A stretch of 39,121 nt of DNA from an uncultured Coriobacteriaceae bacterium. GTDB taxonomy: Bacteria; Actinomycetota; Coriobacteriia; Coriobacteriales; CADBOM01. Shown here piece after piece: positions 1 through 39,121 of the stretch (the first letter of the stretch is position 1; the number at the start of each line of letters is the position of its first letter). The stretch is from positions 1-39,121 of the forward strand of contig CADBOM010000084.1 of assembly GCA_902796325.1 (NCBI GenBank), in the 5' to 3' direction. The notes beneath the pieces are model-generated. The model made no database searches. It was not told the origin of the DNA and saw only the letters and a list, made by a program, of their open reading frames with translations. A program made the translations under genes and the position numbers.

Positions 1-40
1 AATCCGGCTCGAGGCACGCTTGCCGGGAGCCGGATTCTTT
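1..40. terminator. Hairpin terminator at window edge
   Basis: AATCCGGCTC (1-10) is perfectly complementary to GAGCCGGATT (27-36), with a 16-nt loop, and is followed on the plus strand by CTTTTGTG. It could end a plus-strand gene left of the window, the minus-strand SDR gene, or both. The minus-strand tail lies outside the window and cannot be judged. Confidence 0.6.
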
Positions 41-115
41 TGTGTTGCATTTTTTGCGGCAGGTTCTCTGCGTGGCTCTGTAGACCATCGCTTCTCGAGT
101 CTGGCATCATGCCCT

Positions 116-910
116 TTAGCAGCGCAGCATGTAGCCTCCGTCGATAACCGAAATCTCGCCTGTGACCTGCGCTGCAGCAGGGGAGGCCAGGTAGACTGCC
201 AGCGCACCAACCTCAATCGGCTTGCCCTGACGTCCGGTAACCGTTTGGTCCTGGATGTGGTCGGCGAGGAACTGCGGCATATTGGCTCCAAGGTCGGTCT
301 CCGTGTATCCAGGGGCTATGGCGTTTACCCTGATGTCATACTTCGAAAGCTCGGATGCCATGCAGTGGGTGAAGTGGTTTGCCGCGGCCTTGGCCGTGCT
401 GTAAGCGGGCGTGGCGCCTAGATGGTTTACCATGAACCCGGCGTTGGAGGTGATGTTGATGATGCTTCCGCCCTTGCCGGCATCGCGCATGCGCTTTGCC
501 ACCTCGTATGTCATGTGCACGATTCCGTTGAGGTCGGTGTTCAGGACCCTGTACCAGTCGTCCAGGCTCTCGTCCATGTCCACGAGGTCGCCCACAGCGG
601 CAACTCCAGCATTGTTGACCAGAATCTCGAACCCTCCGAAGTCTTCCCATGCCTTTGCAACGGTCTCACGGACGTTCAGCAGGTCGGATACATCGCACGA
701 GTACGCCTCGTATTTTCCGCCGTATTGGCCAAGCTCCTCGATCTTCTCTGCAGCTTTCGCCTGATCGCGGCAGAAGATAGCCACATTTGCGCCCTGATGT
801 GCGAATGCGCTGGCTATGGCTCCTCCCAGGCCCCTGTTGCCTCCGGTTACCAATGCGTTCTTTCCCTCAAGGGAAAACGCCCCATCCATGCTCGTGATCG
901 ACGGAATCAT
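116..910 (-). CDS. SDR-family NAD(P)-dependent oxidoreductase
   Basis: Classical short-chain dehydrogenase/reductase of 264 residues, the usual length. It has the Rossmann nucleotide motif TGGNRGLG (residues 22-29), the structural NNAG (99-102), catalytic Ser155, and Tyr170/Lys174 in a YSTAK motif. The C-terminal GGY is typical of the family. A longer frame runs upstream, but this ATG has an AAGGAGGT ribosome site (918-925) at good spacing, and everything upstream is the tail of rarA in another frame. The ribosome site is made from the last Arg-Arg codons and stop of rarA, and only 5 bp separate the genes, so they are probably co-transcribed and translationally coupled. The substrate cannot be read from sequence; the closest general types are gluconate 5-dehydrogenase or 3-oxoacyl-ACP reductase-like SDRs. 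Cytoplasmic. Confidence 0.88.
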   Translation of the reverse strand: MIPSITSMDGAFSLEGKNALVTGGNRGLGGAIASAFAHQGANVAIFCRDQAKAAEKIEELGQYGGKYEAYSCDVSDLLNVRETVAKAWEDFGGFEILVNNAGVAAVGDLVDMDESLDDWYRVLNTDLNGIVHMTYEVAKRMRDAGKGGSIINITSNAGFMVNHLGATPAYSTAKAAANHFTHCMASELSKYDIRVNAIAPGYTETDLGANMPQFLADHIQDQTVTGRQGKPIEVGALAVYLASPAAAQVTGEISVIDGGYMLRC

Positions 911-915
911 GTTCG

Positions 916-2382
916 CTACCTCCTTGGTTCGGTGCCATGTTTGTGGCCGTTTTGTCTGCGGCTGCTTTTTCCGTGGCCGTCTTGCCTTTGGCCATCTTGC
1001 TTTCGACCGTCTTGTCTGTGGCTGTCTTTCCATTTGATGATCTGGTCGAGCCTGTCCTTATATTTTGCCTCAAGACCCTGCGTTGTTGGCTGGTAATACC
1101 TGGTTCCCTCAAGGGAATCTGGCAGACATTGCATGTTGGTGATCTTCTCGCTTGTGTTGTGCGCGTACTGGTAGCCATCTCCGTACCCGAGGTTCTTCAT
1201 GAGCTTGGTGGGAGCGTTCCTAAGCTGCAGGGGAACTGGTTCGGCAATCTGGGTTAGGGCATCGCGCTTCGCGTGCTCGTATGCCATGTAGAGGGCGTTC
1301 GACTTGGGTGCCAACGAGCAGTACACCACAGCCTCCGTTAGATGGACGGTGCACTCTGGCATGCCGATCATATGGCATGCCTGGAACGCCGCCACCGCCA
1401 CTTGCAGGGCGTGGGGGTCTGCCATGCCAATGTCCTCGCTTGCAAACCTCGTTACCCTACGGGCCACGTAGAGCGGGTCCTCGCCGCCCTCCAGCATCCT
1501 TGCAAGCCAATAGACGGCTGCATCTGGGTCGGAGTTGCGCATCGACTTATGCAGAGCCGAGATGAGGTTGTAGTGCTCCTCCCCGGTCTTGTCGTAGAGC
1601 AGGGATTTCTTGGAGATGCATTGCTCCAGAGCGTCTTCTGTAACCGTGATGGTTGGCTTGCTGGAGTCACCGGCGAGCTTGTCGCCTACGCCGCTTTCTT
1701 CCGGCTCCTGCGCATCGGAATTCAGCACTACCATTTCCAATGTGGAGAGAGCCGACCTCGCATCGCCATTGGCAAAGTTGGCGATGGCCTCCAGCATACT
1801 TGGCTGGATGTCGATGTTTATGTTGCCGAAGCCCTCGGGGCTTTCAATCGCGTGCTCGAGGAGCCTCACGATATCCTTGGTTTCAAGGGCCTTCAGCACG
1901 AAAACCTTGCATCTGGAGAGAAGCGCTCCGTTAACCTCGAACGAGGGGTTCTCGGTCGTGGCGCCGATTAGCACTATGCTTCCCTTTTCAACGAAGGGGA
2001 GGAAGGCGTCCTGCTGTGCCTTGTTGAACCTGTGGATTTCGTCCACGAACACGATGGTCCTGATGCCTTGCAGGCGGTTGACGTCCGCCTGCTTCATGAC
2101 CTCGCGGATTTCCTTGATTCCGCTTGTGACGGCCGAGAAGTTTATGAACCTGGATTGCGTTTGATTGGCGATGATCCTTGCAAGGGTGGTTTTCCCAACA
2201 CCCGGAGGACCCCAGAAGATCATCGAGGATATCTGGTCGTTCTCTATCATGTGGCGCAGGATCTTCCCCTTGCCAACCAAGTGCTCCTGTCCCACGAATT
2301 CGTCGAGGCTCTGGGGCCTGATACGTGCGGCCAAAGGCTGCTGTACGTCCATGTTCCAAAGCATTTGCTGGTCTTGCTGCAT
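916..2382 (-). CDS. rarA: Replication-associated recombination protein A (RarA/MgsA)
   Basis: AAA+ ATPase of the clamp-loader superfamily that acts at stalled replication forks. Walker A GPPGVGKTT is at residues 58-66, Walker B reads IVFVDEIHRF, sensor 1 lies in ATTENPSFEVN, and an arginine-finger region LLSRCK follows. The C-terminal half carries the tetramerisation region (DPDAAVYWLARMLEGGEDP and downstream), ending in the family-typical RYYQPTTQGLEAKYKDRL. The start ATG has GAAGG upstream. At 488 residues it is longer than the usual 420-450, because residues 455-484 are six degenerate five-residue repeats with consensus xRQDG, encoded by a 15-bp tandem repeat (931-1020). The tail is basic, glutamine- and glycine-rich, and probably unstructured. 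The gene runs directly into the SDR gene. Confidence 0.95.
   Translation of the reverse strand: MQQDQQMLWNMDVQQPLAARIRPQSLDEFVGQEHLVGKGKILRHMIENDQISSMIFWGPPGVGKTTLARIIANQTQSRFINFSAVTSGIKEIREVMKQADVNRLQGIRTIVFVDEIHRFNKAQQDAFLPFVEKGSIVLIGATTENPSFEVNGALLSRCKVFVLKALETKDIVRLLEHAIESPEGFGNINIDIQPSMLEAIANFANGDARSALSTLEMVVLNSDAQEPEESGVGDKLAGDSSKPTITVTEDALEQCISKKSLLYDKTGEEHYNLISALHKSMRNSDPDAAVYWLARMLEGGEDPLYVARRVTRFASEDIGMADPHALQVAVAAFQACHMIGMPECTVHLTEAVVYCSLAPKSNALYMAYEHAKRDALTQIAEPVPLQLRNAPTKLMKNLGYGDGYQYAHNTSEKITNMQCLPDSLEGTRYYQPTTQGLEAKYKDRLDQIIKWKDSHRQDGRKQDGQRQDGHGKSSRRQNGHKHGTEPRR
931..1020 (-). repeat. 15-bp coding minisatellite at rarA 3' end, six units
   Basis: Read on the minus strand the units are CACAGACAAGACGGT, CGAAAGCAAGATGGC, CAAAGGCAAGACGGC, CACGGAAAAAGCAGC, CGCAGACAAAACGGC and CACAAACATGGCACC. 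They encode HRQDG, RKQDG, QRQDG, HGKSS, RRQNG and HKHGT. The period stays in frame, so the repeat lengthens the protein. Confidence 0.8.
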
Positions 2383-2578
2383 GATGTGCCTTCGTTTCGA
2401 AAGTAGCGCCCGCTATAAGTTGCGCGCCCTGAAGAATGCTGGTTCTAGTATGTCGCACATTTGGCGATGTGTCTTGCGTTGCTTACCAAACCGACTGCTC
2501 AATATCATTCGCCATTGCCAGGCGTTCACCCACCAGCGCATGTGCCCTTTTGGCGTTAAATTAGCGGATTCCGAATAC

Positions 2579-2594
2579 CCTACCGCTAGGTAGG
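2579..2594. promoter_or_regulatory. Candidate Rrf2-type operator, distal copy
   Basis: Perfect inverted repeat CCTACC-GCTA-GGTAGG. It matches the promoter-overlapping palindrome 76 bp downstream in the pattern CCTACY-N4-RGTAKG. The suf operon encodes an Rrf2-family regulator as its last gene, which makes autoregulation through these sites plausible. Binding is inferred. Confidence 0.45.
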
Positions 2595-2642
2595 AAATAT
2601 CATCCGTTTAGCAACGTCGTTGCCTTCGATTCAAAATAATCA

Positions 2643-2672
2643 TTGCTTTCATATCCTACTAAATAGTATGAA
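2643..2672 (+). promoter_or_regulatory. Candidate suf promoter with overlapping operator
   Basis: TTGCTT (2643-2648), an 18-bp spacer and TATGAA (2667-2672) form a sigma-70-like promoter. The palindrome CCTACT-AAAT-AGTATG (2655-2670) sits in the spacer and on the -10 element, where a bound repressor would block RNA polymerase. Confidence 0.45.
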
Positions 2673-2946
2673 TTAAATCACAGGGTGCTCTGTGCAGTTT
2701 TGCGCAAGGCTGATGTGCATTGATGTGCAACTCGGTGCAAGGCTGGCAAAGTCCATGGGCGCCCTTGGATCTAACGAGGAGAAAGACGGCCGTCGCATTA
2801 GGGCCGGGCAAAATGGCTCTGGGGTCCTGGTGGTTTGGAGGACCACCCGGGCACATGGATTTTAGGCTTGTTGAACGGCGGCCGAGGATAGCGCACTGAG
2901 AATGTGCGCGGAGAAAAAGCAACCGATTAGGAGGGGCGGGACGAAC

Positions 2947-3759
2947 ATGGCTGAAGAACTTCTAACCATATCCGATCTTACTGCTGGAACGGAAGACAAG
3001 ACGATTCTCCACGATGTTAACCTAACCATCGGAAGGGGAGAGAGCCACGTGCTCATGGGCCCGAACGGAACGGGCAAATCCACGCTTGGCCATGTGATCA
3101 TGGGAGACCCCGTGTACAAGGTCGCGAGCGGGAAGATCGTCTTCGATGGAGAGGACATCACTGAGAAAACAGCCGATAAGCGCTCGCTCGCCGGCATCTT
3201 CCTTTCCTATCAGGCACCGGTGGAGGTTCCGGGAGTTCCCCTGTACACGTTCCTTCGCACCATCAGCCAGATGCGTCCCGAGCTCAAGATGACGCCGAAG
3301 AACTTCCGCAAGAGGGTCTCGGAGCTCGCAGCTCAGCTGAGCATCGACGAGGAGTTCCTCGGACGCGACCTCAACGTTGGATTCTCCGGAGGCGAGAAGA
3401 AGAAGATCGAGATGCTGCAGCTTCTGCTTCTGCAGCCGAAGCTCGCCATCCTCGACGAAACCGACTCCGGCCTCGATGTCGATGCCCTCTCGGTGGTATC
3501 CAGGGCCATCTCGAGCTATATGAGCGATTACAACGGATCCATTCTGCTGATTACCCACAACACCAGGATTCTGGAGCACGTCGACGTGGACAAGACCCAC
3601 GTTATGACCCACGGCCACATCGTGGAGACAGGCGATGCAAGCCTGATCGCCACCATCGAGCAGCAGGGCTTCGAGAGCTATGAGAAGGAAGCTGCCGCCG
3701 AGCTGGCCGATGAGGCAGAGGGAGCTCCCGAGGGTGCAGACGCCGTGGCGGAGCACTAG
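2947..3759 (+). CDS. sufC: Fe-S cluster assembly ATPase SufC
   Basis: ABC-type ATPase of the SUF complex. It binds SufB and SufD and powers cluster assembly on the SufBCD scaffold in the cytoplasm. The Walker A motif GPNGTGKST is at residues 38-46, the ABC signature reads GFSGGEKKK, Walker B is LAILDETDSGLD and the H-loop lies in LITHNTR. The 270-residue length is slightly above the usual 250 because of an acidic Ala/Glu-rich C-terminal tail. ATG 2947 was chosen over the upstream ATG at 2902 because AGGAGGGG (2929-2936) sits just before it. It is the first gene of sufCBDSU-rrf2. Confidence 0.97.
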   Translation: MAEELLTISDLTAGTEDKTILHDVNLTIGRGESHVLMGPNGTGKSTLGHVIMGDPVYKVASGKIVFDGEDITEKTADKRSLAGIFLSYQAPVEVPGVPLYTFLRTISQMRPELKMTPKNFRKRVSELAAQLSIDEEFLGRDLNVGFSGGEKKKIEMLQLLLLQPKLAILDETDSGLDVDALSVVSRAISSYMSDYNGSILLITHNTRILEHVDVDKTHVMTHGHIVETGDASLIATIEQQGFESYEKEAAAELADEAEGAPEGADAVAEH

Positions 3760-3780
3760 GAAAGCGTGGAGGCAAGACCG

Positions 3781-5187
3781 ATGTCAAAGACAAAAGTACA
3801 AGATGTCGATCGCTCGATGTACGACTTCATCAAGCCTGAGGAAGGGTACGAGCGATTCGAAGATGGACTTACTCCCGAAATCGTGCGAGCGATTTCGGAG
3901 AAGAAGGACGAGCCAGACTGGATGCTGGAGCTGAGGCTCAAGGGCTTGAAGAAGTACCACGAGATGTCGATGCCGGCTAACTGGGGCCCTTCGATCGAAG
4001 GATTGGATATGGACCACATATCCACCTATGTCTCGCCGAAGACCGAGCAGGCTTCGAGTTGGGATGATGTTCCCGAAGATGTGAAGGACACGTTCGAGAA
4101 GCTGGGAATCCCCGAGGCGGAGCGCTCGTACCTCGCTGGAGTTGGTGCTCAGTACGACTCCGAGCTGGTCTATCACAGCATGCAGGACAGCGCGGCCAAG
4201 CAGGGCGTTGTGTACTCCGGTATCGAAGAGGCGCTGCACGGCCCGTTCGAGGACATGATCCGCGAGCACTTCATGAAGCTCGTTCCAATTACCGACCACA
4301 AGTTCGCAGCCCTTCACGCTGCGGTTTGGAGCGGCGGTTCTTTCGTGTACGTGCCAGAGGGCGTTCAGATGGAGTACCCGCTGCAGAGCTACTTCAGGCT
4401 TAATGCAAAGGGAGCGGGACAGTTCGAGCACACGCTCATCATCGTGGAGCCAGGTGCCAACCTGCACTTCATAGAAGGTTGCTCGGCACCTAAGTACAAC
4501 GTTGCCAACCTGCATGCAGGTTGCGTGGAGCTGTTCGTTGGCAAGGGTGCAAGGCTTCGCTACTCCACCATCGAGAACTGGTCGAAGAACATGTACAACC
4601 TCAACACCAAGCGCTCGAGAATCGAGGAGGATGGCGTTATGGAGTGGGTGTCGGGTTCGTTCGGAAGCCATGTCTCCTACCTTTATCCAACCACAATCTT
4701 GGCTGGCGACCGCTCCTCCTGCGAATTCACTGGAATCACGTTCGCGGGCAAGACCCAGAACCTCGACACTGGCTGCAAGGTCATTCTCAACGGCAAGGAC
4801 ACCAAGGCCTCGGTTTCCACGAAGTCGCTTTCGAAGGACGGCGGAATCTCCACGTTCAGGAGCTCCATCGTGGTTAACAAGCATGCCGAGAACGCGCTTG
4901 CCACGGTTTCGTGCCAGTCGCTCATGATCGACGACATCAGCCGATCCGACACCATCCCGGCAATGGATGTGCGCTGCCAGAGCGCAAGCGTTGGCCACGA
5001 GGCAACGATCGGAAGCATTTCCGACGACACGGTGTTCTACCTCATGAGCCGTGGATGCTCGGAAGACGAGGCTCGCACCATGGTGGTAAACGGATTCGCT
5101 AATCCGATTTCCAAAGAGCTGCCTCTCGAATACGCAGCCGAAATGAACAATCTGATCAAACTCGAGATGGAAGGGGCAATCGGATGA
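3781..5187 (+). CDS. sufB: Fe-S cluster assembly scaffold SufB
   Basis: Scaffold subunit of SufBCD on which nascent Fe-S clusters form, 468 residues. The N-terminal region has the family WMLELRLKGLKKY block, and the C-terminal half is the beta-helix core conserved in SufB. Typical motifs seen are YSTIENWSKNMYNLNTKR, CKVILNGKDTKASVSTKSLS and SVGHEATIGSISDDTVFYLMSRG. The start ATG follows GGAGG (3768-3772). The gap to sufC is about 20 bp, and the stop overlaps the sufD start by 4 bp (ATGA), so translation is probably coupled. Confidence 0.97.
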   Translation: MSKTKVQDVDRSMYDFIKPEEGYERFEDGLTPEIVRAISEKKDEPDWMLELRLKGLKKYHEMSMPANWGPSIEGLDMDHISTYVSPKTEQASSWDDVPEDVKDTFEKLGIPEAERSYLAGVGAQYDSELVYHSMQDSAAKQGVVYSGIEEALHGPFEDMIREHFMKLVPITDHKFAALHAAVWSGGSFVYVPEGVQMEYPLQSYFRLNAKGAGQFEHTLIIVEPGANLHFIEGCSAPKYNVANLHAGCVELFVGKGARLRYSTIENWSKNMYNLNTKRSRIEEDGVMEWVSGSFGSHVSYLYPTTILAGDRSSCEFTGITFAGKTQNLDTGCKVILNGKDTKASVSTKSLSKDGGISTFRSSIVVNKHAENALATVSCQSLMIDDISRSDTIPAMDVRCQSASVGHEATIGSISDDTVFYLMSRGCSEDEARTMVVNGFANPISKELPLEYAAEMNNLIKLEMEGAIG

Positions 5188-6338
5188 CGGAATTCCAAAC
5201 TCTGGAGCACGTCAACGTGCCTCCTGCGCAGACATGGAACTATCTGCACACCAATGTTATAGCAATGAAGGTCCCGGCCCCCGACCAGGTTCGCGCGGAA
5301 TATATGGAGCAAACTTCTCCGGCGGTTACCTGTTTTGCCGCATGTCCTGCTTCGATTGATGCGGTGGAGCAGCTTCCGGAAGAGCTCTTGGCAATCGAGA
5401 CCGGTGTGGGTGACGACGCCAACGAGTGGATTGCCGCGTCTGCAACGGAAACCACGTTGGTAAACGTTCCCGCGGGCACCAACCTCGAGCGCCCGATAGT
5501 AGTGGACCTATCGGGAGACGGAGTGGCCGTAGCCCATACGGGTGTCTCCATCGGCAAGGGCGCGAGGGCCACGATCGTGGTAATCGCAAGCGCCTCCCAC
5601 AAGGTGGAGACGGTGTCGGCTAGTCTCCTCAGGGTCCTCATCGAAGAAGACGCCCATGCCGATATCTTCGAGCTGGTTGCCATGGGTAACCCCAAGCAGC
5701 ATATCGAGGGTGTGGGAATCGAGTGCAGGAAAGACGCGAGTGTGAACATCCAGCAATACGCTCTCTCCGCCCAGACTTCCGCCGTGGGCCTCGCGGCCAA
5801 CCTCGTTGGCGACAGATCGTCGCTCACGCTGTCGCTCCACTACCTGGTGGGTTCTCAGCAAACACTCGACTGCAATCACATCGTGAGGCAGCGCGGTCGC
5901 AACACTCGCTGCGTGATCGATGAGTCTGGAGTGCTTTCCGACAAGGCTACCAAGACCCTCAAGGCCACCATCGACCTCATCAGGGGATGCAAGGGCTCCA
6001 AGGGCCGCGAGCAGGAGACCGTGGTGCTTGCCGGCGACGACGTGGTGAACAAGACGCTCCCCGTGATTCTCTGCGATGAGGAGGAAGTGCAGGGAGACCA
6101 TGGAGCCACGATAGGATCGATGAGCGCGGAGCAGCTGCAGTACCTTCGCAATCGTGGGCTTACCGAGGAGCAGGCAGAGGACCTGTTCAGGCATGCAGTT
6201 GCAGATGGTGCGGTTATTCACGCCCCAACCCCAAAGGCCCGCAAGGTTGCCTTGCAGGCCGTGGCACAGATCTTCGGCAAGGACATTGCGGAAGATCTTG
6301 CAGAAATCGTTCAGCCGAGCTTTGGCTTCGACGAGTAG
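5184..6338 (+). CDS. sufD: Fe-S cluster assembly protein SufD
   Basis: SufB paralogue of 384 residues that pairs with SufB in the SufBCD complex. The C-terminal beta-helix region has the shared motif GDHGATIGSMSAEQLQYLRNRG followed by EEQAEDLFRHA, as in SufB/SufD proteins. The first half is divergent, as is normal for SufD. It starts within the sufB stop (ATGA overlap) and ends 24 bp before sufS. The motif and its place between sufB and sufS make the SufD assignment firm even though the N-terminus is poorly conserved. Confidence 0.93.
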   Translation: MTEFQTLEHVNVPPAQTWNYLHTNVIAMKVPAPDQVRAEYMEQTSPAVTCFAACPASIDAVEQLPEELLAIETGVGDDANEWIAASATETTLVNVPAGTNLERPIVVDLSGDGVAVAHTGVSIGKGARATIVVIASASHKVETVSASLLRVLIEEDAHADIFELVAMGNPKQHIEGVGIECRKDASVNIQQYALSAQTSAVGLAANLVGDRSSLTLSLHYLVGSQQTLDCNHIVRQRGRNTRCVIDESGVLSDKATKTLKATIDLIRGCKGSKGREQETVVLAGDDVVNKTLPVILCDEEEVQGDHGATIGSMSAEQLQYLRNRGLTEEQAEDLFRHAVADGAVIHAPTPKARKVALQAVAQIFGKDIAEDLAEIVQPSFGFDE

Positions 6339-6362
6339 CGAAAGAGCAAAGGAGAATTTCAA

Positions 6363-7643
6363 ATGTCTCAGGATACACAGGGAGAAGCAAAGGCGGTGAA
6401 GGCAAGGGAAGGCACGCTCGATATCGCTGCCAACCCGTTCAAGGCCGATTTCCCGCTTTTGGTAAAGCACCCGGAGCTCACATTCTTGGATAGCGCCGCA
6501 ACGGCTCAGAGGCCGGAGGTTGTGCTGCAGGCCGAGAGAACTTTCTACGAGACCATGAATGCCAACCCGCTTCGTGGGCTCTACAAGCTTTCCGTGGAGG
6601 CCACGCAGGCTATCGCGGATACCCGCAAGCACATCGCCGAATTCATCGGAGCCAGCGATCCCGACGAGGTGATCTTCACCCGCAATGCGTCGGAATCCCT
6701 CAACCTTATCGCGCATTCGCTGGGAGGCTCGATTCTCCGCAAGGGAGACGAGGTTGCCATCACGATAATGGAGCACCATTCGAACCTCATCCCCTGGCAG
6801 CAGATATGCCGCCACGTTGGTGCGACTCTGGTGTACATCAGGCCAGATGCCAATGGCCATATAAGCCAGGAGGAGATAGAGGCCAAGATCGGACCCAAGA
6901 CCAAGATCGTGTCATCGACCCAGCTGTCTAACGTCTTGGGCGTTATTCCGCCGATCAAGGCCATGTCGGACAGGGCTCACGAGGTGGGCGCCTACATGGT
7001 TGTGGACGGGGCTCAGTCCGTGCCGCACATGAGAGTGAACGTGGAAGAGCAGGGCATAGACCTTCTTGCCTTCTCCGCCCACAAGCTTGGCGGACCAATG
7101 GGAATCGGAGTGCTGTGGGGCAAGCGAGACATCCTGGAGAGCATGCCGCCGTTCCTAACCGGTGGAGAGATGATTGACAGCGTAACCGAGGACGATGCCG
7201 TGTGGGCACCAATTCCGGCTAAGTTCGAAGCCGGCACCCAGGATGCCGCTGGAATCTTCGCAACCGATGCCGCCATCTCGTACATCGAGTCGCTCGACCG
7301 CGATGCTCTTGAGAAGCGCGAGCACGAGCTTACGGCATACCTAGCCAAGAGGCTGATGGAGCTCCCGTACGTTACCGTGCTTGGGTCTCAGGATCCGGAG
7401 GATCACCTAGCCGCCGTTTCGTTCAACGTTGGCGATGTCCATCCGCACGACGTGTCCTCGATCCTCGACATGAGCGACGTGGCCATCAGGGCCGGGCATC
7501 ATTGCGCTCAACCGCTGCTCACTTGGATGGGAATCTCGAGCTGCTGCCGCGCTTCGGTGGCTTTCTACAATGACAAGGCGGATATCGACAACCTGATCGA
7601 TGCTCTCGAGAATGTTTGGAAGGTGTTCAACATTGGCGACTGA
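6363..7643 (+). CDS. sufS: Cysteine desulfurase SufS
   Basis: PLP-dependent group II cysteine desulfurase that takes sulfur from cysteine as a persulfide and passes it to SufU, 426 residues. The PLP-binding lysine is Lys241 in FSAHKLGGPMGIG, and the catalytic cysteine is Cys381 in the RAGHHCAQPL motif typical of SufS. The conserved SSCCRASVAFYN block follows. The N-terminus has about 20 extra residues before the family start (FKADFPLL). The ribosome site AAAGGAG precedes the ATG. Its last codons overlap the TTG start of sufU by 11 nt. Confidence 0.97.
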   Translation: MSQDTQGEAKAVKAREGTLDIAANPFKADFPLLVKHPELTFLDSAATAQRPEVVLQAERTFYETMNANPLRGLYKLSVEATQAIADTRKHIAEFIGASDPDEVIFTRNASESLNLIAHSLGGSILRKGDEVAITIMEHHSNLIPWQQICRHVGATLVYIRPDANGHISQEEIEAKIGPKTKIVSSTQLSNVLGVIPPIKAMSDRAHEVGAYMVVDGAQSVPHMRVNVEEQGIDLLAFSAHKLGGPMGIGVLWGKRDILESMPPFLTGGEMIDSVTEDDAVWAPIPAKFEAGTQDAAGIFATDAAISYIESLDRDALEKREHELTAYLAKRLMELPYVTVLGSQDPEDHLAAVSFNVGDVHPHDVSSILDMSDVAIRAGHHCAQPLLTWMGISSCCRASVAFYNDKADIDNLIDALENVWKVFNIGD

Positions 7644-8076
7644 CAATCTTTATAACGCGCAGTTCATGGATCATGTTGCGCACCCGTATTACAAGTACAA
7701 GATGGAGGACGAGACCTACTCCCATCAGGGTGTGAACCCGTCGTGTGGAGACGATCTCACCCTTCAGATCAAGATCGGCGACGATGGCAAGATCGAAGAG
7801 GCTTCGTATCAAGGACATGGATGCGCCATCTCGCAGGCATCCGCCGATATGATGAGCGACCTCATGATCGACAAGACTCCAGAAGAGGCAATGGAGCTCT
7901 GCAAGCTCTTCGGAGATATGGTGCGTGGCGAGCAGAAGGACCCGGAAGAGTTGGATAAGCTCGACGAGGCCTCCATGCTGCAGTCCATTTCGAGAATGCC
8001 GGCTCGCGTTAAGTGTGCCGAGCTTGCATGGCGTACTCTCGAGGAAATATTTAAGGAGCAGGGCATAGCCCATTAG
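7633..8076 (+). CDS. sufU: Sulfur-transfer protein SufU
   Basis: Zinc-dependent sulfurtransferase of the Gram-positive SUF system that accepts persulfide from SufS, 147 residues. The zinc/sulfur site residues are present: Cys38 and Asp40 in NPSCGDD, Cys64 in GHGCAIS and Cys128 in VKCAELAW. The chosen start is TTG 7633, which overlaps the sufS stop and has AAGGTG 7 nt upstream. The open frame continues further upstream within sufS but without family similarity, and the next ATG (7666) would cut into the conserved N-terminal helix. Confidence 0.94.
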   Translation: MATDNLYNAQFMDHVAHPYYKYKMEDETYSHQGVNPSCGDDLTLQIKIGDDGKIEEASYQGHGCAISQASADMMSDLMIDKTPEEAMELCKLFGDMVRGEQKDPEELDKLDEASMLQSISRMPARVKCAELAWRTLEEIFKEQGIAH

Positions 8077-8122
8077 TAGGACACGATGGACCATCGCCTT
8101 ATCTACTGAAAGGAGGCGGGAG

Positions 8123-8581
8123 ATGGCGGGAATTTTCTCTTCTAAGGGACGCTATGCGCTGAGGGCCATGGCAGACCTTGCCGAGCATGATGGATGGGTT
8201 TCGCTTGGAGATATATCCAAGCGTCAGAATATCTCCCGCAAATACCTGGAGCAGGTGATATCGCTCATGCGCAACGCGGGATTCGTGGAGAGCCAGCGTG
8301 GTAAGAGCGGTGGATACAGGCTCACCAAGGATCCGTCTGAATATACCCTCAACGAGATTATGATGGCTGCCGAGGGCGTGAATTCGATAAACCTGTGCAC
8401 CGACTGCACGATCGATGATTCCGACGACCCGATGGAGTGCCCGTATTCCTGTGATTTGGCTGGTGTTTGGCATGACATCGACAGTCTGGCAAGCTCGTAT
8501 CTCACCACCAAGACGCTTGCAGATGTTGCCAACGTTGTGAACGGGGGCAAGGCTGAAGCTGCCGACAACAAGCCAAACTAG
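8123..8581 (+). CDS. Rrf2-family transcriptional regulator (SufR/IscR-like)
   Basis: Winged-helix Rrf2 regulator of 152 residues. The N-terminal recognition region reads SSKGRYALRAMADLA and continues with ISRKYLEQVISLMRNAGFVES and RGKSGGYRL. Four cysteines (Cys92, 95, 106, 110) lie in the segment that binds an Fe-S cluster in IscR-like members, so it probably senses Fe-S status. A strong AAAGGAGG site precedes the ATG. It closes the suf operon, 46 bp after sufU, where many Gram-positive suf operons have the regulator first. The matching palindromes upstream of sufC are its likely targets. Its stop overlaps the converging thioredoxin reductase stop in a shared CTAG. Confidence 0.9.
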   Translation: MAGIFSSKGRYALRAMADLAEHDGWVSLGDISKRQNISRKYLEQVISLMRNAGFVESQRGKSGGYRLTKDPSEYTLNEIMMAAEGVNSINLCTDCTIDDSDDPMECPYSCDLAGVWHDIDSLASSYLTTKTLADVANVVNGGKAEAADNKPN

Positions 8582-10239
8582 TCCAGAAGCTGCAGTATCT
8601 CGCTCATGCCCTTCCTGCCAATAGAGGTTATCTCTCCATCGTTGACGATTAGGAATGGAACCGCCATGATGCTGTACTCCCTTGCTATGTCTGGGAATTT
8701 GCCGGCATCGTAGATGTCCGCCGTGATGTTGGGGTTGAGCGCTGCCATATGCTGAGTTGCCATCACAACGTCGGGGCAATTGTTGCAGGTGAGCGTTACC
8801 ACAACCTTGAAGTTGAGGGGATCGTTTATGGAGTCGACCTTTGCCCTGTCGGCTTCGTCTACAGGCTGACCGGGTCCTGCCGCATTGTACAGCCCCATTG
8901 CAAACGAAGCCATCTCGTGTCCGAGAGGGGCGCCATGGAACGTCATTCCAAATGGAACTCCTTCGCTGTTGCATATGGTCACATATGGGAGCTCTGCATC
9001 TGGGTCAGGGGAGTCCTCCACAACCATTATCTTGTCTGTGAGGGCGTCTAGCTGGGTTACGAATTCCTCGAGCTCTTTCGAAACTGGCCTATCGTCGTAA
9101 GCCACCCTGAGCACGAGTTTTTTCTCCATGCGCTCGAACAGGTTGGCAAGCGACGCCTTGTCTTCGCCTGTGAAAACCTCTCCGGTGGCATTCATACCGG
9201 TGCCCAGGCCCGAAAGCGAAATTTCCGAATCGCCGCTGTGGACCCTTGCAGTCTTGGTTTCTCCCTTTCGTCCTACTCGCTCCTGAGCATCCTTTATGTA
9301 ACGCTCCATCTCGGTAGCCGTTGTTGCAGCTTGCCCAACTGCGGTTGCAACCTGCCTCAAAGGTTTGGGGCACACGTCTCCTGCAGCAAACAGTCCATCT
9401 ACCGTGGTCATCTGATGGTCATCAACCACAACGTAGCCGTTGCTATCCAGCTCCGCCATGCCCTCGATCAGCTGGGTAACCGGCTCGTACCCTGCGAAGA
9501 CGAACACGCCGAAGGTCCCGTCTTCTTCCTCCGGCTCATATTCGTAGCGATCCCCCGTGTCGGTTTCCTCGAGCACCATCGATCTTGGGAAGTTGTCTCC
9601 TTCGATCTTTGCGATCTTGGTGTTGAAGAGCACGGTGATCTTGCTGTTCTTCAGGGCCTTATCCGCGGTTTCGGCTGCACACGAGAAGTGGTCTTTCCTA
9701 ACCACGACGAACACGTGCTTGGCATATCTGGTAAGGAAAACGCTTTCCTCCGCAGCGGCAAATCCCCCGCCTATCACGAAAACGTCCTTGTCTGCGAAGA
9801 ACTCTCCATCGCATGTAGCGCAATAGCTAACGCCATGGCCCTTGAACTCGTCCTCGCCCTCGAAGCCAACGTTTCTGGGGCTAGCCCCTGTTGCCAGCAG
9901 CACGGACAGACAATCTATGTCGCCCTTGCTGGTGTGCACGACCTTGAGCTCGCGGCTCATGTCCAAAGATGTAACCTCGGCAATCTTGAATTCTGCGCCA
10001 AACCCCTCCGCTTGCTTTCGCATGGTCTGGGCAAGCTCTTCTCCACTGGCGCTAAGAACTCCGGGGTAGTTCACAACATTGTCGGTGATGGTAATCTGAC
10101 CTCCGAAGTGGTCTTTTTCCAAAACCAGAACCCTGTAGCGGGCTCTTGCAAGATAGATGGCCGCGGTTAGTCCCGCGGGTCCTCCTCCTACGATAACGGC
10201 ATCGTACAGGTTAGAGCTTCCAATCGAGTTCTCAGCCAT
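8578..10239 (-). CDS. Thioredoxin reductase with C-terminal tandem thioredoxin folds
   Basis: FAD/NADPH disulfide reductase of 553 residues, much longer than the usual 310-residue TrxB. Residues 10-320 are a complete thioredoxin reductase: FAD motif GGGPAGLTAA near 18-27, redox pair Cys140-A-T-Cys143, NADPH motif GGGFAAAEES, and the C-terminal FAD motif GLFAAGDVCPKPLRQVATAVGQAA. After a linker (about 320-360), residues 365-553 look like two thioredoxin folds, the second with a Cys485-N-N-Cys488 pair. This is the AhpF layout with the thioredoxin module moved to the C-terminus, so electrons probably flow from NADPH to CATC to CNNC and on to a peroxiredoxin or other partner not found here. AAGGAGG precedes the ATG. 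Confidence 0.9.
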   Translation of the reverse strand: MAENSIGSSNLYDAVIVGGGPAGLTAAIYLARARYRVLVLEKDHFGGQITITDNVVNYPGVLSASGEELAQTMRKQAEGFGAEFKIAEVTSLDMSRELKVVHTSKGDIDCLSVLLATGASPRNVGFEGEDEFKGHGVSYCATCDGEFFADKDVFVIGGGFAAAEESVFLTRYAKHVFVVVRKDHFSCAAETADKALKNSKITVLFNTKIAKIEGDNFPRSMVLEETDTGDRYEYEPEEEDGTFGVFVFAGYEPVTQLIEGMAELDSNGYVVVDDHQMTTVDGLFAAGDVCPKPLRQVATAVGQAATTATEMERYIKDAQERVGRKGETKTARVHSGDSEISLSGLGTGMNATGEVFTGEDKASLANLFERMEKKLVLRVAYDDRPVSKELEEFVTQLDALTDKIMVVEDSPDPDAELPYVTICNSEGVPFGMTFHGAPLGHEMASFAMGLYNAAGPGQPVDEADRAKVDSINDPLNFKVVVTLTCNNCPDVVMATQHMAALNPNITADIYDAGKFPDIAREYSIMAVPFLIVNDGEITSIGRKGMSEILQLLD

Positions 10240-10340
10240 TTTCTGGCCTCCTTTTTGCCTTGGTTTTCAAGAGGCTGCCTCATGGGGTGCAGCGGCTTGC
10301 CGCGGCGTATTGGAATTGGCGGAAGCCAGGGCCCCGTAAG

Positions 10341-10380
10341 CCAACTTGCCATTTGCTACAACAACTTGCCGCTTGCTACA
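10341..10380 (-). repeat. 20-bp tandem duplication spanning the MATE gene stop
   Basis: Plus-strand units CCAACTTGCCATTTGCTACA (10341-10360) and ACAACTTGCCGCTTGCTACA (10361-10380) match at 17 of 20 positions. The second unit contains the stop codon of the minus-strand MATE gene, and the first carries a copy of it. Confidence 0.75.
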
Positions 10381-11776
10381 GGCTCCAGAACTTGCGCTTC
10401 TCCCCAGAGCCTTCCTCCGTGAGGTTCCTAACCCATTTGTATCGGTTGCACCTGATGAAGTTCGGTATGCATTTTAGTACCTGGTCTGATTTTAGAATCC
10501 AGAAGGTAACTTCGGGAGGCCAACCTAGTACAAACGAGCTTATCGCCGACGCCGGTATGGTCCAAAGCCACATGAAGGAGTTGTCAACTATGGCTGCGTA
10601 CTTGGTGTCTCCGCCGCCTCCGATGATGCCGGATTCCGTTGGGAATTCATAGCACGAGAACATTCCCGTTATCCCAAGGGTGGTGAGGAAGCTGTTGGTG
10701 AGGTCGGCGGTTTCCGGGGTGATGTTGTAGATCGAGATGATCGGGCCCTTGAATATGAGTATCAGGCTTCCGGAGATAATTCCCATGATCACGAAGATAA
10801 CCTGCATGGTGCGCGCATAGGGCTTAACAAGGTCGTCTCGTCCAGAGCCAATGGTTTTGCCAATCATGATCGACGACGTATTGGCGCATGCGAATCCAAA
10901 ACACACGAAAATCTGGAAGATCACAGAGGCTATTCCGTTTGCAGCGATGGTCTGGGCGCTGATGTGTCCAAGGATCATGGTTTGCACCGCCTGCGATACT
11001 CCCCAAAGTCCTCCGGTTATCATCACCGGAAGTGCCGTGTGAAAATATGTGTTCAGGTATGAGGAATCGAAATGCCATAGGTCTGCCGGCTTGGTTTTGA
11101 GCTTCTTGTCGATGAAGAAGATGTAAATGGAGATGATCAGCAGCTCCACGGTGCGGCTGGTGAGGGTTGCCACTGCGGCACCTTGAATTCCAAGCTCTGG
11201 TGCCCCGAAGTTTCCATAGATGAAGATATAGTTAAGGGTGGCGTTGATCACTATGGTGCATGCTGACATCACGGTGCCTATGAATGCGGTTTGCACGCTT
11301 TGAAGCGAGAACATGAGCACGGCTGAAACGGAATAGATGAGGTAGGTCCAGCACATTAGCGAGAGGTAGCTTGCGCCGGCTTCTATGATTGCCGGGTCGT
11401 CCGTGAAAAGCGCCACGGACTGCGTTGGAAACAAGGCCGTCAGCGCGCAGAAAATGGCTCCGGCTGCCAGCGAGAACCTAAGACCGATGCTTATTACCTT
11501 CTTGATTGGGTTGGTTTGGCCCTTGCCCCAATACTGGGCCCCAAGCACGGCTATTCCGGTTCCCGCTCCCATGACCAGCTGTTGTAGCATGAACTGAATC
11601 TGATTTACCAGCGCTGCTCCCGACATCGCGGTCTCGTCATATGCACCCAACATGACGTTGTCCACCAGGTTCACCGTAAGTGCTATGAGCTGCTGCAATG
11701 CAATGGCCACGAGAAGGGGGAAGAACTGTTTGAGAAGGTCCTTGATGTCGGGCGTTATTCTGGCTTTGGAAAACAT
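10376..11776 (-). CDS. MATE-family multidrug efflux transporter
   Basis: Inner-membrane cation-coupled exporter of 466 residues with about twelve hydrophobic segments in two repeats, each carrying family-like elements (LVDNVMLG, GAGTGIAVLGAQYWGKG, ATLTSRTVELLI). ATG 11776 is preferred. The frame stays open to a TTG at 11845, but that codon lacks a ribosome site and would add a non-conserved Ser/Arg-rich stretch. GGGAG stands close to the chosen ATG. It lies downstream of the MFS exporter on the same strand, 182 bp away, with an inverted repeat between them. The substrate is unknown. Confidence 0.88.
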   Translation of the reverse strand: MFSKARITPDIKDLLKQFFPLLVAIALQQLIALTVNLVDNVMLGAYDETAMSGAALVNQIQFMLQQLVMGAGTGIAVLGAQYWGKGQTNPIKKVISIGLRFSLAAGAIFCALTALFPTQSVALFTDDPAIIEAGASYLSLMCWTYLIYSVSAVLMFSLQSVQTAFIGTVMSACTIVINATLNYIFIYGNFGAPELGIQGAAVATLTSRTVELLIISIYIFFIDKKLKTKPADLWHFDSSYLNTYFHTALPVMITGGLWGVSQAVQTMILGHISAQTIAANGIASVIFQIFVCFGFACANTSSIMIGKTIGSGRDDLVKPYARTMQVIFVIMGIISGSLILIFKGPIISIYNITPETADLTNSFLTTLGITGMFSCYEFPTESGIIGGGGDTKYAAIVDNSFMWLWTIPASAISSFVLGWPPEVTFWILKSDQVLKCIPNFIRCNRYKWVRNLTEEGSGEKRKFWSL

Positions 11777-11921
11777 GCTCTCCCGGTATCCTCCCGATGC
11801 TCTGGCTGATGGTGTCGATGCCCTTGCGCTTGACCGTCGATTCAATGGCGTTGCATGGAGATGCCCCGATGCTTGCTCGGTGATGTTCCGACGCTTGCTT
11901 GAGGCTGACTTGGTTATGGTC

Positions 11922-11942
11922 CTATAGCATCTTACGCTATAG
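11922..11942. promoter_or_regulatory. Inverted repeat between two exporters
   Basis: Perfect CTATAGC-N7-GCTATAG. There is no T-run on either side, so it is more likely an operator for the MATE gene than a terminator of the MFS gene. Confidence 0.35.
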
Positions 11943-11958
11943 ATGGATGAGCCGTGGC

Positions 11959-13341
11959 TTACTTTTGGTTTCCATCGGAATGCGTTCTGCTAAACGCAAT
12001 GAATAGCATGATGATTGCAAGCACCGCCGAGAATCCAAAAGCCGTCCTATAAGCCCAGGCACCGGCAATACCTGCTCCCGTTAGGGCGGTGATGATGAAC
12101 ACCATGATTGCGGTTCCAAGCGATGCACTTGCCTGCCTGCACAATACCGAGAAAGATGTTCCGTCGTTTATTGTTCTGCCGGGAAGGTCGGAGAGCATCC
12201 ACGAGATGGTGCAGCTGATAGACGAAGATATTCCTATTCCCCTGACAGCCTGGCAAAGCGCCGCAACCCATATAGGTGTGTTCTCGTCGAAGAACAGGGC
12301 GAGCAGGGAGCCTATCGCAAACACCACCGCGGCGGCTCTTATGACCTTGACCTTCCCGATCTTGTCTCCAAGGACTCCGGAGAGAGGGTTGAATATGAGG
12401 GCCGTGATTGCTCCCGGCAAGAGCACCATGCCAGAATCGAGTGCTGTTCCGCCCAGAAGCCCCTGCACCCAAAGCGGGATTACGAGTGTGACACCCATGA
12501 AGGATCCGAACAGCAAGTTCTGCATCCAGAACCCTGCTGTATATTTGCGCGATTTGAGTATCGAGAGGTTTATCAGCGGGTTTTCCGTGCGGTTCTGCCT
12601 GCGCATGAAAATCACGATGATGACGATGCCTATGGCAAGCGGAGCCCATGTGAGCGGGCTTGCGAAGCCGTTTGAGCTTGAGTTCGAAAGCCCCGCCAGC
12701 ACGCCTCCGAATCCGATTGCGGACAGTATGAACGACTTGAAGTCGAGCTTCACGCTAACGTCTCGCGCCTTGTCGTTGTTCTTGATGATGAAAAGACCCA
12801 CGATCAGGAAGGCAAGTGACAGTGCGAGCAGCAGCACGAAGAACGATCTCCAGCCAAGGCTGTCGGTGAAGAGACTCCCCACGGTGGGTCCTATGTTCGG
12901 TGCGAATCCCATGGCAATTCCACCGATGCCCATCATGGTTCCCTGCTTCTCCGGAGGGAAGTAGATCATGGCCACCGTTTGCATTACAGGCATCATGAAG
13001 CCTGCCGAAAACGCCTGAAGTATTCTTCCGATCACCAGCACTATGAACGAAGGTGCGATTGCATCCACACCGGAGCCTATGACGAACAGAGCCAGCGACA
13101 TCGTGACAAACGACCTCGTGGTCATCTTCTTGGTGAGATAGCTGGTAAGGGGCACGGCAATACCTAGGGAGAGCATGTATATTGTGGTTGCCCATTGCCC
13201 GATGCTCACGTCTTGTCCGAAGTCGGCAATCACCGTGGGCAGCATGGCGTTCAATGCCGTTTGCGACATGTTTCCAAGTGCTGCTCCAAGCACGAGGATC
13301 GTATATAGGGCTATTGCTGCCCCTAGCTTGCTCTTCGCCAT
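11959..13341 (-). CDS. MFS drug exporter, DHA2-like
   Basis: Major facilitator of 460 residues with about fourteen hydrophobic segments, as in the EmrB/QacA (DHA2) group. The motif A region reads PLTSYLTKKMTTRSF, and the motif C-like GGIAMGFAPNIGPTVGSLF is typical of drug/proton antiporters. ATG 13341 follows GGAGAGG. The frame remains open 414 nt further upstream, but that part is not hydrophobic, resembles no family and has no ribosome site. It is probably expressed with the MATE exporter downstream. The substrate cannot be predicted. Confidence 0.9.
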   Translation of the reverse strand: MAKSKLGAAIALYTILVLGAALGNMSQTALNAMLPTVIADFGQDVSIGQWATTIYMLSLGIAVPLTSYLTKKMTTRSFVTMSLALFVIGSGVDAIAPSFIVLVIGRILQAFSAGFMMPVMQTVAMIYFPPEKQGTMMGIGGIAMGFAPNIGPTVGSLFTDSLGWRSFFVLLLALSLAFLIVGLFIIKNNDKARDVSVKLDFKSFILSAIGFGGVLAGLSNSSSNGFASPLTWAPLAIGIVIIVIFMRRQNRTENPLINLSILKSRKYTAGFWMQNLLFGSFMGVTLVIPLWVQGLLGGTALDSGMVLLPGAITALIFNPLSGVLGDKIGKVKVIRAAAVVFAIGSLLALFFDENTPIWVAALCQAVRGIGISSSISCTISWMLSDLPGRTINDGTSFSVLCRQASASLGTAIMVFIITALTGAGIAGAWAYRTAFGFSAVLAIIMLFIAFSRTHSDGNQK

Positions 13342-13754
13342 CGAATTCCTCTCCAGATAGAAGGGCGGTCTGGGTTTGAAATGAGCGCCTCTTCGGGCAT
13401 TGCGTGCCACCTCGGGCATTATCGTTGCGGGCACTGCATTTGTCTCTCTTACCCTGACGCCATCGAACATTCTCGCCATTACAGGTTTGCGTGTGCGCTT
13501 TAATTCGAGCAGCGATATCGCAATATCTTTGAGTTGCTGCAAGAGGTCAATGCAATCAGACAAGGTCGTTCGATCAACGAATTGGGATTGTGGGAGATTG
13601 CTTGCCGTATAGCTGCTGCTTGGAATCTGATGTGTGTTGGAGCATAGATAGGCGGCACCGCCAACCTTCGGTGATAAGCTAATCGATAGATAAAGCAGGC
13701 GGCGTATATGCCGCTGGAAGCGTCGTGCAAGCACTGCATACCAGGAGGCTTTCA
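13342..13754. other. Intergenic region, divergent exporter/pepC
   Basis: I see no gene here. The minus-strand frame in line with the MFS gene stays open throughout (about 138 codons), but it has no ribosome site at any of its ATGs and no recognisable domain. No clear promoter or operator stands out. Confidence 0.4.
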
Positions 13755-15113
13755 ATGGATAAGTTCGTGAGCATTACATCTGAAGACGTGGAGCTGGCAA
13801 ACTCGACATTCCTGTCCGACCGCGCCAACGTGGTAGCGAAGAATGCGGTTACCGGCAAGGGGATACGCGACGTAGCCCGCAATCCCGAGGCAGCGGCTAA
13901 GAACACGTCGACCTTCGATATCGAGGTCAAGCAGGGAGAGCGCTGCGACCAGAAGAGGTCGGGCCGATGCTGGATGTTCGCATCGCTTAACACCATGCGC
14001 ACGAGGGTCATGAAGAAATACAACCTCTCCACCTTCGAACTGTCACAGGCGTATCCGCTCTATTGGGACAAAGCCGAGAAGAGCAACTGGTTTCTGGAGA
14101 ACATCATCGACACCGTGGACGAGCCCTTGGACGGACGTTTGGTTTCGTATCTTCTGCTCGACCCCATCGGCGACGGCGGTCAGTGGGACATGTTCAGGTC
14201 GCTTGTGAAGAAGTACGGCGTGGTTCCCAAGGAGGCAATGCCAGAGACGGAGAGCTCGAGCAACACCGGAGCCATGGACAAGTTCCTCACCCGTTATCTG
14301 AGAAAGTCCGCCTGCCAGCTGCGCGATGCCCATGCGAACGGGGCAGGGGTAGACGAGCTTCGCGAGCAGAAGAAGCAGATTATGCAGAACGTCCTTCACC
14401 TCCTCGACGTTTGCCTTGGCATTCCGCCTAAGAGCTTCGATGTGCGTTTGCGCGACAAGGACGACAAGCTTGTGCTTTCCGGCACCTTTACCCCACAGGA
14501 GTTCTTCGAGCAAGCAGTGGACATGCCGGTTGACGACTACGTCTCGGTGATATCCGCTCCCACAGCAGACAAGCCTTTCGGCCGCACCTATACGGTGTCT
14601 CGTCTTGGCAACGTGGTGGAGGATAGGGGAGTGAGGTACATCAACTTGCCTCCTCAGGAGCTCAAGAAAGCCGCCATCAAGCAGCTGAAAGACGACCTTC
14701 CAGTGTGGTTTGGATGCGACGTTGACCAATCGTATCTCCATGACGAAGGGATTATGGATCTGGATGCCCTGGATATAGATGCTTTGTTTGGATTCCAGAT
14801 CATCGATGGATTCGATAAGGCCCAGCGCCTTGATTACCATGAGTCGATGATGACCCATGCGATGGTGCTGGAGGGCGTGAATCTCGACACAGATGGAAAG
14901 CCAACCCTTTGGAAGGTCGAGAACAGTTGGGGCAAGGACCACGGCAAGAACGGGTTCGATTCCATTGCCGATCCATGGTTTGACGAGTACGTTTACCAGG
15001 TGGTCGTGAACAAGAAATACTTGGAGGCAGACCAGGCAAAGGCTTACGACGAAACCGAGCCGATAGTGCTTGAGCCTTGGGACCCAATGGGCTCGCTTGC
15101 CATGCTGCGCTAG
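13755..15113 (+). CDS. pepC: Aminopeptidase C (C1B cysteine peptidase)
   Basis: Bleomycin-hydrolase/PepC-type cytoplasmic aminopeptidase of 452 residues, the family length. The papain-like catalytic triad is visible: Cys72 in QKRSGRCWMFA, His368 in THAMVLEGV and Asn390 in VENSWGKDHG. It trims N-terminal residues from peptides. ATG 13755 has AGGAGG 6 nt upstream. The C-terminus reaches close to the active site in this family and sets exopeptidase activity; here it ends GSLAMLR. It is followed by degenerate repeats and then dtd. Confidence 0.96.
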   Translation: MDKFVSITSEDVELANSTFLSDRANVVAKNAVTGKGIRDVARNPEAAAKNTSTFDIEVKQGERCDQKRSGRCWMFASLNTMRTRVMKKYNLSTFELSQAYPLYWDKAEKSNWFLENIIDTVDEPLDGRLVSYLLLDPIGDGGQWDMFRSLVKKYGVVPKEAMPETESSSNTGAMDKFLTRYLRKSACQLRDAHANGAGVDELREQKKQIMQNVLHLLDVCLGIPPKSFDVRLRDKDDKLVLSGTFTPQEFFEQAVDMPVDDYVSVISAPTADKPFGRTYTVSRLGNVVEDRGVRYINLPPQELKKAAIKQLKDDLPVWFGCDVDQSYLHDEGIMDLDALDIDALFGFQIIDGFDKAQRLDYHESMMTHAMVLEGVNLDTDGKPTLWKVENSWGKDHGKNGFDSIADPWFDEYVYQVVVNKKYLEADQAKAYDETEPIVLEPWDPMGSLAMLR

Positions 15114-15170
15114 GCACACGGTAGGGCATCGACAAACGGAAAGCATCGACAAATTTACGGTAAGCACCCC
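15111..15170 (+). repeat. Degenerate tandem repeats starting at the pepC stop
   Basis: Successive units TAGGCACACGG, TAGGGCATCGACAAACGG, AAAGCATCGACAAATTTACGG (one base over 20 in its unit but clearly related) and TAAGCACCCC. The first begins with the pepC stop codon. The core GCATCGACAAA is identical in the two middle units. Confidence 0.5.
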
Positions 15171-15190
15171 GAGTTGGAAGAGAGCTGCAC

Positions 15191-15637
15191 ATGAGGGCTG
15201 TTTTGCAGTGCGTGTCGGAAGCCAGCGTTGGCATCGACGGCCAGATCGTTGGGAGCATTGGCCGAGGGTACCTGATACTTTTGGGAGTTGGGTCTGAGGA
15301 TACGGAGGAACAGGCTCAGAAGCTCTGGACCAAGATTCGAAAGCTGCGTGTGTTCGAAGACGAGAATGGGAAGACCAATCTCTCTATCGCGGATATCGAC
15401 GGAGAGGTCCTCGTGGTCTCCCAGTTCACGCTATACGCGAACTGCAAGCACGGAAACAGGCCATCGTTCACAGATGCCATGGGGCCGCAGGAAGCCAACA
15501 GGCTCTATGAATATTTCGTGGGGCTGGCTCGTGAAGATTGCCGCAAAGTCGAAACCGGAAGGTTCGGCGCCATGATGGATGTGTCGCTTGTAAACAGGGG
15601 GCCGTTCACCATCTGCTTGGATACCGACACCGTGTAG
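15191..15637 (+). CDS. dtd: D-aminoacyl-tRNA deacylase
   Basis: Hydrolyses D-amino acids (and glycine mischarged on tRNA-Ala) from tRNA as a proofreading step in the cytoplasm, 148 residues. The two family signatures are present: [17 protein letters not shown], which contains the SQFTL active-site motif, and the cross-subunit NRGPFTI motif near the C-terminus. The start ATG has GGAAGAG upstream. It lies 77 bp after pepC on the same strand and is followed by a strong hairpin. Confidence 0.96.
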
Positions 15638-15724
15638 GTCCTGTGGATCCATCGTCGTTTGGGACCTGCGTGTTTGAATTGCCATCACGTGGAGCCCCGT
15701 GAGCTTTTTCTATGGATGAAACAC

Positions 15725-15764
15725 AAGTAGGACCTCGTCGATCATGGCCGGCGAGGTCCTACTT
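15725..15764. terminator. Bidirectional terminator hairpin
   Basis: AAGTAGGACCTCG (15725-15737) pairs perfectly with CGAGGTCCTACTT (15752-15764). It lies between converging dtd and the tocopherol-cyclase-like gene. The minus-strand side has the better U-rich tail (TTGTGTTTC). Confidence 0.7.
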
Positions 15765-15851
15765 CTATGTTGTTTAACGGATGCTGTTTATTGGCGCTTC
15801 GCGCTCTCGGCAAACTGTCCGTCTGCGACCTGAGCGATATCGCCGGTTTTT

Positions 15852-16985
15852 CTAGTTGGTGTACTCGCCGTATTCGCAGCCAACGTTCAGGGCCTCGATG
15901 TCGTCGACGAGTTTGAGCGAACGTCCCGAACGCTCGAACAGCAGAATCCTTCCAGTTCCCGTTCCACCATTCCAGAGTCTGTTGTGCCGCTTGGTGCCAT
16001 CGGGAGCCTCGTAGTTCACGAACAGCATGTCTTCCTTCTTGCATTTCACGTCAACGTCTATGCGTGCCCATCTGGTAGATTGCGAGACAACCCATTCAAC
16101 CTCGTCATCGAACTCCTTGAATGCGAAGTCCGTTGTGCATTTCGTCCAGAACTTCGAGAAGTTGAACTCGAATTCGTGACCCTCGTAGAACACCATCGAC
16201 AGCAGCTTGCGCTCCATGGGGAAGCACATGAACTTGGGACGTCCGCCGCCAATGTCGAAGGCGCTGTTGTACAGGTGCTTTCCGGTTATGTTGCTTCTGA
16301 GGTTGCTAGATGCCAGCCACAGCCAAGGCGAAGTGAAGTCCCTTCCCCAGTTCTTATCTGCGTACCCATAGCTGGTTCCCGGCTTTACGGTGTAGCTTTG
16401 CCCGTCGAGGATCACCTTGCCCTCCACGAACGTCTTGATTCCCTCGGCATGCCAGTACATGTCGAACGCCTGCAGGTCGCGCATTGGTTTGCTGGTTCCA
16501 TATCCAACGTTGAATGCCACGTTCTTCTTCAGGTGGAGGTCGAAGTACATCTCGCCAGCATCGCTCATGAGCTCAGGCCTCTTTGCCTCTTCCTCTGTGA
16601 CCTTCACATGCCCGATAAGGTCAGTCTCGCACGCAAGGCAGTCGTCTGCGGCAACGTAGAACGGAACGCCTAGACCAAGGTCAACCTCATCCCATCCGAA
16701 GAATCGGTTGAGCTGCCTCGCGTCCTTTCCCCAGCATCCAGCTTTAACCATGAGATAGGAGGGCTTGAGGCCCTTTATCTTGTTTTGCACGAGCTGTCCG
16801 TAGATGGGTTTGCTTCCGCCCAGTGCGGGATTGCAGAGGAAGAACTCGACGAAAAACGATTTCTCTTCTCCCGTGGCATCGTTTTCGGCTGTGAACGAAT
16901 GCCACCACCAGTCGTATCCATCTCTGGCAAATCCGCCGGTTAGCATGAACTGGTCTTTCCTTAGATCGTGAACATTGTTTTCCAT
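15852..16985 (-). CDS. Tocopherol-cyclase-like lipocalin-fold protein
   Basis: 377 residues. The best recognisable block is YGYADKNWGRDFTSPWLWLASSNL (roughly residues 209-232), which resembles the central YxEKNWGxxFPxxW motif of plant and cyanobacterial tocopherol cyclases and related CrtC/AttH-type beta-barrel proteins. There are many aromatic residues and no signal peptide or membrane segment. In an anaerobe without photosynthesis, tocopherol synthesis is unlikely, so it may act on another isoprenoid or lipid. It lies 77 bp downstream of the dehydratase-activase fusion gene on the same strand and is probably the last gene of that operon. A GGGAGGG site precedes the ATG. Family assignment is moderate; function is unknown. 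Confidence 0.65.
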   Translation of the reverse strand: MENNVHDLRKDQFMLTGGFARDGYDWWWHSFTAENDATGEEKSFFVEFFLCNPALGGSKPIYGQLVQNKIKGLKPSYLMVKAGCWGKDARQLNRFFGWDEVDLGLGVPFYVAADDCLACETDLIGHVKVTEEEAKRPELMSDAGEMYFDLHLKKNVAFNVGYGTSKPMRDLQAFDMYWHAEGIKTFVEGKVILDGQSYTVKPGTSYGYADKNWGRDFTSPWLWLASSNLRSNITGKHLYNSAFDIGGGRPKFMCFPMERKLLSMVFYEGHEFEFNFSKFWTKCTTDFAFKEFDDEVEWVVSQSTRWARIDVDVKCKKEDMLFVNYEAPDGTKRHNRLWNGGTGTGRILLFERSGRSLKLVDDIEALNVGCEYGEYTN

Positions 16986-17062
16986 GGTAGAGAAGCCCTC
17001 CCGTGCCTCCGAAGAGATATCTGGAAGATGAACGCAAAATCAGCGTGATTTTGATACAAATG

Positions 17063-18745
17063 CTACGATACCATTTCGCGGGCGTATAAGGCGGCTCCAA
17101 TTGCCCCGCACAGCTGCGCATGCTCGCTTATCACGAGCTTCGAATTCAGCTTGTCCTCCAAAACTCTGACCAGGCTGGTGTTTTTGGCAACACCTCCGGT
17201 CATCATGTAGTTTGGAGTGCCTCCAACTCGGTTCACCAGGCCGAGGGTTCGGGTTGCAACCGCCTTGTCAAGACCGTAGACGATGTCGTTTGCAGCCTTG
17301 TTCTGGGCTATGAGCGACACCACTTCCGACTCCGCGAACACAGAGCATGTGTTTGAGATCGTTATATCTTCCTTATGCGAGAGTCCCATGGTGGCAAATT
17401 CGTCCAGGCTCACCTGCATGGTGTTGGCCATCATCTCGAAGAAGCGTCCGGTGCCTGCGGCGCATTTGTCGTTCATGGCGAAGTTCGTAACGTTCCCATC
17501 CTCGTCGAGCGAGATAACCTTGCTGTCCTGGCCACCTATGTCAATGACGGTTCTGATGCTGGGGTCAAGGAAATGCGCTCCACGCGCGTGGCAACTTATC
17601 TCTGTTACGGATTTGTCGCCAATCTCTATGGCAGCCCTTCCGTATCCGGTCGTTACCGTTGCATCTATATCTTCTCTAGTGAGGCCTGTTCCCTCCAGTG
17701 CCATGTCAAGTGCCTTGTCAGCGCTTATCGCCGCTCCAGCTCCGGTTGGAATGATGGTTTTGGCTGCGATGTTCAGGTCTTTGTCCAAGATCACAACATC
17801 GGTGCTGGTAGATCCGCTGTCAATTCCGGCCACGTATCCTCTTGTCATTTGAATCTCCCTGTTGTCTGCGCTGCCAGGCTGCTCTTCGAACCCCAGGCTT
17901 TCGTTGAATGCCTCCAGCCTTGTCTTTAGCTGGCCCGTGCTCTGGGTTGTGTAGTCGGACTCTATCTTCAAAATCGGCACATCTACCGAGTCTTTTATCT
18001 GGGCGTACTCGAAGCTGTAGAAGTCGCAGAACTTAACGGTGTGGTAGATGATTCCCCTTAGGTTGGGGTCTTCATAGAGCCTGCGCCTGCCTGTTGGGTC
18101 TGCCATTCTCATGCATGGCGTTTGCGCGAAGATTTCGCCCGCATACCATTGCAGCAGCTCGTCCATGCCCATGTCTGCAGGTGGTATCACGTTGCCAACT
18201 CTGCGATTGTTCACGCAGGTTTCGTTTACCACCTCGATGCCCATGGTGTCCTTCACCATGTCGAACAGCTGCGTTCCCATCCTTGCGCCCAGCACTTCGA
18301 TGTGGGGGAGGGATGTTTCGTGCTTCTCATGGAACGCATCGTAGAATTTCTCGATGCTAAAGCTCGTTCCCTTGTATTCCCCGTAGGCAGAGATCAGCCT
18401 CTTTAGCTCGTCTACCAGCATGTCCTTTGCACAGGATTTGTAGCAATGCAGCATGTCTGTGATGTAGAGGAAGTCCACCTTGCCGGTTGCGGCTATCACA
18501 TCGTAGACGCTGCGCATGACATCGCAGCAATCCACGAGAATTAGCTCGTGAACTTGCCCGGTGAGAACCTTCTCCAGCACCGATTTTCCAAAGCCGCAGA
18601 TATTGGGCCCGCAGTATTGCTCGGCTAGATCGAAGTTGTCCGGCATGTCGTTTAGGGTTTGACAATCTGCTCCCATGGCCGAGAGCAGCTCCACCGGTGT
18701 GTATTTGCACACATAGTACGTTGGGCACTGTATAGAGCACTGCAT
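17063..18745 (-). CDS. 2-hydroxyacyl-CoA dehydratase-like subunit fused to its activase
   Basis: 560 residues in two parts. Residues 1-295 are a dehydratase-family subunit (HgdA/HgdB/BcrB/C-like) rich in cysteine (Cys13 in a CKYTPVELLSAMG motif, and Cys45, 50, 73, 74, 101, 105, 240). Residues 303-560 are a BcrAD/BadFG-type ASKHA ATPase: phosphate loop GIDSGSTSTD, then IDIGGQDSK, Cys428 in NDKCAAGTGRF, Cys467 in SNTCSVFAESE, and TGGVAKN. In known activases those two cysteines hold the [4Fe-4S] cluster at the dimer interface, and ATP hydrolysis drives low-potential electron transfer to the dehydratase. The two are normally separate proteins. ATG 18745 overlaps the upstream stop (ATGA) with GGAG upstream. 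The substrate is unknown; a reductase of the double-cubane-cluster type is also possible. Confidence 0.85.
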   Translation of the reverse strand: MQCSIQCPTYYVCKYTPVELLSAMGADCQTLNDMPDNFDLAEQYCGPNICGFGKSVLEKVLTGQVHELILVDCCDVMRSVYDVIAATGKVDFLYITDMLHCYKSCAKDMLVDELKRLISAYGEYKGTSFSIEKFYDAFHEKHETSLPHIEVLGARMGTQLFDMVKDTMGIEVVNETCVNNRRVGNVIPPADMGMDELLQWYAGEIFAQTPCMRMADPTGRRRLYEDPNLRGIIYHTVKFCDFYSFEYAQIKDSVDVPILKIESDYTTQSTGQLKTRLEAFNESLGFEEQPGSADNREIQMTRGYVAGIDSGSTSTDVVILDKDLNIAAKTIIPTGAGAAISADKALDMALEGTGLTREDIDATVTTGYGRAAIEIGDKSVTEISCHARGAHFLDPSIRTVIDIGGQDSKVISLDEDGNVTNFAMNDKCAAGTGRFFEMMANTMQVSLDEFATMGLSHKEDITISNTCSVFAESEVVSLIAQNKAANDIVYGLDKAVATRTLGLVNRVGGTPNYMMTGGVAKNTSLVRVLEDKLNSKLVISEHAQLCGAIGAALYAREMVS

Positions 18746-20010
18746 CAGATTGCTCCAATCATCTCTAGGAACGCGCTTAGTCTCGTGGAGGTCTGGCCCT
18801 CTCCGCCGTGGCTGCGGTCGCAAGCATCTCCGTCGAGGATCAGGCATGGGATTCCGGCTTCTTCGAACCTCTTCTTCGCAAGCTGGGAGATTCCAATGGT
18901 GTGCTTGCATCCCCAGTGGTTGAACCACACCACGCCGTCGGACCCGGCATCCTTCGCGTGCTTGATGCCAATATCGATCCTGCGGCTACCGGTGCCATTG
19001 AGGCTGTTGTACACCATGCGCTGCGCCATTCCCCTATAAGGGTTATCGGTTTCGAAGTCTGCGCTGCACGTTTGCCCGATTTCGTTGCCAACGATCTGAG
19101 CGCTCTCGTTGAATGCCAGCAGGCTGTATACGGAGTCCGACCAGTATGGCAGGGCGTGCATCCAATAGATGTGCTTGCCCTTCTTTGGAGGGGCTGCCAC
19201 AACATCTTCCAAGAGCATCTGGGTGTACTTTTCCTCCTGCTCGGTTCCCAGCAGGATGTTGTTCGACATCGCGCAATACAAGGGAGACACAAGGTCGGTG
19301 AGAATCTGCCTGTCGGCTCTCAGTTCCTGGAACCTCTGGTAGTTGTTCAGCGTTCTCTTGCTGCGTGCAACACGTTCGCTCAAGGCATCGTCATCGATCT
19401 TCTTTCCGGTGACTTCCTCCAAGAACGTCTTGAGCTCTCTCAGCTGACGCTCCACGTATGCAACGCTGCTTTCGTCTTGCCTTATCGGCACGTCGATGTA
19501 GAACAACGGAACCTGGAACACCTGCTGCATGCGCCTGAAGCTCACGAGGTTTGCGTCGCATATTAGATTGGTGTGCACGATGCACCGCGGCGCTGGCATG
19601 AGCTTGGCCACTGCAGCGCCTGCAAAAATCTTGTGATAGCTGCAGAAGGTCTCGGAAATACCATCCGAATCCATGATATCCAGCATCTCTCGCTCGGCGT
19701 GCGATGCAGATATATATGAAGAGAACGCCTCTGCGTTATAGGGGTTTAGCCCCACCTCTTCGAGAAGCTCGCAGGCGGTGAAGATGCTCACAACCGCGGA
19801 ATTCTGCGGCTCTATGAGGGGCTTCATCATGACGTCCATCATCATGGGAGCCAAATATCTATCGGCTGGTATGAGGCGTTTGTCTGGGAAATGCTTCATC
19901 TTGATTCCCATGGCACCCCAACCAATCTCCAGCACCCTGCGTGCAGCCTTGTGATGTCCGCTGTCGTTGAGATTGTTGATAACGTTTCCGAAGATGTCTA
20001 TCGGGTTCAA
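18745..20010 (-). CDS. 2-hydroxyacyl-CoA dehydratase/benzoyl-CoA reductase-like subunit
   Basis: 421 residues, HgdB/BcrB-type Fe-S subunit. The C-terminal family signature is clear: DGVVWFNHWGCKHTIGIS, then GIPCLILDGDACDR and TRLSAFLEMIGAI. About ten cysteines are present (in TACELL, FCSYHK, PRCIVH, LICDAN, LYCAMS, QTCSAD, WGCKHT and others), enough for one or more Fe-S clusters. Translation appears to start at a TTG (20010), since AGGAGGG lies 9 nt upstream and no ATG is available there. It is the first gene of a three-gene operon and should form a heterodimer with the N-terminal half of the next product, activated by that protein's C-terminal half. The exact substrate cannot be read from sequence. 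Confidence 0.87.
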   Translation of the reverse strand: MNPIDIFGNVINNLNDSGHHKAARRVLEIGWGAMGIKMKHFPDKRLIPADRYLAPMMMDVMMKPLIEPQNSAVVSIFTACELLEEVGLNPYNAEAFSSYISASHAEREMLDIMDSDGISETFCSYHKIFAGAAVAKLMPAPRCIVHTNLICDANLVSFRRMQQVFQVPLFYIDVPIRQDESSVAYVERQLRELKTFLEEVTGKKIDDDALSERVARSKRTLNNYQRFQELRADRQILTDLVSPLYCAMSNNILLGTEQEEKYTQMLLEDVVAAPPKKGKHIYWMHALPYWSDSVYSLLAFNESAQIVGNEIGQTCSADFETDNPYRGMAQRMVYNSLNGTGSRRIDIGIKHAKDAGSDGVVWFNHWGCKHTIGISQLAKKRFEEAGIPCLILDGDACDRSHGGEGQTSTRLSAFLEMIGAI

Positions 20011-20403
20011 ATGGATCTACCCTCCTGCGAACATTCACGACGTCAAGCATATGAACGTGTTCATTAGCGCATGCTTGGCGCAATGGGTTTGCCTTCGAAA
20101 ATCTGCCAAGTGCTCAATTTATTCAAAAAATCTTGCATAAATCTATTGTCCTACTAATCGGGAAGGCTGATGCTGGGTTTCTCGGTATTGGCTGCGTGGA
20201 TAAGGCAAGTTTTGCGAAAGTGTGGATTGCATGTGAAAGTTAGACTTGTATATCTAATTAAAGTTGAATGAACTAAATCTGAATTGACGGGATATTGATT
20301 TTACAAACAGGTATCGGTTTTTATAATATGAAAATGTAATGGGATGTTCATTTTTTGAACTCATCCAACAGTAAATCATGTGAAAGAAAGAAAAGAGGGC
20401 TGT
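20011..20403. other. Divergent promoter region, dehydratase operon and alcohol dehydrogenase
   Basis: AT-rich spacer with no gene. It holds the plus-strand promoter at 20300-20327 and two palindromes that share TGAAC/GTTCA arms: ATGAAC-GT-GTTCAT (20051-20064, nested in AAGCAT...ATGCTT outer arms at 20045-20076) and GTTCA-N5-TGAAC (20346-20360, just downstream of the alcohol dehydrogenase promoter). Confidence 0.5.
20300..20327 (+). promoter_or_regulatory. Promoter of the iron alcohol dehydrogenase
   Basis: TTTACA (20300-20305), a 16-bp spacer and a perfect TATAAT (20322-20327). The palindrome GTTCATTTTTTGAAC follows at 20346-20360, near the expected transcription start, a usual place for a repressor. 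Confidence 0.65.
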
Positions 20404-21621
20404 ATGCAGCAGTACATCAACCCCCGTTTTGTCTATCATGGCGAGGGTGCACTCGATGCCCTTAAGACCCTTAAGGGCAAGAAGGCTATGGTATGCATCG
20501 GCGGAGGTTCCATCAAGAGGAACGGATACCTCGACATCATTCTTGGCAACCTGCATGAGGCTGGCATTGAGACCCAGCTCATCGAGGGCATCGAGTCCGA
20601 TCCTTCCGTAACCACCGTTATGGAGGGCGCAAAGGCCATGGAGGAGTTTGGTCCGGATTGGATCGTCGCTGTTGGCGGAGGTTCGCCAATCGACGCTGCC
20701 AAGGCTATGTGGATCAAGTACGAGTATCCCGAGATCACCTTCGAGGAGATGTGCAAGGTCTTCGGTCTGCCGGAGCTGCGCAAGAAGGCTCAGTTCTGCG
20801 CCATCCCCACCACTTCCGGAACCGGTACCGAGGTCACCGCTTTCTCGATCATCACCGATTACGAGAAGGGCATCAAGTACCCGATCGCCGACTTCGAGAT
20901 CACCCCTGATGTCGCAATCGTCGATCCTGCTCTCGTTGCAACCCTTCCGGCTAAGCTCGTGGCATTCACCGGTATGGATGCTCTGACCCACAGCATCGAG
21001 TCCTATGTGTCCACCGCTCACAGCGTGTACACCGATGCAATGGGCCTGCACGCAATCAAGCTGATCCAGGAGAACCTCGTTTACTCCTACAGCGGAGACC
21101 AGGAAGCTCGCGCTATCATGCACGATGCCCAGGACCTCGCAGGAATGGCATTCTCCAGCGGACTTCTGGGAATCGTCCACTCCATGGCTCACAAGACCGG
21201 TGCTGCATTCAAGGATGGACACATCATCCACGGTGCTGCTAACGCAATGTACCTGCCTAAGGTCATCAAGTTCAACGCCGGCGATAAGGGCACCGCTGCT
21301 AGGTTCGCCCAGATTGCAGATTCCATCAACCTTGGTGGTCTCACCACCGTCGACAAGGTCGAGAACCTCATCGGTTGGTGCGAGGAGCTCAACCACCTCA
21401 TGAACATCCCGATGGCAATCAACGAGTACGGCCAGGGCGGCCTCAAGGTCGAGCCCGGCAAGGGATTCGTAACCGAGGAGGAGTTCGAGTCCAAGAAGGC
21501 AGACATCGCTGCCAACGCTCTGCTCGACGCTTGCACCGGTGCCAACCCCAGGCCAATCGACCAGAAGCAGATGGAGAAGATGCTCACCTGCTGCTACTAC
21601 GACGAGGAAGTCCTGTTCTAA
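20404..21621 (+). CDS. Iron-containing alcohol dehydrogenase
   Basis: Group III metal-dependent alcohol dehydrogenase of 405 residues that interconverts an alcohol and an aldehyde with NAD(P)H. The nucleotide-binding GGGSPIDAAK, PTTSGTGTEVT and metal-site regions (GMDALTHSIESY and HSMAHKTGAAFKDGHIIHG) are all intact. ATG 20404 follows AAGAGGG. Codon choice is much more uniform than in neighbours (GAG, AAG, CTC, ATC, GTC and ACC dominate), a sign of high expression, and it has both the best promoter and a very strong terminator. It is probably a main fermentative enzyme or one serving an abundant substrate. The substrate is unknown; butanol, 1,3-propanediol and lactaldehyde types all share this fold. 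Confidence 0.93.
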   Translation: MQQYINPRFVYHGEGALDALKTLKGKKAMVCIGGGSIKRNGYLDIILGNLHEAGIETQLIEGIESDPSVTTVMEGAKAMEEFGPDWIVAVGGGSPIDAAKAMWIKYEYPEITFEEMCKVFGLPELRKKAQFCAIPTTSGTGTEVTAFSIITDYEKGIKYPIADFEITPDVAIVDPALVATLPAKLVAFTGMDALTHSIESYVSTAHSVYTDAMGLHAIKLIQENLVYSYSGDQEARAIMHDAQDLAGMAFSSGLLGIVHSMAHKTGAAFKDGHIIHGAANAMYLPKVIKFNAGDKGTAARFAQIADSINLGGLTTVDKVENLIGWCEELNHLMNIPMAINEYGQGGLKVEPGKGFVTEEEFESKKADIAANALLDACTGANPRPIDQKQMEKMLTCCYYDEEVLF

Positions 21622-21668
21622 TCTCTGCAGTGGCAGAAGCATTTGGAATCGGAATCCCGGTTATCTTC

Positions 21669-21705
21669 GAGAGGGAAGCGGCCAAGGCCGTTTCCCTCTC
21701 TTTTT
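21669..21705 (+). terminator. Rho-independent terminator of the alcohol dehydrogenase
   Basis: A 15-bp stem (GAGAGGGAAGCGGCC with GGCCGTTTCCCTCTC, one G-U pair) and a 2-nt loop, followed by TTTTTATATT. Confidence 0.92.
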
Positions 21706-22104
21706 ATATTCTGGCTATGTGCCAGCTTGGTAATGAACCGGCAAATGTATGCAGCTTTGGTATGCGTGTTGCATGCGAGTTTTGCCTGGGGTTGCCTGTT
21801 CATTCAGCTGCATGTGCTTGGATGTCTCTAACTTCGTTGCTTCGGGTAACGAATGGGGAAGATTGAGAGCGGACCAGCTCTTAGGTTTAGGCAGATAGTG
21901 TTTAACTTTAAAAAATGGAAACTATCTACAAATATCGCCAGCATGCACAGGCTGTCTGAGTAGAATGATTGAAGGCCAAAGGATACGGGCTGTTTGGGTT
22001 GTCTCTTCTGCAAGGAACGGGCATGAGTTTTGTGCAGGGGTAGAGGACAACTTTAAAAAACTGCTCGAAACAACAAGAACGAGAGGTTTGGTGTTCTTGG
22101 GTAG
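21706..22104 (+). other. Leader region of the nitrogenase-like operon
   Basis: No gene is visible. A weak promoter may lie at 21901-21928 (TTTAAC, 16 bp, TATCTA) inside an inverted repeat AGATAGT-gTTT...AAACTATCT (21893-21927). The 12-mer AACTTTAAAAAA occurs at 21904-21915 and again at 22049-22060. A hairpin CAAGAAC-N12-GTTCTTG (22074-22099) ends 5 nt before the start codon, with the only purine-rich ribosome-like site, GAGAGG (22081-22086), in its loop. Translation or transcription control in this leader is likely but unproven. Confidence 0.4.
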
Positions 22105-24306
22105 ATGAGACGAATAGCTGTTTACGGAAAAGGCGGCATTGGAAAATCCACGATAAGCGCCAACCTATCTGCTGCCTTCGCGAAGTCGGGGAGAAGCGTT
22201 CTCCAGATTGGATGCGATCCAAAGCACGACTCCACAAGATTTTTGCTTCATGGGCTGAGGCTCACAACCGTGCTCGACTACATGCGTGTTACAAAGCCTT
22301 TGGATTACAAGCTTGACGATATCCTTGCGCGCGGCTATCTGGGAATCGGCTGCGTGGAAGCCGGAGGTCCGAAGCCTGGCGTTGGGTGTGCCGGACGTGG
22401 AATCATCAGCACCTTCGAGCTGCTAGACCAGTTCAAGCTCAAAGACAACTACGACATCACCATCTATGACGTTCTTGGCGATGTTGTTTGCGGAGGATTT
22501 GCGGTTCCCATTAGGCGCGAGTACGCCGATACGATCTTGATCGTCACATCGGGCGAGTTCATGGCGCTCTACGCGGCAAACAATATCTTGCGTGGAATAC
22601 GCAATTACGACGGTAGCGAGAAGCGAGTTGCCGGGATTGTCTACAATCAGCGAAACGTCGAGGGCGAGGACGAGCGTGTAGAGCGTTTTGCCAAGGCGGT
22701 GGATCTTCCGATTTTCGCGAAGGTGCCCAGAAGCGACGCTTTCACGCGAGCCGAGCACGACAACATGACCGCCATGGAGCAGGGGACGAGCCCCGCTATA
22801 TGCTCCATATTCACAGAGATGGCGGCAACCTTGCAGGGCGATTGTCCTCTTTACGAGGCCAAGCCACTAACGGACGAGGAGCTGGAGCAAACAGTTCTTG
22901 GTACAAATATACAGAGCCAGCGGGCGGCAAACGATGAGATGGGCGAGGCAACAGTCATATCAAAAGCGGCTGTTCCGGAAGAGGTGGATGTTGCGAACCC
23001 CAATCGCTATCTATCGAAGAACATGGTCCGAAGCGAGCCCCGGCACGGATGTGCGTTCAATGGAGCCATGAGCTCGGCGGTGCACATAAAGGATGCCGTT
23101 ATCCTGGCCCACTCGCCCAAGAGCTGCGCATATATCACATACCAGTCGGTTAGCTCGACTGGACGTAGGAAGCTGTTCGAACGCGGTGCGCTTCTCCCGG
23201 TTGCCCTTTCACCAAACATCGACTGCACCGAGATGGGCCAGCCCGAGATAGTGTTCGGCGGCATGGAGAAGCTGGAGTCCAAGGTAAGGCTCATAAAGCA
23301 GCAGCGTCCTAAGGCAATCGTGATAGTTAGCGCTTGCCCTGCTGGGATTATCGGTGACGACATAGATAGGATGAAGGAGCTCTCGGAACCCGGGATGCCA
23401 ATCGTTCCCATCAAAGCGGATGGCAACATGTCGGGAGATTTTCAGCAGGGGCTGTTCCTCTCATATCTGTCGCTTGCCAGAAACCTCATCCGCAAGGATG
23501 TGGATGAGGTGCCGGGAACAGTGAATATCGTTGCCGAAAAGGCTCTTGTAACCAATGCTCAGCAAAACTACGAGCTCATGAGCGGATTCCTAGACCGTAT
23601 GGGCGTAAAGGTTAACTGCCGTTTCATATACGACACCACAACCGAGGCTCTTCAGAACTTCTGCACAGCCGAACTCAACCTGCCTGCATATAGCGATTAC
23701 ACTGCAAAGACCCTGAGGAGGTTCTTCGAGGACGAGTATGGCTCGAAGTTCTACGACAGGGGATTCCCGATAGGGTATGACGAGACGTGCACGTGGCTTC
23801 GCGAGATTGGCGATTACTTTGGAAAGCCGGACGTGGCCGAGCAGATTATCGACGATAACAAGCAGAGCTACCAGCAGGCCGTGGAGGAGCTCAAGCCAAT
23901 TCTTAGCGGGAAGAAGCTCATGGTGATCACGTTCAATTCCGGGTTGGATTGGATTTTGAAAACCGCGCTGGATATTGGAATGAAAATCGTGAAGATAGGC
24001 GCACTGGATTACTCGCAGGACGAGGGGTTCAGGTCTAGGCTGGGCGTGGACTTGCCCGTGGAGCTGGAGTACAACCCTGCAAATCGGGATTCCGACCTCA
24101 AGAAATACAAACCAGATGTGCTGCTTGCCAACTACTCTTCATCGGTGTCCAATGGTGTGCCTGTTTCCGACACCATTCCAATGTGCCCCGATGTTGGTTT
24201 TGAATCCGGACTAGTGCTTGCTAGACGCTGGGCAAGACTGATTCAGATGAGCGCGAAGGGGGAGTGGGAGCAAGATGAACACCTTTTTGAAAAATATTAC
24301 GCCTGA
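22105..24306 (+). CDS. Nitrogenase-like reductase: NifH domain fused to NifD-like domain
   Basis: 733 residues. Residues 1-265 are a full NifH/BchL/CfbC-type Fe protein: P-loop GKGGIGKST (9-17), switch [10 protein letters not shown], Cys95 in GVGCAGRG and Cys129 in [11 protein letters not shown], the cluster ligands shared by the homodimer. After a linker (265-305), residues 306-733 are a NifD/BchN-like domain with Cys316 (HGCAFNGAM), Cys341 (SPKSCAY) and Cys411 ([11 protein letters not shown]) at the spacing of the P-cluster cysteines of NifD. No cysteine aligns with the FeMo-cofactor ligand: the matching stretch reads [14 protein letters not shown]. In known systems the Fe protein is separate and must dock and release, so a covalent fusion is odd. 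The product is predicted to reduce an unidentified substrate with ATP. There is no good ribosome site. The last 32 nt overlap the next gene. Confidence 0.88.
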
Positions 24307-25570
24307 TAGCCTCTCCGGCATAATCTTTGCTCTCGAGGGGGTAAAGCGATCGCTGGTGATTCTCAACGGTCCCACCGGATGCAAGTTCTACAATGCCGCT
24401 ACCTCGGATTCTCAGGTGATAAGACAGCGCGAATTCGATCCGCTGAACTTTCCTCCCGTGTGGTATTTCGGGCAGCCACGCGTTCCGTGCACCTATCTGG
24501 ACAATGCGGACTATGTGTATGGCAGCGAGGAGAAGCTAACCGAGGTTTTGGAATATATGCGGGATAACGTGAGCTTCGATGTTGTGGCTATCGTGAACTC
24601 GCCGGGTGCATCTCTTATCGGAGACGACATCAGGGGGATAGCCGAGTCCGTGCTTGGAAAGGGCAAGCCGCTTGTAACGTTGGAGACGCCGGGATTCTCG
24701 AGTGACGTATGCCACGGCCATGAGACGGCGTGCTTGGAGCTATTGAAACAGGTTCCACCGAAGACCGGGCAAAGCGTGATCCCAAAGACGGTGAACATAT
24801 TGGGCCTCTCGCTGTTCCAGAAAAACTATATGGGCGATGTGCTCGAGATCAAGCGCCTTATGGAGCTATGCGGTATAGAGGTCAACTGCTTCCTTTGCGG
24901 TAGCGGAAGCATGGACGAGGTCTCGAAGATCCCTAGTGCAGCCCTGAACGTCGTGATCCACCCAGAATATGGCATGCAGACCGCGGATTACCTGGAGCGC
25001 ACTTATGGCACGCCATATTATGTTTGCCCCGGACCACCGATAGGCTACAAGGCAACCGAAAAGATGATGCTCGATCTTTGCAATGCCCTTGGTTGCAACT
25101 CCGCGGCGTTTTTGGAAGATAGCGAGCGCAAGAGGGCAAGGTCGTACGTGTTCGTGTCGAGAGTGAATTCCTTCACGGGAATGCCGAAGGCGGTTCCGTA
25201 TTCCATCGAGGGAACTTGCTCCGAGCTATATGCATATATTGGCTTTCTAACTGGATACTTTGGAATGGTTCCGGTGTGCGCATCTGTGCTAAGCGAACAG
25301 AGTTCCGTGTTCCACGACAAGCTGGTGGAGATGCTCGGCAACCTGGGATTTCCCCATGCTCTGGAGAGGGATATCTTGGACACCAAGGCCGACCTTGTAT
25401 TTGGAAGCGGCAACACGATAGCAGCTCTCAAGCTCAAGGGAATGCGCTTCTCTGGAATAGAGACGTCTCTTCCAACCATCGGGTACTACAACGTGGTGCC
25501 GAAGACCTATTTGGGAACTAACGGGGCATTGCTGCTAACAGAGCTGGTGCTAAACGGCCTCATGTACTGA
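24275..25570 (+). CDS. Nitrogenase component 1-like NifK/BchB-type subunit
   Basis: 431 residues, oxidoreductase/nitrogenase component 1 family. Typical features are [10 protein letters not shown] with Cys36 (equivalent of the NifK cysteine in the second P-cluster position), [15 protein letters not shown] (the cysteine normally just before this motif is absent), and the later blocks [18 protein letters not shown] and [11 protein letters not shown]. The N-terminal cysteine of NifK is also missing. With three cysteines from the partner this gives 3+1 ligands, the pattern of a single [4Fe-4S] cluster as in dark protochlorophyllide reductase, which uses three Cys and one Asp. ATG 24275 has GGGAG 5 nt upstream and overlaps the preceding gene by 32 nt, indicating coupled, stoichiometric synthesis. 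No nifB, nifE, nifN, nifV or Mo transport gene is in the window. Confidence 0.86.
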
Positions 25571-26112
25571 TTGCCAATCTGGTGAGGCGTTCCAACGTTG
25601 AAATCGGCAGCCGGGCGTTGAGCATTGCCGTAAATTAACGAACTTTGAAAAAGTCAACGATATGCATTCCTTTTGCACCCAAACTAGGTCCGGATTGCAT
25701 TTGAGTTTCTATTTGCCTGGGCGGCTCTGCACTCAATCGATTGTGGGGCCGCCATGTTTTTGCATTGATAAACCAGTAGAAAGAGCAATGAGCAATACAA
25801 CGAAGACAACAACTTTTTGCCAGGATGCTTGCAGGGCAACAACTTGTTGCTAAGATGCCGGCGATTTTTTCTCATATCCCATTATTTAGTTGCTTATTGC
25901 GGGCGTGGTGTATTTCTTGCCCCGCTCGTGGGCTTTAGACACGTCTACATGGACATATCCCCGATTTTCGATTGTGCGTATTAATTTATACAACTAGAAT
26001 ATGCAAACTATGTGTTTAACAGCTGCATAGATACTGTCGGGCAATGAATACCGTTCCCGCTGTGTGCAGCATTTTCGAAAATCAAGAACAACGCGCAATG
26101 CATGGAGGGGAT
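25571..26112. other. Intergenic region with repeat and NSS promoter
   Basis: No gene is seen; a plus-strand frame at 25662-25853 lacks a ribosome site. It contains AACTTTGAAAAAG (25641-25653), a near copy of the 12-mer found twice upstream of the nitrogenase-like operon. It also has a 22-nt direct repeat with 30-bp period (25807-25828 and 25837-25858) whose second copy includes the 15-bp palindrome GCAACAACTTGTTGC (25836-25850), and a promoter before the transporter. No clear terminator for the nitrogenase-like operon is visible. Confidence 0.45.
25972..26000 (+). promoter_or_regulatory. Candidate promoter of the NSS transporter
   Basis: TTGTGC (25972-25977), a 17-bp spacer and TAGAAT (25995-26000). 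It would give a 5' leader of about 105 nt. Confidence 0.45.
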
Positions 26113-27543
26113 ATGAACGAGGAAACCGGTGTGTCGACTAATACCACAGGGGGCGGAAGAAGCCTGTTCTCTGGAAAGATGGGATTCGTGCTTTCTGCTG
26201 CAGCCAGTGCAATCGGCCTTGGAAATCTCTGGAGGTTCCCGTATCTCGCCGCAAAATATGGCGGAGGCGCTTTTCTCATCGTATATCTGCTCCTGGTTGC
26301 AACGTTTGGATTTGCCCTGATGATGGCAGAAGTTGGACTCGGCCGTAAAACCAGGCTCAGCACCATCGGCGCATACAAGAGCATCCGCAAGAAATGGGCT
26401 TTCGTGGGCGTGTTGGCGTCTGCCGTGCCGTTCCTCATCACCCCATACTATGCGGTTATCGGAGGATGGGTAACCAAATATACGGTGTCCTACTTCACAA
26501 CTCCTGCCGATCAGATTGCTCAGAGCGGGTACTTCACCAGCTTCATCACCGAGGTTAGCCCCGAGACCTTCGTCTATACCTTCATATTCCTTGCAATCTG
26601 CATCGCCGTAGTTGCCTTCGGAGTTAAGAGCGGCGTCGAGAAGTCGAGCAAGATCCTGATGCCGGTCCTCATTGGAATGTCGGTTGTGATTACCGTTGTG
26701 GGATGCATGCAGCCTGGTGCAGCAGAGGGCATCGCCTACTTCCTGATTCCGGATTTCTCGAAGATATCGGTGGAGATGGTGGTTGCAGCCATGGGGCAGA
26801 TGTTCTTCAGTCTGTCGCTGGCCATGGGAATCATGGTCACCTACGGCTCGTATCTGCGCAAAGAGGACAACCTCGAGAAATCGGTAAGGAACATCGAGGT
26901 GTTCGACAGCCTCATCGCAATCCTCGCGGGATTCATGATCATCCCTGCTTGCTTCGCTGTAACGGGAAGCGGTGCTGGCGTTGCCGAGAACGCTGGCCCG
27001 TCCCTCATGTTCGTGGTGTTGCCTCAGATTTTCTCGCAGTTTGGGCCAGCTGCAAACTTCATGGGCGCGGCATTCTTCCTGCTCGTTCTGTTCGCTGCAG
27101 CCACAAGCTCCATTTCTCTTCTGGAAGCTTGCATTTCAATCGTCTCCGATGGGCTTAAATGCTCCAGGGGCAAGAGCATCGTTATTTGCTCGATATTCAT
27201 GTTCGTTGTGGCAACGGTGGTGAACATGGGATACAACGTCTGGATTGGCGTAGACCCAGAGTTCGTGCTGTTTGGAATTGGGCAGCAGGGCGACCACCAG
27301 ATCCTCGACTTCCTGGACTTCCTGTCCAACACCATCATGATGCCGATAGTTGCCCTGCTCACCTGCATCTTCGTGGGTTGGATTATCAAACCCAAGGCCG
27401 TGATTGAAGAGGTGGAGCAGGAGGGTGTGACCATGAAAGCGAAGAAACTCTTCACGGTCATGATCAAGTACATCGCTCCCGTGTTCACTGTGGCCATTCT
27501 TATCGGCTACGTTCTCATGGCTGTTGGAGCGATCAACCTGTAG
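26113..27543 (+). CDS. Neurotransmitter:sodium symporter family amino-acid transporter
   Basis: Sodium-coupled inner-membrane importer of the LeuT/MhsT/TnaT family, 476 residues with about twelve hydrophobic segments. The first membrane segment carries the unwound sodium- and substrate-binding motif SAIGLGNLWRFPYLAAKYGGGAF. Further family features are the YYAVIGGW segment and SLSLAMGIMVTYGSY in the sixth membrane segment. ATG 26113 has GGAGGGG just upstream; the spacing is short but better than for ATGs at 26044 or 26098. The gene has its own promoter. Bacterial members carry hydrophobic or aromatic amino acids, and the next genes make phenylalanine/tyrosine, so an aromatic substrate is a reasonable guess. 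Its last 18 bp, including the stop, are duplicated downstream. Confidence 0.92.
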   Translation: MNEETGVSTNTTGGGRSLFSGKMGFVLSAAASAIGLGNLWRFPYLAAKYGGGAFLIVYLLLVATFGFALMMAEVGLGRKTRLSTIGAYKSIRKKWAFVGVLASAVPFLITPYYAVIGGWVTKYTVSYFTTPADQIAQSGYFTSFITEVSPETFVYTFIFLAICIAVVAFGVKSGVEKSSKILMPVLIGMSVVITVVGCMQPGAAEGIAYFLIPDFSKISVEMVVAAMGQMFFSLSLAMGIMVTYGSYLRKEDNLEKSVRNIEVFDSLIAILAGFMIIPACFAVTGSGAGVAENAGPSLMFVVLPQIFSQFGPAANFMGAAFFLLVLFAAATSSISLLEACISIVSDGLKCSRGKSIVICSIFMFVVATVVNMGYNVWIGVDPEFVLFGIGQQGDHQILDFLDFLSNTIMMPIVALLTCIFVGWIIKPKAVIEEVEQEGVTMKAKKLFTVMIKYIAPVFTVAILIGYVLMAVGAINL

Positions 27544-27562
27544 GGGAGCGATTAACCTGTAG
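27525..27562 (+). repeat. 19-bp tandem duplication of the NSS gene 3' end
   Basis: TGGAGCGATCAACCTGTAG (27525-27543), which ends with the stop codon, is repeated as GGGAGCGATTAACCTGTAG (27544-27562), with two mismatches. Confidence 0.85.
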
Positions 27563-27872
27563 GTCGTAACAGTTATAGCCGGATTGCCACGCGAGCTGGG
27601 CTGGCTGCCGCATAGAGTGCTGCCGCACAGAGTTGGGTTTTATATGCAAGATCGTTTGCCACGCAAATAATTAAACGTGCAAAGCGGATGCAAAAAATGG
27701 GGAGGCCGCCTTCTGGCAACCTCCCCATTTGCTTTGATTGAACGGTGCGCTTGATTTGGGTTTTCGAGTCCGAGAAATCCTCTTGTCGGTCCTCTTTCCG
27801 GGATTGAAGCACCGGGTTGCGATTGTCGTTGCCGAAGTCTATGTAACCGTTTAGGCCACGACACCATCTCCA
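27544..27872. other. Convergent spacer between NSS transporter and pheA
   Basis: It contains the duplicated NSS gene end, a second tandem repeat at 27604-27633 (GCTGCCGCATAGAGT/GCTGCCGCACAGAGT, one mismatch) and the pheA terminator at 27692-27730. No gene is visible. Confidence 0.6.
27692..27730 (-). terminator. Terminator of the DAHP synthase-pheA operon
   Basis: AAATGGGGAGG (27695-27705) pairs with CCTCCCCATTT (27720-27730). Read on the minus strand the stem is followed by a T-run, so it ends the aroF-pheA transcript. It may also stop the converging NSS transcript. Confidence 0.85.
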
Positions 27873-29015
27873 CTAAATCTCGGCGTAGTTTCCTAGGAAC
27901 ACCAAGCTCTCGGTTGTCTGCTCAAGGTTGGTGAGCATCTCGAGGATTCCATCTTCCCTAACAGATGCCTCGATGTCGAAGAAGAACATGAAGTCGAAGT
28001 CGTGGCCGATGATCGGGAGACTTTCGAGCTTCAGAAGGTTGATCCCAAGGGCCGCGAACTTGCCAAGCACCTCGTAAAGCGATCCAGGCTCATGCTTGCA
28101 GGTGAGGATGAGGCTGATCCTGTTGGCTCCGGGATAGATGGTTGGCTTCTTGGCTATGCAGATGAAACGGGTGTAGTTGTTGTCACTGTTCTGGATTTCG
28201 GTGGCAACTGGCTGCAGTCCGTACAATTCTCCGCTGTAATGGGAGGCGATGGCTGCGATTTCGTTGGTATCGCTGGTTGCAACCTCGCGTACTGCCTCGG
28301 CGGTGTTGGTGGCGGGGGTGATCTTCACCTTACCGCGGAGAGTCGAGAGGAAGTTGCTGCATTGTCCAAGGGCCTGCTCATGCGAGCGGATTTCCTTGAT
28401 GTCCTCCAGCTTGGTTCCGGGCTTTGCCAGAAGCTCGTGCCTTACGAACAGCCTCTCGCTTCTCACGATATATGCGTTCTTCTGCTGCAGAAGGTCGTAT
28501 ATCGCGCGCACCGAACCGTTGGAGCTGTTCTCGATGGGCAGCACTCCGAAGTTGCACAGGCCGCTTTCCACGGCATCGAACACCGCTTCGAATGTTCCGA
28601 AATACATTAGGTTTCCTCTGGGGAACATCTTGTCGGCGGCCATCTGCGAATAGCTGCCCTCCGTGCCCTGGCAGGCAATCGATCCGGTTTGCGGGAATAC
28701 CTGCTCGGGCTCCTCGAGAGCACTGACGATTAGCTCTCCCAGCTTGCTTGGCCTTGCAAGAAGCTTGTCCTGGTATGCACGCGAGGTGGAGAAGATTGTG
28801 TTCCAAAGGCTGCTAACATAGCGCTCCTTGTCTCCAGATGCCTCTCTCACCTTCTTTAGGATTTCACGCTCGCGGGTCTTGTCCAATACTGGGGCGTTCT
28901 CGGTTTTCTTTTCCTTGGCAATTTCCGCGCACAAATCCATTCTGTGAAGGTAGTGCTTCAAGATTTCGTCATCTGCCTGGTCTATTCCTTGCCTGAGCTC
29001 TTCAATGGAGGACAT
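27873..29015 (-). CDS. pheA: Bifunctional chorismate mutase/prephenate dehydratase
   Basis: P-protein of 380 residues that converts chorismate to prephenate and then phenylpyruvate, the committed route to phenylalanine. Residues 1-90 are the AroQ-type chorismate mutase (ELRQGIDQADDEILKHYLHRMDL). Residues 105-285 are prephenate dehydratase with the substrate-binding Thr-Arg-Phe at 282-284 in NNYTRF. Residues 298-375 are an ACT domain with EPGSLYEVLG and ESLP (331-334), equivalent to the phenylalanine-binding GALV and ESRP motifs, so feedback inhibition by phenylalanine is expected. AAAGGAAC precedes the ATG. It lies 172 bp downstream of the DAHP synthase gene and shares its attenuator. Confidence 0.95.
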   Translation of the reverse strand: MSSIEELRQGIDQADDEILKHYLHRMDLCAEIAKEKKTENAPVLDKTREREILKKVREASGDKERYVSSLWNTIFSTSRAYQDKLLARPSKLGELIVSALEEPEQVFPQTGSIACQGTEGSYSQMAADKMFPRGNLMYFGTFEAVFDAVESGLCNFGVLPIENSSNGSVRAIYDLLQQKNAYIVRSERLFVRHELLAKPGTKLEDIKEIRSHEQALGQCSNFLSTLRGKVKITPATNTAEAVREVATSDTNEIAAIASHYSGELYGLQPVATEIQNSDNNYTRFICIAKKPTIYPGANRISLILTCKHEPGSLYEVLGKFAALGINLLKLESLPIIGHDFDFMFFFDIEASVREDGILEMLTNLEQTTESLVFLGNYAEI

Positions 29016-29049
29016 TTTGTTCCTTTCGATAACTTCCTAGGCTTTCGGC

Positions 29050-29077
29050 CCGTGGCTGTTAGTCCGTGGCTATTGTC
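29050..29077. repeat. 14-bp tandem repeat between aroF and pheA
   Basis: CCGTGGCTGTTAGT (29050-29063) and CCGTGGCTATTGTC (29064-29077). No function is evident. Confidence 0.55.
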
Positions 29078-29187
29078 TTTCTATGTTTCTTTCAATTGAG
29101 GCAGCGGCTGGGGCGGCTCTAGTGTCGACGGATGTCTTTCCGAACGTCCTTCTAGATGCTCCGCGTTGCAGTAACCATGATCGACGG

Positions 29188-30207
29188 TTAGTTAATTGGC
29201 TTCATCTTTCCCATGGCCTCGTGCAGGGTGTGGAGGTTCTCGACCAGCGTTGCGAATGCATCTGGCAGCATGGCTTGCGGTCCGTCGGACAGCGCCTTCT
29301 CGGGGTGGTTGTGAACCTCAATCTCCAATCCGTCCGCACCGGCTGCAACAGATGCCATCGAAAGCGGTGCCACGAGGTCGCGCTTGCCGCCGGAATGGCT
29401 TGGGTCGAGGATGATGGGAAGATGCGAGAGCTTCCTCAAAACCGGCACTGCAGAAACATCGAGGGTGTTCCTGGTTTGGGTTTCGAAGGTGCGGATTCCG
29501 CGCTCGCAGAGGATGACGTTGGGATCGCCCTCGGACATGATGTACTCTGCGCTCATGAGGAGCTCCTGATAGGTTGCCATCATTCCGCGCTTGAGCAGGA
29601 TGGGCTTGTCGGTGGAGCCAAGAACCTTCAGAAGATCGAAGTTCTGCATGTTGCGAGCGCCAACCTGGAGAACGTCGATATCGTCGAAGAGGTCGATGTC
29701 CTCGGCCTTCATGATTTCGGTGACGATAGGAAGACCGGTTTGCTCCCTTGCTTCGCGCAGGAGGTTCAACCCCTCTTCACCGAGTCCCTGGAAGGAATAG
29801 GGGGAGGTGCGGGGCTTGAATGCTCCACCGCGCAGCATGGTGGCGCCTGCGTCCTTTACGAGCTTGGCAATCGTGCAAACCTGCTCTTCGGATTCCACGG
29901 AGCAGGGGCCTGCGATGATGGTGAGGTTGCCTCCACCGATTTGGGTGTCGCCAACCTTGATTACGGTGTCTTCGGGATGGAACTTGCGGTTGGCCTTCTT
30001 GTACGGCTCCTGAACTCGCTTGACGTCTTCTACGATGTCCAACGCGGCGATGAGGTCCATATCGATCTTGGATGTGTCACCAACAAGTCCAACCACGGTT
30101 TGCGTTGTACCCTTGCTGATGTTGACCTCCATGCCCATGGTCTTGAGCCAGTTGATCAGGTTGTTCAACTGTTCCTGATCTGGGTTGTTCTTGAGTATTA
30201 CTATCAT
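29188..30207 (-). CDS. aroF: 3-deoxy-7-phosphoheptulonate (DAHP) synthase, type I-beta
   Basis: First enzyme of the shikimate pathway: condenses phosphoenolpyruvate and erythrose 4-phosphate. 339 residues. The N-terminal 70 residues form the ferredoxin-like regulatory domain typical of the Thermotoga-type enzyme (MIVILKNNPDQEQLNNLINWLKTMGMEV), followed by the TIM barrel with AGPCSVES, RGGAFKPRTSPYSFQGLG, VGARNMQNFDLL and the metal-site DPSHSGGKRD. GGAAGGAA precedes the ATG. It heads the aroF-pheA operon, 205 bp after an attenuator terminator. The N-terminal domain in this type gives allosteric inhibition by tyrosine or phenylalanine, so the pathway is probably controlled both at enzyme level and by attenuation. 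Confidence 0.95.
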   Translation of the reverse strand: MIVILKNNPDQEQLNNLINWLKTMGMEVNISKGTTQTVVGLVGDTSKIDMDLIAALDIVEDVKRVQEPYKKANRKFHPEDTVIKVGDTQIGGGNLTIIAGPCSVESEEQVCTIAKLVKDAGATMLRGGAFKPRTSPYSFQGLGEEGLNLLREAREQTGLPIVTEIMKAEDIDLFDDIDVLQVGARNMQNFDLLKVLGSTDKPILLKRGMMATYQELLMSAEYIMSEGDPNVILCERGIRTFETQTRNTLDVSAVPVLRKLSHLPIILDPSHSGGKRDLVAPLSMASVAAGADGLEIEVHNHPEKALSDGPQAMLPDAFATLVENLHTLHEAMGKMKPIN

Positions 30208-30403
30208 TTGCTTTTTCCTTCCAGTTCTTCGGAGCGTTCCCGGCTTCCAGTTTTCTCGGTTCTCGTTCCATCAGGCTGCGCATTCCCTGCGCAACCACCT
30301 TGACGCTTAAATTGCTTTCCGGCTACGCGCTTTGCGGTTTGCTCGATTCGGGCTCTTCTGCTCATCTCGGTTGGCCAGATCTTGTGGGCAAGAAGATTCC
30401 GGG

Positions 30404-30442
30404 CAAACAAAAGACCTCCGCAGCTTGCCTGCTGCGGAGGTC
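30404..30442 (-). terminator. Attenuator terminator of the aroF-pheA operon
   Basis: On the minus strand GACCTCCGCAGC (30442-30431), a 6-nt loop and GCTGCGGAGGTC (30424-30413) are followed by TTTTGTTTG. It lies after the leader peptide and before aroF. The competing antiterminator pairs GCCTGCTGC within the leader frame (30509-30501) with GCAGCAGGC (30435-30427) in the 5' arm and loop of this hairpin, 9 perfect base pairs. Confidence 0.88.
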
Positions 30443-30475
30443 GTAATCTCAAAGCTTTTGCCGTGTCAAGAACAG

Positions 30476-30568
30476 CTATTGCAAGATTTCAGAGCACTCA
30501 GCAGCAGGCCTACCCATAAAGAAGTAGGTAAAGTAGGTAAACCACTGATATGCTGCAAAGAACTTCAC
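30476..30568 (-). CDS. Aromatic leader peptide of the aroF-pheA attenuator
   Basis: 30-residue open frame starting at GTG with AAGGAGAG 9 nt upstream. It begins MKFFAAYQWFTYFTYFF: residues 3-17 contain six Phe, three Tyr and one Trp. Such a run is the hallmark of a transcription-attenuation leader. If charged aromatic tRNA is scarce the ribosome stalls in this run, leaving the downstream GCCTGCTGC free to form the antiterminator. If translation reaches the stop (30476) the ribosome covers that segment and the terminator forms. CCTAC in the codon run can also pair with GTAGG just after it, giving the usual protective first hairpin. The mixed Phe/Tyr/Trp content fits control of the common pathway step (DAHP synthase) as well as pheA. 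Confidence 0.88.
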   Translation of the reverse strand: MKFFAAYQWFTYFTYFFMGRPAAECSEILQ

Positions 30569-30667
30569 TTGTAATAACTCTCCTTAACTGGTAGAGACGA
30601 TATCACTTTTTCCTCATGTGAACAGTGGGAATTTTTATTTTTGACATGAGTTTTTCATTTTCGGAGC

Positions 30668-30685
30668 ACTTTACTCGGCTAAAGT
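30668..30685. promoter_or_regulatory. Inverted repeat at the putative aromatic operon promoter
   Basis: ACTTTA-CTCGGC-TAAAGT, perfect 6-bp arms with a 6-bp spacer, overlapping a possible -35 element of the leader-peptide transcript. It could be a repressor site adding to the attenuator. No regulator gene for it is identified. Confidence 0.35.
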
Positions 30686-30772
30686 CAAAAATTCTCCAAG
30701 CCTAGCTCGCTTATAGCTCGCGCACGTCAAACATTAATCCGAATAGAGAAATCGCTGCAATGTTAAGCGCAT

Positions 30773-30824
30773 ATATCCCCGAGGGGTATATATAATGCTG
30801 GTTGAAGATACCCCCTAGGGGTAT
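30773..30824 (+). promoter_or_regulatory. Two CsoR operators around the csoR-copA promoter
   Basis: The upstream site is TATCCCCGAGGGGTATA (30773-30790, abutting the -10 TATAAT at 30791-30796). The downstream site is the perfect ATACCCC-CTA-GGGGTAT (30808-30824). Both match the known CsoR operator form TACCCC...GGGGTA, and csoR is the next gene, so copper-relieved autorepression is expected. Confidence 0.82.
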
Positions 30825-30869
30825 TTATTCAAAGACCGAATGAAATCAACTTGTTGGGGGAGATTCCCA

Positions 30870-31250
30870 ATGGCAGAGAACACCAAGGATATGAGATTGG
30901 ATACGACAGGCGACGCCGGCATGGCAGCGCATGATGGTGATGCGACAAGCTGTTGCTGCTGTGGGGAGGCCAGATACAAGAACACGGAGAGATCCGAGGA
31001 GTTCCAGGCCAATCTCCAGAGGCGTCTGAACAGGGCGATAGGCCAGCTCGGTGGCGTTAAGCAGATGATCGAGGACAACCGATATTGCGGAGACGTGCTT
31101 ACCCAGCTGGCGGCTGTTGAGTCTGCTGTCCGTAGGATTTCAGACATGGTTCTGCAAAACCACATGGAAACCTGCGTGGTTGAGAAGATACGCCAGGGCG
31201 ATGACGAGGTTGTGGACGAGCTGATGCAGCTCATCAAGAAGTTCAAGTAA
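30870..31250 (+). CDS. csoR: Copper-sensing repressor CsoR
   Basis: DUF156/CsoR all-helical repressor of 126 residues, longer than the usual 85-110. The copper site Cys-His-Cys is complete: Cys73 (NRYCGDVL), His98 and Cys102 (QNHMETC). Cu(I) binding lowers DNA affinity and releases the operon. The N-terminal 40 residues are an extension holding four consecutive cysteines (28-31, SCCCCGEA), which the family does not need and which may bind copper or another soft metal. ATG 30870 is preferred because GGGGGAG lies just upstream; the earlier ATG at 30840 lacks a site. It lies immediately upstream of copA. Confidence 0.94.
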   Translation: MAENTKDMRLDTTGDAGMAAHDGDATSCCCCGEARYKNTERSEEFQANLQRRLNRAIGQLGGVKQMIEDNRYCGDVLTQLAAVESAVRRISDMVLQNHMETCVVEKIRQGDDEVVDELMQLIKKFK

Positions 31251-31327
31251 GTGGTGATTGTATTCGCCTGACGATGTTCGCATCCGCATCATATGCGGAG
31301 ATGTTTAGATAAGAAGGTGGAATCCAG

Positions 31328-34084
31328 ATGAAGCAGGCATTCGATGTAACTGGTATGACATGCGCTGCTTGCTCGGCTAGGGTAACCAAGGTAACCCAAG
31401 CTGTAGATGGTGTCGATAACGCCGTTGTGAACCTGCTTAAGAACAGCATGGAAGTGGAGTACGACGGCAATCCTCAGACGCTGGAGGCTGTCAGCCAAGC
31501 TGTGAGCAAAGCTGGCTATGGTGCGACTCCGCGAGTTGAAGAGGCATCTCAGGCTAGCGGGGGTAGCGGGAGGCGAGCCGTTAAAACGGGTCCAACCCCA
31601 GCCCAGATTGCCGAGAAAAACCGCAGGGAAACCCGCAATAGGCTCATAGTTTCGTTTATCTTTACGATTCCGCTGTTCTATCTATCCATGGGGCACATGT
31701 TCGGATGGCCGCTCCCATCGGTTTTCCTGGGCGATCAGAACCTCATGACCTTCGCTTTCACCGAGTTCTTGCTTCTCCTGCCAGTCCTGTTCGTGAACTA
31801 CAGGTACTTCACCAACGGGTTTGGATCGCTGGTGCATGGAGCCCCCAACATGAACTCGCTCATAGCTCTAGGTGCCACGGCATCCACGGTCTATGGCGTA
31901 TACGCTATTTACTCGATGGGCGCGGCCCTCGGTGCCGGAGACATGATGGCCGCGCATATGGCGGCCATGGATCTGTACTTCGAGTCGGCCGCCATGATCT
32001 TGGCGTTGATAACCCTTGGTAAATACTTCGAGTCTCGTGCAAAGGGAAAGACCACCGATGCCATTACCAAGCTCATGGATCTATCTCCAAAAACCGCGAT
32101 CAGGCTCGTTAATGGCGTGGAGCAGGAGATTCCAGTCGAGGAAGTTAGGGTGGGGGATACCCTTGTCGTGAAGTCTGGGCAGGGAATTCCCGTTGACGGC
32201 ACCGTGCTGGAAGGCGTGGCTGCAGTTGACGAGTCGGCCATCACTGGCGAGAGCGTTCCCGTGGAGAAATCCGCGGGGTCAACCGTGATTGGGGCCACGG
32301 TTAGCAAGTCGGGATGGTTTACCATGCATGCCGAGCATGTTGGCGACGAGACCGCTCTTGCGGGGATCATCAGGATGGTCGACGAGGCCACGAGCTCCAA
32401 GGCGCCTATCGAGAAATTCGCCGATAAGGTAAGCGGAGTGTTCGTTCCCGCCGTCATAGCCATAGCCGTTGTTACGTTCATCGTGTGGATGGTCGTGGGA
32501 GCGGGGTTGCAGGATGCGCTGGGCAAGGCAATTTCGGTGCTCGTGATTTCGTGTCCATGCGCGCTTGGCCTCGCAACTCCAACGGCAATCATGGTTGGCA
32601 CGGGCCGAGGAGCCACGCACGGAATCCTCATAAAATCTGCCGATTCCCTCCAGAGGGCGCATGACATCAAGACCGTGATATTCGACAAAACCGGAACCAT
32701 CACAACCGGCCAGCCGCAGGTTGTAGATGTGATAACCGGCGAGGGCATCGACAGGGATGGCCTGCTATCGGTGGCGGCTTCCTTGGAAAAGCTCTCGGAG
32801 CACCCGCTTGCACAAGCCATATGCAAGTATGCGGATGCTATGAATTCCGAATACAAGCCGGTTGATGGGTTTAGGCAAACTCCGGGCGAGGGAATTGAGG
32901 GAGTCGTGGACGGGAAGCTCTGCCTTGCCGGAAACGCCCGCATGATGAATGGCAGGAACATCGATTTCGGCAGCTTCTCCAATTTGGCCGAGACCATGGC
33001 AGATGAGGGAAAGACCCCGCTCTTCTTTGCGGAAGATGGGAAGGTCATCGGCGTCATTGCCATCGCCGACACAATCAAGCCCAGCAGCGCCAGGGCCATT
33101 GCAGAGCTCAAGGCCATGGGTGTCTCGTCCATCATGCTCACAGGCGACAACGAGCGCACTGCAAGGGCGGTGCAAAAGCAGTGCGGCATCGACAAGGTAA
33201 TAGCAGGTGTCCTGCCAAACGAGAAGGCCATGGAAGTTTCCAGAGCCTCGCAAGACGGTGGCGTTGCCATGGTTGGCGATGGCATAAACGATGCCCCCGC
33301 GCTCGCAAGCGCAGATGTTGGAATTGCCATCGGGGCCGGTACCGATATCGCAATGGATAGCGCGGACATGGTTTTAATGAGAAGCGATCTTCTCGATGTG
33401 CCGTCGGCAATTCAGCTTTCCCGCGCTACGATGAGAAACATCAAGCAGAACCTTTTCTGGGCGCTGATATACAACGCGATTTGCATTCCATTTGCCGCCG
33501 GGGTTTTTGCCTTCGCTGGGATAACGCTTAACCCCATGATCGCCGCCGCGGCAATGAGCTGCTCGTCAATATGCGTTGTGAGCAACGCGCTAAGGCTACG
33601 CGCTTGGAAGCCCAAGTTCGTAACGTCGGCACAGGAGGAGCTAACAGCTGGTTCGGTGCAGTCGGAACTGGCAGCAGAACCGGTGCAGGAGGAGCTAGCA
33701 GCCGGTTCGGCGCAGGCTGCAATTGAGCTGGCTCCCGGCCATGGCGCAGAAGATTCAAACTCGGCCGAGCAGAATACTGGCTCCGCAGAAGAGAATAGTG
33801 GCAACAAGGCTTCTGGTAACGAAATCGTTCCGGAAGTTGAAAACAAGGACCCTAATACCGTAGAAGAGGAGAACAGCATGGAGAAGACTCTGAATGTAGA
33901 GGGCATGATGTGCGAGCACTGCGTGGCCCATGTTACCAAGGCTCTCGAGGGCATCGATGGAGTTACGAAGGCAAACGTGAGCCTTGACGACAAGAAGGCA
34001 GTAGTTGAGCTTTCCAAGGATGTGGCGGATGCCGATCTGGTTGCAGCCGTCGTTGACGCTGGCTACGAGGCCGAAGTAGCGTAA
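31328..34084 (+). CDS. copA: Copper-exporting P1B-type ATPase with N- and C-terminal HMA domains
   Basis: Pumps Cu(I) out across the inner membrane, 918 residues. The order is: N-terminal heavy-metal domain with GMTCAAC (residues 9-15); two leading and six core membrane segments; actuator TGES (307-310); transport site Cys409-Pro-Cys411; phosphorylated Asp453 in DKTGT; SEHPLAQAI; TGDN; GDGINDAP. The core ends near residue 760. Then comes a flexible linker with three 9-residue repeats and an acidic stretch, and a second heavy-metal domain (851-918) with GMMCEHC. Most CopA proteins have metal domains only at the N-terminus. The C-terminal domain has its own ribosome site and ATG. AGAAGGTGG precedes the start. 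It follows csoR by 77 bp. Confidence 0.96.
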   Translation: MKQAFDVTGMTCAACSARVTKVTQAVDGVDNAVVNLLKNSMEVEYDGNPQTLEAVSQAVSKAGYGATPRVEEASQASGGSGRRAVKTGPTPAQIAEKNRRETRNRLIVSFIFTIPLFYLSMGHMFGWPLPSVFLGDQNLMTFAFTEFLLLLPVLFVNYRYFTNGFGSLVHGAPNMNSLIALGATASTVYGVYAIYSMGAALGAGDMMAAHMAAMDLYFESAAMILALITLGKYFESRAKGKTTDAITKLMDLSPKTAIRLVNGVEQEIPVEEVRVGDTLVVKSGQGIPVDGTVLEGVAAVDESAITGESVPVEKSAGSTVIGATVSKSGWFTMHAEHVGDETALAGIIRMVDEATSSKAPIEKFADKVSGVFVPAVIAIAVVTFIVWMVVGAGLQDALGKAISVLVISCPCALGLATPTAIMVGTGRGATHGILIKSADSLQRAHDIKTVIFDKTGTITTGQPQVVDVITGEGIDRDGLLSVAASLEKLSEHPLAQAICKYADAMNSEYKPVDGFRQTPGEGIEGVVDGKLCLAGNARMMNGRNIDFGSFSNLAETMADEGKTPLFFAEDGKVIGVIAIADTIKPSSARAIAELKAMGVSSIMLTGDNERTARAVQKQCGIDKVIAGVLPNEKAMEVSRASQDGGVAMVGDGINDAPALASADVGIAIGAGTDIAMDSADMVLMRSDLLDVPSAIQLSRATMRNIKQNLFWALIYNAICIPFAAGVFAFAGITLNPMIAAAAMSCSSICVVSNALRLRAWKPKFVTSAQEELTAGSVQSELAAEPVQEELAAGSAQAAIELAPGHGAEDSNSAEQNTGSAEENSGNKASGNEIVPEVENKDPNTVEEENSMEKTLNVEGMMCEHCVAHVTKALEGIDGVTKANVSLDDKKAVVELSKDVADADLVAAVVDAGYEAEVA
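33635..33715 (+). repeat. 27-bp in-frame minisatellite in the copA linker, three units
   Basis: Three 27-bp units (33635-33661, 33662-33688, 33689-33715) encode EELTAGSVQ, SELAAEPVQ and EELAAGSAQ. They make up part of the disordered linker between the ATPase and the C-terminal metal-binding domain. Confidence 0.85.
33878..34084 (+). CDS. copZ: Predicted CopZ copper chaperone from an internal start in copA
   Basis: In-frame ATG at codon 851 of copA, preceded by AGGAG (33867-33871) at 6-nt spacing. Translation from here would give a 68-residue protein that is exactly one heavy-metal-associated domain: MEKTLNVEGMMCEHC, then the usual beta-alpha-beta-beta-alpha-beta pattern ending in DAGYEAEVA. 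This is the size and sequence of a free CopZ chaperone that delivers Cu(I) to CopA. In E. coli a similar chaperone is made from copA by ribosomal frameshifting; here an internal initiation site would serve. Alternatively the fused domain alone is used and the site is a relic of a gene fusion. Confidence 0.6.
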   Translation: MEKTLNVEGMMCEHCVAHVTKALEGIDGVTKANVSLDDKKAVVELSKDVADADLVAAVVDAGYEAEVA

Positions 34085-34131
34085 AGCTAGGAGCCAGCAG
34101 CATCCAGGCTGTCATAGAGCTTCTGGGATGA

Positions 34132-34170
34132 AAGCTCCACTTTTAAGCTCGGCTTATAAGCTCCACTTAC
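34132..34170. repeat. 13-bp tandem repeat, three units, after copA
   Basis: AAGCTCCACTTTT, AAGCTCGGCTTAT and AAGCTCCACTTAC, ending directly at the copA terminator stem. Confidence 0.7.
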
Positions 34171-34213
34171 AAGAAAGGAGCCGGTCATGTGGCCGGCTCC
34201 TTCTTGTTTCTAT
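34171..34213 (+). terminator. Terminator of the csoR-copA operon
   Basis: AAGAAAGGAGCCGG pairs with CCGGCTCCTTCTT (one bulged A), followed by GTTTCTATG. Stem 34171-34184 with 34193-34205. Confidence 0.8.
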
Positions 34214-34313
34214 GCTTGTTTGATTATTCACTGCTTGCGCTGTGTTTCTACTGCTGCTCCGGAAGCTCGCTTGACATCCCGCAGTGCATTCGCAGTGCAA
34301 ACCTTGCGGAACC

Positions 34314-34826
34314 CTATTTTGTAAGGTCGTAATAGTAGAGAACGATGTCCTCGTAATGTCCGTCGTCCATGAGGAACCCACCCGGAATGGTTCCCAGTGG
34401 CTTGAATCCAACCTTCTCGTACAGATGACGAGCTGCTTCGTTGGTAGCCACCACGGCATTGAACTGAAGGATTCTAAATCCCAGTTGACGTGCGGTTACG
34501 ATGGAGTCTCTCAAGAGCATCTCTCCAATGCGCTGGCCGCGATGGTCCGAGCTAACGGCATAGCTGGCATTTGCGATATGCCCGCAGCGTCCCACGTTGT
34601 TGGGGTGAAGGATGTAGAGTCCCACAATTTGTGCATCACATGGAATCTCGGCTACACCAACTGCCGACTGAGACCTGAAGAACCCGTTTGCAACCTCGGG
34701 TATGAGCTCGTCGCTCTGTGGAAATGCGTTGCCTTCCCTCACAATCTCGTTCCAAACGTCCATGCACTGCTGCGCATCCTCCGGAGTATATGCGCGAATA
34801 GACGTTGCGCAGAATTCACCTGCCAT
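34314..34826 (-). CDS. GNAT-family N-acetyltransferase
   Basis: 170 residues. The acetyl-CoA-binding motif A reads YAVSSDHRGQRIGEMLL (RGxxxG form), followed by motif B NEAARHLYEKVGFKPLGT. This is the family-wide core, so the protein should transfer an acetyl group from acetyl-CoA to an amine or a protein N-terminus; the acceptor cannot be told. The closest types are phosphinothricin- or RimI-like acetyltransferases. AGGAGG stands 6 nt before the ATG. It stands alone between the converging copA and the divergent CMD-family gene. Confidence 0.88.
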   Translation of the reverse strand: MAGEFCATSIRAYTPEDAQQCMDVWNEIVREGNAFPQSDELIPEVANGFFRSQSAVGVAEIPCDAQIVGLYILHPNNVGRCGHIANASYAVSSDHRGQRIGEMLLRDSIVTARQLGFRILQFNAVVATNEAARHLYEKVGFKPLGTIPGGFLMDDGHYEDIVLYYYDLTK

Positions 34827-35015
34827 GTTTTCCTCCTAGATTGCCTTTGCAATAATATTGGATAGCAGAAAGTATATCTTATGTGCCAATGCATTGCCGC
34901 CATATCGGATCCGCGTCGGCATCTCGCATTCAGCATTGGCGCGCTCAAGGTCCCGTATGCTAGAAGCGCATGAACGAAACCGCACTCATCAAAATCGTGC
35001 TTAGGAGGAATGGAT

Positions 35016-35783
35016 ATGGAACCAAAGCTTACCCCAGCTGCAAGGGAGCGTCACGAGAAGATGTTTCCGGGCAAAACCGGGATGTTCTCGATTACAGATC
35101 CAGAATTTGCAGAGAGGTACGACAACTTCTCATTTGACGAGGTGGTGAGCCAGGGAAAGCTGGATGAGGATTCCAGATTCCTCGCAATTCTGGCAGCTCT
35201 CATTGGGTGCGATGCACTGGAGACGTTCTCGGCCATGATAAAGCCCGCGATGAATTATGGGGTGACTCCGGTCGAGATTCGAGAGATCGTGTATCAAGCT
35301 AGTGCTTACCTTGGCATCGGGAGGGTCCATCCGTTCATCAAAGCCATGGATTCCGTGTTCGAGAAGAACGGCGTGGCGCTGCCCCTCGAGCCTCAGGCAA
35401 CCACCATTATCGAAAATCGAGTTGAGAAGGGCAACGATGCTCAGGTGCAGATTTTCGGCGATGGGATGAAGGGCTTTCAAGACTCGGGTCCGGAGGAGAC
35501 GAGGCACATCAACAGGTGGCTTGCCGGACATTGCTTTGGAGATTGGTACACGCGTACCGGGTTGAGCTTGGCGCAGAGGGAGATGATAACCTTCTGCTTC
35601 ATAGCCGCATTGGGAGGATGCGAGAAGCAGCTTGCGGCTCATACCCAGGGGAATTTCAACGTGGGCAACGATAGGGACTTCCTGATCGATGTGGTCTCCC
35701 AATTGGTCCCGTACATCGGCTATCCCAGAAGCCTCAATGCGCTTGCAGTGGTAAACGAGGTGTATGAGAGCCAGCAGGAGTAG
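35016..35783 (+). CDS. Carboxymuconolactone decarboxylase (CMD)-family protein, two CMD domains
   Basis: 255 residues with two all-helical CMD/AhpD-fold units, about 40-125 and 150-245. The first contains DEDSRFLAILAALIGCDALETFSAMI and VTPVEIREIVYQASAYLGIGR, the second LSLAQREMITFCFIAALGGCEKQLAAHTQGNFNVG. There is no CxxC pair, so it is not an AhpD-type peroxidase partner. Many such double-CMD proteins in anaerobes have no known reaction. ATG 35016 is preferred over the ATG two codons earlier because AGGAGG (35003-35008) is then 7 nt away. It has its own promoter region (34827-35009) and ends at a strong bidirectional terminator. Confidence 0.87.
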   Translation: MEPKLTPAARERHEKMFPGKTGMFSITDPEFAERYDNFSFDEVVSQGKLDEDSRFLAILAALIGCDALETFSAMIKPAMNYGVTPVEIREIVYQASAYLGIGRVHPFIKAMDSVFEKNGVALPLEPQATTIIENRVEKGNDAQVQIFGDGMKGFQDSGPEETRHINRWLAGHCFGDWYTRTGLSLAQREMITFCFIAALGGCEKQLAAHTQGNFNVGNDRDFLIDVVSQLVPYIGYPRSLNALAVVNEVYESQQE

Positions 35784-35854
35784 CGGACTTCTCGCTGCCA
35801 TGCGCTTGCCGGGTTGCACGCTAGCGGGCGTGTTCAACGCCGCAATTGAAATAA

Positions 35855-35892
35855 AAATGGTGCTAGTCAGTTATATCTGGCTAGCACCATTT
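35855..35892. terminator. Bidirectional terminator hairpin
   Basis: AAATGGTGCTAG (35855-35866) pairs with CTAGCACCATTT (35881-35892), with a further CAG/CTG inside. T-rich tails lie on both sides (TTGTTTCTC on plus, TTTTATTTC on minus). It separates the converging CMD-family and queD genes. Confidence 0.88.
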
Positions 35893-35910
35893 GTTTCTCT
35901 ATGTCGAAAG

Positions 35911-36001
35911 CCCAGGTTGGTCGATGAAGCCAAGCTTGGTCGAGAAATCCAAACTTAGTCGAAAAAGACCAGGCTTAATCAACGTAGCTTAATCAACGTA
36001 G
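35911..36001 (-). repeat. Degenerate 19-bp tandem repeat overlapping the queD stop
   Basis: Five units on the plus strand: 35911-35929, 35930-35948, 35949-35968, 35969-35987 and the partial 35988-36001. The last 14 bp of unit 4 and unit 5 are identical (CTTAATCAACGTAG); unit 5 contains the queD stop and final codons. Earlier units share CCAAGCTTGGTCGA-type cores and are more diverged. There are no unique spacers, so it is not a CRISPR array. Confidence 0.8.
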
Positions 36002-36411
36002 TAAGTCGCGCAGTTGAGCGGGGTTTCGAAGCAATCTACCTGGCTTACGGGGAATCCCTGATCGATCAGCTTGTCTGCAAAATAACGGGCAAGGTTCTCC
36101 GACGTGGTGCGGAAAGGCAGCACGGTAAGCTTGAATCCCTCTTCCTTCAGGCACTCCATGGTCTTGTCCATGAGCGAGCCCTCCTCGATGAGGAAGGTAT
36201 GATCGAATTCCTCGGTGAGGGCTCTCACGGCTTTCTTGAAAACCCCGAAGTCCACGACCATGTCCTTCATGGTGCCGTCTTTCTGGAGCTCTCCTTGTTT
36301 GAGGTAAACAACGATTTTCCAACGGTGGCCGTGGAGGTTCTCGCATTTGCCAAAGTAGTCGGTTAGGAAATGTGCGCTGTCGAAGCAGCTCTCGGTTTTG
36401 AGTCCGTACAT
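35989..36411 (-). CDS. queD: 6-carboxy-5,6,7,8-tetrahydropterin synthase (QueD/PTPS family)
   Basis: 140 residues. The zinc-binding histidines His14 (FDSAHFL), His27 and His29 (NLHGHRW) are present, with catalytic Cys23 and the Asp70-His71 pair (FDHTF), as in QueD, which makes the second intermediate in queuosine/7-deazaguanine synthesis from dihydroneopterin triphosphate. The C-terminal ETPLNCATYYVD fits the family (glutamate for pterin binding). AGGAGC precedes the ATG. queC and queE are not in the window. The 5' leader has a 9-bp stem AGCTTGGAT/ATCCAAGCT (36434-36442 with 36476-36484). Confidence 0.93.
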   Translation of the reverse strand: MYGLKTESCFDSAHFLTDYFGKCENLHGHRWKIVVYLKQGELQKDGTMKDMVVDFGVFKKAVRALTEEFDHTFLIEEGSLMDKTMECLKEEGFKLTVLPFRTTSENLARYFADKLIDQGFPVSQVDCFETPLNCATYYVD

Positions 36412-36433
36412 GCGGTGCTCCTATCTAACAGAC

Positions 36434-36484
36434 AGCTTGGATGTATCTGATCGGGAATATCGTTAGCCGAAATCAATCCAAGCT
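36434..36484 (-). promoter_or_regulatory. Stem-loop in the queD leader
   Basis: AGCTTGGAT (36434-36442) and ATCCAAGCT (36476-36484) form a 9-bp stem with a 33-nt loop just upstream of the queD ribosome site. Queuosine genes are often controlled by preQ1 riboswitches, but I could not match the known preQ1 consensus, so this is only a structured leader. Confidence 0.3.
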
Positions 36485-36574
36485 CCAATGTGTCGCTGAT
36501 GCAATGATACCCTTGCCAGACGTACTGCGGGTGCGTGCCATCGGCAGCCTATATGAAAGATTCCAGATACGGGA

Positions 36575-36620
36575 GCTTAAGCGGGCGCTTGCCAGATGTT
36601 TATGCGGTTGCTTGCCCGAT
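36575..36620 (-). repeat. 23-bp tandem duplication of the sirtuin gene 3' end
   Basis: On the minus strand the 23-bp unit 36620-36598 (starting ATCGGGCAAGC and including the TAA stop) is followed by 36597-36575 (starting ATCTGGCAAGC). They match at 18 of 23 positions. Confidence 0.65.
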
Positions 36621-37493
36621 GACATGGGAGATATCGTCTAGAGCCTGCGTGATGTCTCCGTCTACCAATACGGCACGGCTTCCCATCACTGCCGGGCAGA
36701 TGCACTCGCCTTGGTTTGCGCATATGTATGTGGCTTTCGTGTTTGCAGCTGCGAGCTGCCAGAATGGATACTTGATGATTCCTGGGGTGTTGCTGCCAAT
36801 GCCCAGCTCCAGGTAAACGATCTTGCTTTGGGCGTTCGCATGAACGAATTCCGAGTACCGTCTGTTGGCGGCTCTCCACCCGTCGTCTTCCACGAAGTCG
36901 GAGTTAAGGCGCAGGTTCATGCACATCGGCGCTCCGCATATGGGGCATTTCGGCAACAGGCTGGATGGGATTTCCATACCAACCTGCTGGGCTGCCATCT
37001 GCATTATGGCTTCCCTGTTGTCGTAGGTTTTGATATGGCACGGCTTGGAGCATTGCCACAAACCATAATCTCCCTGCGTGTAGAAAAGCCTCTTCTTGTC
37101 GAATCCGGCTTTTTGGAACTGATGGTCCACATTGGTGGTGAGGACGAAGTAGTTCATGCCGTCAACCAGCTCGCGCAGCTTCAGATATGGCGCACCAGCG
37201 GGGATGTCGTACCTCTCCAGCTTGATAAGCCTGCTCCAGAATCCCCAGGTTTCCTCCAAGGATTCGAATGGGGCGTACCCACCTACATACATGTCATGAA
37301 CATCGTATTTGCGCGCGAAGTCGGAGAAGTACCTTTCGAACGTCTCTCCACCGTATTCCATACCCGCCGAAGTGGACATGCCAGCTCCAGCTCCTATGAG
37401 TATGGCTTCGCATGACGATATGGCTGCGGCAGCCCTAGCTATCGATTCCGAGTAGTTCTCGGTAGATCCTGTAATCCAGTTCCTTGAAGACAT
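36600..37493 (-). CDS. Class M sirtuin, protein ADP-ribosyltransferase (SirTM)
   Basis: 297 residues, sirtuin fold. The NAD-binding GAGAGMS is at residues 34-40 and TTNVD at 119-123. A zinc ribbon is suggested by Cys148/Cys152 and Cys183/Cys186. The position of the catalytic histidine of deacylase sirtuins (usually an HG motif) reads TQGD here, with Gln140. This is the mark of class M, known to transfer ADP-ribose from NAD to protein instead of deacylating. ATG 37493 has AAGGTGG upstream and overlaps the macrodomain gene by 59 nt; pairing with a zinc macrodomain is the established genetic context of SirTM. In Firmicutes the target is a lipoylated GcvH-like protein encoded alongside, which is absent here. 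The target is unknown. Confidence 0.9.
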   Translation of the reverse strand: MSSRNWITGSTENYSESIARAAAAISSCEAILIGAGAGMSTSAGMEYGGETFERYFSDFARKYDVHDMYVGGYAPFESLEETWGFWSRLIKLERYDIPAGAPYLKLRELVDGMNYFVLTTNVDHQFQKAGFDKKRLFYTQGDYGLWQCSKPCHIKTYDNREAIMQMAAQQVGMEIPSSLLPKCPICGAPMCMNLRLNSDFVEDDGWRAANRRYSEFVHANAQSKIVYLELGIGSNTPGIIKYPFWQLAAANTKATYICANQGECICPAVMGSRAVLVDGDITQALDDISHVIGQATA

Positions 37494-38250
37494 TGAACAC
37501 CACCTTGATGTGGCTCTTTGCCTCGCGTTTGTAATCTGCAACCGTTTGGATGGCGATTTTCGCGGCATCGAGGTTTGGGAAGTGGAATTCCCCCGTGGAA
37601 ATGCAGCAGAACGCTATGCTCTGCAAGTCGTTTTGGTCTGCCAGCTGAAGGCACGACCTGTAGCATTGCCTCAAAAGCGCGATGTCACCCTGGGTGAGCT
37701 TCATCCCAACTATGGGGCCGACCGTGTGGATTACGTATTTGCTTGGCAGGTTGAAGGCAGGAGTTATCTTGGCCATGCCGGTGGGCTCGGGATAGCCCTG
37801 GTTCTTCATGATTTCGTAGCATGCAAGCCTTAGCTGCACGCCCGAATACGTGTGAATGGCGTTGTCGATACACTTGTGGTTTGGAGCAAAGCATCCCAGC
37901 ATCTGGCTATTTGCCGCGTTTACGATGGCATCTGCGGCAAGCGTTGTGATGTCTCCTTGCCACAGATAGGTTTCACCGTTGCTGTCTTTCATCGGCTCTA
38001 GATCGTCCAGGCTCGTTATGCCAACGCTTCTGGAGCGCTCTCGCAAATACTCGTCTTGAACCTGCAGGAACTCTTGGGATACCTCGGCGGGCTCGCGTAC
38101 ATTCATGAGGGCTCGAAGCAAAAGCTTTTTGTCGTCCGGATCTTGCGGAATCCTCATGCCGTTGTAGCGAGGGCTTTCTGCAAGGAGGTAATCCACCAGC
38201 CAGTCAATCCTTTCCTGTTGGGTTTGGGGAAGGTTGCTGCTTGCCATCAT
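37435..38250 (-). CDS. Zinc-containing macrodomain ADP-ribosylhydrolase
   Basis: 271 residues. An N-terminal helical region (1-90) precedes the macrodomain: WQGDITTLAADAIVNAANSQMLGCFAPNHKCIDNAIH. Cys120, His125 and Cys127 in LGCFAPNHKC are the zinc signature of the Zn-macro subfamily that removes the ADP-ribose put on by SirTM. Later motifs TVGPIVG and FCCISTGEFHFP form the ADP-ribose pocket. It starts at ATG 38250, overlapping the ferredoxin stop (ATGA), and its end overlaps the sirtuin gene, so the two opposing activities are made from coupled genes. Confidence 0.92.
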   Translation of the reverse strand: MMASSNLPQTQQERIDWLVDYLLAESPRYNGMRIPQDPDDKKLLLRALMNVREPAEVSQEFLQVQDEYLRERSRSVGITSLDDLEPMKDSNGETYLWQGDITTLAADAIVNAANSQMLGCFAPNHKCIDNAIHTYSGVQLRLACYEIMKNQGYPEPTGMAKITPAFNLPSKYVIHTVGPIVGMKLTQGDIALLRQCYRSCLQLADQNDLQSIAFCCISTGEFHFPNLDAAKIAIQTVADYKREAKSHIKVVFNVFKELDYRIYRELLGIDS

Positions 38251-38468
38251 GCGATCTCTTCTCTGTCGATGGCATTGAACTTGCAAGCGTCGTAGCAGGC
38301 TCCGCAATGCGTGCATTTAGATTGGTCGATCACTGCGCGTCCTCCTACGAAGGAAATGCAGAACGGCGGGCACTTGCATGCGCATGCCCTGCATAGCTGG
38401 CATCTCATGGAAACGGTGTATGTGTAGTTCTGGGATGGTTTCTGCTGTGCCTTCACTGCCTGTGACAT
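38247..38468 (-). CDS. 2[4Fe-4S] ferredoxin-like protein
   Basis: 73 residues. There are two four-cysteine motifs: Cys23-x2-Cys26-x2-Cys29-x3-Cys33-Pro (CQLCRACACKCP) and Cys52-x2-Cys55-x2-Cys58-x3-Cys62 (CTHCGACYDACK). Extra Cys31 and Cys37 lie near the first motif. The 20-residue N-terminus is polar and not part of the fold. The frame is open further upstream, but AAGGAAG precedes ATG 38468. It is the first gene of an operon with the macrodomain and SirTM, with ATGA overlap. It is a candidate substrate or redox partner of the ADP-ribosylation pair; this is inference. Confidence 0.88.
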   Translation of the reverse strand: MSQAVKAQQKPSQNYTYTVSMRCQLCRACACKCPPFCISFVGGRAVIDQSKCTHCGACYDACKFNAIDREEIA

Positions 38469-38555
38469 CGAGACCACTTCCTTGTTTTCGAGGTTACCTT
38501 CTGAATGCTCTCCAGGTTTTCCAATTGCTCGCTCAGATTGGAATTGCTCTTTCCG

Positions 38556-38575
38556 TTCCAATATTAGTCTTGGAA
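38556..38575. promoter_or_regulatory. Inverted repeat in the ferredoxin/esterase divergent region
   Basis: TTCCAA-N8-TTGGAA, perfect 6-bp arms. TTGGAA could also serve as a -35 for the plus strand, with TAAAAT at 38591-38596 (15-bp spacing, short). Confidence 0.3.
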
Positions 38576-38691
38576 TATGAACAGGATATTTAAAATGAAA
38601 ATCATCGTAAAGTTGCGTCGTTAATAGCGGACCTTGGAGCGAGATGCCGATATGAGTGCGCACGCGTGGAGTACGGAAAGGGGTGCCGATT

Positions 38692-39121
38692 ATGACGCGG
38701 GAATTCGATGGAGCCGATCTTGACTTGGTGCTTGAGAGAAAGGGATCGTCCGAAGACGCTCCATGCATCTACCTTGTAGATTCTCCCGACCATGCCGCAA
38801 ATATTGAGACCGCAGATCTTGTTGGATCGAGCGTTGTGAGAGTGTTCGTTCGCGATTGGGATACGTGGCTCACCCCGTGGCTTGCTCCTGGTTTATCGAT
38901 GGGCGGCAATCATGATGGTGGCGCGGATAATGCTGGTGACAACGATTCTGCGAGCAGTCCTCAGGAGCGCATGTTTGCCGGAGGCGCCCCAGAGTTTCTC
39001 GCTGCCTTGAAGGATCAGATTTCCTTATTCGAGAGTTCGCAGGGCTTGTCTCCTCATGGACGCGGCATCGCCGGGTACTCATTGGCCGGACTTTTCTCCA
39101 TATATGCATTCGTAGACTCGG
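38692..39121 (+). CDS. Alpha/beta-hydrolase esterase, 3' end beyond the window
   Basis: The open frame runs from ATG 38692 off the end of the window (143 codons seen), so the gene is incomplete. AAAGGGG is 8 nt upstream. The visible part has YLVDSPDHA, then FVRDWDTWLTPW, a Gly/Asp/Asn-rich insertion (residues 68-90), FAGGAPEFLAAL, and the nucleophile elbow GYSLAG with Ser130. This order matches esterase-D/IroE/Fes-type hydrolases (siderophore esterases and relatives); the catalytic Asp and His should follow outside the window. It is divergent from the ferredoxin-macrodomain-sirtuin operon. Confidence 0.78.
   Translation, partial: MTREFDGADLDLVLERKGSSEDAPCIYLVDSPDHAANIETADLVGSSVVRVFVRDWDTWLTPWLAPGLSMGGNHDGGADNAGDNDSASSPQERMFAGGAPEFLAALKDQISLFESSQGLSPHGRGIAGYSLAGLFSIYAFVDS

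Follow-up and report, generated by a model that had tools for sequence, protein, structure and literature searches.

In the nitrogenase superfamily, the Fe protein is a dimer that holds one [4Fe-4S] cluster and, through ATP hydrolysis, passes electrons to a cluster located at the interface between D/K-type subunits. In nitrogenase and in the known nitrogenase-like enzymes, this Fe protein docks on its partner and leaves it in every electron cycle. Nitrogenase itself has 3 + 3 cluster cysteines plus the cofactor and NifEN works with a free NifH, while DPOR (BchLNB) and COR (BchXYZ), which also have a separate Fe protein, contain a single [4Fe-4S] site made of three Cys from the N/Y-type chain and one Asp or Cys from the B/Z-type chain and lack ligands for the FeMo-cofactor. 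IsrHDK is likewise nitrogenase-like and devoid of cofactor ligands; its H is separate, its cysteines are distributed as one in D and three in K, and it works with a radical SAM protein. CfbCD has three Cys in its D-type chain; CfbD forms homodimers and has no NifK counterpart (PMC11423573). MarHDK uses nitrogenase metalloclusters (PMC12552129). Finally, a fused nifH-nifE gene followed by nifN was mentioned, as 'data not shown', by Dos Santos et al. (2012; PMC3464626).

Here we describe a locus with this last gene layout in a gut-type bacterium (draft genome in 266 contigs, 89% complete). The whole stretch of DNA analysed, of 39,121 nucleotides, is referred to as the window, and it contains a fused gene (HE, with an H and an E domain) and a partner gene (N), with the following features, which come from reading frames, Pfam, homologues, alignments and an AlphaFold model:

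22105..24306, + strand: HE, Fe-protein (NifH-type) domain, linker and component-1 (NifD/E-type) domain, 733 aa (ORFs, Pfam, homologues)
22105..22908, + strand: H domain, residues 1-268, with P-loop, switches and [4Fe-4S] cysteines (Pfam, alignment)
22387-22389, + strand: H-domain cluster Cys95 (alignment)
22489-22491, + strand: H-domain cluster Cys129 (alignment)
22909..23010, + strand: linker, about residues 269-302, ~35 residues, predicted to be disordered (AlphaFold model, homologue alignment)
23011..24303, + strand: E domain, residues 303-733, without equivalents of alphaC275 or alphaH442 (Pfam, alignment)
23050-23052, + strand: E-domain cluster-ligand Cys316 (ligand alignment)
23125-23127, + strand: E-domain cluster-ligand Cys341 (ligand alignment)
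23335-23337, + strand: E-domain cluster-ligand Cys411 (ligand alignment)
24275..25570, + strand: N, NifK/N-type component-1 subunit, 431 aa (ORF, Pfam)
24380-24382, + strand: single conserved N ligand, Cys36 (ligand alignment)
24275..24306, + strand: overlap of HE and N, 32 nt (ORF coordinates)

The initial annotation of this DNA had proposed that a NifH-type ATPase and a NifD-like domain make up one polypeptide, and this is confirmed, as the frame at 22105-24306 runs uninterrupted and a single protein matches two Pfam families, Fer4_NifH (residues 2-264, E 1.3e-92) and Oxidored_nitro (residues 316-713, E 3.6e-68); N matches Oxidored_nitro too (E 4.6e-49). The complete P-loop (GKGGIGKST) and the cluster cysteines Cys95 and Cys129 that it reported are indeed kept in nine aligned fused homologues, as is most of the switch II region, position 123 being I in the two rows of family f33. 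The overlap with the NifK-like gene also has the length it gave and suggests translational coupling, and similar overlaps are present in several homologues.

A draft in so many contigs could have joined two genes through an assembly error or a frameshift, but we give this explanation practically no weight and have rejected it because the same fusion is complete and free of stops in eight other genomes, at about 33-61% identity. These relatives come from Clostridia, from a second class of Firmicutes and from Desulfobacterota. They are G001 (full-length identity 62%), an Oscillospiraceae MAG (G676/L025, WQSH01000093.1), G006 and G039 from its order, G408 and G617 (f33) from another class of the same phylum, and G712 and G753, whose phylum, Desulfobacterota, also includes a Desulfamplus MAG. 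A further genome, G002, has the E domain and the partner gene on a contig that ends before the H domain. When the N profile was run on 598 genomes (400 of the sampled class and 198 Desulfobacterota), clade-level matches, meaning about 470 bits or more with the next ones at 173 bits or less, appeared in at least 4 of the 400 and at least 2 of the 198, all of them fusion carriers, and in these two samples each such N gene adjoins an HE fusion. No unfused member of the clade was found among the matches listed, and at least two of the 35 genomes in the order of G408 have HE-N. HE-N is therefore rare, patchy and, wherever seen complete, always fused. Apparent matches in which an H is followed by a D with stops in between were found in G114, G560, G461, G388, G039 (contig C99), G118, G126 and G164. 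Those in the first three genomes were rejected as fusions because the nif-type genes there are separate, and those in G388 and on contig C99 of G039 because separate genes of the Mar type are involved.

In the AlphaFold model of HE (mean pLDDT 76), the two domains are joined by residues 268-314 at pLDDT < 50. According to the homologue alignment, the linker varies both in sequence and in length (35-83 residues between homologous points) and the flanking domains align throughout. We propose from the model that the linker is flexible and would keep the ATPase on its own catalytic half. Foldseek matched the first part of HE to Fe proteins, its second part to MoFe alpha and MarD chains, and N to MarK, which is its best solved-structure match, to NifK/NifN and to DPOR subunit B; this search confirms the folds and does not separate the families.

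The cluster ligands were read from one alignment of all component-1 sequences, with nine E domains and eight N subunits. Cys occupies the alphaC62, alphaC88 and alphaC154 columns in 9/9 E domains (Cys316, Cys341 and Cys411 in the window), and in N the only Cys is that of the betaC95 column (8/8 aligned; Cys36 in the window), which is the column of BchB Asp36 and BchZ Cys35; the betaC70 position is empty in N and betaC153 is Pro or Ser. HE-N has thus three plus one cysteines only, instead of the six (3 alpha + 3 beta) of a P-cluster. The FeMo-cofactor ligands alphaCys275 and alphaHis442 are found in none of the nine aligned E domains, their columns being occupied by Tyr/Asn/His/Asp and Val/Ala/Ile/Leu/Thr, respectively. 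Judging from these columns, the ligand set is that of DPOR and COR. The term 'NifD-like' used initially is right in that this is a component-1 domain, but the label is loose given the missing cofactor ligands and the DPOR/COR cluster-ligand pattern. With 3 + 1 cysteines, no cofactor ligands and no full P-cluster, HE-N would most likely be a [4Fe-4S]-only reductase acting on an organic substrate, and both N2 reduction and Mar-type thioether chemistry seem unlikely, because the cofactor ligands are absent and the ligand pattern is of the DPOR/COR type.

For the trees, annotated plasmids supplied reference sequences (bch of Roseobacter and Thiodictyon, nif of Methylococcus and a Treponema pair), to which local Nif and Mar-type pairs and partial MarD/MarK stretches from PDB alignments were added. 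All nine E domains fall together in a clade of their own, and so do all eight N subunits (support 100/100 for each), both apart from the Nif, Mar, DPOR and COR references, DPOR and COR being represented by only two bch operons and one COR. A tree placing the fusion inside a family of known function had been named as the other outcome that would undo the proposal, and the component-1 domains fall inside none of the families tested, namely Nif, Mar, DPOR and COR; long branches occur in both trees. The E clade joins the NifD/E and MarD side (90/87) rather than BchN/BchY, so the DPOR-like ligand set, as far as these sequences go, could be convergent. Of the fused H domains, seven cluster together in the H tree (96/90) and the f33 pair is placed elsewhere, although a single fused H clade is not rejected (p-AU 0.18).

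In its family scores, the H domain resembles CfbC (309.7 bits) as much as NifH (305 bits), yet both values are below the curated cut-offs (402 and 394), as are those against BchL (213, cut-off 345) and BchX (192, cut-off 331). HE-N also stays far below the models of BchN (41 bits, cut-off 420), BchB (85, cut-off 490) and BchZ (45, cut-off 529), and the E domain below that of CfbD (26 bits, cut-off 268). Unlike CfbD, moreover, HE has a K-type partner. The best model scores of the E domain are those of NifE-type and general alpha-chain models. Membership among true nitrogenases and in Mar was rejected on ligands and trees, and membership in Isr on ligands, as the tree contains no Isr sequence.

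We consider it probable (about 0.68) that HE and N together form an ATP-driven reductase within the nitrogenase superfamily, encoded by two genes and DPOR/COR-like in its mechanism class. The H domains would pair and bind one [4Fe-4S] cluster through Cys95 and Cys129, and would pass low-potential electrons upon ATP hydrolysis to a second [4Fe-4S] cluster held by three Cys from the E domain and one from N. As there are no cofactor ligands, these electrons would go straight to an organic substrate bound directly beside the cluster, without a FeMo-type cofactor. The initial annotation had suggested that a tether implies a fixed stoichiometry and a different docking cycle, which is a reasonable inference: the tether would fix H:E:N at 1:1:1 and, as each E:N half would need an H2 dimer for docking and contributes a single H, only one docking site could be filled per heterotetramer, which would host one H2 dimer at a time, either in half-site operation or with H shared between complexes. 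That one Fe-protein dimer per heterotetramer is feasible follows from the 1:1 Fe protein:MoFe complex seen in nitrogenase under turnover (PDB 7ut9). It is in this sense that we infer the cluster type, the electron path, the oligomer and the half-site operation. A further-reaching version, in which HE-N represents a distinct class of the superfamily with a built-in ATPase, strict half-site delivery (one H2 per (EN)2) and a substrate that known members do not use, as in a new anaerobic reduction of a tetrapyrrole or corrinoid, is tentative and less likely than not.

Other functions have to be weighed against this reductase. The NifE-type scores of the E domain recall NifEN, and HE-N could be a scaffold or maturase that builds or modifies the metal cluster of another enzyme, with the tethered H as reductase or insertase; its client could be sought on contig C24 of the same genome, where a NifB-like gene accompanies a Mar-type pair. 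Nevertheless, those genes have no linkage to the HE-N operon, betaC70 and betaC153 are missing from N, there is no cofactor-binding Cys, and carriers such as G753 and the f33 genomes have quite different neighbours; NifEN itself belongs to a different clade and no nif genes lie near HE-N. We find this alternative improbable, and slightly more so a reduction of sulfur compounds in the manner of Mar or of isethionate reductase (Isr). The match of N to MarK, the Mar-type genes in the same genome and the radical SAM partner of some members, which recalls IsrB, speak for the latter, but the tree excludes membership with MarD/MarK, the alphaC275 column is not Cys in HE, the 3 + 1 set differs from that of Mar and is the reverse of the 1 + 3 of Isr, and no sulfur-metabolism genes adjoin the operon in the window. 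The least probable of these three is that HE-N reductively activates a metalloenzyme or corrinoid (compare the ATP-driven activation of methyl-coenzyme M reductase and 2-hydroxyacyl-CoA dehydratase) and is no small-molecule reductase. Its variable gene context would fit general housekeeping or repair, and the window has, a short way upstream, a 2-hydroxyacyl-CoA dehydratase/activase pair, which is also a low-potential system driven by ATP; however, this dehydratase has its own activase domain and is not kept as a neighbour in other carriers.

As for the substrate of the proposed reductase, the operon stands alone in the window, separated by about 480 and 470 bp from the Fe-ADH and the SNF-family transporter that flank it, and no pigment genes were found among the window neighbours scanned. 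The absence of nif, chlorophyll and F430 genes reported before is correct for the surroundings of the operon and does not extend to the genome, which elsewhere contains not only a separate NifH but also a Mar-type component-1 pair with a NifB-like gene. The neighbours differ in every lineage of the window's group (an M3 peptidase in G001 and G002; primase, sigma factor and a two-component system in G006; an EAL protein and PFOR in G039), and these neighbourhoods are uninformative on the substrate. A consistent pattern occurs in f33 only, where both genomes, of two genera, have, directly upstream, a radical SAM gene of the SPASM type followed in our listing by a chelatase-type gene with AAA/VWA domains; the latter, truncated by the contig end in G408, has as best NCBIfam match the putative cobaltochelatase TIGR02442 (554 bits, below cut-off). 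A different radical SAM gene is located 21 bp upstream of HE-N in G753. CobN is present in 4 of the 9 carriers, including both of f33, there away from the operon, and absent from the other four and from the window genome (89% complete), which lacks BchH as well. In the f33 order, 7 of 35 genomes have CobN and both HE-N carriers are among them, for which the chance is 7x6/(35x34) = 0.035; since many genomes are incomplete, this co-occurrence is suggestive only. The chelatase and radical SAM context of f33, together with CobN, weakly favours, for one branch at least, a substrate of the tetrapyrrole type, and a tetrapyrrole or similar conjugated ring as the substrate class in general is a guess that we would not call probable.

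It had also been stated that no characterised enzyme has this layout. In the open-access literature, which our search covered to the exclusion of subscription papers, we indeed found no characterised fused enzyme, but the layout as such was mentioned in 2012. The fusion of Dos Santos et al. (PMC3464626), which they placed in Firmicutes, Deltaproteobacteria (and Archaea), is likely to be the HE-N clade; their single sentence gives no sequences, ligands, tree or function. This work adds the definition of the clade, its 3 + 1 ligands, the observation that all members seen in full are fused, and what the tether would imply for stoichiometry. An Fe protein that is unable to diffuse away would be a natural test of whether dissociation is needed, and HE would provide donor and acceptor in one chain for structural studies and single-turnover experiments, within what would be a simple two-gene reductase from a well-bounded, uncharacterised clade.

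Several other systems were noted in the course of the analysis. The window contains, about 14 kb upstream of HE-N, a SUF-type operon (2902-8076, + strand; ABC ATPase, two SufBD, class-V aminotransferase and NifU-N protein) and, nearer to it, two overlapping 2-hydroxyacyl-CoA dehydratase-type genes (17066-20010, - strand), one of which encodes a 621-aa protein with an activase ATPase domain fused to its HGD-D part, being also an ATP-driven, ATPase-fused low-potential system. The separate nifH of the same genome (L004, contig C53, 873-4696) scores over the curated cut-off, is flanked by genes for a cysteine synthase and a PatB-type C-S lyase, and pairs in the tree with a Treponema nifH that is likewise beside cysK. 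On contig C24 (L031, 3-3284), two component-1 genes come after the NifB-like gene, and their products cluster with MarD and MarK; this may be a system of the Mar type. On the Subdoligranulum variabile plasmid OY725846.1 (L104, 4263-5855), which is unannotated, a 530-aa open frame has a divergent NifH-type domain at residues 247-506, preceded by about 245 residues that match no Pfam family. The opposite fusion also exists, as in family f4 (L109, 11329-13950; L110, 366-2804) two component-1 halves share a frame of 813-874 aa, which a separate Fe-protein gene overlaps.
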